A DNA stretch of 64,000 nucleotides from NCBI RefSeq assembly GCF_900475285.1, contig NZ_LS483370.1, positions 3,238,001 through 3,302,000 of the forward strand, given 5' to 3'. Origin of the DNA: Pseudomonas taetrolens. Lineage in GTDB: Bacteria; Pseudomonadota; Gammaproteobacteria; Pseudomonadales; Pseudomonadaceae. Under the pieces are notes generated by a model. It was given only the letters and a program-made list of their open reading frames with translations. It searched no databases and was not told where the DNA came from. The translations under genes were made by a program, and so were the position numbers. This document shows, piece after piece, positions 1-64,000 of this stretch. Numbering within the stretch: position 1 is the stretch's first letter; each line of letters begins with the position of its first letter.

Positions 1-210
1 CATCAAGGCAATCAGCGGCGACACCACCACCGCCAGGCCCTCACGCAGCAACGCCGGCACCTGGAAGCACAGGGATTTGCCGCCGCCGGTGGGCATCAGC
101 ACCAAAGCGTCGCCACCACTGGCCACGCGCTCAATAATGTCACCCTGGCGGCCACGGAAACTGTCGTAGCCGAAGATGTCTTTGAGTACGCGTTGAGCCT
201 GTTCGAGCAT
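1..210 (-). CDS. recQ: ATP-dependent DNA helicase RecQ, N-terminal fragment
   Basis: The first 70 codons of a RecQ helicase, a 3'-5' DNA helicase of recombination and repair; the rest lies beyond the left edge. The translation starts MLEQAQRVLKDIFGYDSF, then has the Q-motif-like FRGRQGDII and the Walker A stretch LMPTGGGKSLCFQVPAL (about residues 38-54), followed by VVVSPLIALM, all characteristic of RecQ. The start is the ATG whose complement is at 208-210. The gene is divergent from the YecA-family gene; the 272 bases between them hold both promoters. The call rests on the N-terminal helicase motifs only. Confidence 0.9.
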   Translation of the reverse strand, partial: MLEQAQRVLKDIFGYDSFRGRQGDIIERVASGGDALVLMPTGGGKSLCFQVPALLREGLAVVVSPLIALM

Positions 211-482
211 AGAAACTCCAGAAATCGCCGAAACACCCCTGCGCGGGCGTGATCCGGCGCGGCCACAGGCCCGTCTGAAGGCATGGGCGCAAAGCGCAGG
301 ATCCGCCGCATTGGCTGCAGGGCATCACAAAACGCGGCAGTATACCCGAGCCCTCTCCTGCGCAGGGCGCTGTAATTGCCCTGCCGATCACCGGGAAGTA
401 ACAGCAAATGTGCCCTGCGGCTGGCTTGGGCGCTCAAGAAAGCCTAGAATTCGCTATCGTTTATTTACTAGGTAGCACATTA

Positions 483-1070
483 ATGTCCTTCGCTGAGCAA
501 CTAACCCGCCTGCAAGCCTTCCTCGACGCCGACGAGCTGCATGACGAGGCGCTGGACTACGTGGCCACCCACGGCTACCTGACCGCCCTTTCCATCTGTT
601 CCGAGGTCGTACCTGAGCGTGAGTGGATCGATGCGATCTTCTCCGAAGCACCACACTACAAGGACGACGCCCAGCGTGCCGAAATCGAAGGCACCCTGAT
701 CCAGCTCAAGGCCCACATCGCACGCCAACTGGCGTCTGACGAAGAATTCGAGCTGCCGTGCGATCTGGACCTGGGCGACGAGCCGGATGATTCCGACTTG
801 CGCGGCTGGTGTGTCGGTTTCATGGAAGGCGTATTCATGCGCGAAGCGGCCTGGTTCGAAACCGCCGAAGAAGAAGTCAGCGAAATGCTGTTGCCGATCA
901 TGGTCGGTTCGGGCCTGTTCGATGACCAGCCTGAGTTCTCCGACATCGCCCAGGATGCCAACCTGATGGACGACATGATCGTTCAGATCCCGGAAGCGCT
1001 GACCGCCCTGTACCTGCTGTGCAATGCACCTGACGAGAAACCGGCGATCCTCAAGCCACGTCACCACTGA
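483..1070 (+). CDS. YecA/UPF0149 family protein
   Basis: A 195-residue acidic protein of the YecA/YgfB (UPF0149) family, function not established. The start chosen is the ATG at 483 (MSFAEQLTRLQAFLD); an upstream in-frame start would add 25 residues that run through the promoter region. Family features are the helical N-terminus with HDEALDYVATHGYLTAL and the central GWCVGFMEGV segment. It lacks the cysteine-rich SEC-C zinc tail found in some YecA proteins and ends in KPRHH. A TAGAAT hexamer at 445-450 is a plausible -10. Only 6 bases separate its stop from the next gene, so the two are probably co-transcribed. Confidence 0.8.
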   Translation: MSFAEQLTRLQAFLDADELHDEALDYVATHGYLTALSICSEVVPEREWIDAIFSEAPHYKDDAQRAEIEGTLIQLKAHIARQLASDEEFELPCDLDLGDEPDDSDLRGWCVGFMEGVFMREAAWFETAEEEVSEMLLPIMVGSGLFDDQPEFSDIAQDANLMDDMIVQIPEALTALYLLCNAPDEKPAILKPRHH

Positions 1071-1076
1071 TTTTCA

Positions 1077-1475
1077 ATGACCCTACCCTCACCCGGCAAC
1101 CGTTCGCGGTTGCTGCGCTACGCACTGTTTGCCATTGGCTGGCTGAGCGTAGTGCTGGGGGTTATCGGGATCTTCCTGCCGGTACTGCCCACGACCCCCT
1201 TTCTGTTGCTGGCGGCCGCGTGCTTCGCCCGCAGTTCCCCGCGCTTTTATCAATGGCTGGTCGAGCACCCGCGGCTCGGGCCATGGATCCGCGACTACCT
1301 TGATGGCAACGGCATCCCGCTCAAGGGCAAGGTCTACGCCATTGGCCTGATGTGGTTGAGCATTGGACTGTCCTGCTACCTGGTGCCTTTACCCTGGGCG
1401 CGTTTTTTTATGCTGACCAGCGCGGTCCTGGTCACGCTCTACATCCTCCGGCAAAAAACCCTCGAAAAACCCTGA
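1077..1475 (+). CDS. YbaN/DUF454 family inner-membrane protein
   Basis: A 132-residue membrane protein of the DUF454 (YbaN) family; function unknown. The N-terminal hydrophobic segment (about residues 14-36) carries the family's GxxGxxLPxLPTTPFLLLAA signature (GVIGIFLPVLPTTPF). A central soluble stretch with RFYQWLVEHPRLGPWIRDY follows, then two more hydrophobic segments (about 85-103 and 107-125). It lies 6 bases after the YecA-family gene and is likely in the same transcript. A REP-type inverted repeat follows the stop. Confidence 0.85.
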   Translation: MTLPSPGNRSRLLRYALFAIGWLSVVLGVIGIFLPVLPTTPFLLLAAACFARSSPRFYQWLVEHPRLGPWIRDYLDGNGIPLKGKVYAIGLMWLSIGLSCYLVPLPWARFFMLTSAVLVTLYILRQKTLEKP

Positions 1476-1495
1476 CCGGCGAAACACACGCCTTG

Positions 1496-1563
1496 TGTAG
1501 CCGCTGCCGCAGGTTGCAATGAGTGCCGAAAGACACCTGTCGCAGCCTCCGGCCGCGGCTACA
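1496..1563. repeat. REP-like inverted repeat, copy 1
   Basis: Two 18-base arms, 1496-1513 (TGTAGCCGCTGCCGCAGG) and 1546-1563, are inverted copies with two mismatches around a 32-base centre. The right arm matches the sequence at 33473-33496 at all but two positions over 23 bases, so this is a repeated element and not just a terminator. It sits between two convergent genes, the usual location of Pseudomonas REPs, and may also act as a terminator. Confidence 0.75.
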
Positions 1564-1578
1564 GGGTTTCAAGCAAAG

Positions 1579-2187
1579 CTATGGGTTGCCATGATTACGC
1601 TGATAGGTTTCGGCGCCCATGGCTTCGATCTGCCCTTCAATCAAAGCTTCGAACGGGCGTAGCAGCGCGGCGAATGAGTTCGGCGCTTCGAGGATTTCAA
1701 GCGCTTGCGTAATGGCTTCCAGGGTCGACAAGGCGCCCGGCCCCGGCGCCTTGCGCAACCGGTAACGCGAGACCGCACCTTCGGGCAAAGTGACCCGCGG
1801 CAACTGCGCCAGCAACGGATTGAGGTGCAACAGCTTGCGTGCCTTGCGCCATGTACCGTCCGGCACCACCAGCAGCAGCGGCAGATCTGGTCCGGACCCG
1901 GTCTCGGTCTCGGTCTCGATCAGTTGTGCGCCCTCTCCCGGAAACAATAACCGCGCCCGGTACCCCGGCGGGTTGAGCAACGTGGCCAGATCCTCAAACA
2001 CCTCACCCACCCGCAGCTCGGCATTGCTAAGCCCCAAGGCTGCCAACCGCGCCGTGTTCAATGCGTGGCCGACTTCACTCGGATGCTGCAACAGCAAGAC
2101 CCGGGTGCGACTTTCCAGGCACGGGATCAACTCGCACAAACAATGGGTTTGTGGACGCAAGCAGCGCGGACACTGGATTCTGGACAT
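1579..2187 (-). CDS. tapT: tRNA-uridine aminocarboxypropyltransferase (DTW domain)
   Basis: A 202-residue DTW-domain protein like E. coli TapT (YfiP), which transfers the 3-amino-3-carboxypropyl group of S-adenosylmethionine to a uridine of the tRNA variable loop (acp3U47). An N-terminal zinc-type cluster Cys6-x2-Cys9-x6-Cys16-x-Cys18 is followed by QHPSEVGHALNTARL and the signature as DGTWRKARKLL (Asp110 to Trp113), with G in the first D-T gap of the usual DTW; then SRYRLRKAP. I chose the ATG at 2187; a TTG at 2208 would overlap the stop of the upstream LysR gene, and the two are probably translated from one mRNA. A three-fold GGTCTC repeat encodes ETETET. Confidence 0.88.
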   Translation of the reverse strand: MSRIQCPRCLRPQTHCLCELIPCLESRTRVLLLQHPSEVGHALNTARLAALGLSNAELRVGEVFEDLATLLNPPGYRARLLFPGEGAQLIETETETGSGPDLPLLLVVPDGTWRKARKLLHLNPLLAQLPRVTLPEGAVSRYRLRKAPGPGALSTLEAITQALEILEAPNSFAALLRPFEALIEGQIEAMGAETYQRNHGNP

Positions 2188-2204
2188 GGAATGGAAACGC
2201 TCGT

Positions 2205-3098
2205 TCAAGGTTTATTAAGCTGCGCTTTAAGCAGGTCGCGAAAGGTCTGAATCAACGGCTCGCGACTGCGGCCCCGGCGCACGATCATCGAAAACGGCGC
2301 TTGATAACCGAAGGTTGCAGGCAGCAACACACGCAAGTCGCCCTTCTCCACCCAGGGCTCGGCATAGTGCTCGGGCAAATAGCCAATGTAAGCGCCCGAG
2401 AGCACCAGAATCAGCTGTGCCTCCATGCTATCGACCGTCGCCGCGCTGTGCTTGAAGCCATGCCGAGCCAATTCGGCCTGGCTCCAGTAGCCACGCCCGA
2501 CCATGCGCTGTTGTGTAATCAATGGCTCGGGGATGCGCCGCTCACTGAACAACGGATGGCGGTTGCTGCAATACAACCAGTGCTGTTCGCGGTACAGCGG
2601 CTGATAGACAAGGCCGCTCATGCGCGATGAAAACGCGCCAATGGCCAGATCCAGGCGGTTGTCTTGTACCCCCAATTGCAGCTCGTATGGGCTCATGACC
2701 GACAAATGCAAATGCACCGCCGGATGTTCCTGACTGTAGGCACCAATGGCTTCGGCAAAGGGCAATGCATTGTCACTCACGGTCGAGTCGATCACGCCCA
2801 GATTCAAAGTACCGCGCAGCTCGCCTTTGAGCGCCGCCGCATACTGCTCGAAACCTTCCAGCTCACCCAGCAACCGCAGGGTTTCCTGATGGAACAGCTC
2901 GCCCTTGCTGGTCAGGCTGAACCCGCCCCGCCCGCGATGGCACAACACCAGCCCCAGATTGGCTTCGAGCTGACTCATGTAGGTGCTGATCGCCGACGTC
3001 GAGAGGTTGAGCGCCTGCTGCGCATTGGCAAAACCCTGATGCCTGACCACGCTGGCGAAAATGCGCAATAGTTTGAGATCGGGTAAAGCACTGGCCAT
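2205..3098 (-). CDS. gbuR: LysR-family regulator of guanidinobutyrate use (GbuR-like)
   Basis: A 297-residue LysR-type regulator. The N-terminal winged helix (residues about 8-66, LLRIFASVVRHQGFANAQQAL then STSAISTYMSQLEANLGLVL) is followed by an effector-binding domain. It is divergent from gbuA with 200 bases between the two starts, and a 24-bp dyad sits in that gap. This matches the known arrangement in P. aeruginosa, where a LysR protein activates guanidinobutyrase. The ligand is inferred from context as 4-guanidinobutyrate or a related guanidino acid. The name depends on synteny and could be wrong if a different LysR gene has taken this position. Confidence 0.75.
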   Translation of the reverse strand: MASALPDLKLLRIFASVVRHQGFANAQQALNLSTSAISTYMSQLEANLGLVLCHRGRGGFSLTSKGELFHQETLRLLGELEGFEQYAAALKGELRGTLNLGVIDSTVSDNALPFAEAIGAYSQEHPAVHLHLSVMSPYELQLGVQDNRLDLAIGAFSSRMSGLVYQPLYREQHWLYCSNRHPLFSERRIPEPLITQQRMVGRGYWSQAELARHGFKHSAATVDSMEAQLILVLSGAYIGYLPEHYAEPWVEKGDLRVLLPATFGYQAPFSMIVRRGRSREPLIQTFRDLLKAQLNKP

Positions 3099-3191
3099 AG
3101 AGAGCTCACTGATCCTGTCGGCGTTAGCATGTATGCGCCTTCAGGGTATTGGCATGAATTCGATAACCGGAGTCTAACGCCTACCACCGCA

Positions 3192-3215
3192 TTAGTTTAG
3201 AAAAACCTGAACTAA
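3192..3215. promoter_or_regulatory. Probable LysR-type operator between gbuR and gbuA
   Basis: The arms TTAGTTTAG (3192-3200) and CTGAACTAA (3207-3215) form a 9-bp inverted repeat with a single mismatch around AAAAAC. It is the strongest dyad in the divergent intergenic region. If CAGAAT at 3256-3261 is the gbuA -10, the dyad centre lies about 65 bases before transcription start, the usual recognition site of LysR regulators. The -10 assignment is inference. Confidence 0.55.
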
Positions 3216-3298
3216 GTATTTGCCCACAGGGATTCTTCCCGCCTCATGCCTTTCGCAGAATCGGTCGCCATAACCACAACAAACGACGAGGCTATCCC

Positions 3299-4249
3299 GT
3301 GGAAAAAATCCTTCACCAACCACTGGGCGGTAATGAAATGCCGCGCTTCGCCGGCATCGCCACCATGATGCGGCTACCCCACTTGCAATCGGCCAAAGGC
3401 CTGGACGCCGCGTTTATCGGCGTGCCACTGGATATCGGCACCTCACTGCGGCCCGGTACACGTTTTGGCCCCCGTGAAATCCGCGCCGAGTCGGTCATGA
3501 TTCGCCCCTACAACATGGCAACCGGCGCCGCACCGTTCGACTCCCTGTCGGTGGCTGACATCGGCGATGTGGCAATCAACACCTTCAACCTGCTGGATGC
3601 GGTCCGCATCATCGAAGAGTCGTACCACGAGATTCTTGAGCATGATGTGATCCCCCTGACCCTGGGCGGCGACCACACCATCACCCTGCCGATCCTGCGG
3701 GCGATCCACAAGAAACACGGCAAGGTTGGCCTGGTGCATATCGACGCCCACGCCGATGTAAACGACCACATGTTTGGCGAGAAAATCGCCCACGGCACCA
3801 CCTTCCGCCGCGCCGTGGAAGAAGGTCTGCTGGACTGTGACCGCGTGGTGCAAATCGGCCTGCGAGCCCAGGGCTATACCGCTGAAGACTTCAACTGGTG
3901 CCGCAAACAGGGTTTTCGCGTGGTCCAGGCCGAAGAGTGCTGGCATAAATCCCTGGCACCGCTCATGGCCGAAGTGCGTGAAAAGGTCGGCAATGGCCCG
4001 GTATACCTGAGCTTTGATATCGACGGCATCGACCCGGCGTGGGCACCCGGCACCGGAACCCCGGAAATCGGCGGCCTGACCACGATTCAGGCGATGGAAA
4101 TCATCCGCGGCTGTCAGGGCCTCGACCTGGTCGGGTGCGATCTGGTAGAAGTCTCGCCGCCGTTCGACACCACCGGCAACACCTCATTACTGGGCGCCAA
4201 TCTGCTCTACGAAATGCTCTGCGTGCTGCCCGGCGTCGTGCATCGATAA
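3299..4249 (+). CDS. gbuA: Guanidinobutyrase (agmatinase/ureohydrolase family)
   Basis: A 316-residue manganese ureohydrolase that should hydrolyse 4-guanidinobutyrate to 4-aminobutyrate and urea in the cytosol. The di-metal ligands are visible: His126 in GGDHT, Asp149/His151/Asp153 in HIDAHADVN, and Asp240/Asp242 in SFDIDGIDP, followed by GTGTPEIGG. The N-terminus (LHQPLGGNEMPRFAGIATMM) resembles P. aeruginosa GbuA as I remember it, more than guanidinopropionase GpuA or biosynthetic SpeB. A LysR regulator upstream and a sodium:solute symporter 101 bases downstream support a catabolic role. Agmatinase activity cannot be excluded from sequence alone. Confidence 0.88.
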   Translation: MEKILHQPLGGNEMPRFAGIATMMRLPHLQSAKGLDAAFIGVPLDIGTSLRPGTRFGPREIRAESVMIRPYNMATGAAPFDSLSVADIGDVAINTFNLLDAVRIIEESYHEILEHDVIPLTLGGDHTITLPILRAIHKKHGKVGLVHIDAHADVNDHMFGEKIAHGTTFRRAVEEGLLDCDRVVQIGLRAQGYTAEDFNWCRKQGFRVVQAEECWHKSLAPLMAEVREKVGNGPVYLSFDIDGIDPAWAPGTGTPEIGGLTTIQAMEIIRGCQGLDLVGCDLVEVSPPFDTTGNTSLLGANLLYEMLCVLPGVVHR

Positions 4250-4350
4250 GGACGTTCCACCGGTGCTATCAAGTCCTGGACTTGAAAGCACCGCGCCACA
4301 CCCGCGTGACTAGCAGCATTCATAAAAACAAAAATCGGAGACTCGCCATC

Positions 4351-5730
4351 ATGGCTTTAGATCTACTGGTCGTCCTTATTTACGCCGCTGCAATGCTAGT
4401 GCTCGGTTACTACGGCATGCGCAAGGCAAAAACCCACGAAGATTACCTGGTCGCCGGGCGCAACCTGGGACCGACACTCTACATGGGCACCATGGCCGCC
4501 ACCGTACTCGGCGGCGCGTCGACCGTGGGCACCGTGCGCCTGGGGTATGTGCACGGTATTTCGGGCTTCTGGCTGTGTGCCGCGCTGGGCTGCGGGATCA
4601 TCGCGCTCAACCTGTTCCTGGCCAAGCCGCTGCTCAAGCTGAAGATATTCACTGTCACCCAGGTCCTGGAGAAGCGTTACAACCCCATGGCGCGTCAGGC
4701 CAGTGCAATCATTATGCTGGCCTATGCGCTGATGATTGGCGTGACCTCGATCCTGGCCATCGGCACAGTGCTGGAAGTGCTGTTCGACCTGCCTTTCTGG
4801 ATCTCGGTGTTGCTCGGCGGCGGTGTAGTGGTGGTGTATTCGACCATCGGCGGCATGTGGTCACTGACCTTGACCGACATTGTCCAATTCGTGATCAAGA
4901 CCGTGGGCCTGATGTTTGTCCTGCTGCCGATCTGCCTGTACCGCGTCGGTGGCTGGGACGAACTGGTGAGCAAGTTGCCCGCGTCCAGCTTCAACTTCAC
5001 CCAGATCGGCTGGGACACGATCATCACCTACTTCCTGATTTACTTCTTCGGCATCCTGATCGGCCAGGATATCTGGCAGCGAGTGTTTACCGCCAAGACC
5101 GCCAGGGTCGCCAAGTACGCCGGCACATTCGCCGGGTTCTATTGCATCCTCTACGGTCTGACCTGTGCATTGATCGGCATGGCGGCGCATGTGCTGCTGC
5201 CTGACCTGGACAACGTCAACAACGCCTTCGCCGCCATCGTCAAGGCATCCCTGCCTGACGGCATTCGCGGGCTCGTGATCGCTGCTGCCCTGGCCGCCAT
5301 GATGTCGACCGCCAGCGCCGGCTTGCTGGCCGCATCCACGGTACTGACTGAAGACCTGCTGCCAAAGCTGCGCGGTGGCAAACAGTCGAGTCTCAAGGTT
5401 AACCGGCTGTTTACTCTGCTGACGGGGTTTGTGGTGCTGGCAATCGCTCTGGTGGTCAATGATGTGATCAGCGCCCTCACCCTGGCCTATAACCTGCTGG
5501 TCGGCGGTATGCTGGTGCCATTGATCGGGGCCATTTACTGGAAACGCGCCACCACCGCAGGCGCCATTACCAGCATGAGCCTGGGGTTTATCACCGCACT
5601 GGTCTTTATGTTCAAGGATGGGCTGGACGCCAATACGCCGATTTACTACAGCCTGGCGGTGGCGTTGATCAGTTTTATCGTGGTCAGCCTGATGAATCGG
5701 CGCCCCGCCCCAGCGGTCAGCGTCGCCTGA
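4351..5730 (+). CDS. Sodium:solute symporter, probable guanidino-compound importer
   Basis: A 459-residue integral membrane protein of the sodium:solute symporter (SSS) family with about 12-13 transmembrane segments. It opens MALDLLVVLIYAAAMLVLGY, followed by the conserved DYLVAGRNLG stretch and TMAATVLGGASTVG. The start is the ATG at 4351, preceded by GGAG; a longer in-frame start would overlap gbuA. The position directly after gbuA and before a good terminator suggests the two form one unit, the symporter importing 4-guanidinobutyrate or a similar compound. The substrate is inferred. Confidence 0.85.
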   Translation: MALDLLVVLIYAAAMLVLGYYGMRKAKTHEDYLVAGRNLGPTLYMGTMAATVLGGASTVGTVRLGYVHGISGFWLCAALGCGIIALNLFLAKPLLKLKIFTVTQVLEKRYNPMARQASAIIMLAYALMIGVTSILAIGTVLEVLFDLPFWISVLLGGGVVVVYSTIGGMWSLTLTDIVQFVIKTVGLMFVLLPICLYRVGGWDELVSKLPASSFNFTQIGWDTIITYFLIYFFGILIGQDIWQRVFTAKTARVAKYAGTFAGFYCILYGLTCALIGMAAHVLLPDLDNVNNAFAAIVKASLPDGIRGLVIAAALAAMMSTASAGLLAASTVLTEDLLPKLRGGKQSSLKVNRLFTLLTGFVVLAIALVVNDVISALTLAYNLLVGGMLVPLIGAIYWKRATTAGAITSMSLGFITALVFMFKDGLDANTPIYYSLAVALISFIVVSLMNRRPAPAVSVA

Positions 5731-5758
5731 TCAATACGTGAGGAATGTTTGTCTCAGC

Positions 5759-5792
5759 GGGTACGACGTCGGAGGTCGTACCCGTTTTTTTT
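5759..5792 (+). terminator. Rho-independent terminator after the symporter gene
   Basis: A perfect 9-bp stem (GGGTACGAC at 5759-5767 with GTCGTACCC at 5775-5783), a 7-base loop, then G and eight Ts. Confidence 0.92.
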
Positions 5793-5865
5793 ACAACTCG
5801 ACCTCCCTTCGGACAAAGGATCAAAAGAAGGCGTAGCGACCCGTGTGCAGCGTTATCCCCCCGCC

Positions 5866-5991
5866 TTACCGGCGACGTTGCGGATGACGACGCGGATCCT
5901 CGACAGGAATCGGCACAGGTTGCAGTGGCGGCTCGATCAAGCCAAGCGCAACGCCAACGTCATGGAGCCAGGTTTGCAATTTGTCTTTCAT
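5866..5991 (-). CDS. 41-residue small protein; sicX/PA1414-like locus
   Basis: A short reading frame, missed at usual length cut-offs, preceded by a very strong ribosome binding site (AAGGGGG six bases before the ATG). The peptide begins MKDKLQTWLHDVGVALGLIE, an amphipathic helix, then a Pro-rich stretch PPLQPVPIPV and a basic tail DPRRHPQRRR. From memory, P. aeruginosa carries the small gene PA1414, re-described as the low-oxygen-induced small RNA SicX that controls anaerobic ubiquinone synthesis, a few genes from gbuA. The locus here is likewise next to gbuA and has an Anr-like promoter. I therefore infer a homologous locus that may act as RNA, peptide or both. Protein identity to PA1414 was not checked. 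Confidence 0.7.
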   Translation of the reverse strand: MKDKLQTWLHDVGVALGLIEPPLQPVPIPVEDPRRHPQRRR

Positions 5992-6045
5992 ATATCCCCC
6001 TTGGGGTAACACCGGCGACGGGAATTCTGTGGTCGCTTCGTACAG

Positions 6046-6086
6046 ATAATAGCCCTAACTCCTACGCAATGCTTGCCGGAAGTCAA
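6046..6086 (-). promoter_or_regulatory. Anr/FNR-type promoter of the small gene at 5866-5991
   Basis: On the minus strand TTGACTTCCGGCAA (6086 to 6073) matches the FNR/Anr core TTGA-N6-TCAA at seven of eight bases. A TATTAT hexamer follows at 6051-6046. With the start of transcription seven bases after that -10, the box is centred near -40.5, within a base of the classic class II activator position (-41.5). No other function for the spacer is apparent. Confidence 0.5.
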
Positions 6087-6118
6087 TGAACTTTAGGCTA
6101 ACGCCTTACAAATCAGAC

Positions 6119-7021
6119 TCAGCCCAATGCGTGAAGTTGCGTGCCCGGGCCGCCGTTTTGCAGCGGCTGCGCTTGCTGTAGCTCGATCCAGGCATTCAGG
6201 TTGGCGCCCATCATGCCTTTTCGCCACATCAGCCATGTTGTGGCTTGTGAAAAAGGTTGTTGCAAAGCATGTACGCTGACATTTTCACGTCCCGGCAAAC
6301 TGGCCAGCATCGAAGCCGGCATCAGCGCCACACCCGAACCGGCTACCACACACGCCAACATGCCTTGATAGGACTCTATCTCCATAACCCTGCCCATGGC
6401 GGCACGATCACTGGCGTACCAGGCCTCAAGACGAGCCCGATACGAACAGCCCTGTCGAAAGGTGAACACCTCCAGGCCCTGCACATCCCGAGCACGGGTG
6501 ATCGGTGAGTGATCCAGATCACTGATCAGTACCAGGTGCTCCTCGCAAAACTCAATACCGTCCAGCCCGGCCAGCTCCAGTGGCCCATCCACCAGCGCGG
6601 CGTCCAGACGGCCGGTCAGCAAGCCTTCAAGCAACTCCCCGCTCGGAGCCGATTGCACATGCAGGTTCACCGCCGGATAAGTCCGGTGATAGTGCGCCAG
6701 CAACCCTGGCAAATGAATTGCTGCCGTACTGTACATCGTGCCCAGCGTGAACTTGCCAGACGGCACTCCACCTTGCACGGCAGCCAGGGCTTCGTCGTGG
6801 AGAGCAAACAGGCGCGCGGTGTAATCCAGCAACACCTGACCGGCCGGGGATAACTGCAAGCGCTGACGCTCGCGCATGAAGAGTTCGATGCCCATCTGCT
6901 CTTCAAGTTGCTTCAGACGGGTCGACAGGTTGGAAGGGACTCGATGCAGACGCTCAGCCGCACGGGTGACAGAACCTTCTTCGGCCACGGCCTGGAAAAT
7001 CCGCAATTGACTGAACTCCAC
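6119..7021 (-). CDS. LysR-family transcriptional regulator (PtrR-like)
   Basis: A 300-residue LysR protein. I place the start at the GTG at 7021 (MEFSQLRIFQAVAEEGSVT) because GGAG lies seven bases upstream; a TTG four codons earlier is less likely. The helix-turn-helix spans about residues 3-60 (VTRAAERLHRVPSNLSTRLKQ). The RVPSNLSTR recognition helix is of the type seen in the Pseudomonas regulator called PtrR, linked by comparative genomics to putrescine use. It is divergent from an MFS transporter 103 bases away, its likely target. The effector is unknown and the PtrR assignment is tentative. Confidence 0.85.
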   Translation of the reverse strand: MEFSQLRIFQAVAEEGSVTRAAERLHRVPSNLSTRLKQLEEQMGIELFMRERQRLQLSPAGQVLLDYTARLFALHDEALAAVQGGVPSGKFTLGTMYSTAAIHLPGLLAHYHRTYPAVNLHVQSAPSGELLEGLLTGRLDAALVDGPLELAGLDGIEFCEEHLVLISDLDHSPITRARDVQGLEVFTFRQGCSYRARLEAWYASDRAAMGRVMEIESYQGMLACVVAGSGVALMPASMLASLPGRENVSVHALQQPFSQATTWLMWRKGMMGANLNAWIELQQAQPLQNGGPGTQLHALG

Positions 7022-7124
7022 GATATTCTCCAAAACAGAACAAGTATCTCACTATTATTCATTTTTAAAGAAAGTCAATAACCTCTAGCCTGACGGTCTC
7101 TGATTTCTCCCAGGAACCCGCAGC

Positions 7125-8306
7125 ATGTCTCCCCAGACCCGCTTACTCGCCAGCTTTATCGCGCTCATGATGGCAATGGGCATTGGCCGTTTTTCATTGA
7201 CGCCACAACTGCCGCACCTGATCAGTGAAGGCCAGATCGATCTGACCGGCGCCGGGTTGATTGCTGCCGCCAACTACCTGGGTTATTTGCTCGGAGCGCT
7301 GGATGCCATCCGCGCCAGACGTCCCGCACAGATCCAGCACCGGCTGCAGGCGGGTCTGTGGTTATGCGTGGGGCTGACCCTTCTGTCATTCTGGGCCCAG
7401 GGGTTTTGGCCGCACCTGCTTTTGCGCTTTGGTACCGGGGTCGCCAGCGCCTGGGTGATGGTGATGATTACCTCGCTCAGCCAGCAAATTGCCATAGCTG
7501 CCAATCGCCCGCGCTCAGGCGCACTGGTGTTTGCCGGCCCGGGTGCCGGGGTACTGCTCACGGGGGTGCTGGCGCTGGTTTCGAACAGGCTCGACCAGCC
7601 TTCGGCCATCTTATGGCTGGTTTATGCCGCCGCGGCCCTGTTGATGCTGTTGGCGATTTTGCCGATTCTGCCGAGGCCCGTCACAAACGCAAAGGCCAGC
7701 GCGGTGATGCAACCGACTGAACGGACGCCCGGGATTGCGCGACTGGGTGCGATCTATGCGCTGTATGGTCTGGGCTACATCATCCCGGCCACGTTTCTGT
7801 CGCAGATGGCCAGCGCCCGATTTCACGGCCAGTGGCAAGCGGACCTGTTCTGGCCCGCATTCGGGTTGTGCGCCGCAATTGGCGTCGGCCTGATCAGCTT
7901 GCGCCGTCCCCGCCCCGGCACCACACGCCTGTGGTTGACGGGTGGATTGTGGATACAGGCGCTGGGGGTGCTGGCATGCCTGCTGCCAAGCAGCGCGGGC
8001 CTGGCATTGGGCGTGGTTCTGTGTGGCACCCCGTTCCTGGCCTGCATGCCGCTGGTCATGCAACGCTCCCGGGATCTGGCGCCCCATGCCATGCAACGCA
8101 ACGCCGCTTTGCTGACCGCCTGCTTTGCCCTCGGCCAGTTGTGCGGGCCGTTACTGGCGGCCCTCAGCAGTCATTTCAGCGGCGGCCTGCAGCCGGCGTT
8201 GATTGCCGCTGCCGCGGGGCTGCTGCTTGCCGGAGGACTGGCCTTGCAGTCGGTCAGCTCCCCAGCAGCGCACGCACCTTGCGACGCAACCACGGCTCAG
8301 CGCTGA
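7125..8306 (+). CDS. YbfB/YjiJ-family MFS transporter
   Basis: A 393-residue integral membrane protein of the YbfB/YjiJ branch of the major facilitator superfamily. The N-terminus LLASFIALMMAMGIGRFSLTPQLPHL is typical, and there are about 12 hydrophobic segments with a central break near residues 185-205. CAGGAA precedes the ATG at 7125. The substrate is unknown. It is divergent from the LysR gene that may control it. Its last 53 bases overlap the end of the EamA gene on the other strand, and its C-terminal tail (AAHAPCDATTAQR) looks hydrophilic and unconserved, so the stop may have drifted downstream. Confidence 0.85.
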   Translation: MSPQTRLLASFIALMMAMGIGRFSLTPQLPHLISEGQIDLTGAGLIAAANYLGYLLGALDAIRARRPAQIQHRLQAGLWLCVGLTLLSFWAQGFWPHLLLRFGTGVASAWVMVMITSLSQQIAIAANRPRSGALVFAGPGAGVLLTGVLALVSNRLDQPSAILWLVYAAAALLMLLAILPILPRPVTNAKASAVMQPTERTPGIARLGAIYALYGLGYIIPATFLSQMASARFHGQWQADLFWPAFGLCAAIGVGLISLRRPRPGTTRLWLTGGLWIQALGVLACLLPSSAGLALGVVLCGTPFLACMPLVMQRSRDLAPHAMQRNAALLTACFALGQLCGPLLAALSSHFSGGLQPALIAAAAGLLLAGGLALQSVSSPAAHAPCDATTAQR

Positions 8307-9183
8307 CAAACGTTATGCCGAATAACACCAGCACAGCGCCCACCACAAAGTTGAAGCTCAAGGGCTCATTGAGCAACAGCACACCGAACGTCACACCGAA
8401 CAGCGGGGTCATGAACGAAAACACCGCCAGGTTGGAGGCCAGGTAACGCTTGAGCAGCCAGAACCACACCAGATAACTGAAAAACGACACCACCAGCCCT
8501 TGAAACAGCACGCTGGCCACGGCGACTGGCGTCAGGCTGACATGGCTGATCTGCCCACTGACAGCGGCAATCAACAACAGCCCGACAAAACCGACCATCA
8601 ACTGGTAGAACAAGGTCAGCGTGACGGGGGCTTCGGACAGCCGAGAAGCCCGCACCACCACGGTGGTCGCACCCCAGGCCATGCCGGCCAGGATCCCGCA
8701 GGCATCGCCCAGCAACATGGTGCGATCCATCCCGGAAAATGAAACACCCCCGGCAAAGGCGAAGGCGATGCCTGCGAAAGCGAGAAAAATCCCCAGCCAC
8801 TGCAATGGCCGCAAACGCTCGCTGGGCAGAAACCAGTGAACCCCGAGGGCGGTAAAGATGGGGGCGGTATAGAGAAAAACCGACATATGGGCGGCGCTGG
8901 TCATTTGCAGACCTTCGGCGATGAAGAAAAACTCCAGGCCGAACAGGCTGCCTGCCAGCAAGCCGGCTCGCCAAGTGCACGGAACCTGGCTCCATCCGCC
9001 TTTCCAGCAGATCAACAACCCCACCAGCAACGCTGCAATCGCGGAACGAGAGGCGGCCTGCATCACGGGCGCGATGTCCACGGCCGCCGCTTTGATGACG
9101 ACTTGCTGCACGCCCCAGATCAGGCACAGACCCAGCATCACTTGCAGTGCGAAAGCATCCGTTGCTCGCCGCGAAACAGTCAT
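8254..9183 (-). CDS. EamA-family (DMT) transporter
   Basis: A 309-residue permease with two EamA repeats and about ten transmembrane segments. The first repeat starts MLGLCLIWGVQQVVIKAA (about residue 15) and the second includes WGATTVVVRASRL (about residue 170). It closes with the conserved FLTPLFGVTFGVLLLNEPLS-type stretch (here FSFMTPLFGVTFGVLLLN). Such proteins usually export amino acids or metabolites, but no substrate can be read here. Its 3' end overlaps that of the MFS gene by 53 bases. Confidence 0.85.
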   Translation of the reverse strand: MTVSRRATDAFALQVMLGLCLIWGVQQVVIKAAAVDIAPVMQAASRSAIAALLVGLLICWKGGWSQVPCTWRAGLLAGSLFGLEFFFIAEGLQMTSAAHMSVFLYTAPIFTALGVHWFLPSERLRPLQWLGIFLAFAGIAFAFAGGVSFSGMDRTMLLGDACGILAGMAWGATTVVVRASRLSEAPVTLTLFYQLMVGFVGLLLIAAVSGQISHVSLTPVAVASVLFQGLVVSFFSYLVWFWLLKRYLASNLAVFSFMTPLFGVTFGVLLLNEPLSFNFVVGAVLVLFGITFVSAEPWLRRKVRALLGS

Positions 9184-9242
9184 AGCTACACCTGGAAGAA
9201 GGTCAAGGGACGCACAATATTCAGCGTGTCATTAAGAAAGAA

Positions 9243-9647
9243 TCAGGCCGCCAGCTTGTGTGACGTCCAGTAACCCGACAATGCCGCCAGGCAGGTCAAC
9301 AGACCGCCCCAGGCCATGTCCATCAAGGCCAGTTGGGCCGACCAGCCTTGCAGGGTAGCCCAGTTGGTCATGTCGTAGGTGCCATACGCCACCAACCCGA
9401 AAAACGCACCGCTCAATGCTGCCCTGCGCGCACTGCTGCGGGCCAGAGCCGGCAATACCACAAAAAACACCACACCCAGCACGTACACCAGGTAGAACAC
9501 GATCGCCGGCCCCCACTTGGGTTGCTCAAGCATCAGCGGGCCCAGTAACTCTTTATAGGTAGAGTCCATGAGCACACCCAGCCACAGGCCGTCGAGCACC
9601 AGAAAAGCCAGCAATGCACCGGTATATGCCCACGCAACTTTTCTCAT
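9243..9647 (-). CDS. DUF2177 family membrane protein
   Basis: A 134-residue membrane protein with four hydrophobic segments, of the DUF2177 family; function unknown. Recognisable stretches are DGLWLGVLMDSTYKELLG, then GAFFGLVAYGTYDMTNWATL, which carries the family's YxTYDMTN signature, and DMAWGGLLTCLAA. It lies 24 bases downstream of cvfB on the same strand and 59 bases upstream of the EamA gene, so it is probably read through from cvfB. Confidence 0.85.
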   Translation of the reverse strand: MRKVAWAYTGALLAFLVLDGLWLGVLMDSTYKELLGPLMLEQPKWGPAIVFYLVYVLGVVFFVVLPALARSSARRAALSGAFFGLVAYGTYDMTNWATLQGWSAQLALMDMAWGGLLTCLAALSGYWTSHKLAA

Positions 9648-9671
9648 GACGACAGCCCTCGGTCTGCAGGA

Positions 9672-10508
9672 TCAGATCAATTCGATACGGTCCGGATGAA
9701 TCGTAATCTTGCCTTCCTTGTACAGTGCACCGATAGCCTTTTTAAAGTTGCCCTTGCTCACACCGAACAGGCTGCTGATGACTTCGGGGGCACTTTTGTC
9801 GCTGACTGCCAAAACACCGTCATTGTCGCGCAACTTGGCGAGGATCTTCGAGTTCAGGCTGCTGGCGGCTTCCTGGCCTACCGGCTGCAGGCTCAGGCTG
9901 ATTTTGCCGTCTGCGCGAATCTCTTTGATGAAGCCTTTCTCTTGCTTGCCCGCGCGCATAAACTTGAACACTTCGTTCTTGTGGATCAAGCCCCAGTGCT
10001 TGTTGTTGATCACGGCTTTAAAGCCCATGTCCGTGGCTTCGGCCACCAACAGGTCAACTTCCTGGCCCACTTGATAGGTCGGCGGGGTCTTGTCCAGATA
10101 ACGGTCCAGTCGCGCTGTCGCCGTAATACGACGAGTGTGCTTGTCGAGGTAGACATGCACCACGACGTATTCGCCAGCGGTCATCTGGCGTTTTTCTTCG
10201 GAATACGGCAGCAGCAAGTCTTTCGGCAACCCCCAATCCAGGAAGACACCGATGCTATTAACTTCAACCACTTTGAGACTGGCAAACTCACCGACCTGAA
10301 CTTTTGGTTTTTCAGTGGTGGCAATTAATTTGTCATCACTGTCCAAATAAACAAATACGTTGAGCCAGTCTTCATCTTCACTGGGAATATCTTTGGGAAT
10401 ATAACGATTGGGCAGCAGGATTTCGCCGTCTGCCCCGCCATCCAGATACAAACCGAAGTTCGTGTGTTTCACCACTTGCAAACTGTTGTAGCGACCGATT
10501 AAAGCCAT
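9672..10508 (-). CDS. cvfB: S1 RNA-binding domain protein CvfB
   Basis: A 278-residue protein of the CvfB/YitL family: three tandem S1-like domains (about residues 1-60, 70-130 and 145-205) and a C-terminal winged helix (SSLFGVSKGNFKKAIGALYKEG). In Staphylococcus the relative binds RNA and affects virulence genes; in pseudomonads the role is not defined. I use the ATG at 10508 (MALIGRYNSLQVV); an upstream in-frame start adds five residues without better support. The winged helix and S1 modules together are diagnostic. Confidence 0.85.
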   Translation of the reverse strand: MALIGRYNSLQVVKHTNFGLYLDGGADGEILLPNRYIPKDIPSEDEDWLNVFVYLDSDDKLIATTEKPKVQVGEFASLKVVEVNSIGVFLDWGLPKDLLLPYSEEKRQMTAGEYVVVHVYLDKHTRRITATARLDRYLDKTPPTYQVGQEVDLLVAEATDMGFKAVINNKHWGLIHKNEVFKFMRAGKQEKGFIKEIRADGKISLSLQPVGQEAASSLNSKILAKLRDNDGVLAVSDKSAPEVISSLFGVSKGNFKKAIGALYKEGKITIHPDRIELI

Positions 10509-10865
10509 GTTCAATACCCTCATTACGTGGGCGGCATTCTACCCGAGTTTAGGGAGGCGAATTGAGGTGCCGCCGCCTGCCAATCAAAAAATCTGTGAAA
10601 GGCCTGATTTCTCAGGATTTTCTGGCCGCTTGCAGCACCATTCGTCAGCCTTGCGCACACCGCAAGTCAGCTTGGCGACCTCCCGGGCGGATTAAAACAT
10701 CACCACCGTTGTTAATTAAAACAGCGAGTTAGAGAACGTTTTGATGAACGATCATGTACATGATCAGGCCGCGAGGTTTATTTTAAGAAGATATTTAACA
10801 AGCCATTGTCAAGTATTTCTGGTACTATCGCTGGCCAAGTTATTTTCTACAGGTCAATAGCCGTC
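10509..10865. other. Intergenic region with a 16-bp palindrome
   Basis: 357 bases between cvfB and a small gene. It holds a perfect 16-bp palindrome, GATCATGTACATGATC, at 10750-10765, a short stem CCTGA-TTTC-TCAGG at 10602-10615, and an AT-rich stretch from about 10770 to 10860 that probably contains the promoter of the small gene. A 62-codon frame starting inside the cvfB leader has no ribosome binding site and is not accepted. Confidence 0.5.
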
Positions 10866-11045
10866 ATGCGCGTTAAAGCATCTGCCAGCAAAGCAAAGCC
10901 AGCTCCCGCTGTTGAAACCAGCGATTCAATCAATGCGCAAATTTCCGCATTCTTGAAGTCCGGCGGTGAGATCCAGCAAATTGACAAAGGTGTCAGCGGC
11001 CAGACATTCGGCCCGTCCAAGCAAATCACGCTGGGCAAAAAGTAA
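10866..11045 (+). CDS. Small basic protein of unknown function
   Basis: A 59-residue protein. The N-terminal part is Lys/Ala/Pro-rich (MRVKASASKAKPAPAVE), then a helix SINAQISAFLKSGGEIQQI and a Gly/Ser/Lys tail VSGQTFGPSKQITLGKK. I believe similar small proteins are widespread in Pseudomonas, sometimes labelled transcriptional regulators, but I cannot name a function. An in-frame ATG at 10806 would add 20 residues over the promoter region; the ATG at 10866 fits the basic N-terminus better, although its ribosome binding site is weak (CAGG 10 to 14 bases upstream). Confidence 0.6.
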   Translation: MRVKASASKAKPAPAVETSDSINAQISAFLKSGGEIQQIDKGVSGQTFGPSKQITLGKK

Positions 11046-11236
11046 CACCCCTCGCGTCACTGTGTCCTCATGCGCTTTGCCTTCCAAAGCGCTAGGACTA
11101 ACGATTTATCCGCCTTATCCCCCTCGCATTGATCCGGTACTCGACAAATCGACGAACGGCATTCATCCGCCCCTATTCATCCGTATGCTCTAAAGCCTCT
11201 GGATCAAGCCTCTTGGCCCATACAAGGAGGGAATAC

Positions 11237-11959
11237 ATGCCCACGCGGGTGTTAATGCTGACCATCGGCATGCTGGCCAGTTCGCTGGCCAATGCCCAGG
11301 TGTTTTCCCGTGAACTGGGAGATTTCGACCTTAAACTGGCCACCCAGCCAAGCCGCAGCATGGCGCAGGGCCTGGTCAAACCCACCAGCCCCGGCTCAAG
11401 CTTCCATGGCGGCCTCGACCTCAGCCATGACAGCGGCTGGTATGTCGGCCAATGGGCACCGACGATGGGCATCAAGCCGGGCAGCAACCTCGAGGTAGAC
11501 TCCTACCTGGGTTACAAACACCCTTTCGACGAAAGCCTGAGCTATGAGCTGGGGATGATTCATTACAGCTACCCCAAACTGAGCCCGCTCGACAGCCAGC
11601 AATTTTATGCCGGGCTCACGTTGCTGGGCACGCGCTTTGGCGCAGCCTTCAGTAATGACCCAGGGCGCCGTGACAGCACGCTGTTTGCCGACCTCGGCCT
11701 CAATCAGCCCTTTGGTATCGGGATGAGCATGAAGTACACCGCCCACCAATTGGACTCGCCTGTGTCCATCGCCGAGGGTGGCAGCGTACATGCTTTCAAT
11801 GACTGGTCGGTTAAATTATCGCGCCCGTGGATGGGAATCGACCTGAACCTGATCTACAGCGACTCCAACCTCAACGGCAATGACTGCTCGGCGTATTCAG
11901 GGCAAAACTCGCAGTGCGATGGCTTGCTGACCTTTAAAGCCGAGCGCGCGTTTTACTGA
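11237..11959 (+). CDS. TorF-family putative outer-membrane porin
   Basis: A 240-residue exported protein of the TorF/gcw_chp family (about 230-260 residues, predicted small beta-barrel). The signal peptide MPTRVLMLTIGMLASSLANA ends with a likely cleavage ANA-QV after residue 20. The mature part has alternating strands with aromatic girdles, such as GWYVGQWAP and DSYLGYKHPF, and ends in ERAFY with the C-terminal aromatic typical of outer-membrane barrels. AAGGAGG seven bases upstream of the ATG at 11237 decides the start. Substrate unknown. Confidence 0.8.
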   Translation: MPTRVLMLTIGMLASSLANAQVFSRELGDFDLKLATQPSRSMAQGLVKPTSPGSSFHGGLDLSHDSGWYVGQWAPTMGIKPGSNLEVDSYLGYKHPFDESLSYELGMIHYSYPKLSPLDSQQFYAGLTLLGTRFGAAFSNDPGRRDSTLFADLGLNQPFGIGMSMKYTAHQLDSPVSIAEGGSVHAFNDWSVKLSRPWMGIDLNLIYSDSNLNGNDCSAYSGQNSQCDGLLTFKAERAFY

Positions 11960-11998
11960 GTCGAAAGCCCGTCACTGAAGGCTGCCCCGCGGCTGGAT

Positions 11999-12391
11999 TC
12001 AGGCAATTTGAACCTTTGCGGCCAGCGCATCGAAGATCACAGGGTCCAGCGCATCCGATTGCTGGTTGAGCACCTGCAACGGGTGGTCATTGCCCGGAAT
12101 ACTGCTGTCGATCAGGCTCAACAGGCTGGCCCCACGCGCGGTCAGGACAAAGTTCTCGCCGTTGCCGCCCTCTTCCTCAGGCCGGCTTTCAATAAAACCG
12201 TTCTTGAACAGCAGCGCTTCATAATCAGCCGCCAGCTTTTTCAGTTCATCCAGATTACCAATCGGTTGGCCGGCGGCGGCCTGGGCTGCCGCGTGCTCTT
12301 CAGCATAAGCCCGCGGCGCAAATGCAACGCCGTCGTTATTCTGGACTTCATGGAGTAGCCGTTCGATCAGTGCCCAGTTGTAAGTGGTCAT
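11999..12391 (-). CDS. Winged-helix-like protein (DUF2513-like)
   Basis: A 130-residue cytosolic protein. The opening MTTYNWALIERLLHEVQN and the later ADYEALLFKNGFIESRPEE followed by NFVLTARGASLLSLI have the pattern of a winged helix as in DUF2513 proteins: helix, Tyr-x-hydrophobic core, then a beta wing ending in LTxxG. It is often annotated as a transcriptional regulator, but there is no direct proof of DNA binding. I prefer the ATG at 12391, with GGAG ten bases upstream, over the GTG at 12400. Confidence 0.65.
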   Translation of the reverse strand: MTTYNWALIERLLHEVQNNDGVAFAPRAYAEEHAAAQAAAGQPIGNLDELKKLAADYEALLFKNGFIESRPEEEGGNGENFVLTARGASLLSLIDSSIPGNDHPLQVLNQQSDALDPVIFDALAAKVQIA

Positions 12392-12512
12392 CAGCGTCAC
12401 GCTCCGTACTGTTTGATGAAAAAAGCCTTCATCAGTAGTGACCGGCAGACCACCAGGACGTTCAGCCGGTGTTTGCAGCCTACGACGGGATCAGCAGCCT
12501 GGAACGGGCAAC

Positions 12513-12538
12513 AAAAAACCCGGCCTGGGCCGGGTTTT
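12513..12538 (-). terminator. Terminator of the DEAD-box helicase gene
   Basis: A perfect stem AAAACCCGGC (12515-12524) / GCCGGGTTTT (12529-12538) with a 4-base loop. Read on the minus strand it is followed by a run of six Ts. Confidence 0.9.
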
Positions 12539-12557
12539 GGTGAATCACATGCGCGCC

Positions 12558-13904
12558 TTATTCGGCGGCAGGTGCTTCTGGCTTGCGGCGCTTGAGCGGA
12601 GCCATGCCGTCTTTGCTGACCAACGACAATGCGTCGGTTTTCGGACGGTTGGCGATTTTACGCTTGGTCGGAGCCTTGGCGCCGGACTTCTTCTTGTCGC
12701 CTTTGGCGTCGGTCTTTTTCTTTTTCACGCCAACGGCCTTGCCCGATGCCTTGACCTTCTTCGGCCCGGTGTAGGTGCCTTTGACTTCCTTGATGGTGCG
12801 ACGCTCGAAGCTTTGCTTCAGGTAGCGCTCAACGCTGGACATCAGGTTCCAGTCACCGTGGCAAATCAGCGAGATCGCCAGGCCATCGTTGCCCGCGCGA
12901 CCGGTACGACCAATACGGTGTACGTATTCGTCGCCGCTGCGTGGCATGTCAAAGTTGATCACCATGTCCAGACCATCAACGTCCAGACCACGGGCCGCCA
13001 CATCGGTGGCCACCAGGATCTTGACCCCGCCCTGCTTCAGGCGGTCGATTGCCAGCTTGCGATCCTTCTGATCCTTCTCACCGTGCAAGACAAACGCCTT
13101 GTACTCCTGAGCCACCAGACGACCGTAGATACGGTCAGCCATGGCCCGGGTGTTGGTGAAGATAATGGCTTTTTGATAAGTCTCGTTGGCCAGCAGCCAG
13201 TTCACGATTTGCTCTTTGTGCTGGTTGTGATCGGCCGTGATCACTTGCTGGCGAGTCGTGGCGTTCAGCTGGCTGACCTGGTTGAGCTGCAAGTGCTCGG
13301 GATCGGTCAGGACCTTGCCGATCATCTCGCGCAGCCCGGAGCCACCGGTGGTGGCCGAGAACAGCATGGTTTGCTGACGGTTTGGACACTCATCGACCAG
13401 ACGCTGGACGTCTTCCGAGAAGCCCATGTCGAGCATGCGGTCGGCTTCGTCGAGCACCAGCACTTCAACTTCTTTCAAGTCCAGGTTGCCGGCGTTCAGT
13501 TGCTCCAGCAAACGACCGGGCGTGCCGATCAGAATGTCCGGCACCTTGCGCAACATGGCGGCCTGGACCTTGAAGTCTTCACCACCGGTGATCAGGCCGG
13601 ACTTGATGAACGTGAACTGCGAAAAACGCTCGACTTCTTTCAGCGTCTGCTGTGCCAGCTCGCGGGTCGGCAACAGGATCAACGCTTTGATGCTGACGCG
13701 AATTTTGGCCGGACCGATCAGGCGATTGAGAATCGGCAGGACGAAAGCGGCGGTTTTGCCACTCCCGGTTTGAGCTGTCACCCGCAGGTCACGCCCTTCG
13801 AGCGCGAGCGGAATGGCCGCTGCTTGCACAGGCGTTGGCTCGACAAATTTAAGCTCGGCCACGGCTTTAAGCAGGCGTTCGTGCAGGGCGAATTGGGAAA
13901 ACAC
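12558..13904 (-). CDS. DEAD-box ATP-dependent RNA helicase
   Basis: A 448-residue RNA helicase. Motifs from the chosen GTG at 13904: Q motif near PTPVQAAAIP, Walker A AQTGSGKT (44-51), PTRELA, TPGRLL, DEAD (152-155), SAT, then the second RecA domain with IIFTNTRAMAD, VATDVAARGLD and HRIGRTGRAG. A Lys-rich tail (GVKKKKTDAKGDKKKSG) probably binds RNA. The GTG is favoured because GAGGT lies seven bases upstream; the frame is open for 47 more codons but those look non-coding. It resembles RhlE/SrmB-type helicases of ribosome assembly and cold growth; the exact subtype is not certain. Confidence 0.92.
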   Translation of the reverse strand: MFSQFALHERLLKAVAELKFVEPTPVQAAAIPLALEGRDLRVTAQTGSGKTAAFVLPILNRLIGPAKIRVSIKALILLPTRELAQQTLKEVERFSQFTFIKSGLITGGEDFKVQAAMLRKVPDILIGTPGRLLEQLNAGNLDLKEVEVLVLDEADRMLDMGFSEDVQRLVDECPNRQQTMLFSATTGGSGLREMIGKVLTDPEHLQLNQVSQLNATTRQQVITADHNQHKEQIVNWLLANETYQKAIIFTNTRAMADRIYGRLVAQEYKAFVLHGEKDQKDRKLAIDRLKQGGVKILVATDVAARGLDVDGLDMVINFDMPRSGDEYVHRIGRTGRAGNDGLAISLICHGDWNLMSSVERYLKQSFERRTIKEVKGTYTGPKKVKASGKAVGVKKKKTDAKGDKKKSGAKAPTKRKIANRPKTDALSLVSKDGMAPLKRRKPEAPAAE

Positions 13905-14096
13905 GGGTGCTACCTCGAAGAAATGCAAAAAATCAGCGGCATAGAGTAACGGTTTCGAGCGCCCAGGCCGAGTTTCTTTGTACAAACGGCACGAAACAAA
14001 TGCTTTTTTAAGATCTTTAGTCCTGTCCAAGCCCCAAAAGCGCACTTAAATGCTCTAATTCCGGGGCCATTTCTCTTTGGGGTAACGTTTTAGCTT

Positions 14097-15398
14097 ATGG
14101 ACACTCAACAACTCTGGGCCCGTTTCCAGGCCCTCTGGGCCAACCTGGATCAACATCCCTGGGTATCGGCGTTTCTCGGCCTGATTGTGCTGGTGAGTAT
14201 CGCTCTGATTGCCGGTTACATCGCACGCATCATTATCCTGCGCGTGAGCAAGATCCTCGGCCGTCAACCGGCCTTGCATTGGGTCAATAACTTACGCGAA
14301 CACAAGGTGTTCCACCGTCTGGCACAATTGACGCCGTCCCTGATGGTGCAATTCGGACGCAACCTGGTACCGGATCTGAGCGACAACGGCCGCCATTTCC
14401 TGGGCAACCTGGCACTGGCCGTCACCATCTTTGTCCTGACCCGCGTAACCAGCGCGCTGCTGGATGCCTTGCTCGATATTTATTCGCGCACCAATTACGC
14501 CAAGACCCGCCCGATCAAGGGCTACATCCAGCTGAGCCAGATGCTGCTGTATGTGTTTTCGGCCATCATCATTGTCGCCACCCTGATCGATCGCTCACCG
14601 ATGCTGCTTCTCTCGGGGCTGGGCGCTATGTCTGCGGTCATCTTGCTGGTCTACAAAGACACCCTGCTGTCGTTCGTGGCCAGCGTGCAGTTGACCAGCA
14701 ATGACTTGCTGCGCGTCGGCGACTGGATCGAAATGCCTCAGGTGGGTGCCGATGGCGATGTGATCGACATCACATTGCATACAGTCAAAGTGCAGAACTT
14801 TGACAAGACCATCGTCTCGATTCCGACCTGGCGCCTGATGTCCGAGTCGTTCAAAAACTGGCGCGGCATGCAGCAATCGGGGGGACGCCGGATCAAGCGC
14901 AGCCTGTTCATCGATGCCAATGACGTCAGTTTCCTGACCGATGAACAGGAACAGCGTCTGGAGCAAGTGCGCTTGCTGAGCGATTACCTGGCGCGCAAAA
15001 AGGCTGAACTCAAAAGCTGGAATGAAGCTCAGGGTAACGTTGCTGCCCTGTCAGCCAATCGGCGGCGCATGACCAACATCGGGACCTTCCGCGCCTATGC
15101 GCTGGCCTACCTGAAAAGCCATGCCGAGATTCAGCCGAACATGACCTGTATGGTGCGCCAGCTACAAACCACGGCCCAAGGTGTGCCGCTGGAGGTGTAC
15201 TGCTTTACCCGTACTACGGTGTGGGGCGAATACGAACAGATCCAGGGCGATATTTTTGACTATTTGCTGGCCGTGATGCCCGAGTTCGGGCTGAGCGTGT
15301 ATCAACAACCAAGCGGGAATGACCTGCGAAATGGCCTGTTGAACAAGATCAAGGCACCGTTGGTGGTGTCGGCCGAGACAGCAGAAGCCGAGGCCTGA
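14097..15398 (+). CDS. MscS-family mechanosensitive channel (YbdG type)
   Basis: A 433-residue inner-membrane channel of the MscS superfamily. It has five hydrophobic segments; the last, LLLSGLGAMSAVILLVYKDTLLSFVASV, is the pore helix of the family, followed by the beta domain LLRVGDWIEMP...GDVIDITLHTVKVQNFDKTIVSIPT. The insertion around residues 265-340 and the overall length fit E. coli YbdG (MscM). It should release solutes at low osmolarity. It is convergent with the RBBP9-like gene, and a 12-bp stem lies between them. Confidence 0.88.
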   Translation: MDTQQLWARFQALWANLDQHPWVSAFLGLIVLVSIALIAGYIARIIILRVSKILGRQPALHWVNNLREHKVFHRLAQLTPSLMVQFGRNLVPDLSDNGRHFLGNLALAVTIFVLTRVTSALLDALLDIYSRTNYAKTRPIKGYIQLSQMLLYVFSAIIIVATLIDRSPMLLLSGLGAMSAVILLVYKDTLLSFVASVQLTSNDLLRVGDWIEMPQVGADGDVIDITLHTVKVQNFDKTIVSIPTWRLMSESFKNWRGMQQSGGRRIKRSLFIDANDVSFLTDEQEQRLEQVRLLSDYLARKKAELKSWNEAQGNVAALSANRRRMTNIGTFRAYALAYLKSHAEIQPNMTCMVRQLQTTAQGVPLEVYCFTRTTVWGEYEQIQGDIFDYLLAVMPEFGLSVYQQPSGNDLRNGLLNKIKAPLVVSAETAEAEA

Positions 15399-15409
15399 TC
15401 CGCAAACTG

Positions 15410-15449
15410 CTCAGGCCCTTGCACCCGCTCGTGGTGACAAGGGCTTGAG
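15410..15449. terminator. Hairpin between convergent genes
   Basis: CTCAGGCCCTTG (15410-15421) pairs with CAAGGGCTTGAG (15438-15449), 12 bp with one G-T pair. There is no T-tract, so a role as terminator is inferred from position only. Confidence 0.5.
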
Positions 15450-15460
15450 CTTCACCAGGG

Positions 15461-16021
15461 TTAACCGTGCTGGAACTGCGGATCGCCTGTCAGCTTGAAC
15501 AGCAGGTCCACGCCCTCGGACCAGGCACCGTAACCACTCTGGTCATTGATATGACCTGCCTTGTGCAACCACACCAACTCGCTGCCCCATGCCTCGCTGA
15601 AGGCACTGGCCCGCGTCACGGAGACATAGGGATCATCCGTGCTGGCGACGGTGATCGCGTTAAAGGGTAACGGGTTCATGAGCATCGGGGTAAAGCCCGT
15701 AGTACCTTCCGGGTAGCTGTCGGCCTCTGTATCGCTGGGGGCGACCAGCAATGCGCCACGCACCCGCTGCGCCGCTTCGGGGTACTGCTGCGCCCACTGT
15801 GCGATCAGGCTGCACGCCAGACTGTGCCCCACCAGGACAACCGGACGCTGACTGGCCATCACCTTGTCGTGTAGCCGCAGTACCCAGTCCGCGCAGGTCG
15901 GCGTCTGCCAGTCACTCTGCTCGACTCGATGCAGCCCGCTGAAACGCTGTTCCCACTGTGTTTGCCAATGCTGGGGCCCGGAATCGAAGAGGCCTGGCAA
16001 TATCAACACCCTGACGGTCAT
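15461..16021 (-). CDS. RBBP9/YdeN-family serine hydrolase
   Basis: A 186-residue alpha/beta hydrolase of the RBBP9 (DUF1234-like) family. The nucleophile elbow is VGHSLA with Ser67, the acid is Asp129 or Asp130 in STDDPYV, and the base is His157 in AGHIND. The N-terminal ILPGLFDSGPQHWQTQWE and DWQTP are diagnostic for the family. The substrate is unknown. The compact size without a lid is normal for the family. Confidence 0.85.
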   Translation of the reverse strand: MTVRVLILPGLFDSGPQHWQTQWEQRFSGLHRVEQSDWQTPTCADWVLRLHDKVMASQRPVVLVGHSLACSLIAQWAQQYPEAAQRVRGALLVAPSDTEADSYPEGTTGFTPMLMNPLPFNAITVASTDDPYVSVTRASAFSEAWGSELVWLHKAGHINDQSGYGAWSEGVDLLFKLTGDPQFQHG

Positions 16022-16180
16022 CCCTGTTCTCCCTTGAGGCGGTGGATAGGTCGTTGAGACGTTAGCTCGCCCCGGCCCTCAGGTCTAGTCAAGTGAGGCT
16101 CGCGCCGACCAGTATCATCAGAGTCCTCGCCTTCCCCCCCTGGTTATTCCCCATGCACCTAAAGCCCGTTTTTTCAGCAC

Positions 16181-17044
16181 TTATCGCAATAACCCGCCCT
16201 TGCGATCCAGGCGACTGATCCACACGGCAGCCAGAATCCCCAGCCCACCCAAAAACAGCCGCCCCAAAGGCTCGTGTTGATTCCATATCAGCAAGTTGAG
16301 CAACAATCCCACCGGGACATGCAAGTTGTTCATCACCGCCAGGGTACCGCCGCTGACCAGACAGGCGCCCTTGTTCCACCAGTACATCCCCAGCGCTGTA
16401 GAGACCAGCCCCAGAAACACCAGCACAGCCCATTGCACCGGCGCATCAGGCAAGAAGTGCGCCTTGCCGAACAACAGGAATGCCGGCAAGACAACCGCCA
16501 GTGCGCCGAGGTAAAAGTAACCAAAGCGTCGATAATGCGGCAGATCACTTGGGTAGCGGGCCACCAGATGCTTGTACATGACCTGCCCTGCGGCATAGGT
16601 GAAGTTGGCCAGTTGCAGCAGCAGAAACCCTTTGAAGAAGTCCGGGCTGATGCTGTCGAAACGGATGACGGCCGCCCCCATGACCGCCACCAGGGCCGCC
16701 ACCAGCGCCCAGGGATTGAAGCGCCGGTTCAGCGCATCTTCGATCAAGGTCACGTGCAGCGGCGTCAGGATGGTAAACAGCAACACCTCCGGCACTGTAA
16801 GTACGCGAAAGCTCAAGTACAGGCACACGTAGGTGATCCCGAACTGCAAGGCGCCAATCAACAGCATGCCGCGCATGAATCCGGGCTCGACCTGACGCCA
16901 GCGTGTCAGCGGGATAAATACCAGCCCCGCCAGTACCACGCGCACCAGCACCGCAAAGTAGCTATCGACGTGCCCCGCCAGGTACTCGCCAATCAGGCTG
17001 AAGGAAAACGCCTGAATCAAAGTGACAAATAATAGATAACCCAT
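16181..17044 (-). CDS. YigM-type EamA transporter, possible biotin importer
   Basis: A 287-residue ten-segment DMT permease. Its first helices, AFSFSLIGEYLAGHVDSYFA followed by VLVRVVLAGLVFIPL, match what I remember of E. coli YigM, reported as a high-affinity biotin transporter. MNNLHVPVGLLLNLLIW near residue 238 also matches the MNNMHVPAGLLVNLAIW segment of YigM. This makes it distinct from the other three EamA proteins of the window. No biotin gene or BirA site lies next to it, so the substrate is inferred from resemblance only. Confidence 0.75.
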   Translation of the reverse strand: MGYLLFVTLIQAFSFSLIGEYLAGHVDSYFAVLVRVVLAGLVFIPLTRWRQVEPGFMRGMLLIGALQFGITYVCLYLSFRVLTVPEVLLFTILTPLHVTLIEDALNRRFNPWALVAALVAVMGAAVIRFDSISPDFFKGFLLLQLANFTYAAGQVMYKHLVARYPSDLPHYRRFGYFYLGALAVVLPAFLLFGKAHFLPDAPVQWAVLVFLGLVSTALGMYWWNKGACLVSGGTLAVMNNLHVPVGLLLNLLIWNQHEPLGRLFLGGLGILAAVWISRLDRKGGLLR

Positions 17045-17163
17045 GAATCTCTCGCCCAGAAGTCGACACCGCTCACGGTAGAAACCACCTATGAGCCAGT
17101 AAGAATGTGCGCGACCTTAGCGGTTTTTCAGTGAGCCACGCCATCACCCCGTGAATCCCGGGC

Positions 17164-17199
17164 AAAAAAAACCCGATCCGGCGCAATGGCTGATCGGGT
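17164..17199 (-). terminator. Terminator of azoR
   Basis: ACCCGATC (17171-17178) pairs with GATCGGGT (17192-17199). On the minus strand the stem is followed by eight Ts. Confidence 0.85.
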
Positions 17200-17304
17200 A
17201 CGAGCACTCAAGAAAGTGCAAAGGGAGGTTCGATGCGCGAACCGCATGCTTGAAGGAGCAATGAAGCGATTAAACCTGCTGCTGATTATCTGTCGATTAA
17301 CAGA

Positions 17305-17904
17305 CTAGGCGACTGCAGATAACTGGGCCCTGGCCTGGTTCAAACCTTTTTCCTGGAAGTCTCCGCCCAGATTCATGCCTTCGGCATGGATAAAGGTCAC
17401 GTCGTGAATCCCGATGAATGCCATGACCTGACGCAGGTACGGTTCCTGGTGATCCGCAGCACTGCCCGCATAGATTCCGCCACGGGCCGTCAGCACGTAG
17501 GCTTTTTTGCCGGCCAGCAGCCCTTGAGGGCCGGTCTCGGTGTATTTGAACGTGACGCCGGCACGCAGCACATGATCAAGCCAGGCTTTGAGGGTGCTGG
17601 GGATTGCAAAGTTGTACATCGGTGCAGCCATGACCAGAACATCGGCGGCCAGCAGCTCATCGGTCAATTCATTGGAGCGCTGCAGCGAAGACTGTTCGGC
17701 AGCACTGCGCTGCGCCTCGGGCTTCATCCAGCCGCCCAGGAGGTTAGCGTCGAGATGCGGGATCGGGTTTACCGCCAGGTCGCGAACAGTGATCAGGTCT
17801 GCGGGATGCACTTCACGCCACTGGCTGATGAACTGCTCGGTCAACTGTCGGGAAAATGAATCCTGCTGACGGGCACTGCTTTCAATGATCAGAACATTAG
17901 ACAT
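17305..17904 (-). CDS. azoR: FMN-dependent NADH-azoreductase
   Basis: A 199-residue flavodoxin-fold quinone/azo reductase of the AzoR family. The FMN phosphate loop is ESSARQQDSFSRQLTE (about residues 8-23), APMYNFAIPSTLKAWLDHVLRAGVTF is the typical central block, and LTARGGIY follows. It reduces quinones and azo compounds with NADH and is thought to protect against electrophile stress. A LysR gene is divergent from it (224 bases between the starts), with repeated AGGTTA half-sites in between, so it is probably induced by that regulator. Confidence 0.92.
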   Translation of the reverse strand: MSNVLIIESSARQQDSFSRQLTEQFISQWREVHPADLITVRDLAVNPIPHLDANLLGGWMKPEAQRSAAEQSSLQRSNELTDELLAADVLVMAAPMYNFAIPSTLKAWLDHVLRAGVTFKYTETGPQGLLAGKKAYVLTARGGIYAGSAADHQEPYLRQVMAFIGIHDVTFIHAEGMNLGGDFQEKGLNQARAQLSAVA

Positions 17905-18128
17905 GGTGTGTAGGCTCCATCTAGAGATGCTGTAAGGCGATGGATAAAAGGTTATAGGGCATTGCTTCGATGAAAAAGCGCAATTATCTGCTGTAACCTA
18001 TCTATAAACCTGTTTATTTATCCTGCCAAGGGTGCGAGCATTCGTCCATGCCGCACCCTCAACACTTTTGCGGGATAGCCGGTGTAACCCACCAATCGAC
18101 CGGCTATCCCCCTCCAGAGGAATTCATC

Positions 18129-19052
18129 GTGAAAGCGCCCCGCGTGACCCTTGATCAATGGCGCACCTTGCAGGCAGTAGTCGACCATGGAGGCTTTGCC
18201 CAGGCTGCCGAAGTGCTGCATCGCTCGCAATCGTCTGTCAGCTACACCGTTGCCCGCATGCAAGACCAGCTCGGCGTGCCGTTGCTGCGTATAGACGGAC
18301 GCAAGGCCGTACTCACCGAAGCCGGCGGCGTGTTGCTGCGCCGCTCCAGACAGCTGGTAAAGCAAGCCAGCCAGCTGGAAGACCTCGCTCATCACATGGA
18401 ACAAGGCTGGGAAGCCGAAGTCCGCCTGGTGGTCGATGCGGCGTATCCCAATGCCCGACTGGTACGCGCCCTGACCGCATTCATGCCGCAAAGCCGCGGT
18501 TGCCGCGTACGTCTGCGTGAAGAGGTGCTCTCCGGTGTAGAAGAAGTCTTGCTTGAAGGGATCGCTGACCTGGCCATCAGCAGTTTCAATATTCCCGGCT
18601 ATCTGGGCACCGAACTGAGCGATGTGGAGTTTGTCGCTGTCGCTCATCCCGATCATGCGCTGCACCGCCTGCAGCGCGAACTGCACTTCCAGGATCTCGA
18701 AAGCCAGCTGCAAGTGGTGATCCGCGACTCCGGTCGGCAACAACCTCGCGACATGGGCTGGCTGGGCGCCGAACAGCGCTGGACCGTCGGCAGCCTGGCC
18801 ACTGCAGCCGCTTTTGTCGGAAGCGGACTCGGCTTTGCCTGGTTGCCACGGCACATGATCGAGCGGGAACTCAAGGAGGGTGTACTCAAACTGCTGCCAT
18901 TGAATCAGGGCGGCAGCCGTCACCCCTTGTTCTACTTGTACTCCAACAAGGACAAGCCTCTGGGCCCGGCCACGCAAATCCTGGTCGAACTGCTGCGTAC
19001 CTTCGACACTGCGCCGCTCGATGCGCCTTTTGCGGCCCCGTTGCAAGCGTGA
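18129..19052 (+). CDS. LysR-family regulator divergent from azoR
   Basis: A 307-residue LysR protein. The start is the GTG at 18129, with AGAGGA ten bases upstream; the frame is open for 27 more codons into the intergenic space, but that part has no ribosome binding site. The helix-turn-helix is at residues about 7-64 (TLQAVVDHGGFAQAAEVLHRS then SSVSYTVARMQDQLGV). It probably controls azoR in response to a quinone- or electrophile-type signal, as other LysR regulators paired with azoreductases do; this is inference. Confidence 0.85.
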   Translation: MKAPRVTLDQWRTLQAVVDHGGFAQAAEVLHRSQSSVSYTVARMQDQLGVPLLRIDGRKAVLTEAGGVLLRRSRQLVKQASQLEDLAHHMEQGWEAEVRLVVDAAYPNARLVRALTAFMPQSRGCRVRLREEVLSGVEEVLLEGIADLAISSFNIPGYLGTELSDVEFVAVAHPDHALHRLQRELHFQDLESQLQVVIRDSGRQQPRDMGWLGAEQRWTVGSLATAAAFVGSGLGFAWLPRHMIERELKEGVLKLLPLNQGGSRHPLFYLYSNKDKPLGPATQILVELLRTFDTAPLDAPFAAPLQA

Positions 19053-19213
19053 ACAGCGGTGGGCAGGAACCCGATTGAAGAATATCCTGTCCAACACCCG
19101 CCGCCCGTGAACACCTGCACTCGCACAGGTGACCCGGGCATTGCCTCAATACAGTTTTGACCACTGTTTGCGTGACATTGAACCGTCACCCACTTTTCCA
19201 GGACCCCTGAACC

Positions 19214-19783
19214 ATGCTCAAAAAAATTGCCCTCGCCGCTGGCGCCCTGTTCTTTGCAGCCAACGTTCTGGCTGCAACACCTGCCAGCACTCAAGCTCCG
19301 CGTGTTGAGCTGGACACCAGCTTCGGCAAAATCGAAATCGAACTGGATCCGGTGAAAGCCCCGATCAGCAGCAAAAATTTCCTGGAATACGTCGACAGCG
19401 GCTTCTACAAGAACACCATTTTTCACCGTGTGATCCCGGGCTTCATGGTCCAGGGTGGCGGTTTCACCGCGCAGATGGTGCAAAAACCTACCCGCGATCC
19501 GATCAAGAACGAAGCCAGCAACGGTTTGCATAACGTACGTGGCACCTTGTCGATGGCCCGTACATCGAACCCGAACTCGGCCACCAGCCAGTTCTTTATC
19601 AACGTGGCCGACAATGCCTTCCTCGATCCGGGCCGTGATGCCGGCTACGCCGTATTCGCCAAAGTGGTGAATGGCATGGACGTGGTCGACCAGATCGTCA
19701 ATTCGCAGACCACCACCAAACAAGGCATGCAAAACGTGCCTATCGACCCGGTCATCATCAAGTCGGCCAAGCGCCTGAACTGA
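19214..19783 (+). CDS. ppiA: Periplasmic cyclophilin-type peptidyl-prolyl isomerase
   Basis: A 189-residue exported cyclophilin that isomerises X-Pro bonds of periplasmic proteins. The signal peptide [20 protein letters not shown] ends at a likely cleavage site after residue 20. The body carries [31 protein letters not shown] and [16 protein letters not shown], the standard active-site blocks of bacterial PpiA. A perfect 20-base hairpin (TGACCGGCC-AA-GGCCGGTCA, 19808-19827) follows the stop without a T-tract. Confidence 0.92.
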
Positions 19784-19807
19784 TGGACTGAGTCGCGCAG
19801 GGAGCGT

Positions 19808-19827
19808 TGACCGGCCAAGGCCGGTCA
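19808..19827. terminator. Perfect hairpin after ppiA
   Basis: A 9-bp perfect inverted repeat with a 2-base centre between ppiA and the ABC transporter gene. No T-run follows, so it may be an mRNA end stabiliser and not a terminator. Confidence 0.45.
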
Positions 19828-19867
19828 CATCACTAAAGGAGAGCCCGCACCGCGGGCGTCAGTGCCC

Positions 19868-21700
19868 ATGCTTTATCGTCGCTTTGAAAACCTGATCGAT
19901 ATTTTCCGCGAAGCCCCAGGTGCTGCCCCGCCCAACTCCGTTTGGGCGTTTTATCTGTATTACCTGCGCCAGGTCTGGCCCCTGTTTGCCGCCCTGCTGG
20001 TCATCGGGCTGATCGCCGCCCTGATCGAGGTGGCGCTGTTCAGTTACCTGAGCACGCTGATCGACTTGACCCAAAACACTCCCGCCAGCGACTTTTTCAA
20101 GGTCCACAGCAACGAGCTGATCTGGATGGCCGTGGTGGCGCTGGTGCTGCGTCCGGTGTTCTTTGGCCTGCATGACTTGCTGGTGCACCAGACCCTGACG
20201 CCGGGCATGACCAGCATGATTCGCTGGCAGAACCACCGCTATGTGCTTCAGCAAAGCCTGAACTTCTTTCAAAACGACTTCGCCGGGCGAATCGCCCAGC
20301 GCATCATGCAAACCGGCAACTCGTTGCGTGACTCGGCGGTACAGGCCGTCGATGCCCTGTGGCACGTGATGATCTACGCCATCAGTTCACTGGTGCTGTT
20401 TGCCGAGGCCGACTGGCGCCTGATGATTCCGTTATTGGTCTGGATCCTGGCCTACATCGGCGCACTCTATTACTTCGTACCCCGGGTCAAGGAGCGCTCG
20501 GTGGTCTCTTCCGACGCACGCTCAAAGCTCATGGGCCGCATCGTCGACGGCTATACCAACATCACCACGCTCAAGCTGTTTGCCCATACTCAGTTCGAAC
20601 AACAGTACGCCCGTGAAGCCATCATCGAGCAAACCGAGAAAACCCAACTCGCAGGACGCGTGGTCACCAGCATGGACGTCACCATCACGCTGATGAACGG
20701 CCTGCTGATCGTCGGCACCACCGGCCTCGCGCTTTGGCTGTGGAGCCAGTCGCTGATCAGCGTCGGCGCCATTGCCCTGGCCACAGGCCTGGTGATTCGC
20801 ATCGTCAACATGTCGGGCTGGATCATGTGGGTGGTCAACGGTATTTTCGAAAACATCGGCATGGTGCAAGACGGGCTGCAGACCATCGCCCAGCCCGTCG
20901 CCGTGACTGACCGCGAACAGGCTCCGCGCCTGAACGTCAAGCATGGCGGAGTGCGCTTCGAGCACGTCGCGTTCCACTATGGCAAACGCAGCGGGATCAT
21001 CAGCGACCTCAACCTGGTGATCCGGCCTGGTGAAAAAATCGGCCTGATCGGCCCTTCCGGCGCGGGCAAGTCGACGCTGGTCAACCTGCTGTTACGCCTG
21101 TACGACCTGCAAGGCGGGCGCATCCTGATCGATGATCAGGACATTGCCGAAGTGACCCAGGAGAGCCTGCGCGAGCAAATCGGCATGATTACCCAGGACA
21201 CCTCGCTGCTGCACCGCTCGATCCGCGACAACTTGCTGTATGGCAAACCGGACGCGACCGATGATGAACTGTGGGAAGCCGTGCGCAAGGCACGGGCCGA
21301 CGAGTTTATCCCGCACCTGTCCGATGCCCAGGGCAGAACCGGTTTTGACGCCCACGTGGGCGAACGCGGGGTCAAGCTGTCGGGCGGACAACGCCAGCGC
21401 ATCGCCATCGCCCGGGTCCTGCTCAAGAATGCGCCGATCCTGATCATGGACGAAGCCACCTCGGCCCTGGATTCGGAAGTCGAAGCGGCGATTCAGGAGA
21501 GCCTCGAAACCCTCATGCAAAACAAGACGGTGATTGCCATCGCCCACCGGCTTTCAACCATCGCGCGGATGGATCGTCTGGTGGTCCTGGAAAAAGGCCA
21601 TATCGCCGAAACCGGCACCCATGCCGAATTGCTCGCTCATGGCGGGCTGTATGCGCGTCTATGGCAACATCAAACGGGTGGATTTGTCGGCATCGACTAA
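19868..21700 (+). CDS. ABC exporter, fused permease and ATPase
   Basis: A 610-residue half-transporter (MsbA-like topology) expected to work as a homodimer. The N-terminal membrane domain has six segments (about residues 35-330). The ATPase domain (about 355-600) shows Walker A GPSGAGKST (395-403), the signature LSGGQ (504-508), Walker B ILIMDE (528-529) and the H-loop AHRLST. The substrate is unknown; lipids, peptides or drugs are possible. I chose the ATG at 19868 over the GTG at 19862; AAAGGAGA is 26 bases or more away, separated by a GCCCGC/GCGGGC hairpin that could bring it closer. Confidence 0.88.
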   Translation: MLYRRFENLIDIFREAPGAAPPNSVWAFYLYYLRQVWPLFAALLVIGLIAALIEVALFSYLSTLIDLTQNTPASDFFKVHSNELIWMAVVALVLRPVFFGLHDLLVHQTLTPGMTSMIRWQNHRYVLQQSLNFFQNDFAGRIAQRIMQTGNSLRDSAVQAVDALWHVMIYAISSLVLFAEADWRLMIPLLVWILAYIGALYYFVPRVKERSVVSSDARSKLMGRIVDGYTNITTLKLFAHTQFEQQYAREAIIEQTEKTQLAGRVVTSMDVTITLMNGLLIVGTTGLALWLWSQSLISVGAIALATGLVIRIVNMSGWIMWVVNGIFENIGMVQDGLQTIAQPVAVTDREQAPRLNVKHGGVRFEHVAFHYGKRSGIISDLNLVIRPGEKIGLIGPSGAGKSTLVNLLLRLYDLQGGRILIDDQDIAEVTQESLREQIGMITQDTSLLHRSIRDNLLYGKPDATDDELWEAVRKARADEFIPHLSDAQGRTGFDAHVGERGVKLSGGQRQRIAIARVLLKNAPILIMDEATSALDSEVEAAIQESLETLMQNKTVIAIAHRLSTIARMDRLVVLEKGHIAETGTHAELLAHGGLYARLWQHQTGGFVGID

Positions 21701-21739
21701 CTCAAAAAAACAGAGACCGTTCTTCTACTGAAAAAAATG

Positions 21740-21774
21740 CGCCAGGGCCCGTGACCAAAGGGCTCTGGCGTTTT
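21740..21774 (+). terminator. Terminator after the ABC exporter gene
   Basis: CGCCAGGGCCC (21740-21750) pairs with GGGCTCTGGCG (21760-21770), 11 bp with one G-T pair. It is followed by TTTT and preceded by seven As. Confidence 0.82.
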
Positions 21775-21900
21775 CATGGCACTGGCAAAAGCACCGGAGG
21801 CTGCTGTAATTAACGACAGGATCCAGGAGGGCCCTGCCGTCAATTGCAGGATGCACCGCAGCTTCCTTTGCTTGATAGAGCATCTATCCGGGGCCGTCCC

Positions 21901-22599
21901 ATGACTTTAGTAAAACGTTCGATGACTGAGTTGTTAGGCACTTTCTGGTTGGTACTTGGCGGTTGCGGCAGCGCGGTACTGGCTGCAGCCTTTCCTGATG
22001 TCGGTATCGGCTTGCTCGGCGTGGCACTGGCGTTTGGTCTTACCGTGCTAACCATGGCATTCGCCATCGGCCATATTTCCGGCTGTCACCTCAACCCCGC
22101 CGTGTCATTCGGGTTATGGGTCGGCGGACGCTTCCCGGCCAGGGAGCTGCCCGCGTACATCATTGCCCAGGTCGCGGGTGGCGTGATTGCCGCTGCGTTG
22201 CTGTATTTCATCGCCAGCGGCAAGCCCGGGTTTGAACTGGCCAGCGGACTGGCAGCCAACGGCTATGGAGAACATTCACCCGGCGGTTATTCGATGATAT
22301 CGGGGCTGGTGTGCGAAATCGTTATGACTGCGATGTTCATCCTGATCATCATGGGCGCCACCGATAAACGCGCTCCGGCGGGAATGGCGCCGATTGCCAT
22401 CGGCCTGGGACTGACGCTGATCCACCTGATATCGATCCCGGTCACCAATACCTCGGTCAACCCGGCCCGCAGTACCGGCCCCGCCGTGATCATGGGCAGC
22501 TGGGCACTTCAGCAGTTGTGGTTATTCTGGCTGGCGCCGCTGGTGGGCGCAGCGCTGGGTGGGTTGACGTATCGCTGGCTGGGTAAAGAAGACCACTGA
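21901..22599 (+). CDS. aqpZ: Aquaporin Z
   Basis: A 232-residue water channel of the inner membrane with six helices and two half-helices. The two NPA boxes are NPAVSF (65-67 for NPA) and NPARST (187-189), with Arg190 of the selectivity filter. [20 protein letters not shown] near the N-terminus and [11 protein letters not shown] are typical of AqpZ and not of glycerol facilitators. The ribosome binding site before the ATG at 21901 is weak. A leader of about 125 bases follows the upstream terminator. Confidence 0.93.
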
Positions 22600-22617
22600 C
22601 ACACAATCTGGCGAGGG

Positions 22618-23742
22618 TCAGGCCTGCCGGTAAGGCAGCGCCGCCCTCGCCTCGTCGGCATACGCCAACACCCCGACACGCTCACGCTGCAGGAAATCAC
22701 CCACCGCGGCTTTCAAGCCCGCATGCCGCAGGTAATGCCATGAATGGGTGATCACCGGTTCAAAACCGCGAATCAACTTGTGCTCACCCTGAGCCCCCGC
22801 GTCAAAACGCTGCAGCCCTTGGGCGATGGCGTAATCCATGCCCTGGTAGAAACAGGTCTCGAAGTGCAGACGGTCAAACTCGGCCAGACACCCCCAATAA
22901 CGCCCATACAGGCTGTCGCCCCCGACCAGGCTGAAAGCCATTGCCACCGGGCGTGCCCCCTGCCTGGCCAGGACCACGCGAATCGCTTCGGGCATGCGCT
23001 CAGCCAGCAGACTGAAAAACGCACGGGTCAGGTACGGGGTTTGCCGGCGCACGGCATAGGTGTTGGCATAACAGGCATAGACAAAATCCCATTGCGCCTC
23101 AGTGACCTCCCGGCCTTCGAGCCACTCAAACTCAAAGCCCTGCGCCGCCACTTGTTCACGCTCTTTACGCATTTGCTTGCGTTTGCGTGAACTCAGCGCA
23201 TCGAGAAAGTCCTGAAAGTCGCGGTACTCACGGTTTTGCCAATGAAACTGACACCCCAACCTTTGCAACCAGCCGGGCTGTTGCGCCAGCGCACTGTCCG
23301 CCAGCGCATCGGTGAAATTGATGTGCGCACTGGACAGCCCTTCGATCTCCAGATAACCGGGCAAGGCCGCCAGCAGTTCAAGACCGTCTTCGGCACGGGC
23401 GGCCAATAAGCGCGGACCGCTGACCGGGCTGAACGGCACGGCCATCAACAGTTTGGGGTAGTACTCGATACCCGCCCGCTCACATGCCTGCGCCCATTCG
23501 TGATCGAAGACGTATTCGCCGTAAGAATGCCATTTTCGATACCCGGGCAAGGCCGCCTGCAATTGCCCGTCCTGATAGTGCAACAAATGCTCCGGCTGCC
23601 AACCGGAATGCGGCCCCAGGCTGGCGCTGTCTTCCAGCGCAGTGAGGAAGGCATGCCGCAAAAACGGCTGGGCCACGGGCACCAGTGCATCCCATTCCTG
23701 GGCAGAGATGGCGGACAGGCTGTCCAGACGGTGTAGCGGCAT
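22618..23742 (-). CDS. GNAT/FemAB-like N-acyltransferase (DUF482 type)
   Basis: A 374-residue protein of the peptidogalycan/DUF482 family, a double GNAT fold related to FemAB. Recognisable blocks are FLRHAFLTALEDSAS, EYVFDHEWAQACERAG, YYPKLLMAVPFSPVSG, SSRKRKQMRKER, FETCFYQGMDYAI and FDAGAQGEHKLIRGFEP, the last two being highly conserved in the family. The substrate is unknown. The ATG at 23742 (MPLHRLDSLSAI) is chosen; the frame is open upstream for 29 codons without support. Confidence 0.85.
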   Translation of the reverse strand: MPLHRLDSLSAISAQEWDALVPVAQPFLRHAFLTALEDSASLGPHSGWQPEHLLHYQDGQLQAALPGYRKWHSYGEYVFDHEWAQACERAGIEYYPKLLMAVPFSPVSGPRLLAARAEDGLELLAALPGYLEIEGLSSAHINFTDALADSALAQQPGWLQRLGCQFHWQNREYRDFQDFLDALSSRKRKQMRKEREQVAAQGFEFEWLEGREVTEAQWDFVYACYANTYAVRRQTPYLTRAFFSLLAERMPEAIRVVLARQGARPVAMAFSLVGGDSLYGRYWGCLAEFDRLHFETCFYQGMDYAIAQGLQRFDAGAQGEHKLIRGFEPVITHSWHYLRHAGLKAAVGDFLQRERVGVLAYADEARAALPYRQA

Positions 23743-24067
23743 TGAATGTCCCCGGATACGCGGCGTAGAGCGCCGATGGTAGCACCAAGTGGCCTGACAA
23801 CCCTTAGCCGTTGGCGATACCTCCCTCACCGCCTCGTCGCTGCCCCCCTACCCGGCAGTGAATCGGTCAGCTGTCACAGAGTTGATATCATTTCGCCATT
23901 TTTCTGTCATATCCAGCCGCGATACTGGCGCCGCTTCTTAGAACACAGGGTTATGAGTGGCCTGTCTGCCAACACGCTGTAGGCACACTCGGACCGTTTC
24001 AATTTTGAGCCTGAATGGGCCGTTTTTTTTGGGGTGGTCAACGCCACCCCATCACTGGGAGATTCAT
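23743..24067. other. Intergenic region and structured porin leader
   Basis: 325 bases between divergent genes. Near the porin start there is an imperfect stem CGGACC (23990-23995) / GGGCCG (24017-24022) followed by eight Ts (24023-24030), then at once a perfect 7-bp hairpin GGGGTGG (24031-24037) / CCACCCC (24044-24050), and the ribosome binding site GGGAG at 24057-24061. This could be a terminator of an upstream RNA or an attenuator of the porin; no peptide gene was found. Confidence 0.4.
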
Positions 24068-25264
24068 ATGCGTCTTGTTTCTACACGGGTTGCGGCGGGA
24101 CTGTGTGGCAGCCTTGTTCTGGCCATGAGTGTTCCAGCCAGCGCAGCAGTCGATGCCAAACTGCTAGAAATGCTCAAAGCCAACGGTTCCATTTCTCCAG
24201 CGCAATATTCCGAGCTGCAAACCGAGCTCGCCAGCGAGAAACAAGCCCAGCAAGAAGCCGTTGCCAATCAGGTTAAAAAATCTGACTTGACCGCCTTCGA
24301 GCAAAAAGTGGCGTGGGCGTCCAAGACCCAGGTCAAAGGTGACGTACGTGTGCGTTACGAAGATGTGAACGGGGATGGCGCCGCCAGCGACCAGGACCGG
24401 GGACGTGTCCGCGCCCGTGTCGGGTTCTACAGTGAAATCAACCCGCAAGTCGATGCCGGTGTACGTATTGCGACCGGAAGCAGCGACGACCGCCGCTCGA
24501 CCAACCAGAGCCTCGACAACTACTTCAACAAGAAATCGCTGTGGCTCGACCAGGCGTATCTGGATTGGCACCCTACCAATATCAAAAACCTGCATTTGAT
24601 CGCCGGTAAAATGAACCAGCCCTGGGTCAACGAAGGCGACATCATCTGGGATAGCGACATCAACCCAGAAGGCCTGGCTGCCACCTACAAGTTGCCGGTG
24701 GGCAGCGGCGACACCGAACTGTTCGGTAGCGCCGGCTACTACATCCTCAAGGACAACGTCGATGGCGAAGGCATGGAGTTCAAGCACGACCTGAACATGT
24801 ATGCAGGTCAACTGGGCGCGCGCTTCGCTCCCTTTGACGGCACGAAGGTCACCTTGGGCGGCAGTATCTATAGCTTCGACGGTGATGACAGCCCGGCAGC
24901 CCGTGCCGCGCTGGCCGTCAACGGCAACACCAGCACCCAGTTCCGTCTGTATGAAGGCTTTGGTCAGGTCGACCTGAGCAACCTGCCGGTGCCGGTGTCA
25001 GCCTATGGCCAGTATGTGGTCAACGACCGTGCCGCCACCGATGGCGACACGGCCTGGTTGCTGGGCGTGAAGACCAAGCTGGGCAAGTTCGTCGCCAACG
25101 GCTATACCGGCTCCCGTGGCCACAAGTTCAAAGTGGGTTATGAAATCGACAAGAACTTCTCGGTCGGCGCCGCGTACCTGATGGCCAAATCGGATACCGC
25201 AGCAAAAGACCGTACCGATGCGGACATCAATACGCTGCAGGTGGATCTCGAAGCCAAGTTCTAA
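24068..25264 (+). CDS. Outer-membrane porin (Porin_5-like)
   Basis: A 398-residue outer-membrane protein of the putative-porin (Porin_5) type. The signal peptide MRLVSTRVAAGLCGSLVLAM continues to ASA, with cleavage after about residue 26. A helical, coiled-coil-like segment (residues about 30-80, LLEMLKANGSISPAQYSELQ) precedes the beta-barrel, which starts near KTQVKGDVRVRYEDV and ends in the C-terminal Phe of LQVDLEAKF, as required for barrel assembly. The start is fixed by GGGAG before the ATG at 24068. Substrate unknown. Confidence 0.85.
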   Translation: MRLVSTRVAAGLCGSLVLAMSVPASAAVDAKLLEMLKANGSISPAQYSELQTELASEKQAQQEAVANQVKKSDLTAFEQKVAWASKTQVKGDVRVRYEDVNGDGAASDQDRGRVRARVGFYSEINPQVDAGVRIATGSSDDRRSTNQSLDNYFNKKSLWLDQAYLDWHPTNIKNLHLIAGKMNQPWVNEGDIIWDSDINPEGLAATYKLPVGSGDTELFGSAGYYILKDNVDGEGMEFKHDLNMYAGQLGARFAPFDGTKVTLGGSIYSFDGDDSPAARAALAVNGNTSTQFRLYEGFGQVDLSNLPVPVSAYGQYVVNDRAATDGDTAWLLGVKTKLGKFVANGYTGSRGHKFKVGYEIDKNFSVGAAYLMAKSDTAAKDRTDADINTLQVDLEAKF

Positions 25265-25289
25265 GGCTTTATCGCTACAGGAAAGACCC

Positions 25290-25328
25290 CGCAAGGCGCT
25301 GGTCCCATCCAGCGCCTTGCGTTTTTTT
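25290..25328 (+). terminator. Terminator after the porin gene
   Basis: A perfect 13-bp stem CGCAAGGCGCTGG / CCAGCGCCTTGCG with a 6-base loop and seven Ts (25322-25328). Confidence 0.95.
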
Positions 25329-25353
25329 GCGCGTTAAAAAACGCGAGCCGCAC

Positions 25354-26475
25354 TCAACGCTTGCGCAAAATCACACTGCCGATCGAGTAACCGGCGCCAA
25401 ACGAACTGAGTACCGCCAGCGCACCGCTCGCCAGATCATCCTGGTAGGTGTGGAATGCGATCACGGAGCCTGCCGAACTGGTGTTGGCGTAGGTATCCAG
25501 AATCACCGGGGCCTCTTCGATCGATGCCTCACGTCCCAGCAGGCGCTTGACGATCAAATGGTTCATGCTCAGGTTGGCCTGGTGCAGCCAGAAGCGCTTC
25601 ACATCCGCGACGTCGATGCGGTTTTCCTGCAAATGCTCGGCAACCAGCTCGGCGACCATCGGGCATACATCGCGGAACACCTTGCGGCCTTCCTGCACGA
25701 ACAGCTTGTCCGGGCTGTCGGCCGCTTCATCAGAGGCACGGTTGAGAAAGCCGAAGTTGTTACGAATGTTGTTCGAGAAAGTGGTCAGCAGTTTGGTGCT
25801 GACGATATCGAACTGGTGCTCGGAGGTTGCCAGATCGGCGCGCTCGACGATCACCGCGGTGGCCGCATCACCAAAAATGAAATGGCTGTCACGGTCACGG
25901 AAATTCAAATGTCCGGTGCACACTTCAGGGCTGATCAGCAGTACGGCGCGGGCCTGACCCAACTGCACGCTGTTGCTGGCGGTCTGAATGCCAAAGGTCG
26001 CCGAAGAACAGGCCACGTTCATGTCAAAGCCAAAGCCCTGGATGCCCAGTGCCTGTTGCACTTCAATGGCAACCGCCGGATACGGCCGTTGCAGGTTGGA
26101 ACACGCCACAATCACGCCGTCGATGTCGGCAGCCGTCTTGCCCGCTCGCTCGAGTGCCTGCTTCGCGGCGCCCACTGCCATTTCGCACAGCACCGACATT
26201 TCATCATTTGAACGCTGGGGCAGACGCGGGCGCATGCGCTGCGGATCAAGGATGCCTTCCTTGTCCATGACAAAACGGCTTTTGATGCCCGATGCTTTTT
26301 CAATGAACGCAGCGCTGGACTCGGCCAGAGGCTGGAGGTCACCCGCCTCGATCGCTGCCGCGTTGTCCGCATTGAACTGTTGCACATAGGCATTGAAAGA
26401 CTGCACCAGCTCTTCGTTGGAAATGCTGTTGGCCGGGGTGTACAGGCCGGTGCCGCTGATGACGACGTTATGCAC
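25354..26475 (-). CDS. FabH-like beta-ketoacyl-ACP synthase III (PA3286-like)
   Basis: A 373-residue thiolase-fold condensing enzyme. The FabH catalytic triad is present: Cys156 in NVACSSATF, His298 in WLHQANLSMN and Asn331 in YANTSSAGS. It is longer than housekeeping FabH (about 320) because of an insertion around residues 30-100 (NAYVQQFNADNAAAIEAG). The start is the GTG at 26475, with GAGGA eight bases upstream. The neighbour hrpA and the length fit P. aeruginosa PA3286, reported to condense medium-chain acyl-CoA from fatty-acid degradation with malonyl-ACP. That link is from memory and context. Confidence 0.82.
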   Translation of the reverse strand: MHNVVISGTGLYTPANSISNEELVQSFNAYVQQFNADNAAAIEAGDLQPLAESSAAFIEKASGIKSRFVMDKEGILDPQRMRPRLPQRSNDEMSVLCEMAVGAAKQALERAGKTAADIDGVIVACSNLQRPYPAVAIEVQQALGIQGFGFDMNVACSSATFGIQTASNSVQLGQARAVLLISPEVCTGHLNFRDRDSHFIFGDAATAVIVERADLATSEHQFDIVSTKLLTTFSNNIRNNFGFLNRASDEAADSPDKLFVQEGRKVFRDVCPMVAELVAEHLQENRIDVADVKRFWLHQANLSMNHLIVKRLLGREASIEEAPVILDTYANTSSAGSVIAFHTYQDDLASGALAVLSSFGAGYSIGSVILRKR

Positions 26476-26510
26476 GGTCGTTCCTCTATATCTGTTCAGG
26501 CAGAAAATAT

Positions 26511-26526
26511 TGGCACAAACGTGCCA
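26511..26526. promoter_or_regulatory. Dyad upstream of the FabH-like gene, promoter-proximal
   Basis: TGGCAC-AAAC-GTGCCA, a perfect 6-bp inverted repeat 35 bases before the GTG start; a candidate operator. Confidence 0.4.
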
Positions 26527-26606
26527 CATCATAAAAAGGCCGTTCCCCGATCAAAGGATGAAAAGCCCTGAGTCATCTTGCTATCAAGTAGTTATAGCCG
26601 CGAAGT

Positions 26607-26622
26607 TTGCCATAAATGGCAA
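26607..26622. promoter_or_regulatory. Dyad upstream of the FabH-like gene, distal
   Basis: TTGCCAT-AA-ATGGCAA, a perfect 7-bp inverted repeat 131 bases before the FabH-like start. It also lies 74 bases downstream of the hrpA stop. Confidence 0.35.
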
Positions 26623-26695
26623 GTTTTAGCGTCATCTGCACCTGTTGGCGACAAACACCCTGCGGGCACCGGATATTTGTCACCAACGAGTGTGG

Positions 26696-29600
26696 TTAGG
26701 CGTCTACCTGACTCCACTGCTTGCTCAAACGCTTATCCGAAATCGGGACCTTGGTGCCCAATTGCTGACCGAACAACGACACCCTGTACTCCTCAAGCCA
26801 CCAGCGATAGAGCTCCAGTTGCGGATCCCGCTTGCCTTCCTGGGCATGCTTGGTGGCCCGTGCCTGGTATTGAGCCCACAGGTTGCTCAGTTCGCCGCTC
26901 CAGACCCGATCCTTTTGAACCTGTCCTGGGAGTTTTTCCAGGCGCATCTCAATCGCCTTGAGATAACGCGGTAACTCCTTGAGCCAGACCGCCGGGGTTT
27001 CCCGTACAAAACCGGGATAAACCAGATGGCTCAGCTGTTGCTTGATGTCGTTCAGGGCCACGGCCTGAGCCAGGTCAATCTTGCCCTTGAAGCGCTTTTG
27101 CAGACCGTGCCACAACTTGAGGATATCCAGGGTCAACCTGGCCAGTTTTTCGGCGTGTTCAGTCCAGGCGCCCCGTTTGCGCTCGGCCAGCGAAGCCAGG
27201 CCGGCACCATCGCGCGGCAACACCGCTTCGCCTTCAAGAATGCAGCTGTCGAGGCTGGCCAGCAGGATGTCCTCTACCAAACTCTCAACCCGACCCAGCT
27301 CGCGATACAGCAGCCCTAGCTCGGTCATGCCCGGCAATTTACCGCGCAGAAATTTCGCCGTCTCGGCCAATTGCTGCATCAATAACCGCTGCAAGGCACG
27401 TCGATGCTGGTATTCCGCTTCGGCCGGGGTCGAGAAGCGCCCTTCCTTGACCGTATTGCCCTCTTCCACCAGCGCCGGGTAGACCGTCATCGACAACCCG
27501 GCAATCTTCTGCTGGGTTTTCTCGGCCACCGGAGCAAATACCTTGGCCTCGACCGGCTGCTGACTCCTGGCTGTTTGCGGCACCGCCAGTGCGGCCTGAC
27601 TGGCTTGGGCAAAGCGCGCGGTCAACTCGGCCAGATCGCGCCCTTCACCGAGGAACTTGCCGTCAGCGTCGACAATCTCCAGGTTCATTTTCAGGTGGTT
27701 TTCCACCTGCTGCGCGGCTTCCGCCCAGGCCTCGTCACTCACTCGCGCCCCGGTCATGCGCAGCAACTCACGGCCCAATGCCTGGGGCAAGGAGCCTTCG
27801 GCAAATTCCAGGCGCTGCAAGGCGGCTTTGACGAAGTCCGGCACCGGCACGAAATTTTTGCGCAAAGCTTTGGGCAAACTGCGTACCAGAGCGATGCATT
27901 TGGCTTCAATCATGCCTGGCACCAGCCACTCCAGACGTTCCGGAGGCAACACCGAAAGCAAAGGTGCTGGCACCTTGACCGTTACCCCGTCACGAGGGTG
28001 ATTGGGTTCAAAGTGATAGCTCAGCTCCAGGGTCAGATCACCCAGGTGCAGAGTGTCCGGGTAATGCCGGGCGGTGATTTCGGTGGCCTCGCGGGCCAGC
28101 ACGTCCTCTTCGCGCATGATCAACAGCTGCGGGTCTTTCTGGCTGTTAACCCGGTACCAGCTGTCAAAGGTGGCGGTCTGATGAATCTCTGCCGGCAGGC
28201 GAGCGTCATAGAACGCATAGAGGGTTTCTTCGTCGGCCAGGATGTCACGGCGGCGGGCCTTGGCCTCCAGCTCGTCGAGTTGTTCCAGCAACTGCGCATT
28301 GGCCGTCAGGCATTTGGCCCGCGACTGAATCTCGCCGCGCACCAGCCCTTCGCGGATAAACAGCTCGCGGGACAGCACAGGATCAATCGGCCCGTAATGC
28401 ACTGCACGCCGACCCACCACGATCAGCCCGAACAGGGTGATTTGCTCATAAGCCACCACTTGTCCGCGCTTCTTCTCCCAATGCGGTTCAAAGTGGTTCT
28501 TCTTGATCAGGTGCCCGGCCAGCGGCTCGATCCAGTCCGGCTCGATCTTGGCCACCATCCGTGCATACAGCTTGGTGGTTTCGACCAGTTCGGCGGTCAT
28601 CAGCCATTGCGGACGTTTTTTGCCCAGACCAGACGAGGGGTGAATCCAGAACCGGCGCTGGCGGGCGCCCAGGTAATCGCCGTCTTCGGTCTTCTGCCCG
28701 ATCTGACTGAGCAAACCTGACAACACCGCCTTGTGCAGCTTGGGGTAATCGGCCGGCTCTTTATTGACCGTCAGCTGAAGGTCGCGGCAGATCAGGCTCA
28801 ATTGCCGGTGAGAGTCGCGCCATTCACGCAACCGCAGGTAATTGAGAAAGTTCTTGCGGCACCAGTTACGCAGCGGGCTGGCCGTCAGCGCCTGGCGCTG
28901 TTCTTCAAAGCCGCGCCAGACATTGATCAACCCGGCGAAATCCGAGTCTACGTCTTTCCATTGTGCGTGGGCTTGATCGGCCGCTTGCTGACGCTCGGGC
29001 GGGCGTTCCCGCGGGTCTTGCACCGACATCGCACTGGCGACGATCAACACTTCCTGCAAGCTGCCGAGTTTGGCGGCTTCCAGCAACATGCGCCCCATCC
29101 GCGGATCAACCGGCAAGCGGGCCAATTGGCGGCCCAGCGGTGTCAGTTGATTCTCGCGGTTTACCGCCGACAGCTCTTGCAGCAGATTAAAGCCGTCAGT
29201 GATGGCCTTGCCATCCGGCGGCTCGATAAACGGGAAGGCTGTAATCTCGCCCAGGCGCAGGTGCAGCATTTGCAGGATCACTGCCGCCAGGTTGGTGCGC
29301 AGGATCTCCGGGTCGGTAAATTCCGGACGCCCGTTGAAATCTTCTTCGGCGTACAAACGCACGCAAATACCCGGCTCAACCCGGCCGCAGCGACCTTTAC
29401 GCTGATTGGCACTGGCCTGGGAAATCGCCTCGATCGGCAAACGCTGAACCTTGGCCCGGTAGCTGTAACGGCTGATCCGTGCCGTACCGCTGTCGATCAC
29501 ATAGCGAATGCCCGGCACGGTCAGCGAGGTTTCCGCCACGTTGGTCGCCAGTACCACGCGGCGCCCCGGGTGCGACTGAAAGATGCGCTGCTGTTCGGCA

Positions 29601-30607
29601 GGCGACAGTCGCGCATACAAAGGCAGGATTTCGGTGTGCTTGAGCTGCGCCTTGCGCAACATGTCGGCGGCATCGCGAATTTCCCGCTCACCGGGCAAAA
29701 ACACCAGCACATCCCCCGGGCTCTTGCGCTCGCTACGCTCAAATGCAGCGATCTCATCGAGGGTGGCGATGATCGCCTGATCGACGCTCAAGTCCTCTTC
29801 GACGCTGTTGCCCTCTTCGTCCTGCTCGGAGGTCAGCGGTCGATACCAGGTTTCGACCGGGAAGGTACGGCCCGAGACTTCGACGATCGGCGCATCATTG
29901 AAGTGCTTGGAAAAACGCTCCAGATCGATGGTGGCCGAGGTGATGATGACCTTCAGGTCCGGGCGCCGCGGCAGCAGGATTTTCAGGTAACCCAGCAAAA
30001 AGTCGATGTTCAGGCTTCGTTCGTGGGCTTCGTCGACGATGATCGTGTCGTAACGCTCCAGATAGCGGTCGTGCTGGGTTTCAGCCAGCAAGATGCCATC
30101 GGTCATCAGCTTGATCAGGGTATTGGAATCGCTTTGATCCTCGAACCGCACCTGATACCCGACCAGCGCGCCCAGGGGCGTGGCCAGTTCTTCGGCCACC
30201 CGGCTGGCAACACTGCGGGCGGCGATTCGCCGGGGTTGTGTGTGGCCAATCAGGCCATGCTGCCCACGACCGATCTCAAGACAGATTTTCGGCAACTGGG
30301 TGGTTTTGCCCGAGCCGGTCTCACCGGCCAGAATCAGCACCTGATGCTTGAGCAAAGCGGCCTTGATTTCATCGCGCTTGGCGGCAATCGGCAGGTTTTC
30401 GTCATAACGAATCAACGGCACACTCGCCGCCCGCGCCGTGACCTGCGCGCACGAAGCCTGCACCCGTTCAGCCCATGCGGCCAACTTGGCGTCGTCAGGC
30501 TTTTTGCGCAGCTCATGCAATTGACGCCGCAACTTGTGGCGGTCGGCAATCATGGCTTGATCAAGGTTTTTCAACAGTTGGTCGATAGCAGGCGATTCGT
30601 CAGTCAT
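26696..30607 (-). CDS. hrpA: ATP-dependent RNA helicase HrpA
   Basis: A 1303-residue DEAH-box helicase, the usual HrpA length. Motifs in order: Walker A AGETGSGKTT (about 94-103), HTQPRRIAARS, DEAH (192-195), SATI, VFLPGEREI, TNVAETSLTVPGI, QRKGRCGR, then the HA2, OB-fold and long C-terminal DUF3418 region. E. coli HrpA resolves stalled or collided ribosomes. The ATG at 30607 (MTDESPAIDQLL) is preferred to a TTG seven codons upstream. It is 87 bases downstream of aceK on the same strand. Confidence 0.95.
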   Translation of the reverse strand: MTDESPAIDQLLKNLDQAMIADRHKLRRQLHELRKKPDDAKLAAWAERVQASCAQVTARAASVPLIRYDENLPIAAKRDEIKAALLKHQVLILAGETGSGKTTQLPKICLEIGRGQHGLIGHTQPRRIAARSVASRVAEELATPLGALVGYQVRFEDQSDSNTLIKLMTDGILLAETQHDRYLERYDTIIVDEAHERSLNIDFLLGYLKILLPRRPDLKVIITSATIDLERFSKHFNDAPIVEVSGRTFPVETWYRPLTSEQDEEGNSVEEDLSVDQAIIATLDEIAAFERSERKSPGDVLVFLPGEREIRDAADMLRKAQLKHTEILPLYARLSPAEQQRIFQSHPGRRVVLATNVAETSLTVPGIRYVIDSGTARISRYSYRAKVQRLPIEAISQASANQRKGRCGRVEPGICVRLYAEEDFNGRPEFTDPEILRTNLAAVILQMLHLRLGEITAFPFIEPPDGKAITDGFNLLQELSAVNRENQLTPLGRQLARLPVDPRMGRMLLEAAKLGSLQEVLIVASAMSVQDPRERPPERQQAADQAHAQWKDVDSDFAGLINVWRGFEEQRQALTASPLRNWCRKNFLNYLRLREWRDSHRQLSLICRDLQLTVNKEPADYPKLHKAVLSGLLSQIGQKTEDGDYLGARQRRFWIHPSSGLGKKRPQWLMTAELVETTKLYARMVAKIEPDWIEPLAGHLIKKNHFEPHWEKKRGQVVAYEQITLFGLIVVGRRAVHYGPIDPVLSRELFIREGLVRGEIQSRAKCLTANAQLLEQLDELEAKARRRDILADEETLYAFYDARLPAEIHQTATFDSWYRVNSQKDPQLLIMREEDVLAREATEITARHYPDTLHLGDLTLELSYHFEPNHPRDGVTVKVPAPLLSVLPPERLEWLVPGMIEAKCIALVRSLPKALRKNFVPVPDFVKAALQRLEFAEGSLPQALGRELLRMTGARVSDEAWAEAAQQVENHLKMNLEIVDADGKFLGEGRDLAELTARFAQASQAALAVPQTARSQQPVEAKVFAPVAEKTQQKIAGLSMTVYPALVEEGNTVKEGRFSTPAEAEYQHRRALQRLLMQQLAETAKFLRGKLPGMTELGLLYRELGRVESLVEDILLASLDSCILEGEAVLPRDGAGLASLAERKRGAWTEHAEKLARLTLDILKLWHGLQKRFKGKIDLAQAVALNDIKQQLSHLVYPGFVRETPAVWLKELPRYLKAIEMRLEKLPGQVQKDRVWSGELSNLWAQYQARATKHAQEGKRDPQLELYRWWLEEYRVSLFGQQLGTKVPISDKRLSKQWSQVDA

Positions 30608-30694
30608 CAGGTGCGCAAAAGTCTTCAAAAATGCAGGGGCCGGATTGTCGCAGATTTAAGCGCTTATGCACGAATCTGTAGGAACAGGCAGCAC

Positions 30695-32404
30695 CTATCC
30701 CTTACGCCGATACGGAAACACGTCAATCACCTTGCCTGCGGTAATTGCCGCCTGCAGGCCTTTCCAGTAATTGGCATCGTAGATCTCACCGTGCAGTTCG
30801 CTGAACAGGCGGCGCTGACCGGCGTCGGCGAACAGGAACGGCGGGAACTCTTCAGGAAACACGTCCAGCGGCCCGATGGAATACCAGGGCTCACTGGCCA
30901 TTTCATCTTCAGGGGTTCGAGGCTGCGGAATGTACCGAAAGTTGGCTTCGGTCAAGTAACAGATTTCGTCGTAGTCATAGAACACCACGCGGCCGTGGCG
31001 GGTGACGCCGAAGTTTTTCAGCAGCATGTCGCCGGGGAAAATATTGGCCGCCGCCAATTGCTTGATCGCCAGCCCATAGTCGTCCAGCACTTCGCGGGTT
31101 TGCGCGTCGCTGGCACTCTCCAGGTACAGATTGAGCGGGGTCATGCGCCGCTCGGTCCAGCAATGGCGGATCAGCAGCGTGTCGCCCTCGACGACCACTG
31201 TTGAAGGGGCCACCTCGAGCAATTCGGCCAGGCAATCAGGGGCGAACTTGCTCAGCGGGAAGCGGAAATCTGCGAATTCCTGGGTGTCGGCCATGCGCCC
31301 TACCCGATCGACATGCTTCACCAGCCGGTACTTTTCAATCACCGTGGCACGGCTGATGTTTTTCGACGGCGAGAAACGGTCCTTGATCAGCTTGAATACC
31401 GTGTTGAAGCCCGGCAACGTGAACACGGTCATGACCATGCCGCGAACCCCTGGCGCCATGATGAAACGGTCGTCAGTGGTGGCCAGGTGGTTGATCAGGG
31501 CACGGTAAAATTCGGACTTGCCGTGTTTGTAAAAACCGATCGAGGTATAGAGCTCGGCGATGTGCTTGCCGGGCAAGATACGCTGGAGAAACCCGACAAA
31601 CTCCGCCGGCACAGGTACATCCACCATGAAGTACGAGCGGGTGAACGAGAAAATGATCGACACTTCAGCTTCATCGGTGATCACCGCGTCTGCCTGAATT
31701 CCCCCGCCTTCACGGTGCACAAACGCGATGACCAGCGGCCACTGCTCATCCTGGTTGTAGAGCCGCCCAACGAGGTAGGCTCCCTTGTTTCGATAGAGCG
31801 CAGAAGAGAACAGCTCAAGGTTCAAGCCTGGGTCTTTGCAGACCCAGTCCGGCAAACTGTCCCGCAGCTGCCCTTCAAGTCGACGCAAATCCCCCGGCAA
31901 ATCGGCGTAGGGTTCACTGAACCCGTAATCGGCGCAAATCTGCGCCAGGGTGCGACTCAACTGACCGGCCGGACGATAAGTGCGGGTCTGCGCCGCACGG
32001 GCCTGACGCTGCAGCGGGCGTGTGGTGTGGATAAACATGCAGCGGTCGCTGATCAGGTCATGGCTGAACAGGCTGCAAAAGATCGAGTTGTACCAGGTCT
32101 CGGCCAGCTCATCGTCAAAGCGCAGGTCAATCAGGCTGATGTAGGCACGCTTGACCTGCGGCCAATGCACCGCATTCAACAAGCCCTTTTCGGCGAATGT
32201 CGCCTGCAAACGCTGGTTGAGCTGATTGACCTTCTGCTCATACAGGTTGATCCGTGCCGCCGACGCGATCTGCGCTTCTTGCCATAATGCGCCTTCAAAA
32301 CGGGCCCGGGCGCCATCAGTGATGTGTCGAAACGGCTCACGGTAATCATCGAAGCCTTCGAGGATCATGTGTGCAATCGCTGCTGCCGGCCAGGACTGGG
32401 GCAT
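30695..32404 (-). CDS. aceK: Isocitrate dehydrogenase kinase/phosphatase
   Basis: A 569-residue AceK, the bifunctional enzyme that phosphorylates and dephosphorylates isocitrate dehydrogenase and so directs carbon between the Krebs cycle and the glyoxylate shunt. Recognisable segments are the regulatory N-terminal half ([19 protein letters not shown] type), the ATP-loop [26 protein letters not shown], and the catalytic [20 protein letters not shown]. It stands apart from glyoxylate-shunt genes, as in other pseudomonads. The start is the ATG at 32404. Confidence 0.95.
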
Positions 32405-32548
32405 TGTGAGACCTCCACACGACGGTAGAAGAGCCGTGGATCGACTGAGCTTAGTGGCCCGGTGTCAAACCACGCAACCATTGCCATGTGCGCAACATCC
32501 CCTACACTGCCCGGCTCAAGCTCCCGCTTAAACCAGCAAGGAAACTAC

Positions 32549-33448
32549 GTGAAACTCGTCGATATCATGCGCATGCTGTCACTGGCAGGCATTTGGGGTG
32601 CCAGCTTTCTGTTCATGCGGATTATCGCTCCGGTTCTTGGGTCCATTCCTACTGCTTTTTTTCGGGTCTCCATCGCCGCCACCGGCCTGGTGGTGATCCT
32701 CGCGCTGATGCGCGTGCGCTGGAACTTCGGTGGCAAATTCAAAGTCGTGTTGATCCTCGGCGTCATCAACTCCGGACTACCCGCCACGTTGTATTCCGTG
32801 GCCGCACTGGTGCTGCCGGCCGGCTACTCAGCGATTTTCAACGCAACGACCCCGTTGATGGGGGTATTGATCGGTGGGCTGTTTTTCAGCGAAAAACTCA
32901 CCCTGACCAAAATGAGCGGCGTATTTCTGGGGCTGCTCGGGGTGGGGATCCTGACCCGCGCCGGCCCTGTGGCATTCGACATCGACCTGCTGATGGGGGC
33001 TCTCGCTTGCCTGCTGGCCACCACCTGCTATGGCTTTGCCGGCTTTCTGGCACGCCGCTGGCTGGATCAGCAAGGTGGTCTTGATCCGAGACTCTCGGCC
33101 CTGGGCAGCATGCTGGGCGCCACCTTGTTTCTATTACCGTTGTTCGGGCTGAGCCTGATCAATCAACCGCCCGCCAGTTGGGGCGGTGCGAGCGTCTGGC
33201 TGTCGTTACTGGGCCTGGGGCTTGTCTGCACGGCATTCGCCTACATTCTGTACTTCCGTTTACTGACCAGCATCGGTCCGGTCAAATCCATGACCGTGAC
33301 CTTTATGATCCCGCCTTTCGGCGTGCTCTGGGGCGCCCTGTTTCTGGATGAACCGCTGTCGATGGCGCATGTCTATGGCGGGCTGCTGATTGCCGTGGCG
33401 TTGTGGTTGGTGTTAAAGCCGGCAACGCCGGACAAGCAGATTGCATGA
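32549..33448 (+). CDS. EamA-family (DMT) transporter
   Basis: A 299-residue ten-helix EamA permease. The first repeat begins MLSLAGIWGASFLFMRIIAP and contains PAGYSAIFNATTPLMG; the second contains KSMTVTFMIPPFGVLWGALF and FLDEPLS. I use the GTG at 32549, since AAGGA lies seven bases upstream; a further 29 open codons precede it. The substrate is unknown. A hairpin and REP sequence follow the stop. Confidence 0.85.
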   Translation: MKLVDIMRMLSLAGIWGASFLFMRIIAPVLGSIPTAFFRVSIAATGLVVILALMRVRWNFGGKFKVVLILGVINSGLPATLYSVAALVLPAGYSAIFNATTPLMGVLIGGLFFSEKLTLTKMSGVFLGLLGVGILTRAGPVAFDIDLLMGALACLLATTCYGFAGFLARRWLDQQGGLDPRLSALGSMLGATLFLLPLFGLSLINQPPASWGGASVWLSLLGLGLVCTAFAYILYFRLLTSIGPVKSMTVTFMIPPFGVLWGALFLDEPLSMAHVYGGLLIAVALWLVLKPATPDKQIA

Positions 33449-33454
33449 TACCGG

Positions 33455-33549
33455 GGGGTGCAGCGCACCCCATCGCAGCCTTCGGCAGCGGCTACAGAAC
33501 CCCCAAAATCCGTAGCAGCAGTCGAGCGGAGCGAGGCCGCGTCCGGGGG
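33455..33549. repeat. REP-like repeat, copy 2, with flanking hairpin
   Basis: The hairpin GGGGTGC-AGC-GCACCCC (33455-33471) is followed by the REP arm TCGCAGCCTTCGGCAGCGG at 33473 running to CTACA at 33496, which matches the right arm of the copy at 1541-1563 with two differences over 23 bases. A second GC-rich segment (33512-33549, AGTCGAGCGGAGCGAGG) of a type common between Pseudomonas genes ends the block. It lies between two convergent EamA genes. Confidence 0.7.
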
Positions 33550-33651
33550 TTTACCCGCCCGCCTTCAGGTCCTGAGCCGTCAAATGCCGTGACACATCCA
33601 GCGGGCAGGTACACCCGGCTTTACGACGGCTACGCCGCCGGGGCGTGCGGC

Positions 33652-34515
33652 CTATACCGTTTTGCGGAACACGAACATCAATCCAATGATGATCATGGCC
33701 ATGCCCAGCACACTCAACGCTGCCAGCTTATTGCCAAAGACCAGGTAATCCATGATCGCTGTCACGGCAGGCACCAGGTAAAACAGGCTGGTGACATTCA
33801 CCAGATTGCCTTTGGCGATCATCCGGTACAGCAATAAGGTCGCCAGCACCGACACCACCAGCCCCATCCATAACACCGGTACGACAAAGCCGACGCTGTG
33901 CTCGAAATGAAACGGCTGGAACGGCACAAACACACCGCACGCCAACAAACCGGCCAGATATTGCAAAGGCAAGGTGCCCAACGGGTTCTCAGTGATGCGC
34001 TTCTGCATCAAGGTGCCCAGCGTCATGCTGGCCAGCGCCAGCACCGCAAAGAGCATTCCGAGCCACGACAGGCCCGCCAGTCCGATCCCCTGATACACCA
34101 CCAGAATCAACCCGGTCAGCCCCAGCACCAGCCCCAGGGAGCGACTCCATGAATGGCGGCGCTCCATGATCACCGCCGTCAAAATCGGCTGCACCCCCAT
34201 CACGGTCGCCATCACTCCCGGCGTGACCTTGAGGTCCAGGGCCAGTATGTAAAAAATCTGATAGGCGCCGAGCAGCACAACCCCGGTTAACAGCGCATAT
34301 CCCAGGGTGTGGAGGCTGCGAGGCCGTTTGAATTTCATCAAAGGGGTTAACAGCAGCAGTGCCAACAGGGCAATGGCAAAGCGGATCAGCAGAAAGGCAA
34401 AGGGCGAAGCATGAGCCAGCCCCCATTTGGAGAAAATGGCGCCACTGCTCCACAGCAGTACAAACAGGCTCGTGGAAGCAGCCGCCAATGCGGACTCTTT
34501 AGAAATGGAAAACAT
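33652..34515 (-). CDS. EamA-family (DMT) transporter
   Basis: A 287-residue ten-helix EamA permease. It starts MFSISKESALAAASTSLFV and then has LLWSSGAIFSKWGLAHASPF, the usual entry of the first EamA repeat. The second repeat ends LFYLVPAVTAIMDYLVFGNK, with the Pro-Ala-Val motif typical of these proteins. The start is the ATG at 34515; a GTG three codons upstream is possible. It is convergent with the EamA gene at 32549 but not its close copy. Substrate unknown. Confidence 0.83.
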   Translation of the reverse strand: MFSISKESALAAASTSLFVLLWSSGAIFSKWGLAHASPFAFLLIRFAIALLALLLLTPLMKFKRPRSLHTLGYALLTGVVLLGAYQIFYILALDLKVTPGVMATVMGVQPILTAVIMERRHSWSRSLGLVLGLTGLILVVYQGIGLAGLSWLGMLFAVLALASMTLGTLMQKRITENPLGTLPLQYLAGLLACGVFVPFQPFHFEHSVGFVVPVLWMGLVVSVLATLLLYRMIAKGNLVNVTSLFYLVPAVTAIMDYLVFGNKLAALSVLGMAMIIIGLMFVFRKTV

Positions 34516-34854
34516 GGACAACACCTGTCATCAGACAAAAAGCCAACTCAGCCGGGGCTGAAGTTCAGTATTTTTCAGACGGGTACGGGCAGCTGAATGA
34601 TCAGCTCAGCCCGTAACAACACCCGGTGGCGATACGACGACGTACACCACGGTGCTGCTGACAGGAGGGGGATAGTGACTGATCTGCACAGGCTGCTGGA
34701 TCCCGCACGGCACAACACCAGCAGAGACTGCTGATTTGACGGTACCGTGGATAAGGGAAAGTGGCATGTGCTGATCTTTCTTGAAGATAAGGACGTGAGC
34801 ACCAGGCTCATTGAGCGCCAACTATAAACAGCGCTCAACACAAATTGCAACAAC
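34516..34854. other. Intergenic region with a weak open frame
   Basis: 339 bases between the EamA gene and lpxO. On the minus strand a frame at 34606-34821 (71 codons from a TTG, or 53 from an ATG: MPLSLIHGTVKSAVSAGVV) has no clear ribosome binding site. The peptide has a Pro/Val-rich end (SHYPPPVSSTVVYVV). It could be a small protein, but I cannot support it. No hairpin with a T-tract was seen. Confidence 0.3.
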
Positions 34855-35793
34855 TTAACCGAACAACCAGCGCCACAGCAGCACCAGTACGATCACCGCC
34901 AGCACCGGGCGCGCCACACGATACAGTTTGGGGTGACGACGCTTCCATTGCTTGACCACGCCACTGAAGCGGTCGCTGAAGGTTTTGCTCCAGGCATACG
35001 CCTTGTTGATCCCGCCGACGCGCTCGTCATCGAGGTTTTGCGGAGCCGTCGCCTTGCCCAACTGAGCACTGACCCAGCGATTGATGCGGGTCATCAGGCG
35101 ACTGGTCAGTGGACGTTCCACATCGCAGAACAGAATGACACGGGTGATGTCGGTTTCGTTCTTGACCCAGTGCACGTAGGTCTCATCGAACATCACATCC
35201 TGACCGTCGCGCCAGGCATATTCCTCGCCATCGACGAAGATACGGCAGGCGTCGGAGTTGGGGGTCGACAAGCCCAGGTGGTAACGCAGGGAACCGGCAA
35301 AAGGATCGCGGTGCGGATTGAGGTGGCTGCCCCCTGGCAACAGGGCGAACATTGCACCCTTGACGTTAGGGATGCTGTTGACCAGTTCAACGGTTTTTGG
35401 GCACAGCAACTCAGCCGAAGGCAGGGCCTTGTCGTACCACTTGAGGTAAAAGCGCTTCCAGCCCTTCTTGAAAAAAGAACCGAAACCGGCGTCATTATTC
35501 TTTTCGGCGGCGCGAATATAGCCTTCATCGAACAGGTGCATAGCCTCTTCGCGGATCGCCTGCCAGTTGTCCTTGAGGACGTCCAGCTCAGGGAATTTGC
35601 TGCGGTCCAGATAAGGTTTGGACGGGACACCCGAGAACAGGTACATCAAGGCATTGTAGGGCGCGAAGAATGCGGAGTGGTTGACGAACTGGCGTAATAC
35701 CGGCAAGCGCGCCTTGCCGCGCAAATGCACGTACAGGATGCTGCCGACAAACAGCAGTATCAGCCCTGCCTTGATGGCGAAGGATAAGGTCAT
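34855..35793 (-). CDS. lpxO: Lipid A 2-hydroxylase (LpxO-like Fe/2-oxoglutarate dioxygenase)
   Basis: A 312-residue aspartyl/asparaginyl beta-hydroxylase family enzyme. N- and C-terminal hydrophobic segments (residues about 5-23 and 293-310) anchor it to the inner membrane. The iron site is His161-x-Asp163 in NPHRDPF with His208 in YVHWV; RVILFCDVERP follows, as in LpxO. It should 2-hydroxylate the secondary laurate of lipid A. AAGGAG nine bases before the ATG at 35793 fixes the start; the open frame runs 41 codons further without support. Confidence 0.88.
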   Translation of the reverse strand: MTLSFAIKAGLILLFVGSILYVHLRGKARLPVLRQFVNHSAFFAPYNALMYLFSGVPSKPYLDRSKFPELDVLKDNWQAIREEAMHLFDEGYIRAAEKNNDAGFGSFFKKGWKRFYLKWYDKALPSAELLCPKTVELVNSIPNVKGAMFALLPGGSHLNPHRDPFAGSLRYHLGLSTPNSDACRIFVDGEEYAWRDGQDVMFDETYVHWVKNETDITRVILFCDVERPLTSRLMTRINRWVSAQLGKATAPQNLDDERVGGINKAYAWSKTFSDRFSGVVKQWKRRHPKLYRVARPVLAVIVLVLLWRWLFG

Positions 35794-36062
35794 GCAACAA
35801 CTCCTTGAAAATAGGCCTCTTGCCGCGTGCCGGTGCTGTACCAATAGCCCGACATGGCAGCCGGCCATGATAAACACTACCGGCCCGGGACAAAACCCGC
35901 CGGATCCAACATTCATTGTTAAGGATTACGTAACAACGAAAATTAGCATGCGTAAACCTGAAGCCGCTTGATGCACATCACGTAACTGCCCACAGCAGTC
36001 GTCGAGTGGAGCTGAGTCGGTCTATGCTCCACCCGTTAACGGCTACGGGATCTACAGGGTGA

Positions 36063-37037
36063 TTACTGCTGCAGCTCCTGCTCACTGAACATGTCGCTGA
36101 ACAGCATGCTCGACAGATAGCGCTCGCCCGAGTCCGGCAGTATCACGACTATGGTCTTGCCTTGCATTTCCGGGGTTTCGGCCATGCGTACAGCAACGGC
36201 CATGGCCGCACCGCACGAGATCCCGCACAGGATGCCTTCTTCCTGCATCAGACGCAGGGCCATGGCCTTGGACTCTTCGTCGCTGACCAGTTCGACTTTA
36301 TCGACCATCGACAGATCAAGGTTCTTCGGCACAAATCCGGCGCCGATGCCCTGGATCTTGTGCGGTGCGGGCTTGATTTCCTGACCCGCCAGGGCCTGGG
36401 TAATCACCGGCGAGCCTTCAGGTTCTACTGCCACCGACAGAATCGGCTTGCCCTGGGTCTGTTTGATATAACGCGAAATACCGGTAATCGTACCGCCGGT
36501 CCCAACGCCCGAAACCAGGACATCGATGCCGCCATCGGTATCGTTCCAGATTTCCGGGCCGGTGGTTTTTTCGTGAATCGCGGGGTTGGCCGGGTTTTCG
36601 AATTGCTGCGGCATAAAGTACTGCGCAGGATCGCTGGCCTGGATTTCAGTCGCCTTGTCGATGGCGCCTTTCATGCCTTTGGCCGGCTCGGTCAACACCA
36701 GCTCGGCCCCCAGCGCCTTAAGCACCTTGCGGCGCTCGATACTCATGGACGACGGCATGGTCAGCATCAGCTTGTAACCACGCGCTGCGGCAACAAAAGC
36801 CAGACCGATACCGGTGTTGCCCGAAGTCGGTTCGATAATGGTCATGCCCGGCTTGAGTACCCCGCGGCTTTCGGCGTCCCAGATCATGTTGGCGCCAATC
36901 CGGCATTTCACCGAGTACCCGGGGTTACGCCCTTCGATCTTGGCCAGAATAGTCACACCACGGGGTGCGATACGGTTGATCTGTACCAGGGGCGTGTTAC
37001 CGATGGAGTGCGCGTTGTCTGAAAAAATGCGGCTCAT
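36063..37037 (-). CDS. cysK: Cysteine synthase A (O-acetylserine sulfhydrylase)
   Basis: A 324-residue PLP enzyme making cysteine from O-acetylserine and sulfide. The PLP lysine is Lys44 in [21 protein letters not shown] (71-76) binds the substrate carboxylate, and [10 protein letters not shown] binds the PLP phosphate. The block before the lysine reads NPGYSVK where most CysK have NPSFSVK. The ATG at 37037 ([18 protein letters not shown]) follows AAGGA; a frame extending 63 codons upstream lacks family similarity. Confidence 0.95.
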
Positions 37038-37243
37038 GGCGGGGGTCCTTAATGCACCGTTTAGGAAGGCTTCAAGGGTAGGCCTCGTGCTCACATGCGT
37101 CCAGTCATGCTGTGACGCGCCATTCAGAGACTGAATACCGCGTCTGCGTTCACGCCAGACAGGCAGCACGTTATAGTCGGACATCCGTTTAAACATTTCC
37201 CGCCCTGCCTTGCAGGTCGGGGTCATGGCTTGAGGAATTGCAG

Positions 37244-38090
37244 ATGAAGTTTGAAGGCACCCGCGCCTACGTGGCCACCGATGACCTGAAGCTGGCGGTC
37301 AACGCAGCCATCACCCTGGAACGCCCGCTGCTGGTCAAGGGCGAACCCGGTACCGGCAAGACCATGCTGGCCGAGCAACTGGCCGAGTCCTTTGGTTGCA
37401 AACTGATTACCTGGCACATCAAGTCCACCACCAAGGCCCATCAAGGCTTGTACGAATACGATGCGGTCAGCCGCCTGCGCGACTCGCAGCTGGGTGTCGA
37501 TAAAGTCCACGATGTGCGCAACTACCTGAAGAAAGGCAAGCTGTGGGAAGCCTTCGAAGCCGAACAGCGGGTGATCCTGCTGATCGATGAAATCGACAAG
37601 GCCGACATCGAGTTCCCGAATGACCTGCTGCAAGAACTCGACAAGATGGAATTCTACGTTTACGAAATCGACGAAACGATCAAGGCCAAGGTTCGCCCGA
37701 TCATCATCATTACCTCTAACAACGAAAAAGAGCTGCCCGATGCGTTCCTGCGCCGCTGCTTCTTCCATTACATCAACTTCCCGGACCGCACCACGCTGCA
37801 AAAAATTGTCGACGTGCACTTCCCGAACATTAAACAAACGCTGGTCAGCGAAGCGCTGGACGTGTTTTTCGATGTGCGCAAAGTGCCCGGCCTGAAGAAA
37901 AAAACCTTCCACCTCCGAACTGGTCGACTGGTTGAAGCTGCTGATGGCCGACAACATTGGCGAAGCCGTATTGCGCGAGCGTGATCCGACCAAGGCCATT
38001 CCACCCTTGGCAGGTGCCCTGGTGAAAAACGAACAGGACGTACAGTTGCTGGAGCGCCTGGCGTTCATGAGCCGCCGCGGCAATCGCTGA
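37244..38090 (+). pseudogene. MoxR-family AAA+ ATPase, frameshifted at an A7 run
   Basis: A MoxR-type chaperone ATPase partner of the VWA protein downstream. Walker A GEPGTGKT (33-40), Walker B VILLIDEIDKA (Asp115, Glu116) and the sensor SNNEKELPDAFLRRC are intact. After Lys220 the frame breaks: removing one A from the seven-A run at 37898-37904 restores STSELVDWLKLLMADNIGEA and continues to MSRRGNR and a stop at 38088-38090, giving the expected 281 residues. As written it ends early at 37984 with an unrelated tail (RTGRLVEAADG). It may be a real mutation, a sequencing error or a slippage site. GAGGA before the ATG at 37244 sets the start. Confidence 0.85.
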
Positions 38091-38111
38091 TTTTTCCAGA
38101 AGGCGATAAGC

Positions 38112-39290
38112 ATGTTGCTGAATCTGTTCAATGAAATGCGTGCAGCCAAGGTGCCGGTCTCGGTACGCGAGTTACTGGACCTGATCAACGCCCTGAAACA
38201 CCGCGTGACTTTTGCCGACATGGACGAGTTTTATTACCTGGCGCGTACGATTCTGGTGAAAGACGAACGCCATTTCGACAAGTTCGACCGGGCCTTCGGT
38301 GCGTACTTCAATGGCCTGCAAAACCTGAATGAACACCTTGAGGCCTTGATTCCGGACGACTGGTTGCGCAAGGAGTTCGAGCGCTCGCTGAGCGACGAGG
38401 ACCGGGCCCAGCTTCAGTCTCTGGGCGGGCTGGACAAACTGATCGAGGCGTTCAAACAACGCCTTGAAGAGCAAAAGGAACGCCACGCCGGCGGCAACAA
38501 GTGGATCGGCACCGGCGGCACCAGCCCCTTCGGTTCAGGCGGTTATCACCCCGAAGGCATTCGCGTGGGCGATGCCGGCGCGCGTCAGGGCAAGGCTGCC
38601 AAGGTCTGGGAGCAGCGCGAATACAAGAATCTCGACGACCAGGTCGAATTGGGCACGCGCAACATCAAGGTGGCACTGCGGCGCCTGCGCAAATTTGCGC
38701 GTCAGGGCGCTGCAGAAGAACTGGACATCGATGGCACCATCGACCACACCGCCCGCGATGCAGGCCTGTTGAATATTCAGATGCGGCCTGAACGGCGCAA
38801 CACCATCAAACTGTTGTTGCTGTTCGACATCGGTGGTTCGATGGATGCCCATATCAAGATTTGCGAAGAGTTGTTTTCAGCCTGCAGAACCGAGTTCAAG
38901 CACCTGGAGTATTACTACTTCCACAACTTCGTTTATGAGTCGGTGTGGAAGAACAACCAGCGCCGCCAGGTTGAACGTATCTCCACCCAGGATCTGCTGC
39001 ACAAGTACGGGGCCGATTACAAAGTGATTTTCATCGGTGACGCGTCAATGGGACCGTATGAGATCACCCATGCCGGGGGCAGTGTCGAGCACTGGAACGA
39101 AGAGCCCGGGTATAAGTGGATGCAGCGCTTTATGGAGAAGTACAAAAAACTTGTCTGGATTAATCCTTACCCCAAGGACACCTGGCATTACACCGCTTCA
39201 ACCGGCATCGTCCGCGATTTGATCGAGGATCGCATGTACCCGTTGACGCTTGAAGGGCTGGAAGAAGCGATGCGCTATTTGGCCAAGTAG
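38112..39290 (+). CDS. VWA-domain protein, MoxR partner (CoxE-like)
   Basis: A 392-residue cytosolic protein with a C-terminal von Willebrand A domain whose metal site is DIGGS (Asp239, Gly241, Ser243) and an N-terminal helical region. A Gly-rich linker (GTGGTSPFGSGGYHPEG, about 133-149) joins the halves. It starts 21 bases after the moxR frame and forms the usual MoxR-VWA pair, thought to assemble or activate a metal enzyme or complex. The client is unknown. This gene is intact while moxR is frameshifted. Confidence 0.87.
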   Translation: MLLNLFNEMRAAKVPVSVRELLDLINALKHRVTFADMDEFYYLARTILVKDERHFDKFDRAFGAYFNGLQNLNEHLEALIPDDWLRKEFERSLSDEDRAQLQSLGGLDKLIEAFKQRLEEQKERHAGGNKWIGTGGTSPFGSGGYHPEGIRVGDAGARQGKAAKVWEQREYKNLDDQVELGTRNIKVALRRLRKFARQGAAEELDIDGTIDHTARDAGLLNIQMRPERRNTIKLLLLFDIGGSMDAHIKICEELFSACRTEFKHLEYYYFHNFVYESVWKNNQRRQVERISTQDLLHKYGADYKVIFIGDASMGPYEITHAGGSVEHWNEEPGYKWMQRFMEKYKKLVWINPYPKDTWHYTASTGIVRDLIEDRMYPLTLEGLEEAMRYLAK

Positions 39291-39312
39291 CATTTGTTAC
39301 AACGGAAGCTGC

Positions 39313-39400
39313 AGGCGTCGAGCTTGCTCGCGATTGGATCGCTGCGGTTTTTCAGATAAACCGCATTGACTGGATCGCGGGCAAGCTCCCGCCGACAGAG
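39313..39400. repeat. REPIN-like pair of inverted REP sequences
   Basis: TCGAGCTTGCTCGCGATTGG (39318-39337) and TGGATCGCGGGCAAGCTCCC (39371-39390) are REP sequences of the GAGCTTGCTCGCGA class in opposite orientations about 33 bases apart, the layout of a REPIN. It lies between convergent genes and overlaps neither. Confidence 0.75.
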
Positions 39401-39403
39401 GTT

Positions 39404-40321
39404 CTAGCCAAGGCGTTGCATGTAACTGACGTGATGGCATTGCGCCGCATCCTGGGTGGTCGGCCGCAGGTGTACGCCCTCCCCCGGCAAACATTGCGCC
39501 AGACGCGCCAGCGCCAATGGAGTCAAGGCCCCAAGACGCGGATAACCACCAATGGTCTGGCGGTCATTGAGCAACACGATCGGCTGGCCATCGGGGGGGA
39601 CCTGAATGGCGCCCAGCGGAATGCCTTCGGAAATCAGCGGCGCGCCCTGATACACCAGATTTGGCCCCAACAAGCGAATCCCCATGCGATCGGCGCGGCT
39701 GTCGACGGTCCATGGCTGGTTGAACGCATCAAACGTGCTTTGTCCACTGAAGGCTCCGATTTGCGCCCCCAATACCACGTCCAGGCAGGGTTTTGACGTG
39801 AAACCCGGGATAGCGTCCCGTGCCAGTTCACGCAGCGGCCGGGAAGCAGCGGCAAACGTCAACTCATCCCCGGTAACCAGCGCACGACCAAAACCGTCCG
39901 GACCGCCAAGCTGTTCACGGACCACCGTGGCACAACTGCCCAATACCTGGGGTGCGATAAAGCCAGCAGGCGCAGCCAAATAGGCCCGTGCACCGAGCAA
40001 CGGCTGCGTGAATGCCAGCGTCTGACCTTTTTTCAGGACAAAACTGCGCCAGGGCTTAAGGGCCTGACCATCGACAGTGGCTGCCAGATCAGCCCCGGCC
40101 AGGGCCAGGCTGCAATCGGCCTGCGCCACCAGAGTCAAGCCACCCAAGGTGATTTCGATAACCGCCGCGTCTGGCGAATTACCCAACAGCCAGTTAGCCC
40201 AGGCCATTGAGAGCCAGTCCGCAGCCCCGCCCTGGGTAACGCCCAGGTGCCGGACGCCGAAACGGCCAGCATCTTGCAACATGCACATCGGGTTGCTGGC
40301 CTGAATCAATAAACCGCTCAT
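39404..40321 (-). CDS. pxpC: 5-oxoprolinase subunit C (carboxyltransferase-type)
   Basis: A 305-residue cyclophilin-like-fold subunit of the ATP-dependent 5-oxoprolinase PxpABC. The start ([20 protein letters not shown] then FGVRHLGVTQGGAAD) is a family hallmark, as is LNDRQTIGGYPRLG near residue 250. It was formerly annotated as urea-amidolyase or biotin-dependent carboxyltransferase. Its ATG overlaps the last four bases of pxpB, indicating translational coupling. Confidence 0.9.
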   Translation of the reverse strand: MSGLLIQASNPMCMLQDAGRFGVRHLGVTQGGAADWLSMAWANWLLGNSPDAAVIEITLGGLTLVAQADCSLALAGADLAATVDGQALKPWRSFVLKKGQTLAFTQPLLGARAYLAAPAGFIAPQVLGSCATVVREQLGGPDGFGRALVTGDELTFAAASRPLRELARDAIPGFTSKPCLDVVLGAQIGAFSGQSTFDAFNQPWTVDSRADRMGIRLLGPNLVYQGAPLISEGIPLGAIQVPPDGQPIVLLNDRQTIGGYPRLGALTPLALARLAQCLPGEGVHLRPTTQDAAQCHHVSYMQRLG

Positions 40322-41022
40322 GCCAGGGCCTCCTGTGGCGTGTCGTCGCCGCCCAGATTAATGAATTCAGCGTGGCTGACAGGGGCAAACTGAACGCTAT
40401 CGCCGGGTTGCATCAGGCTGTAACCCTCGCGTTCACGGTCAAACAGCGCACTCGGAGTACGTCCGATGAGGTTCCAGCCACCTGGCGATTGCGCTGGATA
40501 GGCCGCGGTCTGGCGCTCGGCAATCCCGACGCTTCCCGCGGCAACCCGTTTGCGCGGTGTCGCGAGACGCGGTGCCGCCAGGGCTTCTTCCACCAGCCCC
40601 ATGAACGCAAACCCCGGGGCAAAGCCCAGTGCAAACACCTGATAGTGATGCTCACTGTGACGGCGAATAACCTCACTCACCGACCAGCCGGTACGCTTGG
40701 CCAACAAGGTGAGTTCCGGGCCAACGCTCACGTCGTACCACACCGGCAGCACATGGCATTGGCCACGGCTTTGCGTGTCGGGCTGAAGATCGGTCAGTGC
40801 CTGGGCGATCAATTCACGGGCCTGGCCCGGGCTCAGCGCCAGCCCGTCGTAATGCACCATCAGGGTGGTGTAGGACGGCACCAGATCAATCAGTTGATCG
40901 GCAAATCCGGCACGCAGGCGTTGGCTCGCGGCGAGCATCCACGGCATGTTGGTTTCAGCAATTTCATCGAACAGACGCAGCATCAGGCAGTCGATGGCCA
41001 CCACTTCAATCCGCGGCTTCAT
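40318..41022 (-). CDS. pxpB: 5-oxoprolinase subunit B (KipI family)
   Basis: A 234-residue KipI-like protein, the partner of PxpC. Conserved blocks are [39 protein letters not shown] and [20 protein letters not shown], ending in [10 protein letters not shown]. It overlaps pxpA and pxpC by four bases each. The set converts 5-oxoproline to glutamate with ATP. Since Bacillus KipI inhibits a sporulation kinase, the older name kipI should not be read as a function here. Confidence 0.92.
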
Positions 41023-41771
41023 GACGGCATCTGCTGATTCAAGGCCTCGCGGATGCGCTGCACCGCCGCCACCGAACTGGCGTTGTCACCATGCACACAC
41101 AGGGTATTGGCCTGCAAGACCAAGGCGCTACCGTCGCTGGCAACCAGCTGTTTACCGGCAGCAATAGTCAGCGCCTGCTGCACGATGACATCGGCCTCGT
41201 GATGCACGGCACCCGGCAACTGACGTGAGACCAAACGCCCGGCGTTGTCGTAGGCACGATCGGCAAATGCCTCAAACCACAACGTGAGCCCATACTCATC
41301 GCCTATCGCCTGAACCGCACTGTTGTCGCGGGTGGCCATCAGCATCAGCGGCAAACTCGCGTCGTAGGCCGCTACGGCCTGAATCACAGCCCGCAACTGC
41401 GCGGGATTGGCCATCATGTCGTTGTACATCGCACCATGGGGCTTGACGTAACTGACACGCGTGCCCTGAGCCCGGCAAATGCCCTCAAGGGCGCCGATCT
41501 GATAGTGCAACAGGTCTTGCAGCTCCTGAGGCGAGTAGGCCATCGAGCGGCGGCCAAAGCCGGCCAGATCCTGATACGCAGGGTGCGCCCCGATCCGCAC
41601 GTTGTGCGCCAGCGCCAGCTTCACGGTGTTGCGCATGATGCTCGGGTCGCCTGCGTGAAAGCCGCAGGCTATGTTGGCGCAATCGATAAACGGCATCACT
41701 TCGGCATCCAGGCCCATGGTCCAGCTGCCGAAACTCTCACCTATGTCGCAATTCAATAACAGGCGGCTCAC
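41019..41771 (-). CDS. pxpA: 5-oxoprolinase subunit A (LamB/YcsF family)
   Basis: A 250-residue LamB/YcsF protein, first gene of pxpABC. The N-terminal [17 protein letters not shown] and the block [21 protein letters not shown] are diagnostic, as is [15 protein letters not shown]. The start is the GTG at 41771. The upstream 154 bases must hold the operon promoter. It acts in the cytosol with PxpB and PxpC to open the 5-oxoproline ring. Confidence 0.92.
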
Positions 41772-41925
41772 GATGATGCTCTTGTGGTGTTTTCTTATAG
41801 TTTAGAGAGCCGGCATTTTTCGACAGGCACACACCGTTCGTCCAACTAATAAAAGCCGGACGCCGAGATAAGAAAAAGTTGATTGCTTAACAAGACCGCG
41901 CTGGAAACATCAGCCCCTAAGGGGC

Positions 41926-42459
41926 TTAGTAGCTGCGCTCGCGGCGGGCAATGCGTTCACGCTGGCGCTTGCCCCCCAGCACGACCCAGTCAATCAGGCG
42001 CAGGAGCCCTTCAATCACGAAGGAAAACAACAGCGCACCGGCCATGGCCCACCCCATCGCGGCGGGCGACAACAGCACCTGATAGGTATAGGCATTCAGG
42101 GTTTCCTGGCGCATGGCCGGGTCCGCGGCGAAAGCCACCTGCAAGGCACGCATGTACCACGGCCCCTGCATAGCCTGGAACTGCTCGTCGAGCAGACGCT
42201 GACGGCCAAGCATCGTGCTCAGGCTACTGGCATCGCTGCGAAACACCGGGTCATCACTGCCCTGATAATGCGCCACCAGGGCTTGCAGATCGCCCTTGAA
42301 AAACTGGTTGGCGGTGTTCTGGAAACCCGCCAGTACGGTTTGCGCTTCGATCAGATGAGCTTCGACACGATTGGCGTAGTCATTGATAAACCCCGGCACT
42401 TGCACACCCATCAACAGGCCTGACGTGAACAACACCAACCGCAGGTAGCTCAAGAACAT
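41926..42459 (-). CDS. DUF2937 family protein
   Basis: A 177-residue protein of the DUF2937 family; function unknown. A hydrophobic N-terminal segment (YLRLVLFTSGLLMGVQVPGF), a long helical middle, and a second hydrophobic segment (AAMGWAMAGALLFSFVIEGLL, about 133-155) place it in the inner membrane with the middle part probably in the periplasm. Its basic C-terminus (GGKRQRERIARRERSY) is likely cytosolic. It starts 12 bases after the glutamine amidotransferase gene. Confidence 0.75.
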   Translation of the reverse strand: MFLSYLRLVLFTSGLLMGVQVPGFINDYANRVEAHLIEAQTVLAGFQNTANQFFKGDLQALVAHYQGSDDPVFRSDASSLSTMLGRQRLLDEQFQAMQGPWYMRALQVAFAADPAMRQETLNAYTYQVLLSPAAMGWAMAGALLFSFVIEGLLRLIDWVVLGGKRQRERIARRERSY

Positions 42460-42471
42460 ACACGCCCATCC

Positions 42472-43248
42472 TTATTTGGTTGTGCCCTGGCTGACGCATT
42501 CGCCGCGCCGCCACAGGCTCCATTGACCCGGTTCATAGCGCGTCCAGGTTTCATTTTCAGTCAGCGGCTCAGTGGCGATGACCGTGACCACATCATTGGG
42601 CGTGGTTTCGGCCTGAAAGTCGACGATCACATCGACGTCTTTCAAGCGAGCCGGACCAAACGGCGCACGACGGGTAATGTGCGCCAGCTTGGTCGAGCAA
42701 TAGCAAAAGAGCCAGTCGCCATCACTGAGCAAGCAGTTAAACACGCCTTTACTGCGGAATTCTGCGCAGGCCGCCACCAGCACCGGCAGGATCCGTTCGA
42801 CTTCAACCGGTTCGGGGAAGGCTTCGCGCACACGGTTGAGCACATCACAAAATGCGGCTTCGCTGTCGGTATCGCCAATCGGGCGGTAAAAACGGGTGCT
42901 CGGCGACAGGCCGGCCAACTGGCCATTGTGCGCGAAACACCAATTGCGGCCCCACAGTTCACGAACGAAGGGATGGGTGTTGGACAGGCACACCTTGCCC
43001 ACGTTGGCCTGACGGATATGGCCAATCACCACTTCGCTTTTGATCGGGTAACGCTGCACCAGCAGGGCGACTTCAGAGTCGCAGCTGGCAGCCGGGTCCT
43101 GGAACAGACGCAGGCCACGGCCTTCATAAAAGGCAATACCCCAGCCGTCGCGGTGCGGACCGGTGCGTCCGCCACGCTGCATCAGCCCGGTAAAACTGAA
43201 CACAATATCGGTCGGGACATTGGCGCTCATGCCCAATAATTCACACAC
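42472..43248 (-). CDS. Class II glutamine amidotransferase (YafJ type)
   Basis: A 258-residue stand-alone N-terminal-nucleophile amidotransferase domain. The start is a GTG at 43248 so that Cys2 (M-C-E-L-L-G) becomes the catalytic N-terminal cysteine once Met is removed. Conserved blocks include GPHRDGWGIAFYEG, HIRQANVGKVCLSNTHPF, WCFAHNGQL and GDTDSEAAF. The amide acceptor is unknown. The frame is open for 39 more codons but a longer N-terminus would abolish the nucleophile. Confidence 0.88.
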   Translation of the reverse strand: MCELLGMSANVPTDIVFSFTGLMQRGGRTGPHRDGWGIAFYEGRGLRLFQDPAASCDSEVALLVQRYPIKSEVVIGHIRQANVGKVCLSNTHPFVRELWGRNWCFAHNGQLAGLSPSTRFYRPIGDTDSEAAFCDVLNRVREAFPEPVEVERILPVLVAACAEFRSKGVFNCLLSDGDWLFCYCSTKLAHITRRAPFGPARLKDVDVIVDFQAETTPNDVVTVIATEPLTENETWTRYEPGQWSLWRRGECVSQGTTK

Positions 43249-43282
43249 GCTCGGACTCTCGCATTCAGGCTGACGAAACAAA

Positions 43283-43765
43283 TTACAACCGTGGTTCAAC
43301 CCGTGAAGGTGCTGTTGCACCCCGTGCAGCAGGACGACCGAAGCGCTCATTGCCGGCAGAGCCAAATGGCTGATCGTCTTCAGCGCTGTCGCGCGCCTGT
43401 TCTGCCGCGGCGGCAGTGGCCCTGCGGGTTCGCTCGATTGACCAGCGGATCAGTGCAAAGACCGCGTACAGGCAGAAGGCAAGAATGGCATACATCAATA
43501 GCTCCGAGACGGCACGCCAGACGTTGTTGCCTACCTTGAACGCCAGGTCAAGCGCAGTAATGGCGATGGCCGGGGCGAATTTTTCCTTCACTGGATCAAT
43601 GATGGTCGGGCTGAACAGCAACACCGCCATCAATATGCGCAGCGGCTCACGCAACCAACGCCACATAAATCGGGTCAGGCGGCACCATACGAGCAGGCAG
43701 CCCAAAGCGGCAAAGGCATATAGGCCCCAGGCGATCAGATAGTCGTTCTCGGTCATGGTATCCAT
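43283..43765 (-). CDS. Pseudomonas membrane protein of unknown function
   Basis: A 160-residue protein with three hydrophobic segments (about 8-25, 42-58 and 89-107) and a hydrophilic Ala/Arg-rich C-terminus (AAAAEQARDSAEDD then RPAARGATAPSR). No domain is recognised. I chose the ATG at 43765 (MDTMTENDYLIAWGLYAF); the ATG at 43756 is equally possible, and neither has a strong ribosome binding site. It is followed 34 bases later by the amidotransferase gene and is probably in the same transcript. Confidence 0.65.
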   Translation of the reverse strand: MDTMTENDYLIAWGLYAFAALGCLLVWCRLTRFMWRWLREPLRILMAVLLFSPTIIDPVKEKFAPAIAITALDLAFKVGNNVWRAVSELLMYAILAFCLYAVFALIRWSIERTRRATAAAAEQARDSAEDDQPFGSAGNERFGRPAARGATAPSRVEPRL

Positions 43766-43865
43766 GGTCGGCAGGCAATGAGACGCTATGATAACGGCTT
43801 TTCGGCAGTGCGGCTGCACCGCCGTCCGCGCCATTTACTTTCATGCGAGTTTCAGAGACCTCTTA

Positions 43866-45911
43866 ATGACCGAATCAGCCTACGCAAACAGCGCACCTAT
43901 CGCACATAAGGTCGAGGGTTCCGACCCCTATTCGTGGTTACAGAATCGCGACAGCAAAGAGGTTTTGGACTACCTGAACGCTGAAAACAGCTACCAGGAA
44001 GCGCAACTGGCCGATCAGGCAGCATTGCGCGAAGCGCTGTTTCAAGAAATCAAAGGCCGTATTCGCGAAACCGATTTGTCTCTGCCCTCTCCCTGGGGGC
44101 CGTACCTGTACTACACGCGCACCCATGCCGGGGACGAATACGCCCGTCACTATCGCTGCCCGCGCCCGGCGGATGACAGCCAGCAGGTCGATGAAAGTGC
44201 TGAACACCTGCTGCTGGACCCGAACGCGCTGGCCGATGGCGGGTTTATTTCACTCGGGGCTTTCAGCATCAGCCCTGACCACCAGCGCTTGGCCTACAGC
44301 CTGGACACCAGCGGCGAAGAAACCTACCGCCTGTTCGTCAAAGAATTGAGCAGCGACGCGATCAGCGAGCTGCCTTATGAAAATTGCGACGGCAGCATGA
44401 CCTGGGCCAATGACAGCCAGACGCTGTTCTTCGCTGAGCTCGACGATACCCATCGCCCGCACAAACTGTTGCGTCATACCCTGGGCGAGACAGAGGCACA
44501 TGAAGTTTTTCATGAGCCGGACGGACGATTTTTCCTGCATTGCTATCGCTCAAGCTCCGAGCGCCAGCTGATTCTGTTGCTCAACAGCAAAACCACCAGT
44601 GAAAGCTGGGTACTGGATGCCGAGCAGCCGCAACAGCCGTTCAACTGCCTGGCGCCACGGGTTGAAGGCCACGATTACAGCGTCGACCACGGTCTGTTCG
44701 AAGGGCAATGGGCCTGGTTTATCCGCACCAATCAGGACGGTATCAACTTCGCCCTGTATTACGCTTTGGATGAGGTACCGGTACGCAGCAATTGGCAGCG
44801 ACTGATCGCCCATCGCGATAACGTGATGCTCGAAGGGTTGAGCCTGAACGCGAATGCCTTGAGCCTGAGCCTGCGTGAAGGCGGCCTGCCGATCATCGAA
44901 ATCCGTCCCGATGGGTTGCCGCCGTATCAGGTTCAACTGCCCGACGCGGCCTACAGCCTCTATGTGCAAGACAGTCTGGAATTTGACAGCAAGTACATTC
45001 GCCTGCGCTATGAAGCCCTGAATCGCCCGGCACAGATCCGCCAATTGACGCTGACCTCCGGCGAGCAATCTGTACTCAAGGAAACCCCGGTGCTGGGGCC
45101 ATTCGATGCAAACGATTACGTCAGCCAGCGCCTGTGGGCCACGGCCCCCGATGGCACCCAAGTGCCGATCAGCCTGGTGGTCAAGCGCGATGCCCTGGGC
45201 AAAGCCACGCCGCTCTACTTGTACGGTTACGGTGCCTATGGCGAAAGTCTTGACCCGTGGTTCTCCCACGCCCGCCTCAGCCTGCTGGAGCGGGGCGTCG
45301 CGTTTGCCATTGCCCACGTGCGGGGCGGTGGCGAACTGGGCGAAGCCTGGTACCGCGCCGGAAAGCAGGAGCACAAGCACAACACCTTCAGCGACTTCAT
45401 CGCCTGTGCCGAGCACCTGATCAAACAAGGCCTGACCCGTCCCGAGCAACTGGTGATCAGTGGCGGCAGCGCGGGAGGCCTGCTGATTGGCGCGGTGCTC
45501 AATCAACGTCCGGAGCTGTTCAAGGCCGCGATTGCCGAGGTGCCGTTTGTCGATGTGCTCAACACCATGCTCGACCCGGATCTGCCGCTGACCGTGACCG
45601 AATACGACGAATGGGGCAACCCGCAAGAGCCTGAGGTTTATGCGCGAATCAAAGCCTATGCGCCTTATGAAAACGTCACCGCCCAGGCGTACCCTGCTCT
45701 GCTGGTCATTGCCGGGTACAACGACAGTCGTGTGCAGTATTGGGAAGCAGCCAAATGGGTGGCCAAACTGCGTGCAACCAAGACCGATGATCATCTGTTG
45801 TTGCTCAAGACCGAACTGGACGCCGGTCATGGTGGCATGAGCGGGCGTTACCAGGGTTTGCGCGACGTGGCGCTGGAGTATGCGTTTGTATTTAAGGTGC
45901 TGGGGATCTGA
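43866..45911 (+). CDS. ptrB: Prolyl oligopeptidase family peptidase (oligopeptidase B)
   Basis: A 681-residue S9A serine peptidase with an N-terminal beta-propeller and a C-terminal hydrolase domain. The catalytic triad is Ser535 in SGGSAGG, Asp620 in GYNDSRV and His655 in DAGHGGMSG. HVRGGGELGEAWYRAGK is a conserved S9A block. Oligopeptidase B cleaves short peptides after Arg/Lys in the cytosol. The ATG at 43866 (MTESAYANSAPIAHKVEG) is chosen; the open frame starts 26 codons earlier. The substrate class is inferred from family resemblance. Confidence 0.88.
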   Translation: MTESAYANSAPIAHKVEGSDPYSWLQNRDSKEVLDYLNAENSYQEAQLADQAALREALFQEIKGRIRETDLSLPSPWGPYLYYTRTHAGDEYARHYRCPRPADDSQQVDESAEHLLLDPNALADGGFISLGAFSISPDHQRLAYSLDTSGEETYRLFVKELSSDAISELPYENCDGSMTWANDSQTLFFAELDDTHRPHKLLRHTLGETEAHEVFHEPDGRFFLHCYRSSSERQLILLLNSKTTSESWVLDAEQPQQPFNCLAPRVEGHDYSVDHGLFEGQWAWFIRTNQDGINFALYYALDEVPVRSNWQRLIAHRDNVMLEGLSLNANALSLSLREGGLPIIEIRPDGLPPYQVQLPDAAYSLYVQDSLEFDSKYIRLRYEALNRPAQIRQLTLTSGEQSVLKETPVLGPFDANDYVSQRLWATAPDGTQVPISLVVKRDALGKATPLYLYGYGAYGESLDPWFSHARLSLLERGVAFAIAHVRGGGELGEAWYRAGKQEHKHNTFSDFIACAEHLIKQGLTRPEQLVISGGSAGGLLIGAVLNQRPELFKAAIAEVPFVDVLNTMLDPDLPLTVTEYDEWGNPQEPEVYARIKAYAPYENVTAQAYPALLVIAGYNDSRVQYWEAAKWVAKLRATKTDDHLLLLKTELDAGHGGMSGRYQGLRDVALEYAFVFKVLGI

Positions 45912-45923
45912 TCTGACTGAGCG

Positions 45924-45951
45924 GCAGGAGCCAATCTTGTTCGGTTCCTGC
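45924..45951. terminator. Hairpin between convergent genes
   Basis: GCAGGAGCC (45924-45932) pairs with GGTTCCTGC (45943-45951), 9 bp with one G-T pair and no T-tract, located between the peptidase gene and the small exported-protein gene. Confidence 0.5.
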
Positions 45952-45959
45952 AGAGATCA

Positions 45960-46229
45960 TTAGTCTTTGGGTTCAAGCCCGGGTAGCGGCTGGTCTTTGG
46001 GCGGCTGCGGCAAGTTGATTGGCGGCAGCGGAATCAGGCTGCCATTGCCGGCGGCCGGTCGGGGCACAATGCGCGGCGTGATTTGCGGATACGGGGTTGG
46101 CGTGGCGGTGCCCGGCGACCCCGGTGCGGGCGTCACGGGAGCCGACGGGACCGTAGCCAGCTCCGCTGCCCGGGCTGCACTTATCATGAGCGCACCCCAC
46201 ACAATGGCCGTTAGAATAGTACGTTTCAT
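45960..46229 (-). CDS. Small Pro-rich exported protein
   Basis: An 89-residue protein with a signal peptide (MKRTILTAIVWGALMISAAR, cleavage near ARA-AE at residue 21). The mature part is about one quarter proline (SAPVTPAPGSPGTATPTPYP then LPPINLPQPPKDQPLPG) and has no predicted fold. I know no family for it. It is divergent from the spermidine-synthase-like gene. A periplasmic or surface spacer role is possible, but nothing proves it. Confidence 0.6.
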   Translation of the reverse strand: MKRTILTAIVWGALMISAARAAELATVPSAPVTPAPGSPGTATPTPYPQITPRIVPRPAAGNGSLIPLPPINLPQPPKDQPLPGLEPKD

Positions 46230-46311
46230 CTATCACTCCGTTGCCAGACCGGCTTGTCTGCCCTCAGGCTACTCGTAACCTGCGGTTTTTGCCCCTTTCT
46301 ATGAGATATCC

Positions 46312-46998
46312 ATGAAACGTTTTGTTTTGCTCGACACCACTCCAATCCCCGAAAACGGCGGTGCCTTGTGCCTGTTCGAGTATGGCGAAGACTTCGTGAT
46401 CAAGATTCAGGGCGGCGACGGCGGTCAGTTGATGAACACCCGCATGCACGGTTCCGAAGATGCACTGGCCGAAATCCCCTGCCGAAAAGTCGCCGGACGC
46501 CCGCAATCCCGAGTGCTGATTGGCGGCCTGGGCATGGGGTTTACCCTGGCTTCTGCACTCAAACATTTGGGCAAGACTGCCGAAGTGGTGGTCGCCGAAC
46601 TGGTGCCCGGCGTTGTGGAATGGAACCGCGGCCCACTGGGCGAGAAGTCCGGCAACCCGCTGCAAGACCCTCGCACCGTCATCCGCATGGAAGACGTGGC
46701 CAAGGTGCTGCAGGCCGAGCCCAGTGGGTTTGACGCCATCATGCTCGACGTCGACAACGGCCCCGAGGGCCTGACGCAAAAAGCCAATAGCTGGCTTTAC
46801 TCGGCTGGAGGCTTGAGTGCCTGCGCCAAGGCCCTGCGCCCCAAAGGCGTGCTGGCCGTGTGGTCGGCAAGTGCCGACAAGCAGTTTTCGGACAAGCTGC
46901 GCAAGGCCGGTTTCAAGGCCGAAGAAGTGCAGGTATTCGCCCACGGCAATAAGGGCACGCGGCATACGATCTGGATTGCCGAAAAAATCAAAGGCTGA
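46312..46998 (+). CDS. Spermidine synthase-like methyltransferase-fold protein
   Basis: A 228-residue protein of the spermine/spermidine synthase-like family. The cofactor-binding loop is RVLIGGLGMGFTLASALKHLG (about residues 69-89) and VVVAELVPGVVEWNRG and DAIMLDVDNGPEG are the following family blocks. It lacks the canonical N-terminal beta domain of true SpeE, so aminopropyl transfer is not certain. The substrate is unknown. Confidence 0.75.
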   Translation: MKRFVLLDTTPIPENGGALCLFEYGEDFVIKIQGGDGGQLMNTRMHGSEDALAEIPCRKVAGRPQSRVLIGGLGMGFTLASALKHLGKTAEVVVAELVPGVVEWNRGPLGEKSGNPLQDPRTVIRMEDVAKVLQAEPSGFDAIMLDVDNGPEGLTQKANSWLYSAGGLSACAKALRPKGVLAVWSASADKQFSDKLRKAGFKAEEVQVFAHGNKGTRHTIWIAEKIKG

Positions 46999-47051
46999 TC
47001 AACAGCTAAACTTCACGACATAACCGTCATTTGTCTTAGAAAGGTGAACCC

Positions 47052-47426
47052 ATGAGTTCAGCGAACCCACCCTCCCACACTGCCAAACTGGACCGTATCC
47101 TGGCCGATGCCCAGCGCGACCGTGAAATGGGCTACCGCGACAAAGCCCTGAAAATGTACCCCCACGTGTGCGGCCGCTGTGCCCGTGAGTTTGCCGGCAA
47201 ACGCCTGAGTGAACTGACGGTTCACCACCGCGACCATAACCACGACAACAATCCGCAGGACGGCTCCAACTGGGAGTTGCTGTGCTTGTACTGCCACGAC
47301 AACGAGCACTCGCGCTACACCGACCAACAGTACTTTTCGGACAGCTCCACCAGCAGCCCGAAAGTTGCCAAGGCCACCCACAACCCGTTTGCCGCGCTGG
47401 CCGGGCTGATGAAAAAAGACGATTAA
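47052..47426 (+). CDS. yajD: YajD-family HNH nuclease domain protein
   Basis: A 124-residue HNH-fold protein. The motif is split as HVCGRCAREF (zinc Cys pair), LTVHHRDHNHDNNPQDGSNW (the HH and N of the HNH site) and ELLCLYCHDNEHSRY (second Cys pair). E. coli YajD is of this type and its role is unknown. The start follows AAGGTGA. It is a stand-alone domain and no restriction-modification gene is near, so a defence role has no support here. Confidence 0.82.
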   Translation: MSSANPPSHTAKLDRILADAQRDREMGYRDKALKMYPHVCGRCAREFAGKRLSELTVHHRDHNHDNNPQDGSNWELLCLYCHDNEHSRYTDQQYFSDSSTSSPKVAKATHNPFAALAGLMKKDD

Positions 47427-47543
47427 CCGTTGTCTTTGGCCGCTGGCGCCCGTCTTGCGTGAGCGGCCACAAATTTCGCCCTGCCCTTAAAAACCTTGCC
47501 AATGCCGGTATACTCGCGTCTTTTTTCTGAAAGGCTCGGGCAC

Positions 47544-48011
47544 GTGGCAAACAAACGGTACAGCTGCATTGGTTTGTATAACCCCAAATCACCGGAAAAC
47601 GTCGGCTCGGTGATGCGTGCGGCTGGTTGCTACAGCGTGGCGTCAGTGTTCTATACCGGAAAACGCTATGAGCGCGCCCGCGATTTCGTCACCGACACCA
47701 AGAAAGTCCATCAGGACATTCCCCTCATCGGCATCGACGACTTGAAAAAAATCATCCCGCTGGGCTGTATTCCGGTCGCCGTGGAGATGGTCGAAGGTGC
47801 ACGCTCCTTGCCTGAGTACACCCACCCTGATCGGGCGATCTATATCTTTGGCCCGGAAGACGGTTCACTGGGCAAAGATGTGCTGGAGTGGTGCGAAGAC
47901 GTGATTTACATCCCCACCACGGGCTGCATGAACCTCGCCGCCACGGTCAACGTCGTGCTTTACGACCGCCTGGCCAAAGGCAATAACACGCGGTCCGGTC
48001 CCAAGTTCTGA
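47544..48011 (+). CDS. SPOUT-class RNA methyltransferase (TrmH family)
   Basis: A 155-residue SPOUT (knotted) methyltransferase. The RNA-facing N-terminus LYNPKSPENVGSVMRAAGCY and the knot AIYIFGPEDGSLGKDVLEWC then IPTTGCMNLAATVNVVLYDRL are diagnostic. It probably methylates a ribose or base of tRNA or rRNA with S-adenosylmethionine. I use the GTG at 47544; AAGG lies about ten bases upstream, and the longer frame (16 residues) would run over a TATACT promoter-like hexamer at about 47510. Confidence 0.8.
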   Translation: MANKRYSCIGLYNPKSPENVGSVMRAAGCYSVASVFYTGKRYERARDFVTDTKKVHQDIPLIGIDDLKKIIPLGCIPVAVEMVEGARSLPEYTHPDRAIYIFGPEDGSLGKDVLEWCEDVIYIPTTGCMNLAATVNVVLYDRLAKGNNTRSGPKF

Positions 48012-48088
48012 GCCGTCCGTCATTCGATGGAACGATACGCCCCCGCCGACAGTCAGCTCTGTATCGACGATCCCATTGGAGACTGAGC

Positions 48089-48424
48089 ATGAGCGGAATA
48101 CATCCTGTTGAGCGCATTGAGTCCACGGTTGAAAACCGGCCCTGTCAAAACGTGCAAGGCTGGGAGCGTGCCGGCTCCCTGGCGGGTGGCGTGGTGATGC
48201 TGGGCAAAGGGATTCGTCGTGGCGGATTTATCGGCTTGATCCAGATTGGCATTGGCGCCATTGCGCTTAAGCGCGGAATCACGGGGTACAGCTCAACCAA
48301 GCGCATGCTTGAACAAAGCCGCCAGCAATTGCACAGCCTGCGCTCGGATATTGAACGTGCGGGTGATGAATTGCTGAAACTCAAGGAAGTGAGCGAAGCG
48401 CAGGCAACGCAGAAAGCGAAGTAA
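48089..48424 (+). CDS. DUF2892 family membrane protein
   Basis: A 111-residue protein: a hydrophilic start, the DUF2892 hydrophobic segment (AGSLAGGVVMLGKGIRRG then GFIGLIQIGIGAIALKRGITGY, about 27-65), and a C-terminal helix with a coiled-coil pattern (SSTKRMLEQSRQQLHSLRSD). Function unknown. It is 77 bases after the SPOUT gene and may share its transcript. Confidence 0.75.
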   Translation: MSGIHPVERIESTVENRPCQNVQGWERAGSLAGGVVMLGKGIRRGGFIGLIQIGIGAIALKRGITGYSSTKRMLEQSRQQLHSLRSDIERAGDELLKLKEVSEAQATQKAK

Positions 48425-48447
48425 GCCCGCCCGGGAACAAAGGCCAG

Positions 48448-48496
48448 CTGGCGCGCGACTCCCCCGCGGCGCCAGCCAGCTAGCTAGCTAGCTAGC
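48448..48496. repeat. Hairpin and GCTA tetranucleotide repeat
   Basis: CTGGCGC (48448-48454) pairs with GCGCCAG (48469-48475). At 48478-48496 the tetranucleotide TAGC is repeated four to five times (AGCTAGCTAGCTAGCTAGC), a self-complementary run. It lies between convergent genes and may serve as a terminator region; the tract is a candidate for copy-number variation. Confidence 0.6.
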
Positions 48497-48516
48497 AATT
48501 GCACGCTTATCGAGCT

Positions 48517-49566
48517 TCAGGCCTTGTTCTTGTTCTGCTGGCTGGCGCTCCAGTCCACCAGCAGGCTGTACGCAATGGCGAGCAAAGTGGGACCGATAAA
48601 CAGGCCGATAAAACCAAAGGCGATCAAACCGCCGAATACCCCGAGCAGAACGATCACCAACGGCAGGTTGCCACCACGGCTGATCAGGTAAGGTTTGAGC
48701 ACGTTGTCGACACCACTGATGATCAGCGTGCCCCAGATGCCGAGGAAGACCGCCATCCCGTAATCACCTTTCCAGGCTAGCCAGGCAGTCGCCGGGATCC
48801 AGATGAGGGGTGGCCCCATCGGGATCAGGCTGAGCAGGAACGTCGCAAGCCCCAGCACCAGCGCCCCGGGAACGCCCGCGATCAAAAAGCCGATCAATGC
48901 CAACAACGCCTGCGCGGCTGCGGTGCCAATCACGCCGTTGACCACCCGCTGCACGGTGCCCGCCACCAGTTCCTGATAATAATCAGCGCGATCGCCAATC
49001 AGTCGCTCTAGCAGGCCATGCACGAAATTCGCCAGTCGTGGGCCATCCCGATAGAAAAAGAACACAAAGACGATACTCAACGTTAACTCAAGAATGCCGC
49101 CACCGATCTGCGCACTCCGCGCCAGCAGCCAGTTGCCCACCTGCCCCAGGTAAGGTTTGACCGCCAGAATCAGGGCAGCCCCTTGCTCATCGATGGAGTC
49201 CCAGATACTGATCAGGCGTTCGCCGATAAGCGGAATGCTGCCGAGCCAGGTCGGGGCCTCGGGCAAGCCTTCGAGCTGCACATCCTTGACGAAAGTCGTT
49301 GCGTCGCGCACATGGTCCGCCAGGTTGAATCCCAGCCACACCAACGGCCCGGCAACCAGCAGCATCCAGCCTAGCGTCAGAATGCCAGCAGCCAGCGACT
49401 CACGCCCTTTCAACCCGCGCGTCAGCAACCGCATTAGGGGCCAACTGGCAAACGCGAGTACTGCCCCCCAGAACAGCGCCGACCAAAAGGGTGCCATCAC
49501 CCACAGACTGGCACCGAACAACACCAGCAGCAGAATCTGCACCAGCAGGCGATCGTTATTGAGCAT
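48517..49566 (-). CDS. AI-2E family transporter
   Basis: A 349-residue eight-segment permease of the AI-2E/UPF0118 family (E. coli YdiK/PerM/YhhT type). Hallmarks are LAFASWPLMRLLTRGLKGRESLAAGILTL-type helices (here in the first 70 residues), the central FFFYRDGPRLANFVHGLLERL, and GPPLIWIPATAWLAWKGD. It has nothing specific to say about autoinducer-2; members include antiporters and unknown exporters. The convergent DUF2892 gene ends 92 bases away. Confidence 0.85.
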   Translation of the reverse strand: MLNNDRLLVQILLLVLFGASLWVMAPFWSALFWGAVLAFASWPLMRLLTRGLKGRESLAAGILTLGWMLLVAGPLVWLGFNLADHVRDATTFVKDVQLEGLPEAPTWLGSIPLIGERLISIWDSIDEQGAALILAVKPYLGQVGNWLLARSAQIGGGILELTLSIVFVFFFYRDGPRLANFVHGLLERLIGDRADYYQELVAGTVQRVVNGVIGTAAAQALLALIGFLIAGVPGALVLGLATFLLSLIPMGPPLIWIPATAWLAWKGDYGMAVFLGIWGTLIISGVDNVLKPYLISRGGNLPLVIVLLGVFGGLIAFGFIGLFIGPTLLAIAYSLLVDWSASQQNKNKA

Positions 49567-49634
49567 ATGTGTTCCGCAGAGAGTTCAAAAAAGAGACAAC
49601 GGCTACGCAGAGTGTAGCCGTCGTAGACAAACGT

Positions 49635-50453
49635 TTAACGCAGCAGCTCGATATGCAAACCCGGGGCTTCGCTGTTGCCCAGTTCTATCCGGGCGGCACG
49701 AACTCCCTTCTTGACCAGCGCATCGCGCCAGGCCGCTGCCTGAGGGCCCGTCAGGCTGACCCTGGAGGTGGTATCGAGGTTCAATGCCCGTGAAATCAGC
49801 GTGAGCCACTGTTCATCAGGCTCGCCGGTGAAGTTCGGAAAATCCAGCTCGCCCGTGCTTTTGAGCTGACGTTGCAGCGTGGCGGAAGTGGGCAAGAGTT
49901 CACCCAGATCGGTGCTCGACTCCAGTTGCTCGACATACAGGTAGTCTTTGCGGGACCCGCGATTGATGCTGTACAACGCAATGAGCTGGTTCTGTGCGGG
50001 GGCCGCCCTGCGCAACAACACATAGGACTGTCGATCGTCTGAGCCTACCAGCCTGGAATTGCCGAACACTTCATTGGCCCACAGACTGCTTTCGCCGCAA
50101 TCCCGTGCCCGGCACCAGAACAGCAGTTCGGCACCTTTGGCCTGCAAGGCCTCGCGAGCAGCCGTGAACGCATCATTGGCCGTGTGCTCAGGCGGTAACT
50201 CGTAGATGATGGCCGTCGTCTGACCACGGGCGTTGACCTGCCCTTCGAAACGAAGGCGGCCACTGATCTTGCGGATCGCACCCAACGGGTAAATACGTTC
50301 GACGTCGGGCCGTACGGTGTAATCCACAATGTGTGCATCTGCCAGCCGTGGCACGTCTTGCAAATCATGGCTGCCGGGTACGTCGGCAGCCCACACCAGC
50401 GGGCTCAAACAGCTCAGGCCCAGCACACGGATAAAACCATTGACTGTTTTCAT
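49635..50453 (-). CDS. DUF4892 family exported protein
   Basis: A 272-residue protein with a signal peptide (MKTVNGFIRVLGLSCLSPLV, cleavage near VWA-AD at residue 22). The body belongs to the DUF4892 family; conserved segments are GSHDLQDVPRLADAHIVDY, RLRFEGQVNARGQTTAIIYE and CRARDCGESSLWANEVFGN, the last with a Cys pair that may form a disulfide. It is likely periplasmic. Function unknown. In P. aeruginosa a similar gene lies near the same alpha/beta hydrolases. Confidence 0.75.
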   Translation of the reverse strand: MKTVNGFIRVLGLSCLSPLVWAADVPGSHDLQDVPRLADAHIVDYTVRPDVERIYPLGAIRKISGRLRFEGQVNARGQTTAIIYELPPEHTANDAFTAAREALQAKGAELLFWCRARDCGESSLWANEVFGNSRLVGSDDRQSYVLLRRAAPAQNQLIALYSINRGSRKDYLYVEQLESSTDLGELLPTSATLQRQLKSTGELDFPNFTGEPDEQWLTLISRALNLDTTSRVSLTGPQAAAWRDALVKKGVRAARIELGNSEAPGLHIELLR

Positions 50454-50598
50454 CGGCGTGCATCACCCGAGGGCGATATGTGTTGCAGCTTCCTCACGAA
50501 AAAGACCGGGTGGCCGTTCGGGGTCGCAGCGGTGTAGAGATCTGTCATGGTTGTCTCCCATTTCAACCCGCCAAGCCTCGGCAGTTGGCCGCTGCAAG

Positions 50599-51453
50599 TC
50601 AAGGAACAGCGAAGAAGCGATTGAAACAGTCTGCAACAAGGATTGCCCCAGCTTCGTCATTGATGTGCAAATGATGGCCACCGGGTAACCGTTCCAGGTT
50701 GAAGGGTAGTCGATTCAGCAACTCTGAATGACTGGCTAACATGCCCTGCTCGGCCACTACTAGCGTCGTCGGACAGCTCACCCGGCGAACGAAAGACATG
50801 GCCTGCTCGTCACTCAGGCGCAAAGGAGACGGTAAGGTCAGACGACTGTCACTGCGCCAGCTATACCCCCCTGGCACCGGCATCAAACCGCGCTGAGCCA
50901 GAAACTCTGCAGCCTCCCGACTGACCGCCACCATGCCTTTCATCCGCGCCTCAATAGCCCTATCGAGAGTGGGATGCACCGACTTGCGTTTATGCTGCAG
51001 GTCGAGTTGCGCTTGCAACGCTTGCCCCATGCGCTCGGCCGCATCGGCTTCGGCACCCGTGCGCAGCACAATTCCGTCAATCAGCGCCAGACGGGTAACA
51101 CGCTCTGGAAACGACCCGGCAATCACCACCGAAACAATTGCCCCAAGGGAGTGCCCCAGCAGCGCAAATTGCTTCCAGCCCAATTGTTCAGCTACGCAGA
51201 GTACATCGAAAGCGTAATCCGCCAACGAATACCCCGCCCCTTGAGGTCGGTGATCGGAATGGCCATGCCCGGCAAAATCCAGGGCCACTATACGCAAGCC
51301 TGAAAGCCGGGGAGCCAGCCGGGCGAAGCTGTTGGCGTTGTCCAGCCAGCCATGCAGGGCAATGACCGGAATGCCGTCTTCAGGGCCAAAAATATGCGCT
51401 GCGAGTTCGATATGCGGCAGGCTCAGACGAATTTCTTCAACCACAGGGCTCAT
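50599..51453 (-). CDS. Alpha/beta-fold hydrolase
   Basis: A 284-residue alpha/beta hydrolase. The oxyanion region is ALHGWLDNANSFARL (about 32-46), the nucleophile Ser102 in LLGHSLGAIVS, and the base is His in LPGGHHLHIND near residue 258. It is 12 bases downstream of the second hydrolase gene; the two are probably one operon. The substrate is unknown; esterase or lactonase activity is possible. Confidence 0.87.
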   Translation of the reverse strand: MSPVVEEIRLSLPHIELAAHIFGPEDGIPVIALHGWLDNANSFARLAPRLSGLRIVALDFAGHGHSDHRPQGAGYSLADYAFDVLCVAEQLGWKQFALLGHSLGAIVSVVIAGSFPERVTRLALIDGIVLRTGAEADAAERMGQALQAQLDLQHKRKSVHPTLDRAIEARMKGMVAVSREAAEFLAQRGLMPVPGGYSWRSDSRLTLPSPLRLSDEQAMSFVRRVSCPTTLVVAEQGMLASHSELLNRLPFNLERLPGGHHLHINDEAGAILVADCFNRFFAVP

Positions 51454-51465
51454 GCAAAGTGCTCT

Positions 51466-52266
51466 TCAGGGGCCAGGATGGCGAAGCTCCCAGCGGGTAA
51501 ATATTTGTTTGAGCAGGCTCGCGGTCTCCTGCGGCTGCTCCAGCGGAAACATGTGCCCGCCAGGCACGCTCAGCGACTCGCCGTTAGGCATGCGCGAAAC
51601 GGCCCGGGCATGATGGCGCATCACCACACGGCTGTCGCGCCCGCGCACAATGGCCAGTGGCACTTGCAACGGGAAGACGCGCCCGGGACTGATATGGGGG
51701 ACACTGCGGTAGATGTCGATTTCGGTGGCCGGATCGAAGCTCAATCGCAAGCGATCATCAAACGGCTGCAAACCGTGCTCCAGATACGCCTCCAGGCAAT
51801 CCGGGTCAAAGCTGCGAAACAACGATTTGCCATTGAAATAGGTACGGGCTGCTTCCCGGTCGGCAAACTCTTCGCGCCGGCCCAATGTGCGGCCAGCCGG
51901 GGTCAGACGATCAATAAAACCAAAGCGCTTGGCCGCACGGATGACCCACTGGTCGGTGCGGGTCAGCACCGGCGAGTCGAGCATCACCACCCCCTTGTAG
52001 AGGTGCGGGCAGCGGGTCGCTGCGTACAGGTGCAATATCCCGCCCAGGGAATGGCCGACACCCCATACCGGGGCTGACTGCTGTTGCAGATGAAAAATCA
52101 GCTCATCAACCAGATTGCGCCAGTTGTTGTCCACCGGAAAACGCGGATCGTGCCCGTGTTGCGACAGGTGCGCCACGCTGAAATCCGGCGCAAGGGCGTT
52201 GAACAACTTGCCATAGGTGGCCGAAGGGAAGCCGTTGGCATGGGCGAAGAAGATCTGCCGAGACAT
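51466..52266 (-). CDS. Alpha/beta-fold hydrolase
   Basis: A 266-residue alpha/beta hydrolase. Conserved points are FFAHANGFPSATY (oxyanion), Ser73 in GVGHSLGGILH and His in VPGGHMFPLEQP. The ATG at 52266 (MSRQIFFAHANGFPS) is chosen, as the frame upstream (20 residues) is unlike the family. It precedes the other hydrolase gene by 12 bases. The two differ enough in sequence not to be a recent duplication. Substrate unknown. Confidence 0.85.
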   Translation of the reverse strand: MSRQIFFAHANGFPSATYGKLFNALAPDFSVAHLSQHGHDPRFPVDNNWRNLVDELIFHLQQQSAPVWGVGHSLGGILHLYAATRCPHLYKGVVMLDSPVLTRTDQWVIRAAKRFGFIDRLTPAGRTLGRREEFADREAARTYFNGKSLFRSFDPDCLEAYLEHGLQPFDDRLRLSFDPATEIDIYRSVPHISPGRVFPLQVPLAIVRGRDSRVVMRHHARAVSRMPNGESLSVPGGHMFPLEQPQETASLLKQIFTRWELRHPGP

Positions 52267-52377
52267 ACAAGGCGTCCAGAGATAGGGAATACGCCTTATT
52301 GTCTGTAGGAAAATTCTTAACATCAATGACCGTATACGCCAGGACAGACGCCACTACGGCCATTAGCCATCCTTTAC

Positions 52378-52821
52378 TCAGCGCACAGGCGGTGTTTCGC
52401 CCAGTGGCACCACAGCCATGGTCAAACGGGAGATGCAGTTGAGCTTGCCTTCAGCGTCCGTCAAACGGATATCCCAGACATGGGTCGTACGACCGATATG
52501 AACTGGACGTGCGACTGCGCTTACCCGTCCACTGCGAACACCGCGCAGGTGGTTGGCGTTGACCTCAAGCCCCACACAGTAGAATTTCTGTTGATCGATG
52601 CACAGGTAGCTGGCCATCGAGCCCAGGGTTTCGGCCAACACGACAGAGGCCCCGCCATGCAACAGCCCGAACGGTTGATGAGTGCGATGATCGACCACCA
52701 TGCTTGCCGTGATGGACTGCTCATCAAAAGCATCGAAGGTGATGTCCAGCACCTCACAGATGGTGTTGGGGCGTAGCGCATTCAGTTGCGCCAGGTCTGG
52801 CGGAGTACTCCACAAGCTCAT
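52378..52821 (-). CDS. PaaI-type hotdog thioesterase
   Basis: A 147-residue hotdog-fold protein. The PaaI/4HBT signature is visible as QPFGLLHGGASVVLAETLG (about 49-67), then GLEVNANHLRGVRSG and a later GRTTHVWDIRLTD. It should hydrolyse acyl-CoA or acyl-ACP thioesters in the cytosol; ring-hydroxylated acyl-CoA or menaquinone-type intermediates are common substrates, but not determinable here. It lies 111 bases upstream of the hydrolase pair. Confidence 0.85.
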   Translation of the reverse strand: MSLWSTPPDLAQLNALRPNTICEVLDITFDAFDEQSITASMVVDHRTHQPFGLLHGGASVVLAETLGSMASYLCIDQQKFYCVGLEVNANHLRGVRSGRVSAVARPVHIGRTTHVWDIRLTDAEGKLNCISRLTMAVVPLGETPPVR

Positions 52822-52950
52822 GGGTCATTCCTTGGTCAGTGAGTGTTGAGGCCGAAATGCCGTAGGACTTTTCGCATAAACCCGAACTATCTTTCACTCT
52901 CCCCCATGTGCGCAACCGTTGCGACTGCGCGCCCCCGATGCTTGCGGCAA

Positions 52951-53400
52951 TCAGGGGTGTCGCACGCTGAGCAATGTCATGCTGCCAGCGAGCGGCCATT
53001 CCCCTTCGAGCTCCGCCAGACTTGCGGTCTGCATGGGCTGTGGCTGACGCAAATGGCCATGCTGCAACAGACTGATAAAATCACCGACAAAGGGCTGATG
53101 ACTCACCAAAAGCACATTGCCATGGTCAGGCAGCTGGCTCAGGGCGTACTTCGGTTCGCTCTCAGGCGTTAGCCACGGCGCGCTGATGAACGCGCCTGTG
53201 AAGCCCAGGGCTTCACGCACCAACGCCGCCGTTTGCCGGGCCCGGATGTAAGGGCTGATCAGGATCCTGTCCAGCGGTTGGCCAATCAGATGAGCAGCGC
53301 TTTGCAGCACTTGCTCACGCCCATGAGCCGTCAGCTCGCGGTCGGCATCACGCCTGGCATGAGGCTCAGCTTCTCCGTGCCGCAGAATCCAGACCTTCAC
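52951..53400 (-). CDS. sixA: Phosphohistidine phosphatase SixA
   Basis: A 149-residue histidine phosphatase family enzyme. The RHG motif is Arg7-His8-Gly9-Glu10 in WILRHGEAE, and the second active-site His is in LLVSHQPFVGD. E. coli SixA dephosphorylates the His of phosphotransferase-system or ArcB proteins. The GTG start overlaps the stop of the DUF4389 gene (GTGA), so it is translationally coupled. It is third in the gpsA operon. Confidence 0.9.
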   Translation of the reverse strand: MKVWILRHGEAEPHARRDADRELTAHGREQVLQSAAHLIGQPLDRILISPYIRARQTAALVREALGFTGAFISAPWLTPESEPKYALSQLPDHGNVLLVSHQPFVGDFISLLQHGHLRQPQPMQTASLAELEGEWPLAGSMTLLSVRHP

Positions 53401-53729
53401 GGCTTGCTCTCGGTGCCGTTGTCCGGTGCCTCATAAGGTGCTTCACCTTCAGGTGCGCGCGACGCTGGCCAATCGGCAAACGGCCAAGGCTTTTGCTCGG
53501 TGTGAAAACTGCCAAAACGGCCAATCTGCGCGAGATACAGGCTAAGGCTGTCGCCGAAGTTCATCAGCCCTCGGTTCGGGGCGCCATACACCAGACGATA
53601 AATCAGTTGCACCAGCACCAGGCCGCCAAGCACCAATTGCGCGACTTGCCAGACTAAAAGGAATACCAGCATCCACAGCACGCGCAGAACGAGAGACTCA
53701 TAGCGGGAGGCTTGTTTAGGGTCGTTCAT
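53397..53729 (-). CDS. DUF4389 family membrane protein
   Basis: A 110-residue protein of the DUF4389 family. A long hydrophobic pair of segments (LRVLWMLVFLLVWQVAQLVL then GGLVLVQLIYRLVYG) precedes NRGLMNFGDSLSLYLAQIGRF, a family block, and a Pro/Glu-rich C-terminus (EGEAPYEAPDNGTESKP). Function unknown. It starts 18 bases after gpsA and overlaps sixA by four bases, so all three are one operon. Confidence 0.82.
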   Translation of the reverse strand: MNDPKQASRYESLVLRVLWMLVFLLVWQVAQLVLGGLVLVQLIYRLVYGAPNRGLMNFGDSLSLYLAQIGRFGSFHTEQKPWPFADWPASRAPEGEAPYEAPDNGTESKP

Positions 53730-53747
53730 GTGCCGCTCCTGTCGTGC

Positions 53748-54773
53748 TCAGTTAAAACCACTGGTGGAGATAAAATCGACATCGGTCTTGGGCTCGGCGC
53801 GCATCAACAATTCGATGACCTGATTCAGCGTGCGCCCCTCGAACAGGATGGCGTGCAGGCCAGCGACCAACGGCATGTAAACATTCAGCTCCTGCGCCTT
53901 GGTCTTGAGCACTTTGAGGGTGTTCACCCCTTCAGCCACTTCGCCCAGACGGTTGACCGCCTCTTCGAGGCTCAATCCCTGCCCCAGGGCATAACCGACC
54001 TGATAGTTGCGGCTTTTAGCGGACGAGCAGGTCACAATCAAGTCACCTACACCGGCCAGGCCGAGAAAAGTCATTGGGTTGGCACCCTGACTGACGGCAA
54101 AGCGGGTCATTTCTGCCAAGGCACGGGTAATCAGCATGCTCTTGGTGTTTTCGCCCATGCCCAGCGCTACGGCCATGCCGGCGATGATCGCGTAAACGTT
54201 TTTCAACGCCCCGCCCAGTTCCACGCCGAACCGGTCGGCACTGGCATACACCCGGAACGTGCGGCCGTGCAGAGCAGCCTGAACCTCAGTGCACAGGGCT
54301 TCGTCAGCACTGGCCACTACCGTGGCGGTCAGCGCATGCTCGGCGACTTCGCGGGCCAGGTTGGGCCCGGACAACACGCCGATGCGCGCTTGCGGAGCTA
54401 TTTCTTCGAGGATTTCGCTCATCAGTTTGAAACTGTGCGCCTCGATCCCCTTGGTCAGACTGACCAGCATTTTTCCGCTCAAGCGCTCGGCATGCACCGC
54501 CAGCACATTGCGCAATGCGCTGGACGGCAATGCCACAAAGCACAGTTCGCAAGTATCGAGGGTCGCTTGCAAGTCAGTGACCGGCTCGACGCCCGGATGA
54601 ATCTTGATGCCTTTAAGGTAGCGAGGGTTCTCTCGATTGAGGCGAATCGCCTCGGCTTGCTCAGGATCGCGCATCCACTGATGCACACGATGACCGTTCT
54701 CTGCCAGCAAGTTGGCCACGGCGGTGCCGAAACTCCCGCCTCCCAAGACCGCAATAGCGCGCTGTTCCGTCAT
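53748..54773 (-). CDS. gpsA: Glycerol-3-phosphate dehydrogenase [NAD(P)+]
   Basis: A 341-residue GpsA that reduces dihydroxyacetone phosphate to glycerol-3-phosphate for phospholipid synthesis. The N-terminal dinucleotide loop is [10 protein letters not shown] (11-20), and [32 protein letters not shown] and [18 protein letters not shown] are standard family blocks with the catalytic Lys in the second. The ATG at 54773 is chosen over an adjacent TTG. It heads the operon with the DUF4389 and sixA genes and is divergent from the hybrid kinase. Confidence 0.95.
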
Positions 54774-54968
54774 ATGCAAACCCGTTTTCCATCTAGCTGT
54801 GGCAATCCCCGCATTATACGGAGCACATCCCTCGCGACTACCCCCAAGGCAAATGCTTGTGTGATTGAGTTCCCGGAAATAGATAGACCCGACTGGAAAA
54901 GCAGAGCGGCTCGGTTAACATGCCGCCTCGCTACTCATACTTTAGGGGCAGCTCTGCTGCAGGCAAGA

Positions 54969-56867
54969 ATGACCGCTCTCAGTCGCTGGGATATCCATAC
55001 CCGGACACAGATGATGAGTCTGGGCCCGGCCTTGTTATTGACCTTGTTGTTAATCAGCTTTTTTACCTTCGTGCGGATCCAGGACTTGCGTCAGGAGCTG
55101 AACCGCACAGGCCAGCTGATTGCCAGCCAATTGGCACCGGCCACGGAATACGGGGTGATGTCCGGCAATACCCACGTACTGGAAACCTTGATCAAGGCCT
55201 CGCTGAACACGCCCCACGTCCAGTTCGTGCAGGTTCAGGGACGGACTGACAACGTACTGGCTCACGCAGAACAACCGGCGTCAGCCTTTGATACGCGTTC
55301 ACAGATCGAAGTGTTCCAGGCGCCGGTCCGACTGCAGACAAGTCCGCCCGACCCTGTCTTCCTGTCCAGCAACGATCCTGTAGCGGCGCCGAGAGAGGAC
55401 TATCTGGGCCGGGTCCTGGTGGGCATGTCCAACGAGTCATTCAATGAGCGCCAGCACGAGATCCTGCTGAAAGCCGTGATCCTCGCGCTGTTTGCACTGG
55501 GGTTCACTTTCCTGCTGGCCAAACGCCTGGCGGCCAACCTGTCCAGACCCATCAGCGACATGAGCAATGCTGTCAAAGCCATCCAGCAAGGTGACTACAA
55601 AACCCCGCTGCCCGTGGTTGACGATGGCGAACTGGGCAGCCTGGCGCAACATATCAACAACCTGGCCGAAGCCCTGGAGCAAGCCAGTCGTGAACAGAAG
55701 ACCACCATCGCGCAGCTGATCCAGACCCGCGAAGAGGCCGAGCAGGCCAACCGTGCCAAAACCGACTTTCTGGCGATGATGAGTCACGAACTGCGTACAC
55801 CGATGAATGGGGTCTCGGGGATGCTGCAGCTTCTGGAAACCACCGAAATGACCGAGGAGCAGGTTGAATATGCCGCCCTCGCCTCCGAGTCCACCGAGCA
55901 TCTGCTCAAGGTCATCAACGATATCCTCGACTTCTCGCGAATTGAACGCTCGACGCTGGAACTCGAGCACATTCCTTTCAATCTCGCCGATCTGATCAAC
56001 ACCAGCGCTCAGGCCTTCCAGCACAGCGCCGGGCAACGGGGCCTGCAGTTGCAGCTGAACATTCCCGACGACCTGCCGGGCTTGCATGTGCTGGGCGATC
56101 CCACCCGGATCCGGCAAATCCTGGTGAATCTGATTGGCAACGCCCTGAAATTTACCGAACACGGACGTGTGCTCATCGAACCCCGCGGTCAACCGCTGGA
56201 TCACGAGCTGATCTGGTTCACCTGCACCGTGAGCGACAGCGGTATCGGAATAAGCACCGACAAACTGGAATCGATGTTCAATGCCTTCCAGCAAGCAGAC
56301 AGCTCGATTTCGAGGCGTTATGGCGGTACGGGCCTGGGCCTGCCTATCGCCCGCACCCTGGCCGAACGCATGGGCGGTACGCTACATGCCAAGAGCGAGG
56401 AAGCACGGGGCTCGGTGTTTACGCTGGAAATTCCTCTGGCACTGCATCACCCCGTTGCGCCCGGCAGCAGACCGGCCCCGGAGGCCGAGCCTGTGTCCCC
56501 AGCCGGACGCCGGGTGTTGCTGGTCGAAGATAACAAGGTCAATCAAACCGTCATTGCCGCGATGCTGAGCAGCCTGGGCTATGAGGTGAGTGTCGTCAGT
56601 GACGGTGCGCAAGCGATCCATCGGGCCAACACCGAATGCTTTGCGGCGATCCTGATGGACTGCCGCTTACCGATCATCGATGGCTATGAAGCGACCCGGC
56701 AAATCCGCCAACTGACGGGCGGCACTGCGCTGCCGATCATTGCCTTGACTGCGAACGCGTTGCAGGGCGACCGGGAGACCTGTTTGCTGGCCGGAATGAA
56801 CGATTACCTTGCAAAGCCCTTCAAACGGGCTGATCTGGAACAAATCCTGCTGCATTGGGTCCAGTAA
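54969..56867 (+). CDS. Hybrid sensor histidine kinase (PA1611-like)
   Basis: A 632-residue kinase. Two membrane segments (about 18-37 and 164-184) flank a periplasmic domain; HAMP (about 185-238), coiled coil, HisKA with His273 in MMSHELRTPMNG, HATPase (N box Asn391, DSGIG 423-427, GGTGLGL 452-458), and a receiver with Asp564 (ILMDCRLPIIDGYEATRQIR), Thr594 and Lys616. No Hpt domain, so a separate Hpt protein must complete the relay. It lies between gpsA and fabA as PA1611 does in P. aeruginosa, a kinase reported to bind RetS and feed the GacS/Rsm pathway. The ATG at 54969 (MTALSRWDIHTRTQMMSLG) follows AGG. Confidence 0.88.
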   Translation: MTALSRWDIHTRTQMMSLGPALLLTLLLISFFTFVRIQDLRQELNRTGQLIASQLAPATEYGVMSGNTHVLETLIKASLNTPHVQFVQVQGRTDNVLAHAEQPASAFDTRSQIEVFQAPVRLQTSPPDPVFLSSNDPVAAPREDYLGRVLVGMSNESFNERQHEILLKAVILALFALGFTFLLAKRLAANLSRPISDMSNAVKAIQQGDYKTPLPVVDDGELGSLAQHINNLAEALEQASREQKTTIAQLIQTREEAEQANRAKTDFLAMMSHELRTPMNGVSGMLQLLETTEMTEEQVEYAALASESTEHLLKVINDILDFSRIERSTLELEHIPFNLADLINTSAQAFQHSAGQRGLQLQLNIPDDLPGLHVLGDPTRIRQILVNLIGNALKFTEHGRVLIEPRGQPLDHELIWFTCTVSDSGIGISTDKLESMFNAFQQADSSISRRYGGTGLGLPIARTLAERMGGTLHAKSEEARGSVFTLEIPLALHHPVAPGSRPAPEAEPVSPAGRRVLLVEDNKVNQTVIAAMLSSLGYEVSVVSDGAQAIHRANTECFAAILMDCRLPIIDGYEATRQIRQLTGGTALPIIALTANALQGDRETCLLAGMNDYLAKPFKRADLEQILLHWVQ

Positions 56868-56966
56868 CTTATGGCGAATGAACCACCTGCGACTGGCGTT
56901 AATGGCAAAAGTGCGGCAGTCTTAGGCACCCGAATGGGTCGATTAACCGGCCCGGTTTAAATTTTC

Positions 56967-56984
56967 AGTGCACAAGTGTACATT
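56967..56984. promoter_or_regulatory. Candidate DesT-type operator of fabAB
   Basis: AGTGCACAAGTGTACATT, an 18-base imperfect palindrome 131 bases before the fabA start. It fits an AGTGnAC-N4-GTnCACT pattern at all fixed positions but one. I recall that the TetR regulator DesT binds such a site near fabA in P. aeruginosa. Confidence 0.45.
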
Positions 56985-57115
56985 CCTGTCCTTAGCGCTG
57001 TGACTTTCACTACAACGCAATAGTCTATGTGTAGGCTGGCGAACTGAAACTCGATGTTTCAGTTGGTCGGGAAGATTTGCCCCACCCTGCCGCATGGGAT
57101 TATTGAGGAGCTCGC

Positions 57116-57631
57116 ATGACCAAACAAAACGCCTTTACTCGGGAAGATTTGCTGCGCTGTAGCCGCGGCGAGCTGTTCGGCCCAGGTAACGCGCAACTGC
57201 CCGCCCCTAACATGCTGATGGTGGATCGCATCACCCATATCAGCGAAGAGGGTGGCAAGTACGGCAAAGGTGAATTGGTCGCCGAGCTGGATATCAATCC
57301 AGACCTGTGGTTCTTCGCCTGTCACTTCGAAGGTGATCCGGTGATGCCGGGCTGCCTGGGCCTTGATGCCATGTGGCAGCTGGTTGGATTTTTCCTGGGC
57401 TGGCAAGGTTTGCCAGGCCGTGGTCGAGCCCTGGGCTCGGGCGAGGTGAAATTCTTCGGCCAGGTCTTGCCGACCGCCAAGAAGATCACTTACAACATTC
57501 ATATCAAGCGTGTTCTGCGCGGCAAGTTGAACCTGGCCATTGCCGATGGTTCCGTCAGCGTTGACGGCCGCGAAATCTACACCGCCGAAGGCCTTCGGGT
57601 CGGCGTTTTTACATCCACTGAAAACTTCTAA
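57116..57631 (+). CDS. fabA: 3-hydroxydecanoyl-ACP dehydratase/isomerase
   Basis: A 171-residue hotdog-fold enzyme that dehydrates 3-hydroxydecanoyl-ACP and isomerises the product to the cis-3 form, the branch point to unsaturated fatty acids. The active-site pair is His70 in [14 protein letters not shown] and Asp84 in [10 protein letters not shown] clean ribosome binding site (TTGAGGAG) precedes the ATG at 57116. It starts 249 bases after the hybrid kinase stop and fabB follows 11 bases later. Confidence 0.98.
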
Positions 57632-57642
57632 GGGTTATCCGC

Positions 57643-58863
57643 ATGCGCCGCGTCGTTATCACTGGTCTGGGCATCGTTTCGTGCCTGGGCAATGACAAAG
57701 AGACCGTCTCCGCTAACCTGCGTGCAAGTCGCCCTGGCATCCGATTCAACCCGGAATATGCCGAAATGGGTCTGCGTAGCCAGGTTTCCGGCTCCATTGA
57801 CCTGCCTCTCGAAGAGCTGATTGATCGCAAGATCTATCGCTTCGTCGGCCACGCAGCGGCTTACGCCTATCTGGCCATGAAAGACGCCATCACTGACTCG
57901 GGCCTGAGCGAGGAGCAAGTCTCCAACCCGCGTACCGGTCTGATCGCCGGCTCTGGCGGCGCGTCGACCTTGAACCAGATGGAAGCGCTGGACATCCTGC
58001 GTGAAAAAGGCGTGAAACGTGTTGGCCCGTACCGCGTAACGCGGACCATGAGCAGCACTGTTTCGGCTTGCCTGGCCACTCCGTTCAAAATCAAGGGTCT
58101 GAACTACTCCATCGCTTCTGCCTGCGCGACCAGTGCTCATTGCATCGGTACTGCCATGGAGCAGATCCAGATGGGCAAGCAGGACATCGTGTTTGCAGGT
58201 GGTGGCGAAGAAGAACATTGGAGCCAGTCGTTCCTGTTCGACGCCATGGGCGCGCTGTCCAGCCAGTACAACGATACCCCTGAAAAAGCCTCCCGTGCCT
58301 ATGACGCCAAGCGTGACGGTTTCGTCATCGCCGGTGGTGGCGGTATGGTCGTGGTTGAAGAGCTGGAACATGCTCTGGCCCGTGGCGCGAAAATCTATGC
58401 CGAAATCGTTGGCTACGGCGCAACGTCCGACGGCTACGACATGGTTGCGCCAAGCGGTGAAGGTGCAATCCGCTGCATGCAAATGGCGATGTCCACCGTT
58501 GACGCTCCGATTGACTACCTGAACACCCACGGCACCTCGACTCCGGTCGGCGACATTGCCGAGATGAAAGGCGTGCGTGAAGTGTTCGGCGAAAACGCGC
58601 CAGCAATCAGCTCCACCAAGAGCCTGTCGGGTCACTCTCTGGGCGCCGCCGGCGTTCACGAAGCGATCTACTGCATGCTGATGATGGAAGGCAACTTCAT
58701 GGCCGGCTCGGCCAACATTGAAGAACTGGACCCAGCGGTCGCAGACATGCCGATCCTGACCAAAACCCGCGAAAATGCCACCATCAACACCGTGATGAGC
58801 AACAGCTTCGGCTTCGGTGGCACCAACGCCACTCTGGTTCTGAAGCGCTGGGAAGGCAAATAA
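57643..58863 (+). CDS. fabB: 3-oxoacyl-ACP synthase I
   Basis: A 406-residue KAS I enzyme that elongates unsaturated acyl-ACPs. The triad is Cys161 in SACATSAH, His296 in [10 protein letters not shown] and His331 in [10 protein letters not shown]. Coupled to fabA by a short gap (11 bases), it completes the unsaturated fatty acid pathway. It is followed by a very good terminator. Confidence 0.98.
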
Positions 58864-58882
58864 GCCCTCAGCTCGCGACATA

Positions 58883-58913
58883 AAAATGCCCCGACGGTTC
58901 GGGGCATTTTTTT
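58883..58913 (+). terminator. Terminator of fabAB
   Basis: AAAATGCCCCGA (58883-58894) pairs with TCGGGGCATTTT (58899-58910) around CGGT, and the T-run extends to 58913. Confidence 0.95.
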
Positions 58914-58926
58914 GCCTGGCCTAAAG

Positions 58927-59937
58927 CTAACGGCTTTTTTTCGGCAACACTGACAAGAAATTATCCTTGGCGACCTTGCGCGCCACTGCGTCGGGCAACG
59001 CATCCAGAAACGGGCCAAAGCTGCGCAACTCCTCACCCAACTTGTCGAAACGCCCTACTACATCCGAGCCCAGCATGAACCGCCCGGGGAAGCGCTCCAC
59101 CAGCGCAACCCACTCAGGCCTCGCCCTGCCTTGCTCATCCAGCAAATACGGCGTGAGCATGCTCCAGGACAGGTCTATGTAGAGATTGGGGTACGCGGCC
59201 AGTAACCGGGCAAGCGTTGGCAACAGGAAGGGCATTTCTTCCTGATGCCGATGTATCTCGGCACTTGTCCCCGCATGCGCCCAGATGAAACGGGTGCCGG
59301 GATGCTTGTTCAATGGTTCTTCGAGTTCTGCCAGATACAGCGGGTTCTTCTCACGCTTTGACGTGATGTTGGAGTGCAGCAAAACGGGCAAGTCATGTTC
59401 AGCGGCCAGCGTGTACACCTTCATCATGGCCTCGTTGTTGGCACGCGGCGTATCTCCGGAGATCAGCGCTGTCAGGTCATCGTGACGGGTGAACACTTCG
59501 CCAATGCCTTGCCATAACCCCGGATCGAGATCGAGCATGCGCTGAATGTGCGCCGCGGCGTTCTTGTCATTGGGGTTAAATCCCGACAGGAACGGGTGAA
59601 AGTGCTCTCGCTGCTTCGGGCTCAGCTTGTTGATTGCCGCAGCCACCCACACATCGGTCGCGCTGTACCAATATGCATCGGCATCATCGCCAGCGTAGTA
59701 ACGCGGGCGCTTGGGCTCGTCTTCATGCCATTTTTTGGCCACGGGTATCCCCGAGATCATCACGTGTTCAATGTGATTGCTGGCCATTGCCTCAAGCAAC
59801 GCATCCATGCCTGCCGTTTCCTGGAAGAAGTCTACGTAATGCAGATGGGCATCACTGTAGGTGTAGTCACGAGCCTGGGCCCAGGTGCTGGCCATCAGCA
59901 CGGCGAACGCAAGCCCCGTATATTTAAATAACCGCAT
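58927..59937 (-). CDS. Exported amidohydrolase-family protein
   Basis: A 336-residue protein of the amidohydrolase (TIM-barrel) superfamily with a signal peptide (MRLFKYTGLAFAVLMASTWA, cleavage near AQA-RD after residue 22). The metal-binding start is DAHLHYVDFF (residues 28-37), then HSNITS and IWAHAGTSAEIHRH, and LGSDVVGRFDKLGEELRSF near the end. GGAGGGGG before the ATG at 59937 fixes the start. It should act in the periplasm; such exported members are uncommon. Substrate unknown. Confidence 0.78.
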   Translation of the reverse strand: MRLFKYTGLAFAVLMASTWAQARDYTYSDAHLHYVDFFQETAGMDALLEAMASNHIEHVMISGIPVAKKWHEDEPKRPRYYAGDDADAYWYSATDVWVAAAINKLSPKQREHFHPFLSGFNPNDKNAAAHIQRMLDLDPGLWQGIGEVFTRHDDLTALISGDTPRANNEAMMKVYTLAAEHDLPVLLHSNITSKREKNPLYLAELEEPLNKHPGTRFIWAHAGTSAEIHRHQEEMPFLLPTLARLLAAYPNLYIDLSWSMLTPYLLDEQGRARPEWVALVERFPGRFMLGSDVVGRFDKLGEELRSFGPFLDALPDAVARKVAKDNFLSVLPKKSR

Positions 59938-60072
59938 GATTCCCCCTCCGTTGACTGCGATAGACACGACTGGCACCACAAGGGTTCAGGTACTCGATCA
60001 AATGGAACGCATGGAGCGCGGTATGCTCTATAAAGATCAGGTCCCTTAATCACTGCCAAGTTGAGGTTTGCC

Positions 60073-60489
60073 ATGACTGTTACCGTAAATACCCTGTCGC
60101 ACGATAACTTTCGCCACAGTGTCATGATCGATGATCACGAAGTGTTTGCTGACCTTCCCACCTCCATGGGCGGCGAAAGCTCTGCGCCTTCTCCCCACGA
60201 TTACTTCGATGCTGCGCTGGGTGCCTGCAAGGCCTTGACCCTCAGGCTGTACGCGCAGAAGAAGGACATTCCGCTCACCGGGGTGACGGTGGAGGTTAAG
60301 CACGATGCCAGTGAAGAGCAGCAAGGCAAGTACGCCCTGCACGTCAAGCTGACGCTCAAAGGGGTATTGACGGATGCACAGCGCGATGAACTGCACCGTG
60401 TGGCCGACAAGTGCCCACTGCATAAATTGATGACAACCGCAGATGTCACCATCGAAACCCACCTGTCTGAAGGTGCTTTCAGCCAGTAG
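60073..60489 (+). CDS. OsmC-family peroxiredoxin-like protein
   Basis: A 138-residue OsmC/Ohr-superfamily protein. The peroxidatic cysteine is Cys52 in GACKALTLRLYAQKK and the resolving one is Cys114 in ADKCPLHKLM. SPHDYFDAALGACKA is the family signature. It reduces organic peroxides; the sequence is nearer to the YhfA-like branch than to classic OhrA. The ATG at 60073 follows GAGGT; a TTG at 60061 is less likely. Confidence 0.85.
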   Translation: MTVTVNTLSHDNFRHSVMIDDHEVFADLPTSMGGESSAPSPHDYFDAALGACKALTLRLYAQKKDIPLTGVTVEVKHDASEEQQGKYALHVKLTLKGVLTDAQRDELHRVADKCPLHKLMTTADVTIETHLSEGAFSQ

Positions 60490-60561
60490 GAAAAGAGAGT
60501 CCGCTGCCAGCACTGGAGCGTTGGGTTATGCTCAACGCTCCTTCCTTCCAGGAACAGCGTC

Positions 60562-61422
60562 ATGCCACCACTGACCATTATTCGTCCTCGTGCCGAAGAG
60601 GTTGAAGGCCAACCCATCTTGCGCCCTCTGCCTTCAGCCAAATGCCGCAGTGTCGGACCTTTCGTATTTTTCGACCACATGCTGCGCACCCATTACCCGG
60701 CTGGCCACGGCATGAATATCCGGCAGCATCCGCATATTGGCCTGTCGACCCTGACTTACTTGTTTGAAGGCCAGCTCCAGCATAAAGACAGCCTGGGCTC
60801 TGACCAGCAGGTGGGCCCGGGTGAAGTCAGCTGGATGACCGCCGGCGCGGCCATTGCCCACATTGAGCGCACACCCGCTGCATTGCTGGCGCAAGGCTCA
60901 ACATTGAGCGGGCTGCAAGTGTGGCTGGCCTCCCCCAAAGAACACGAGCAAGGGGCTGGTCATTACAGCCACCATGACGCTGGCAGCTTGCCGTTCAGCG
61001 ATAACCTGGGCGTCAGGATTCGTCTGATTGCAGGCACGGGTTTTTGCATGACCTCCCTCGTACCGGTGCTGTCACCTACGCTGTATGCGCAAGTGCACAT
61101 GCAAACAGCCACGACCCTGCTCATCCCTGCAGAACACCCTGAGCGCGCGCTGTATCTCCTGGAAGGTGAAGCATTGCTCGATGGCCAGGCGCTTGAGCCA
61201 CACTGCCTGGTCGTGTTGCCTGAGGGTGATGACGTGACGCTATGCGCAGAAAGCGATTGCCATGCGGTCATCATCGGTGGATCGCCGCTGGAGGGGCCGC
61301 GAAGAATGAACTGGAACTTCGTTGCCAGCGACCCAGCGCTCATCGAACAAGCGAGAACCCGCTGGGCTGCGGGGGATTGGCCGACCGTACCCGGCGAAAC
61401 GGGACGTATCGAGTTGCCTTGA
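60562..61422 (+). CDS. Pirin family protein
   Basis: A 286-residue two-cupin protein. The metal-binding cupin contains His56 and His58 in HPHIGLSTLTYLFEG, then His100 and Glu102 in AAIAHIERTP. Bacterial pirins act as quercetinases or as regulators of central metabolism; which applies here is unknown. It follows the OsmC gene by 72 bases and converges with the antiporter gene. Confidence 0.87.
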   Translation: MPPLTIIRPRAEEVEGQPILRPLPSAKCRSVGPFVFFDHMLRTHYPAGHGMNIRQHPHIGLSTLTYLFEGQLQHKDSLGSDQQVGPGEVSWMTAGAAIAHIERTPAALLAQGSTLSGLQVWLASPKEHEQGAGHYSHHDAGSLPFSDNLGVRIRLIAGTGFCMTSLVPVLSPTLYAQVHMQTATTLLIPAEHPERALYLLEGEALLDGQALEPHCLVVLPEGDDVTLCAESDCHAVIIGGSPLEGPRRMNWNFVASDPALIEQARTRWAAGDWPTVPGETGRIELP

Positions 61423-61448
61423 AGAGCAGGCCGAAACATTTGACCATT

Positions 61449-61470
61449 GCCGCCAGATCCTTCCGGCGGC
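61449..61470. terminator. Hairpin between convergent genes
   Basis: GCCGCC (61449-61454) pairs with GGCGGC (61465-61470), with a 10-base loop and no T-tract, between the pirin and antiporter genes. Function as a terminator is inferred from position. Confidence 0.4.
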
Positions 61471-61487
61471 GTGCTGGATATGACGCC

Positions 61488-62810
61488 TTACAGCGTCATC
61501 GCTGCTACCCAGCCAAAAGCCAGCAGTGGCAGGTTGTAATGCAAGAACGTGGGAACCACGGTGTCCCATATGTGGTGATGCTGACCGTCGATATTCAGGC
61601 CAGAGGTCGGCCCCAGGGTTGAGTCCGAGGCCGGAGAGCCCGCATCACCCAAGGCACCCGCCGTACCGACAATGCACACGATGGCCATCGGGCTGAAACC
61701 CAGCTGCACACACAGCGGCACGAATATCGCCGCCAGAATCGGTACCGTCGAAAATGACGAGCCAATGCCCATGGTCACCAGCAATCCGACCAGCAGCATC
61801 AGCAACGCGCCCCAACCCTTACTGTGATTGATCCAGCCTGCAGACGCCTCAACCAGCGATTTAACTTCGCCGGTGGCTTTCATGACTTCGGCAAAACCTG
61901 AAGCGGCGATCATGATGAATCCGATCATGGCCATCATCTTCATGCCTTCCGTGAACAGGTCGTCCGTCTCACGCCAGCGGACAATGCCCGACACCGAAAA
62001 AATCAGAAAGCCCGCCAGTGCACCGATGATCATGGAGCCCAGCCATAGCTGAATGATAAACGCGGCGGCAATGGCTCCCCCGGCTACCAACAGGGTCAAC
62101 GGGTTATAACTGACGGCAACTTGCTCAACCTGTTCGATCCTGGCCAGGTCATATTCGCGCTTTTTGCGGTAACTGATAAAAACCGCCACCAACAAGCCCA
62201 CCAGCATCCCCAGCGCGGGAATCGCCATTGCGTGAGTGACATTGACCTGACTGACGTCGACCCCGCCCTTGCCGACATTGGCCAGCAGGATCTGGTTCAG
62301 GAAGATGTTGCCGAAACCCACGGGCAAGAAGATATAAGGCGTGATCAAGCCAAATGTCATGACACAAGCAATCAGCCGACGGTCAATCTTCAGCTTGGTC
62401 AGCACATACAACAGGGGCGGAACCAACAGGGGAATAAAAGCGATATGGATGGGCAGAATGTTTTGCGAAGAAATCGCCACCACCAGCAATAGACCGATCA
62501 GAAGCCACTTTATGCGGCTACCACCGCCCAGCTGCTGCCTGTTGACCATTGTCAGGGCCTTGTCGGCCAATGCGTGGGCCAGACCGGACTTGGCAATCGC
62601 AACGGCAAAGGCACCCAACATTGCGTAAGACAACGCAACCGTTGCGCCTCCACCCAGCCCACTGTTAAAGGCATTGAGCGTGGCTTCGATGCCCAACCCG
62701 CCCACGAGACCGCCGACGACAGCCCCGACAATCAGAGCGATGACCACATGCACACGGGACAGGCTGAGCACCAGCATGATGCCGACCGCGGCAATTACTG
62801 CATTTATCAT
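61488..62810 (-). CDS. Na+/H+ antiporter-family permease
   Basis: A 440-residue membrane protein with about 11-12 hydrophobic segments, of the NhaC/Na+-H+ antiporter-like family. It starts [20 protein letters not shown] with [20 protein letters not shown] and carries [20 protein letters not shown] in the middle and [17 protein letters not shown] and [19 protein letters not shown] near the end. GAGGT before the ATG at 62810 sets the start; the frame is open for 44 more codons. The transported ion or organic solute is not known. Confidence 0.82.
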
Positions 62811-63128
62811 TACAACCTCATAGCGATAGCGCGCACCACGATAAAACACCGTAAAGCGGAAAATTCCGGACGCAGACTGTTGTTCACGCTGCCGGTTCTG
62901 GAAGGTGGGACATATTTGAGGGCGCACACTTTGCAACAGCACCGCGACCTTGTCAAAGCACGCTCAACAAGCCTCTCCTCAGCCTCGCCAGCCGATTTCG
63001 GGCTTGATCCCCGAAGCGCTGATCCCCCTGCCGCGCGCGAGGTTGTCAATACTGATAATTCAGCCCTGCGCGTAAAGAAACGTCCCGAGCGGCCGCTAAC
63101 AAGCAAAGCCTCTTTTTAGGATGTCGTC

Positions 63129-64000
63129 ATGTCGCTCAGACAACTTTCCATCCAATGGAAAATCACCCTGCTTGCCGGACTTTGCCTGTTGGGTATTGTG
63201 ACGTTGCTGGTCGGGCTTTCGCTTTACCGCATGAATCACACCGCCGAGCTGGTGAAGGCGTCCAGTGCGCACATGCTCAATGAAGCCGCGCAAGCGCGTA
63301 TTGAAGCTCAGGGTGAAGCGCAGGCATTGTCGATCAGCCGCCAGTTCATGGACGCCTACCAGTACGGCAACGGGTTCGCCCGACAAGTCCTGTTTCTGCG
63401 TGAGCAATCTGAAAAACGCTTTCTGGACGCATTCGACCTTCGCGAAGACCTGACCCGTCAGGTGAAAGCGGCCTTGCAGGCCAATCCGGATTTGCTCGGC
63501 CTGTCTCTGGTATTTGAGGCCAACGCCCTGGATGGAAAAGATCAACTGTTCGACCACCAGCCCGAGCTGGGCAGCAATGACAAAGGGCGCTTTGCCCTTT
63601 ACTGGTCGCAACCGACGCCCGGCACACTGACCTCGATGGCCCTGCCGGAAACGGACATGTCCGATACCCGTACCGGCCCCAGCGGCCAGGCCAATAACAC
63701 TTGGTTTACCTGCCCTCGCACAACGCTCAAACCGTGCATCATCGAGCCCTATATGTACGCGATCGACGGGCAGAACGTCTTGCTGACCAGCATCGTTTTC
63801 CCGCTGCTGATCAACGGCAAGCTCGTCGCTTCGCTCTCGGTTGATATCAACCTGAACAGCTTGCAAGCCATGAGCCTGAAAGCCAGCCAGAAGCTTTACG
63901 ACGGGCAAACCAGCGTGAGCATCGTCAGTTCGGCCGGCGTACTGGCCGGTTTCAGCGATGATTCAAGCAAGCTGGGTCAACGCTTCGATCAGGTAGACCC
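63129..64000 (+). CDS. Methyl-accepting chemotaxis protein, N-terminal fragment
   Basis: The first 290 codons of a chemoreceptor cut by the right edge. The N-terminus is MSLRQLSIQWKITLLAGLCL with a first membrane segment at about residues 12-33. A large periplasmic sensor of Cache type follows (starting near AHMLNEAAQARIEAQGEAQ), with the typical WFTCPRTTLKPCIIEPYMYA and ASLSVDINLNSLQ segments. The second membrane segment, HAMP and signalling hairpin lie beyond the window. A chemoreceptor lies downstream of fabB in P. aeruginosa (PA1608, from memory). TAGGA before the ATG at 63129 sets the start. Confidence 0.85.
   Translation, partial: MSLRQLSIQWKITLLAGLCLLGIVTLLVGLSLYRMNHTAELVKASSAHMLNEAAQARIEAQGEAQALSISRQFMDAYQYGNGFARQVLFLREQSEKRFLDAFDLREDLTRQVKAALQANPDLLGLSLVFEANALDGKDQLFDHQPELGSNDKGRFALYWSQPTPGTLTSMALPETDMSDTRTGPSGQANNTWFTCPRTTLKPCIIEPYMYAIDGQNVLLTSIVFPLLINGKLVASLSVDINLNSLQAMSLKASQKLYDGQTSVSIVSSAGVLAGFSDDSSKLGQRFDQVD

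Follow-up and report, generated by a model that had tools for sequence, protein, structure and literature searches.

The closest described counterpart of the locus analysed here is PA1414/sicX of Pseudomonas aeruginosa. In the portions of the published study drawn on here, ubiUVT is the described target of the SicX small RNA in P. aeruginosa, expression of PA1414 is reported to depend on Anr in this species, and PA1414/sicX is stated to have no homologues outside P. aeruginosa, the underlying search being a blastn search with thresholds of more than 90% identity and coverage (PMC10247376). The same portions describe short transcripts at the 5' end, across the annotated start, as well as a terminator inside PA1414. 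Start-codon and frame-shift mutants of P. aeruginosa kept function, and a truncated 5' allele was enough for anaerobic growth (PMC10247376); as far as these portions go, the protein is therefore not needed for the anaerobic growth phenotype in P. aeruginosa. In excerpts of further papers, PA1414 is listed in a table on Anr-regulated expression and, without an oxygen mark, in a table of high-ranking biofilm transcripts. Other literature passages report a 14-fold decrease of sicX after glyoxal and treat the PA1413/sicX neighbourhood and the abundance of the sicX transcript.

The window, that is, the whole 64-kb stretch of Pseudomonas taetrolens DNA analysed here, contains a locus of the same type. 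Its constituents are the following.

3299..4249, plus strand: gbuA-like guanidinobutyrase/agmatinase gene (PF00491; agmatinase models over cut-off)
4354..5730, plus strand: sodium:solute symporter gene (PF00474), the downstream neighbour, facing the small frame; the start is an ATG picked by us
5866..5991, minus strand: PA1414-family small protein gene, 41 codons and a stop (MKDKLQTWLHDVGVALGLIEPPLQPVPIPVEDPRRHPQRRR), identified by its NF041729 match and dN/dS
5996..6002, minus strand: ribosome binding site AAGGGGG, read from the sequence, with CCCC just upstream and a possible mini-hairpin
6015..6036, minus strand: small leader hairpin GCGAC...GTCGC, with covariation over 30 leaders
6038..6040, minus strand: predicted transcription start, 6-8 nt past TATTAT
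6046..6051, minus strand: -10 element TATTAT, invariant in four of four clade members
6073..6086, minus strand: Anr/FNR-type box TTGAC-TTCC-GGCAA (TTGACTTCCGGCAA), proposed from half-site conservation and spacing
6119..7033, minus strand: PtrR-type LysR regulator gene (NF047711, 456 bits against a cut-off of 400), the upstream neighbour, in the position of PA1413

The small frame (5869-5991, minus strand) starts with an ATG at 5991, is closed by a stop codon at 5866-5868, and is separated from the LysR gene by a gap of 127 nt. Its 41-aa product matches the NCBIfam model NF041729 (PA1414_fam) with 77.2 bits (cut-off 28, E = 5e-22), residues 1-41 being aligned to profile positions 1-42 of 43. 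The frame is thus real and far above chance, and the sequence-only reading, which had proposed a PA1414-like gene at this place, is confirmed by the similarity of the 41 residues: the locus holds a PA1414 homologue. Family and window peptide are alike in sequence, locus and length (41 aa versus 43 model positions) and differ in individual residues only, for example PPLQ in the window and PPRLQ or PPRMQ in the P. aeruginosa branch. A Pfam-A search with the peptide gave no match, although the label PF28105 is attached to related database proteins.

The gene order LysR regulator, peptide, symporter and gbuA is the same in the window and in P. aeruginosa PA7. The gene at 3299..4249 is presumably gbuA itself, a name we assign from synteny. 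It lies at the same locus as the peptide gene, as the sequence-only reading had it, and does not adjoin it: the two are 1.6 kb apart with one symporter gene in between. Among 80 named loci, gbuA is found in 64 and a symporter homologue in 65. PtrR is located directly upstream (within about 300 nt) of the peptide in 43 of the 80; no PtrR match was found in 34, including 13 of the 14 loci that carry the SicX core described below. No Rfam family matched above its gathering score across the window. On the plus strand, a strong terminator-like stem with a T run is located at 5756-5786, 3' of the symporter gene.

The family is not restricted to P. aeruginosa, as the sequence-only reading had suspected. 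At E <= 0.001, PA1414_fam was found in 174 of 293 genomes, every carrier belonging to the genus of the window, where it is present in 174 of 179 genomes (171 above the cut-off); the five remaining members of the genus yield only short fragments with E-values of 0.006-0.25. Across the Pseudomonadaceae, 299 of 398 genomes in 11 of 19 genera have a match (295 above the cut-off); searches of two further genera gave matches in 25 of 25 and 53 of 56 genomes, compared with none of 14 control genomes. As judged by these profile matches, the spread contradicts the statement that there are no homologues outside P. aeruginosa; the published search would miss the present relatives because of its thresholds of identity and coverage. 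The weak matches include a divergent group reading MLAKLQEQLQALLQALGL. These PA1414-like peptides come from the same genus (L304-L310), read either MLAKLQEQLQALLQALGL or MLVKLQEQLQ..., and score near or below the family cut-off; the sequences GTGGCAGGAGGTCGTACCC and TTGGCAGGAGGTCGTACCC upstream of them are well kept. In three genomes (G124, G010 and G173) the family match includes a TAA and spans 39 positions only, resulting in a shorter Arg-rich tail.

Selection on the frame was assessed using 244 loci minus one (L243, whose start codon is out of the expected place), that is, 243 loci with 203 distinct frames and 128 distinct peptides. The loci are mostly best matches and chosen places with close relatives over-represented, and their groups follow our own sequence rules, not taxonomy; the identification of g89 as Pseudomonas sensu stricto and of g95 as Stutzerimonas is likewise drawn from named loci of the same type. 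With pairs of pS >= 0.6 excluded, in-frame dN/dS amounts to 0.073 in the fluorescens type (n = 110), 0.131 in the putida type (n = 21), 0.151 in the g92 type (n = 10), 0.223 in the g95 type (n = 27), 0.256 in g89 (n = 24) and 0.382 in the others (n = 11). A control restricted to frames of the commonest length (58, 19, 6, 12, 18 and 7 per group) gives 0.05-0.27 in frame as opposed to 1.1-4.7 in the two shifted sense frames, and in the largest group codon positions 1, 2 and 3 differ by 0.07, 0.04 and 0.39, respectively. One antisense frame is also low (0.14-0.43), as is expected because its degenerate position coincides with the same sites. Low values in frame together with high values in the shifted frames indicate that the frame is selected as a protein, so that the earlier suggestion of an encoded peptide holds.

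For this peptide, AlphaFold2 predicts with moderate confidence a helix at residues 2-15 and nothing else (27 sequences, mean pLDDT 73.5). The sequence-only reading had described an amphipathic N-terminal helix; the helix is retained as a prediction, whereas the amphipathicity is not, since the hydrophobic moment of residues 2-19 of the window peptide is reached by 25% of shuffles. Values for three other peptides are matched by 5, 43 and 55% of shuffles. Amphipathicity was therefore dropped as evidence.

We now turn to the promoter. In class II promoters of the FNR/Anr type, a box with the half-sites TTGAY and RTCAA near -41.5 is combined with a -10 element. In the window, 21 nt separate TTGACTTCCGGCAA from TATTAT, which places the centre of the box about 40.5 nt from a start near 6039. 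The box agrees with the degenerate consensus at 9 of 10 positions and with the strict consensus TTGATNNNNATCAA at 7 of 10. The pattern TTGAY-N4-RKCAA occurs once in the 64-kb window, with 1.24 occurrences expected by chance; the box accordingly rests on position and conservation only. The four members of the window's clade agree in 9 of 10 half-site positions, in 1 of 4 positions of the box spacer and in all 6 of TATTAT, compared with 22 of 40 positions of the leader from -54 to -15. The genome also encodes an FNR homologue with 52% identity to E. coli FNR and an N-terminal Cys cluster (HCKDCSLAPLC). The proposed class II promoter resembles known promoters of this class in the box centre relative to the predicted start, the 21-nt gap to the -10 element and an FNR/Anr homologue encoded in the genome; its box (TTGAC-N4-GGCAA) is weak. 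The Anr-type promoter claimed earlier is plausible from its spacing and from the conservation of the half-sites; the box taken by itself is at chance level. Just upstream of the box, TTAGCCTAAAGT at 6090-6101 is invariant in all four clade members (the window and L222-L224).

Counting boxes of at least 9/10 between -200 and -20, with shuffled expectations that ignore relatedness, Anr-type boxes exceed expectation in 5 of 6 groups. Such a box is present in 16 of 21 putida-type loci (0.57 expected), near -128 and perfect in 12 (0.07 expected), in 9 of 10 loci of the g92 type and in 3 of the 11 others. In the fluorescens type it is found in 15 of 110 loci (2.2 expected), four of which are the clade of the window and seven of which have it at -195 to -198; in the interval searched it is absent from the other 95 and from all 27 Stutzerimonas-type (g95) loci. 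Anr control is likely in the clade of the window, and it is not family-wide, because most fluorescens-type and all Stutzerimonas-type loci are without a good box.

The predicted leader was compared across relatives. The motif AAGGGGG at 5996-6002, put forward by the sequence-only reading as the ribosome binding site, is confirmed on the sequence. The arrangement CCC-N2-6-GGG at the ribosome binding site is found in 130 of 131 unique leaders from two groups of the window's genus, compared with 16% of shuffles, and its stem shows no covariation; in the window (5996-6006) it is a possible mini-hairpin hiding the ribosome binding site. For the leader hairpin, a set of 30 leaders has 18 cells changed on both sides versus 9.8 in shuffles (reached by 0 of 500 shuffles); 5 pairs are changed on both sides, a number that 89 of 500 shuffles reach. 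One of the alignments (A4) contains a Stutzerimonas leader, L158. Taken by itself, the leader of the window is no more stably folded than its shuffles (z -0.24). At the 3' end, the stem AAGGCG (5828-5833)/CGCCTT (5862-5867) noticed earlier is in place and overlaps the stop codon, its folding does not exceed that of shuffles (z +0.35), and on this value it was rejected as a terminator. A simple consensus scan of the minus strand from 5700 to 6150 found no terminator-like site.

A different leader is found in the P. aeruginosa branch. Each of the 24 distinct branch leaders has an Anr-type box (TTGATTCAGGTCAG or a near variant; 9/10 positions; 0.23 expected) at a distance of 153-165 nt from the ATG. 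A -10-like hexamer, TAGTCT, TAGGCT, TAAGCT or TAAAGT, follows at 22 nt in 23 of the leaders and at 23 nt in PA7. The predicted transcription start is some 115 nt ahead of the ATG and also upstream of the GTG discussed below. The hexamers TATTCT and TACTCT were considered as the branch promoter and rejected for two reasons: they belong to a conserved RNA hairpin, in its 3' arm, and the Anr-type box is 22 or 23 nt ahead of another -10-like hexamer further upstream. The leader contains two structured elements ahead of the conserved ATG, a hairpin whose 10-nt loop (GAGAGUGGGA) is invariant and a strong second stem; a 92-nt portion from PA7 folds at z -3.94. Over the 24 leaders 93.7% of cells pair and 6 of 27 pairs change on both sides, five of them in the second stem; the covariation score is reached by 0 of 500 shuffles, with the structure derived from one of the aligned sequences, which favours it in the slide control. 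Between genomes, the difference is 0.004 in alignment columns 39-57 and 0 in the loop, as against 0.197 at third codon positions. Exact copies of the SicX core GCGGAGAGTGGGACGCC are confined to the P. aeruginosa branch and number 38 among the 243 loci: 24 come from a genus search of 25 genomes (25 loci, L075 being the exception) and 14 from the named set of 80. Part of the core motif went into the grouping of the branch, which makes within-group counts circular; the fair figure is 24 of 25. In all 179 other unique loci, the window included, the best match to the core has at least 5 mismatches of 17.

This long leader with its invariant hairpin core is most likely the RNA described as SicX. A consensus scan found a terminator (second stem and T-rich tail) in PA7, where shuffles yield 0.4; the same scan found none in P. 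nitroreducens, and most sister leaders are without a T-rich tail. On the P. aeruginosa side, the leader thus probably gives a short terminated RNA. Such an RNA is doubtful for the sister species; there the structured leader may continue into the frame. The peptide frame of P. nitroreducens is followed by a strong stem and a T run (L136, 8133-8192; z -3.45), as if the transcript ended there.

The branch also bears on the annotation of PA1414. P. aeruginosa PA7 has a GTG in frame with the conserved ATG and 33 codons upstream of it, giving 77 codons and a stop (234 bp). Adding these 33 extension codons to the conserved 44 aa reproduces exactly the 77-aa protein recorded for P. aeruginosa, and the 44-aa form has a database record of its own, named PA1414 family protein; from the length, the annotated start in PAO1 and PA14 appears to be a GTG of the PA7 type. 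Stop codons interrupt the 33 extension codons in 12 of 24 distinct branch leaders, and, counted from the ATG, the leader core is spread over the three frames, with 7, 6 and 11 leaders. The extension is therefore not a conserved coding stretch, and the annotated start of the 77-aa form is probably wrong. SicX therefore appears to be the leader of a conserved protein gene whose start was probably mis-annotated. The published transcripts and terminator, as far as the consulted text describes them, fit the leader reading provided that the GTG is what was annotated as the start. In that case the published 'protein or RNA' test may have been aimed at a start codon 33 codons too far upstream; if so, the conserved protein may have a low-oxygen function of its own.

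The described target of SicX was not found in the window genome. Neither UbiU nor UbiV was detected there, the sole U32 match being TrhP. With all candidates scored, the UbiV model gave this cross-match only, and 11 of 20 genomes in the same search scored above the cut-off; an E. coli UbiV query, run without a control, also found none. Prediction of targets in ubiUVT leaders is consequently moot for this species. In 60 members of the genus chosen from the genus list, deliberately including the five without PA1414_fam, UbiV exceeds the cut-off in 17 (15 of 55 with and 2 of 5 without the family). UbiU exceeds it in at least 153 of 398 genomes (five candidates scored per genome), a count from which no absences are drawn. 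The PA1414 protein family is thus kept where the described target of SicX was not found. A duplex fold of SicX and ubiU without constraints did not stand out from shuffles, and the longest stretch of complementarity between SicX core and ubiU leader is at chance in ten genomes (21-100% of shuffles; PA7 53%); neither result speaks against the published SicX-ubiU pairing, because accessibility is outside both models. In one genome (G412, L276), a perfect Anr-type box (TTGATCCCGGTCAA) is seen by eye upstream of ubiU. In several sister genomes ubiU closely follows another frame, and no such box was seen by eye in the 130 nt viewed.

Codon-level comparison and gene order establish that the frame is selected as a protein and that the locus is syntenic with PA1414, and we hold with good confidence that the window contains a PA1414-family protein gene, probably Anr-controlled, and not a SicX RNA. 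Anr, active at low oxygen, would bind at 6073-6086 and, in class II geometry, activate transcription from TATTAT; the resulting leader of about 48 nt would carry the small hairpin and the strong ribosome binding site. The 41-aa product, predicted to consist of the N-terminal helix (2-15), a proline-rich linker (PPLQPVPIP) and an Arg-rich tail, may act in low-oxygen physiology without UbiU/UbiV, as a small partner protein. The protein gene could also be real and not Anr-controlled in the window species, with another signal driving its promoter. The chance-level frequency of the box in the 64 kb and the lack of a good box in most fluorescens-type and all Stutzerimonas-type loci are in line with this; the half-sites kept around a changing spacer in all four clade members, the class II spacing, the encoded FNR/Anr homologue and the Anr dependence of PA1414 reported in the available text of PMC10247376 make a chance match on the whole unlikely. 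We are similarly hesitant about a dual-function transcript, a protein mRNA whose short leader is also a regulator or is regulated at the ribosome binding site: the near-universal CCC-N-GGG (130 of 131 leaders) and the covarying hairpin just upstream point to it, and with a CCC/GGG stem that lacks covariation and a leader fold no more stable than shuffles, we consider it rather improbable.

Compared with the SicX RNA of P. aeruginosa, the window shares the syntenic locus and the Anr-type promoter and differs in lacking the core, in that no terminator-like site was found in the scan and no UbiU/UbiV in the genome, in a predicted leader of only about 48 nt, and in that its conserved product is a protein. 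The 'sicX-like' RNA of the sequence-only reading is not upheld on these grounds. Same locus, promoter type and the covariation of the leader hairpin across the genus would suit a SicX-type regulatory RNA that base-pairs with mRNAs in the window species too, the frame being incidental or secondary; five or more mismatches to the 17-nt core in all 179 unique loci outside the branch, the missing terminator-like site (minus strand, 5700-6150), the undetected UbiU/UbiV and codon-level selection on the peptide leave it a very low probability. A type I toxin-like or membrane-inserted peptide is suggested by the small size and the hydrophobic stretch VGVALGLI, and is hardly credible for a predicted helix of 14 residues, short for crossing a membrane and followed by a proline-rich and Arg-rich tail, in a gene present as one copy in nearly every member of the genus, like a core gene.

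A possible further reading is a two-product sicX/PA1414 locus: an old, family-wide and often oxygen-regulated small protein gene, from whose leader the SicX sRNA would have arisen in Pseudomonas sensu stricto, the T-rich terminator being confined to the P. aeruginosa side. We regard this history as evenly balanced between true and false. The comparison reveals a conserved protein gene behind SicX, a probably wrong start in the 77-aa annotation, and a SicX RNA element common to 24 genomes, one per species, of one Pseudomonas branch. The protein family as such is already known, its 44-aa form being named in databases. In the literature covered, most of whose papers mentioning PA1414 were searched by term only, we found none that describes the protein, corrects the start or presents sicX as its leader. 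The role of the protein, SicX pairing besides ubiUVT, and the way in which a leader becomes a regulatory RNA are thereby made testable. We note finally that one genome (G003) contains two PA1414_fam copies near opposite ends of its single contig (C1:4770912-4771037, L299, and C1:6049-6156, L316); their leaders are near-identical, and the second copy diverges after the first six residues.
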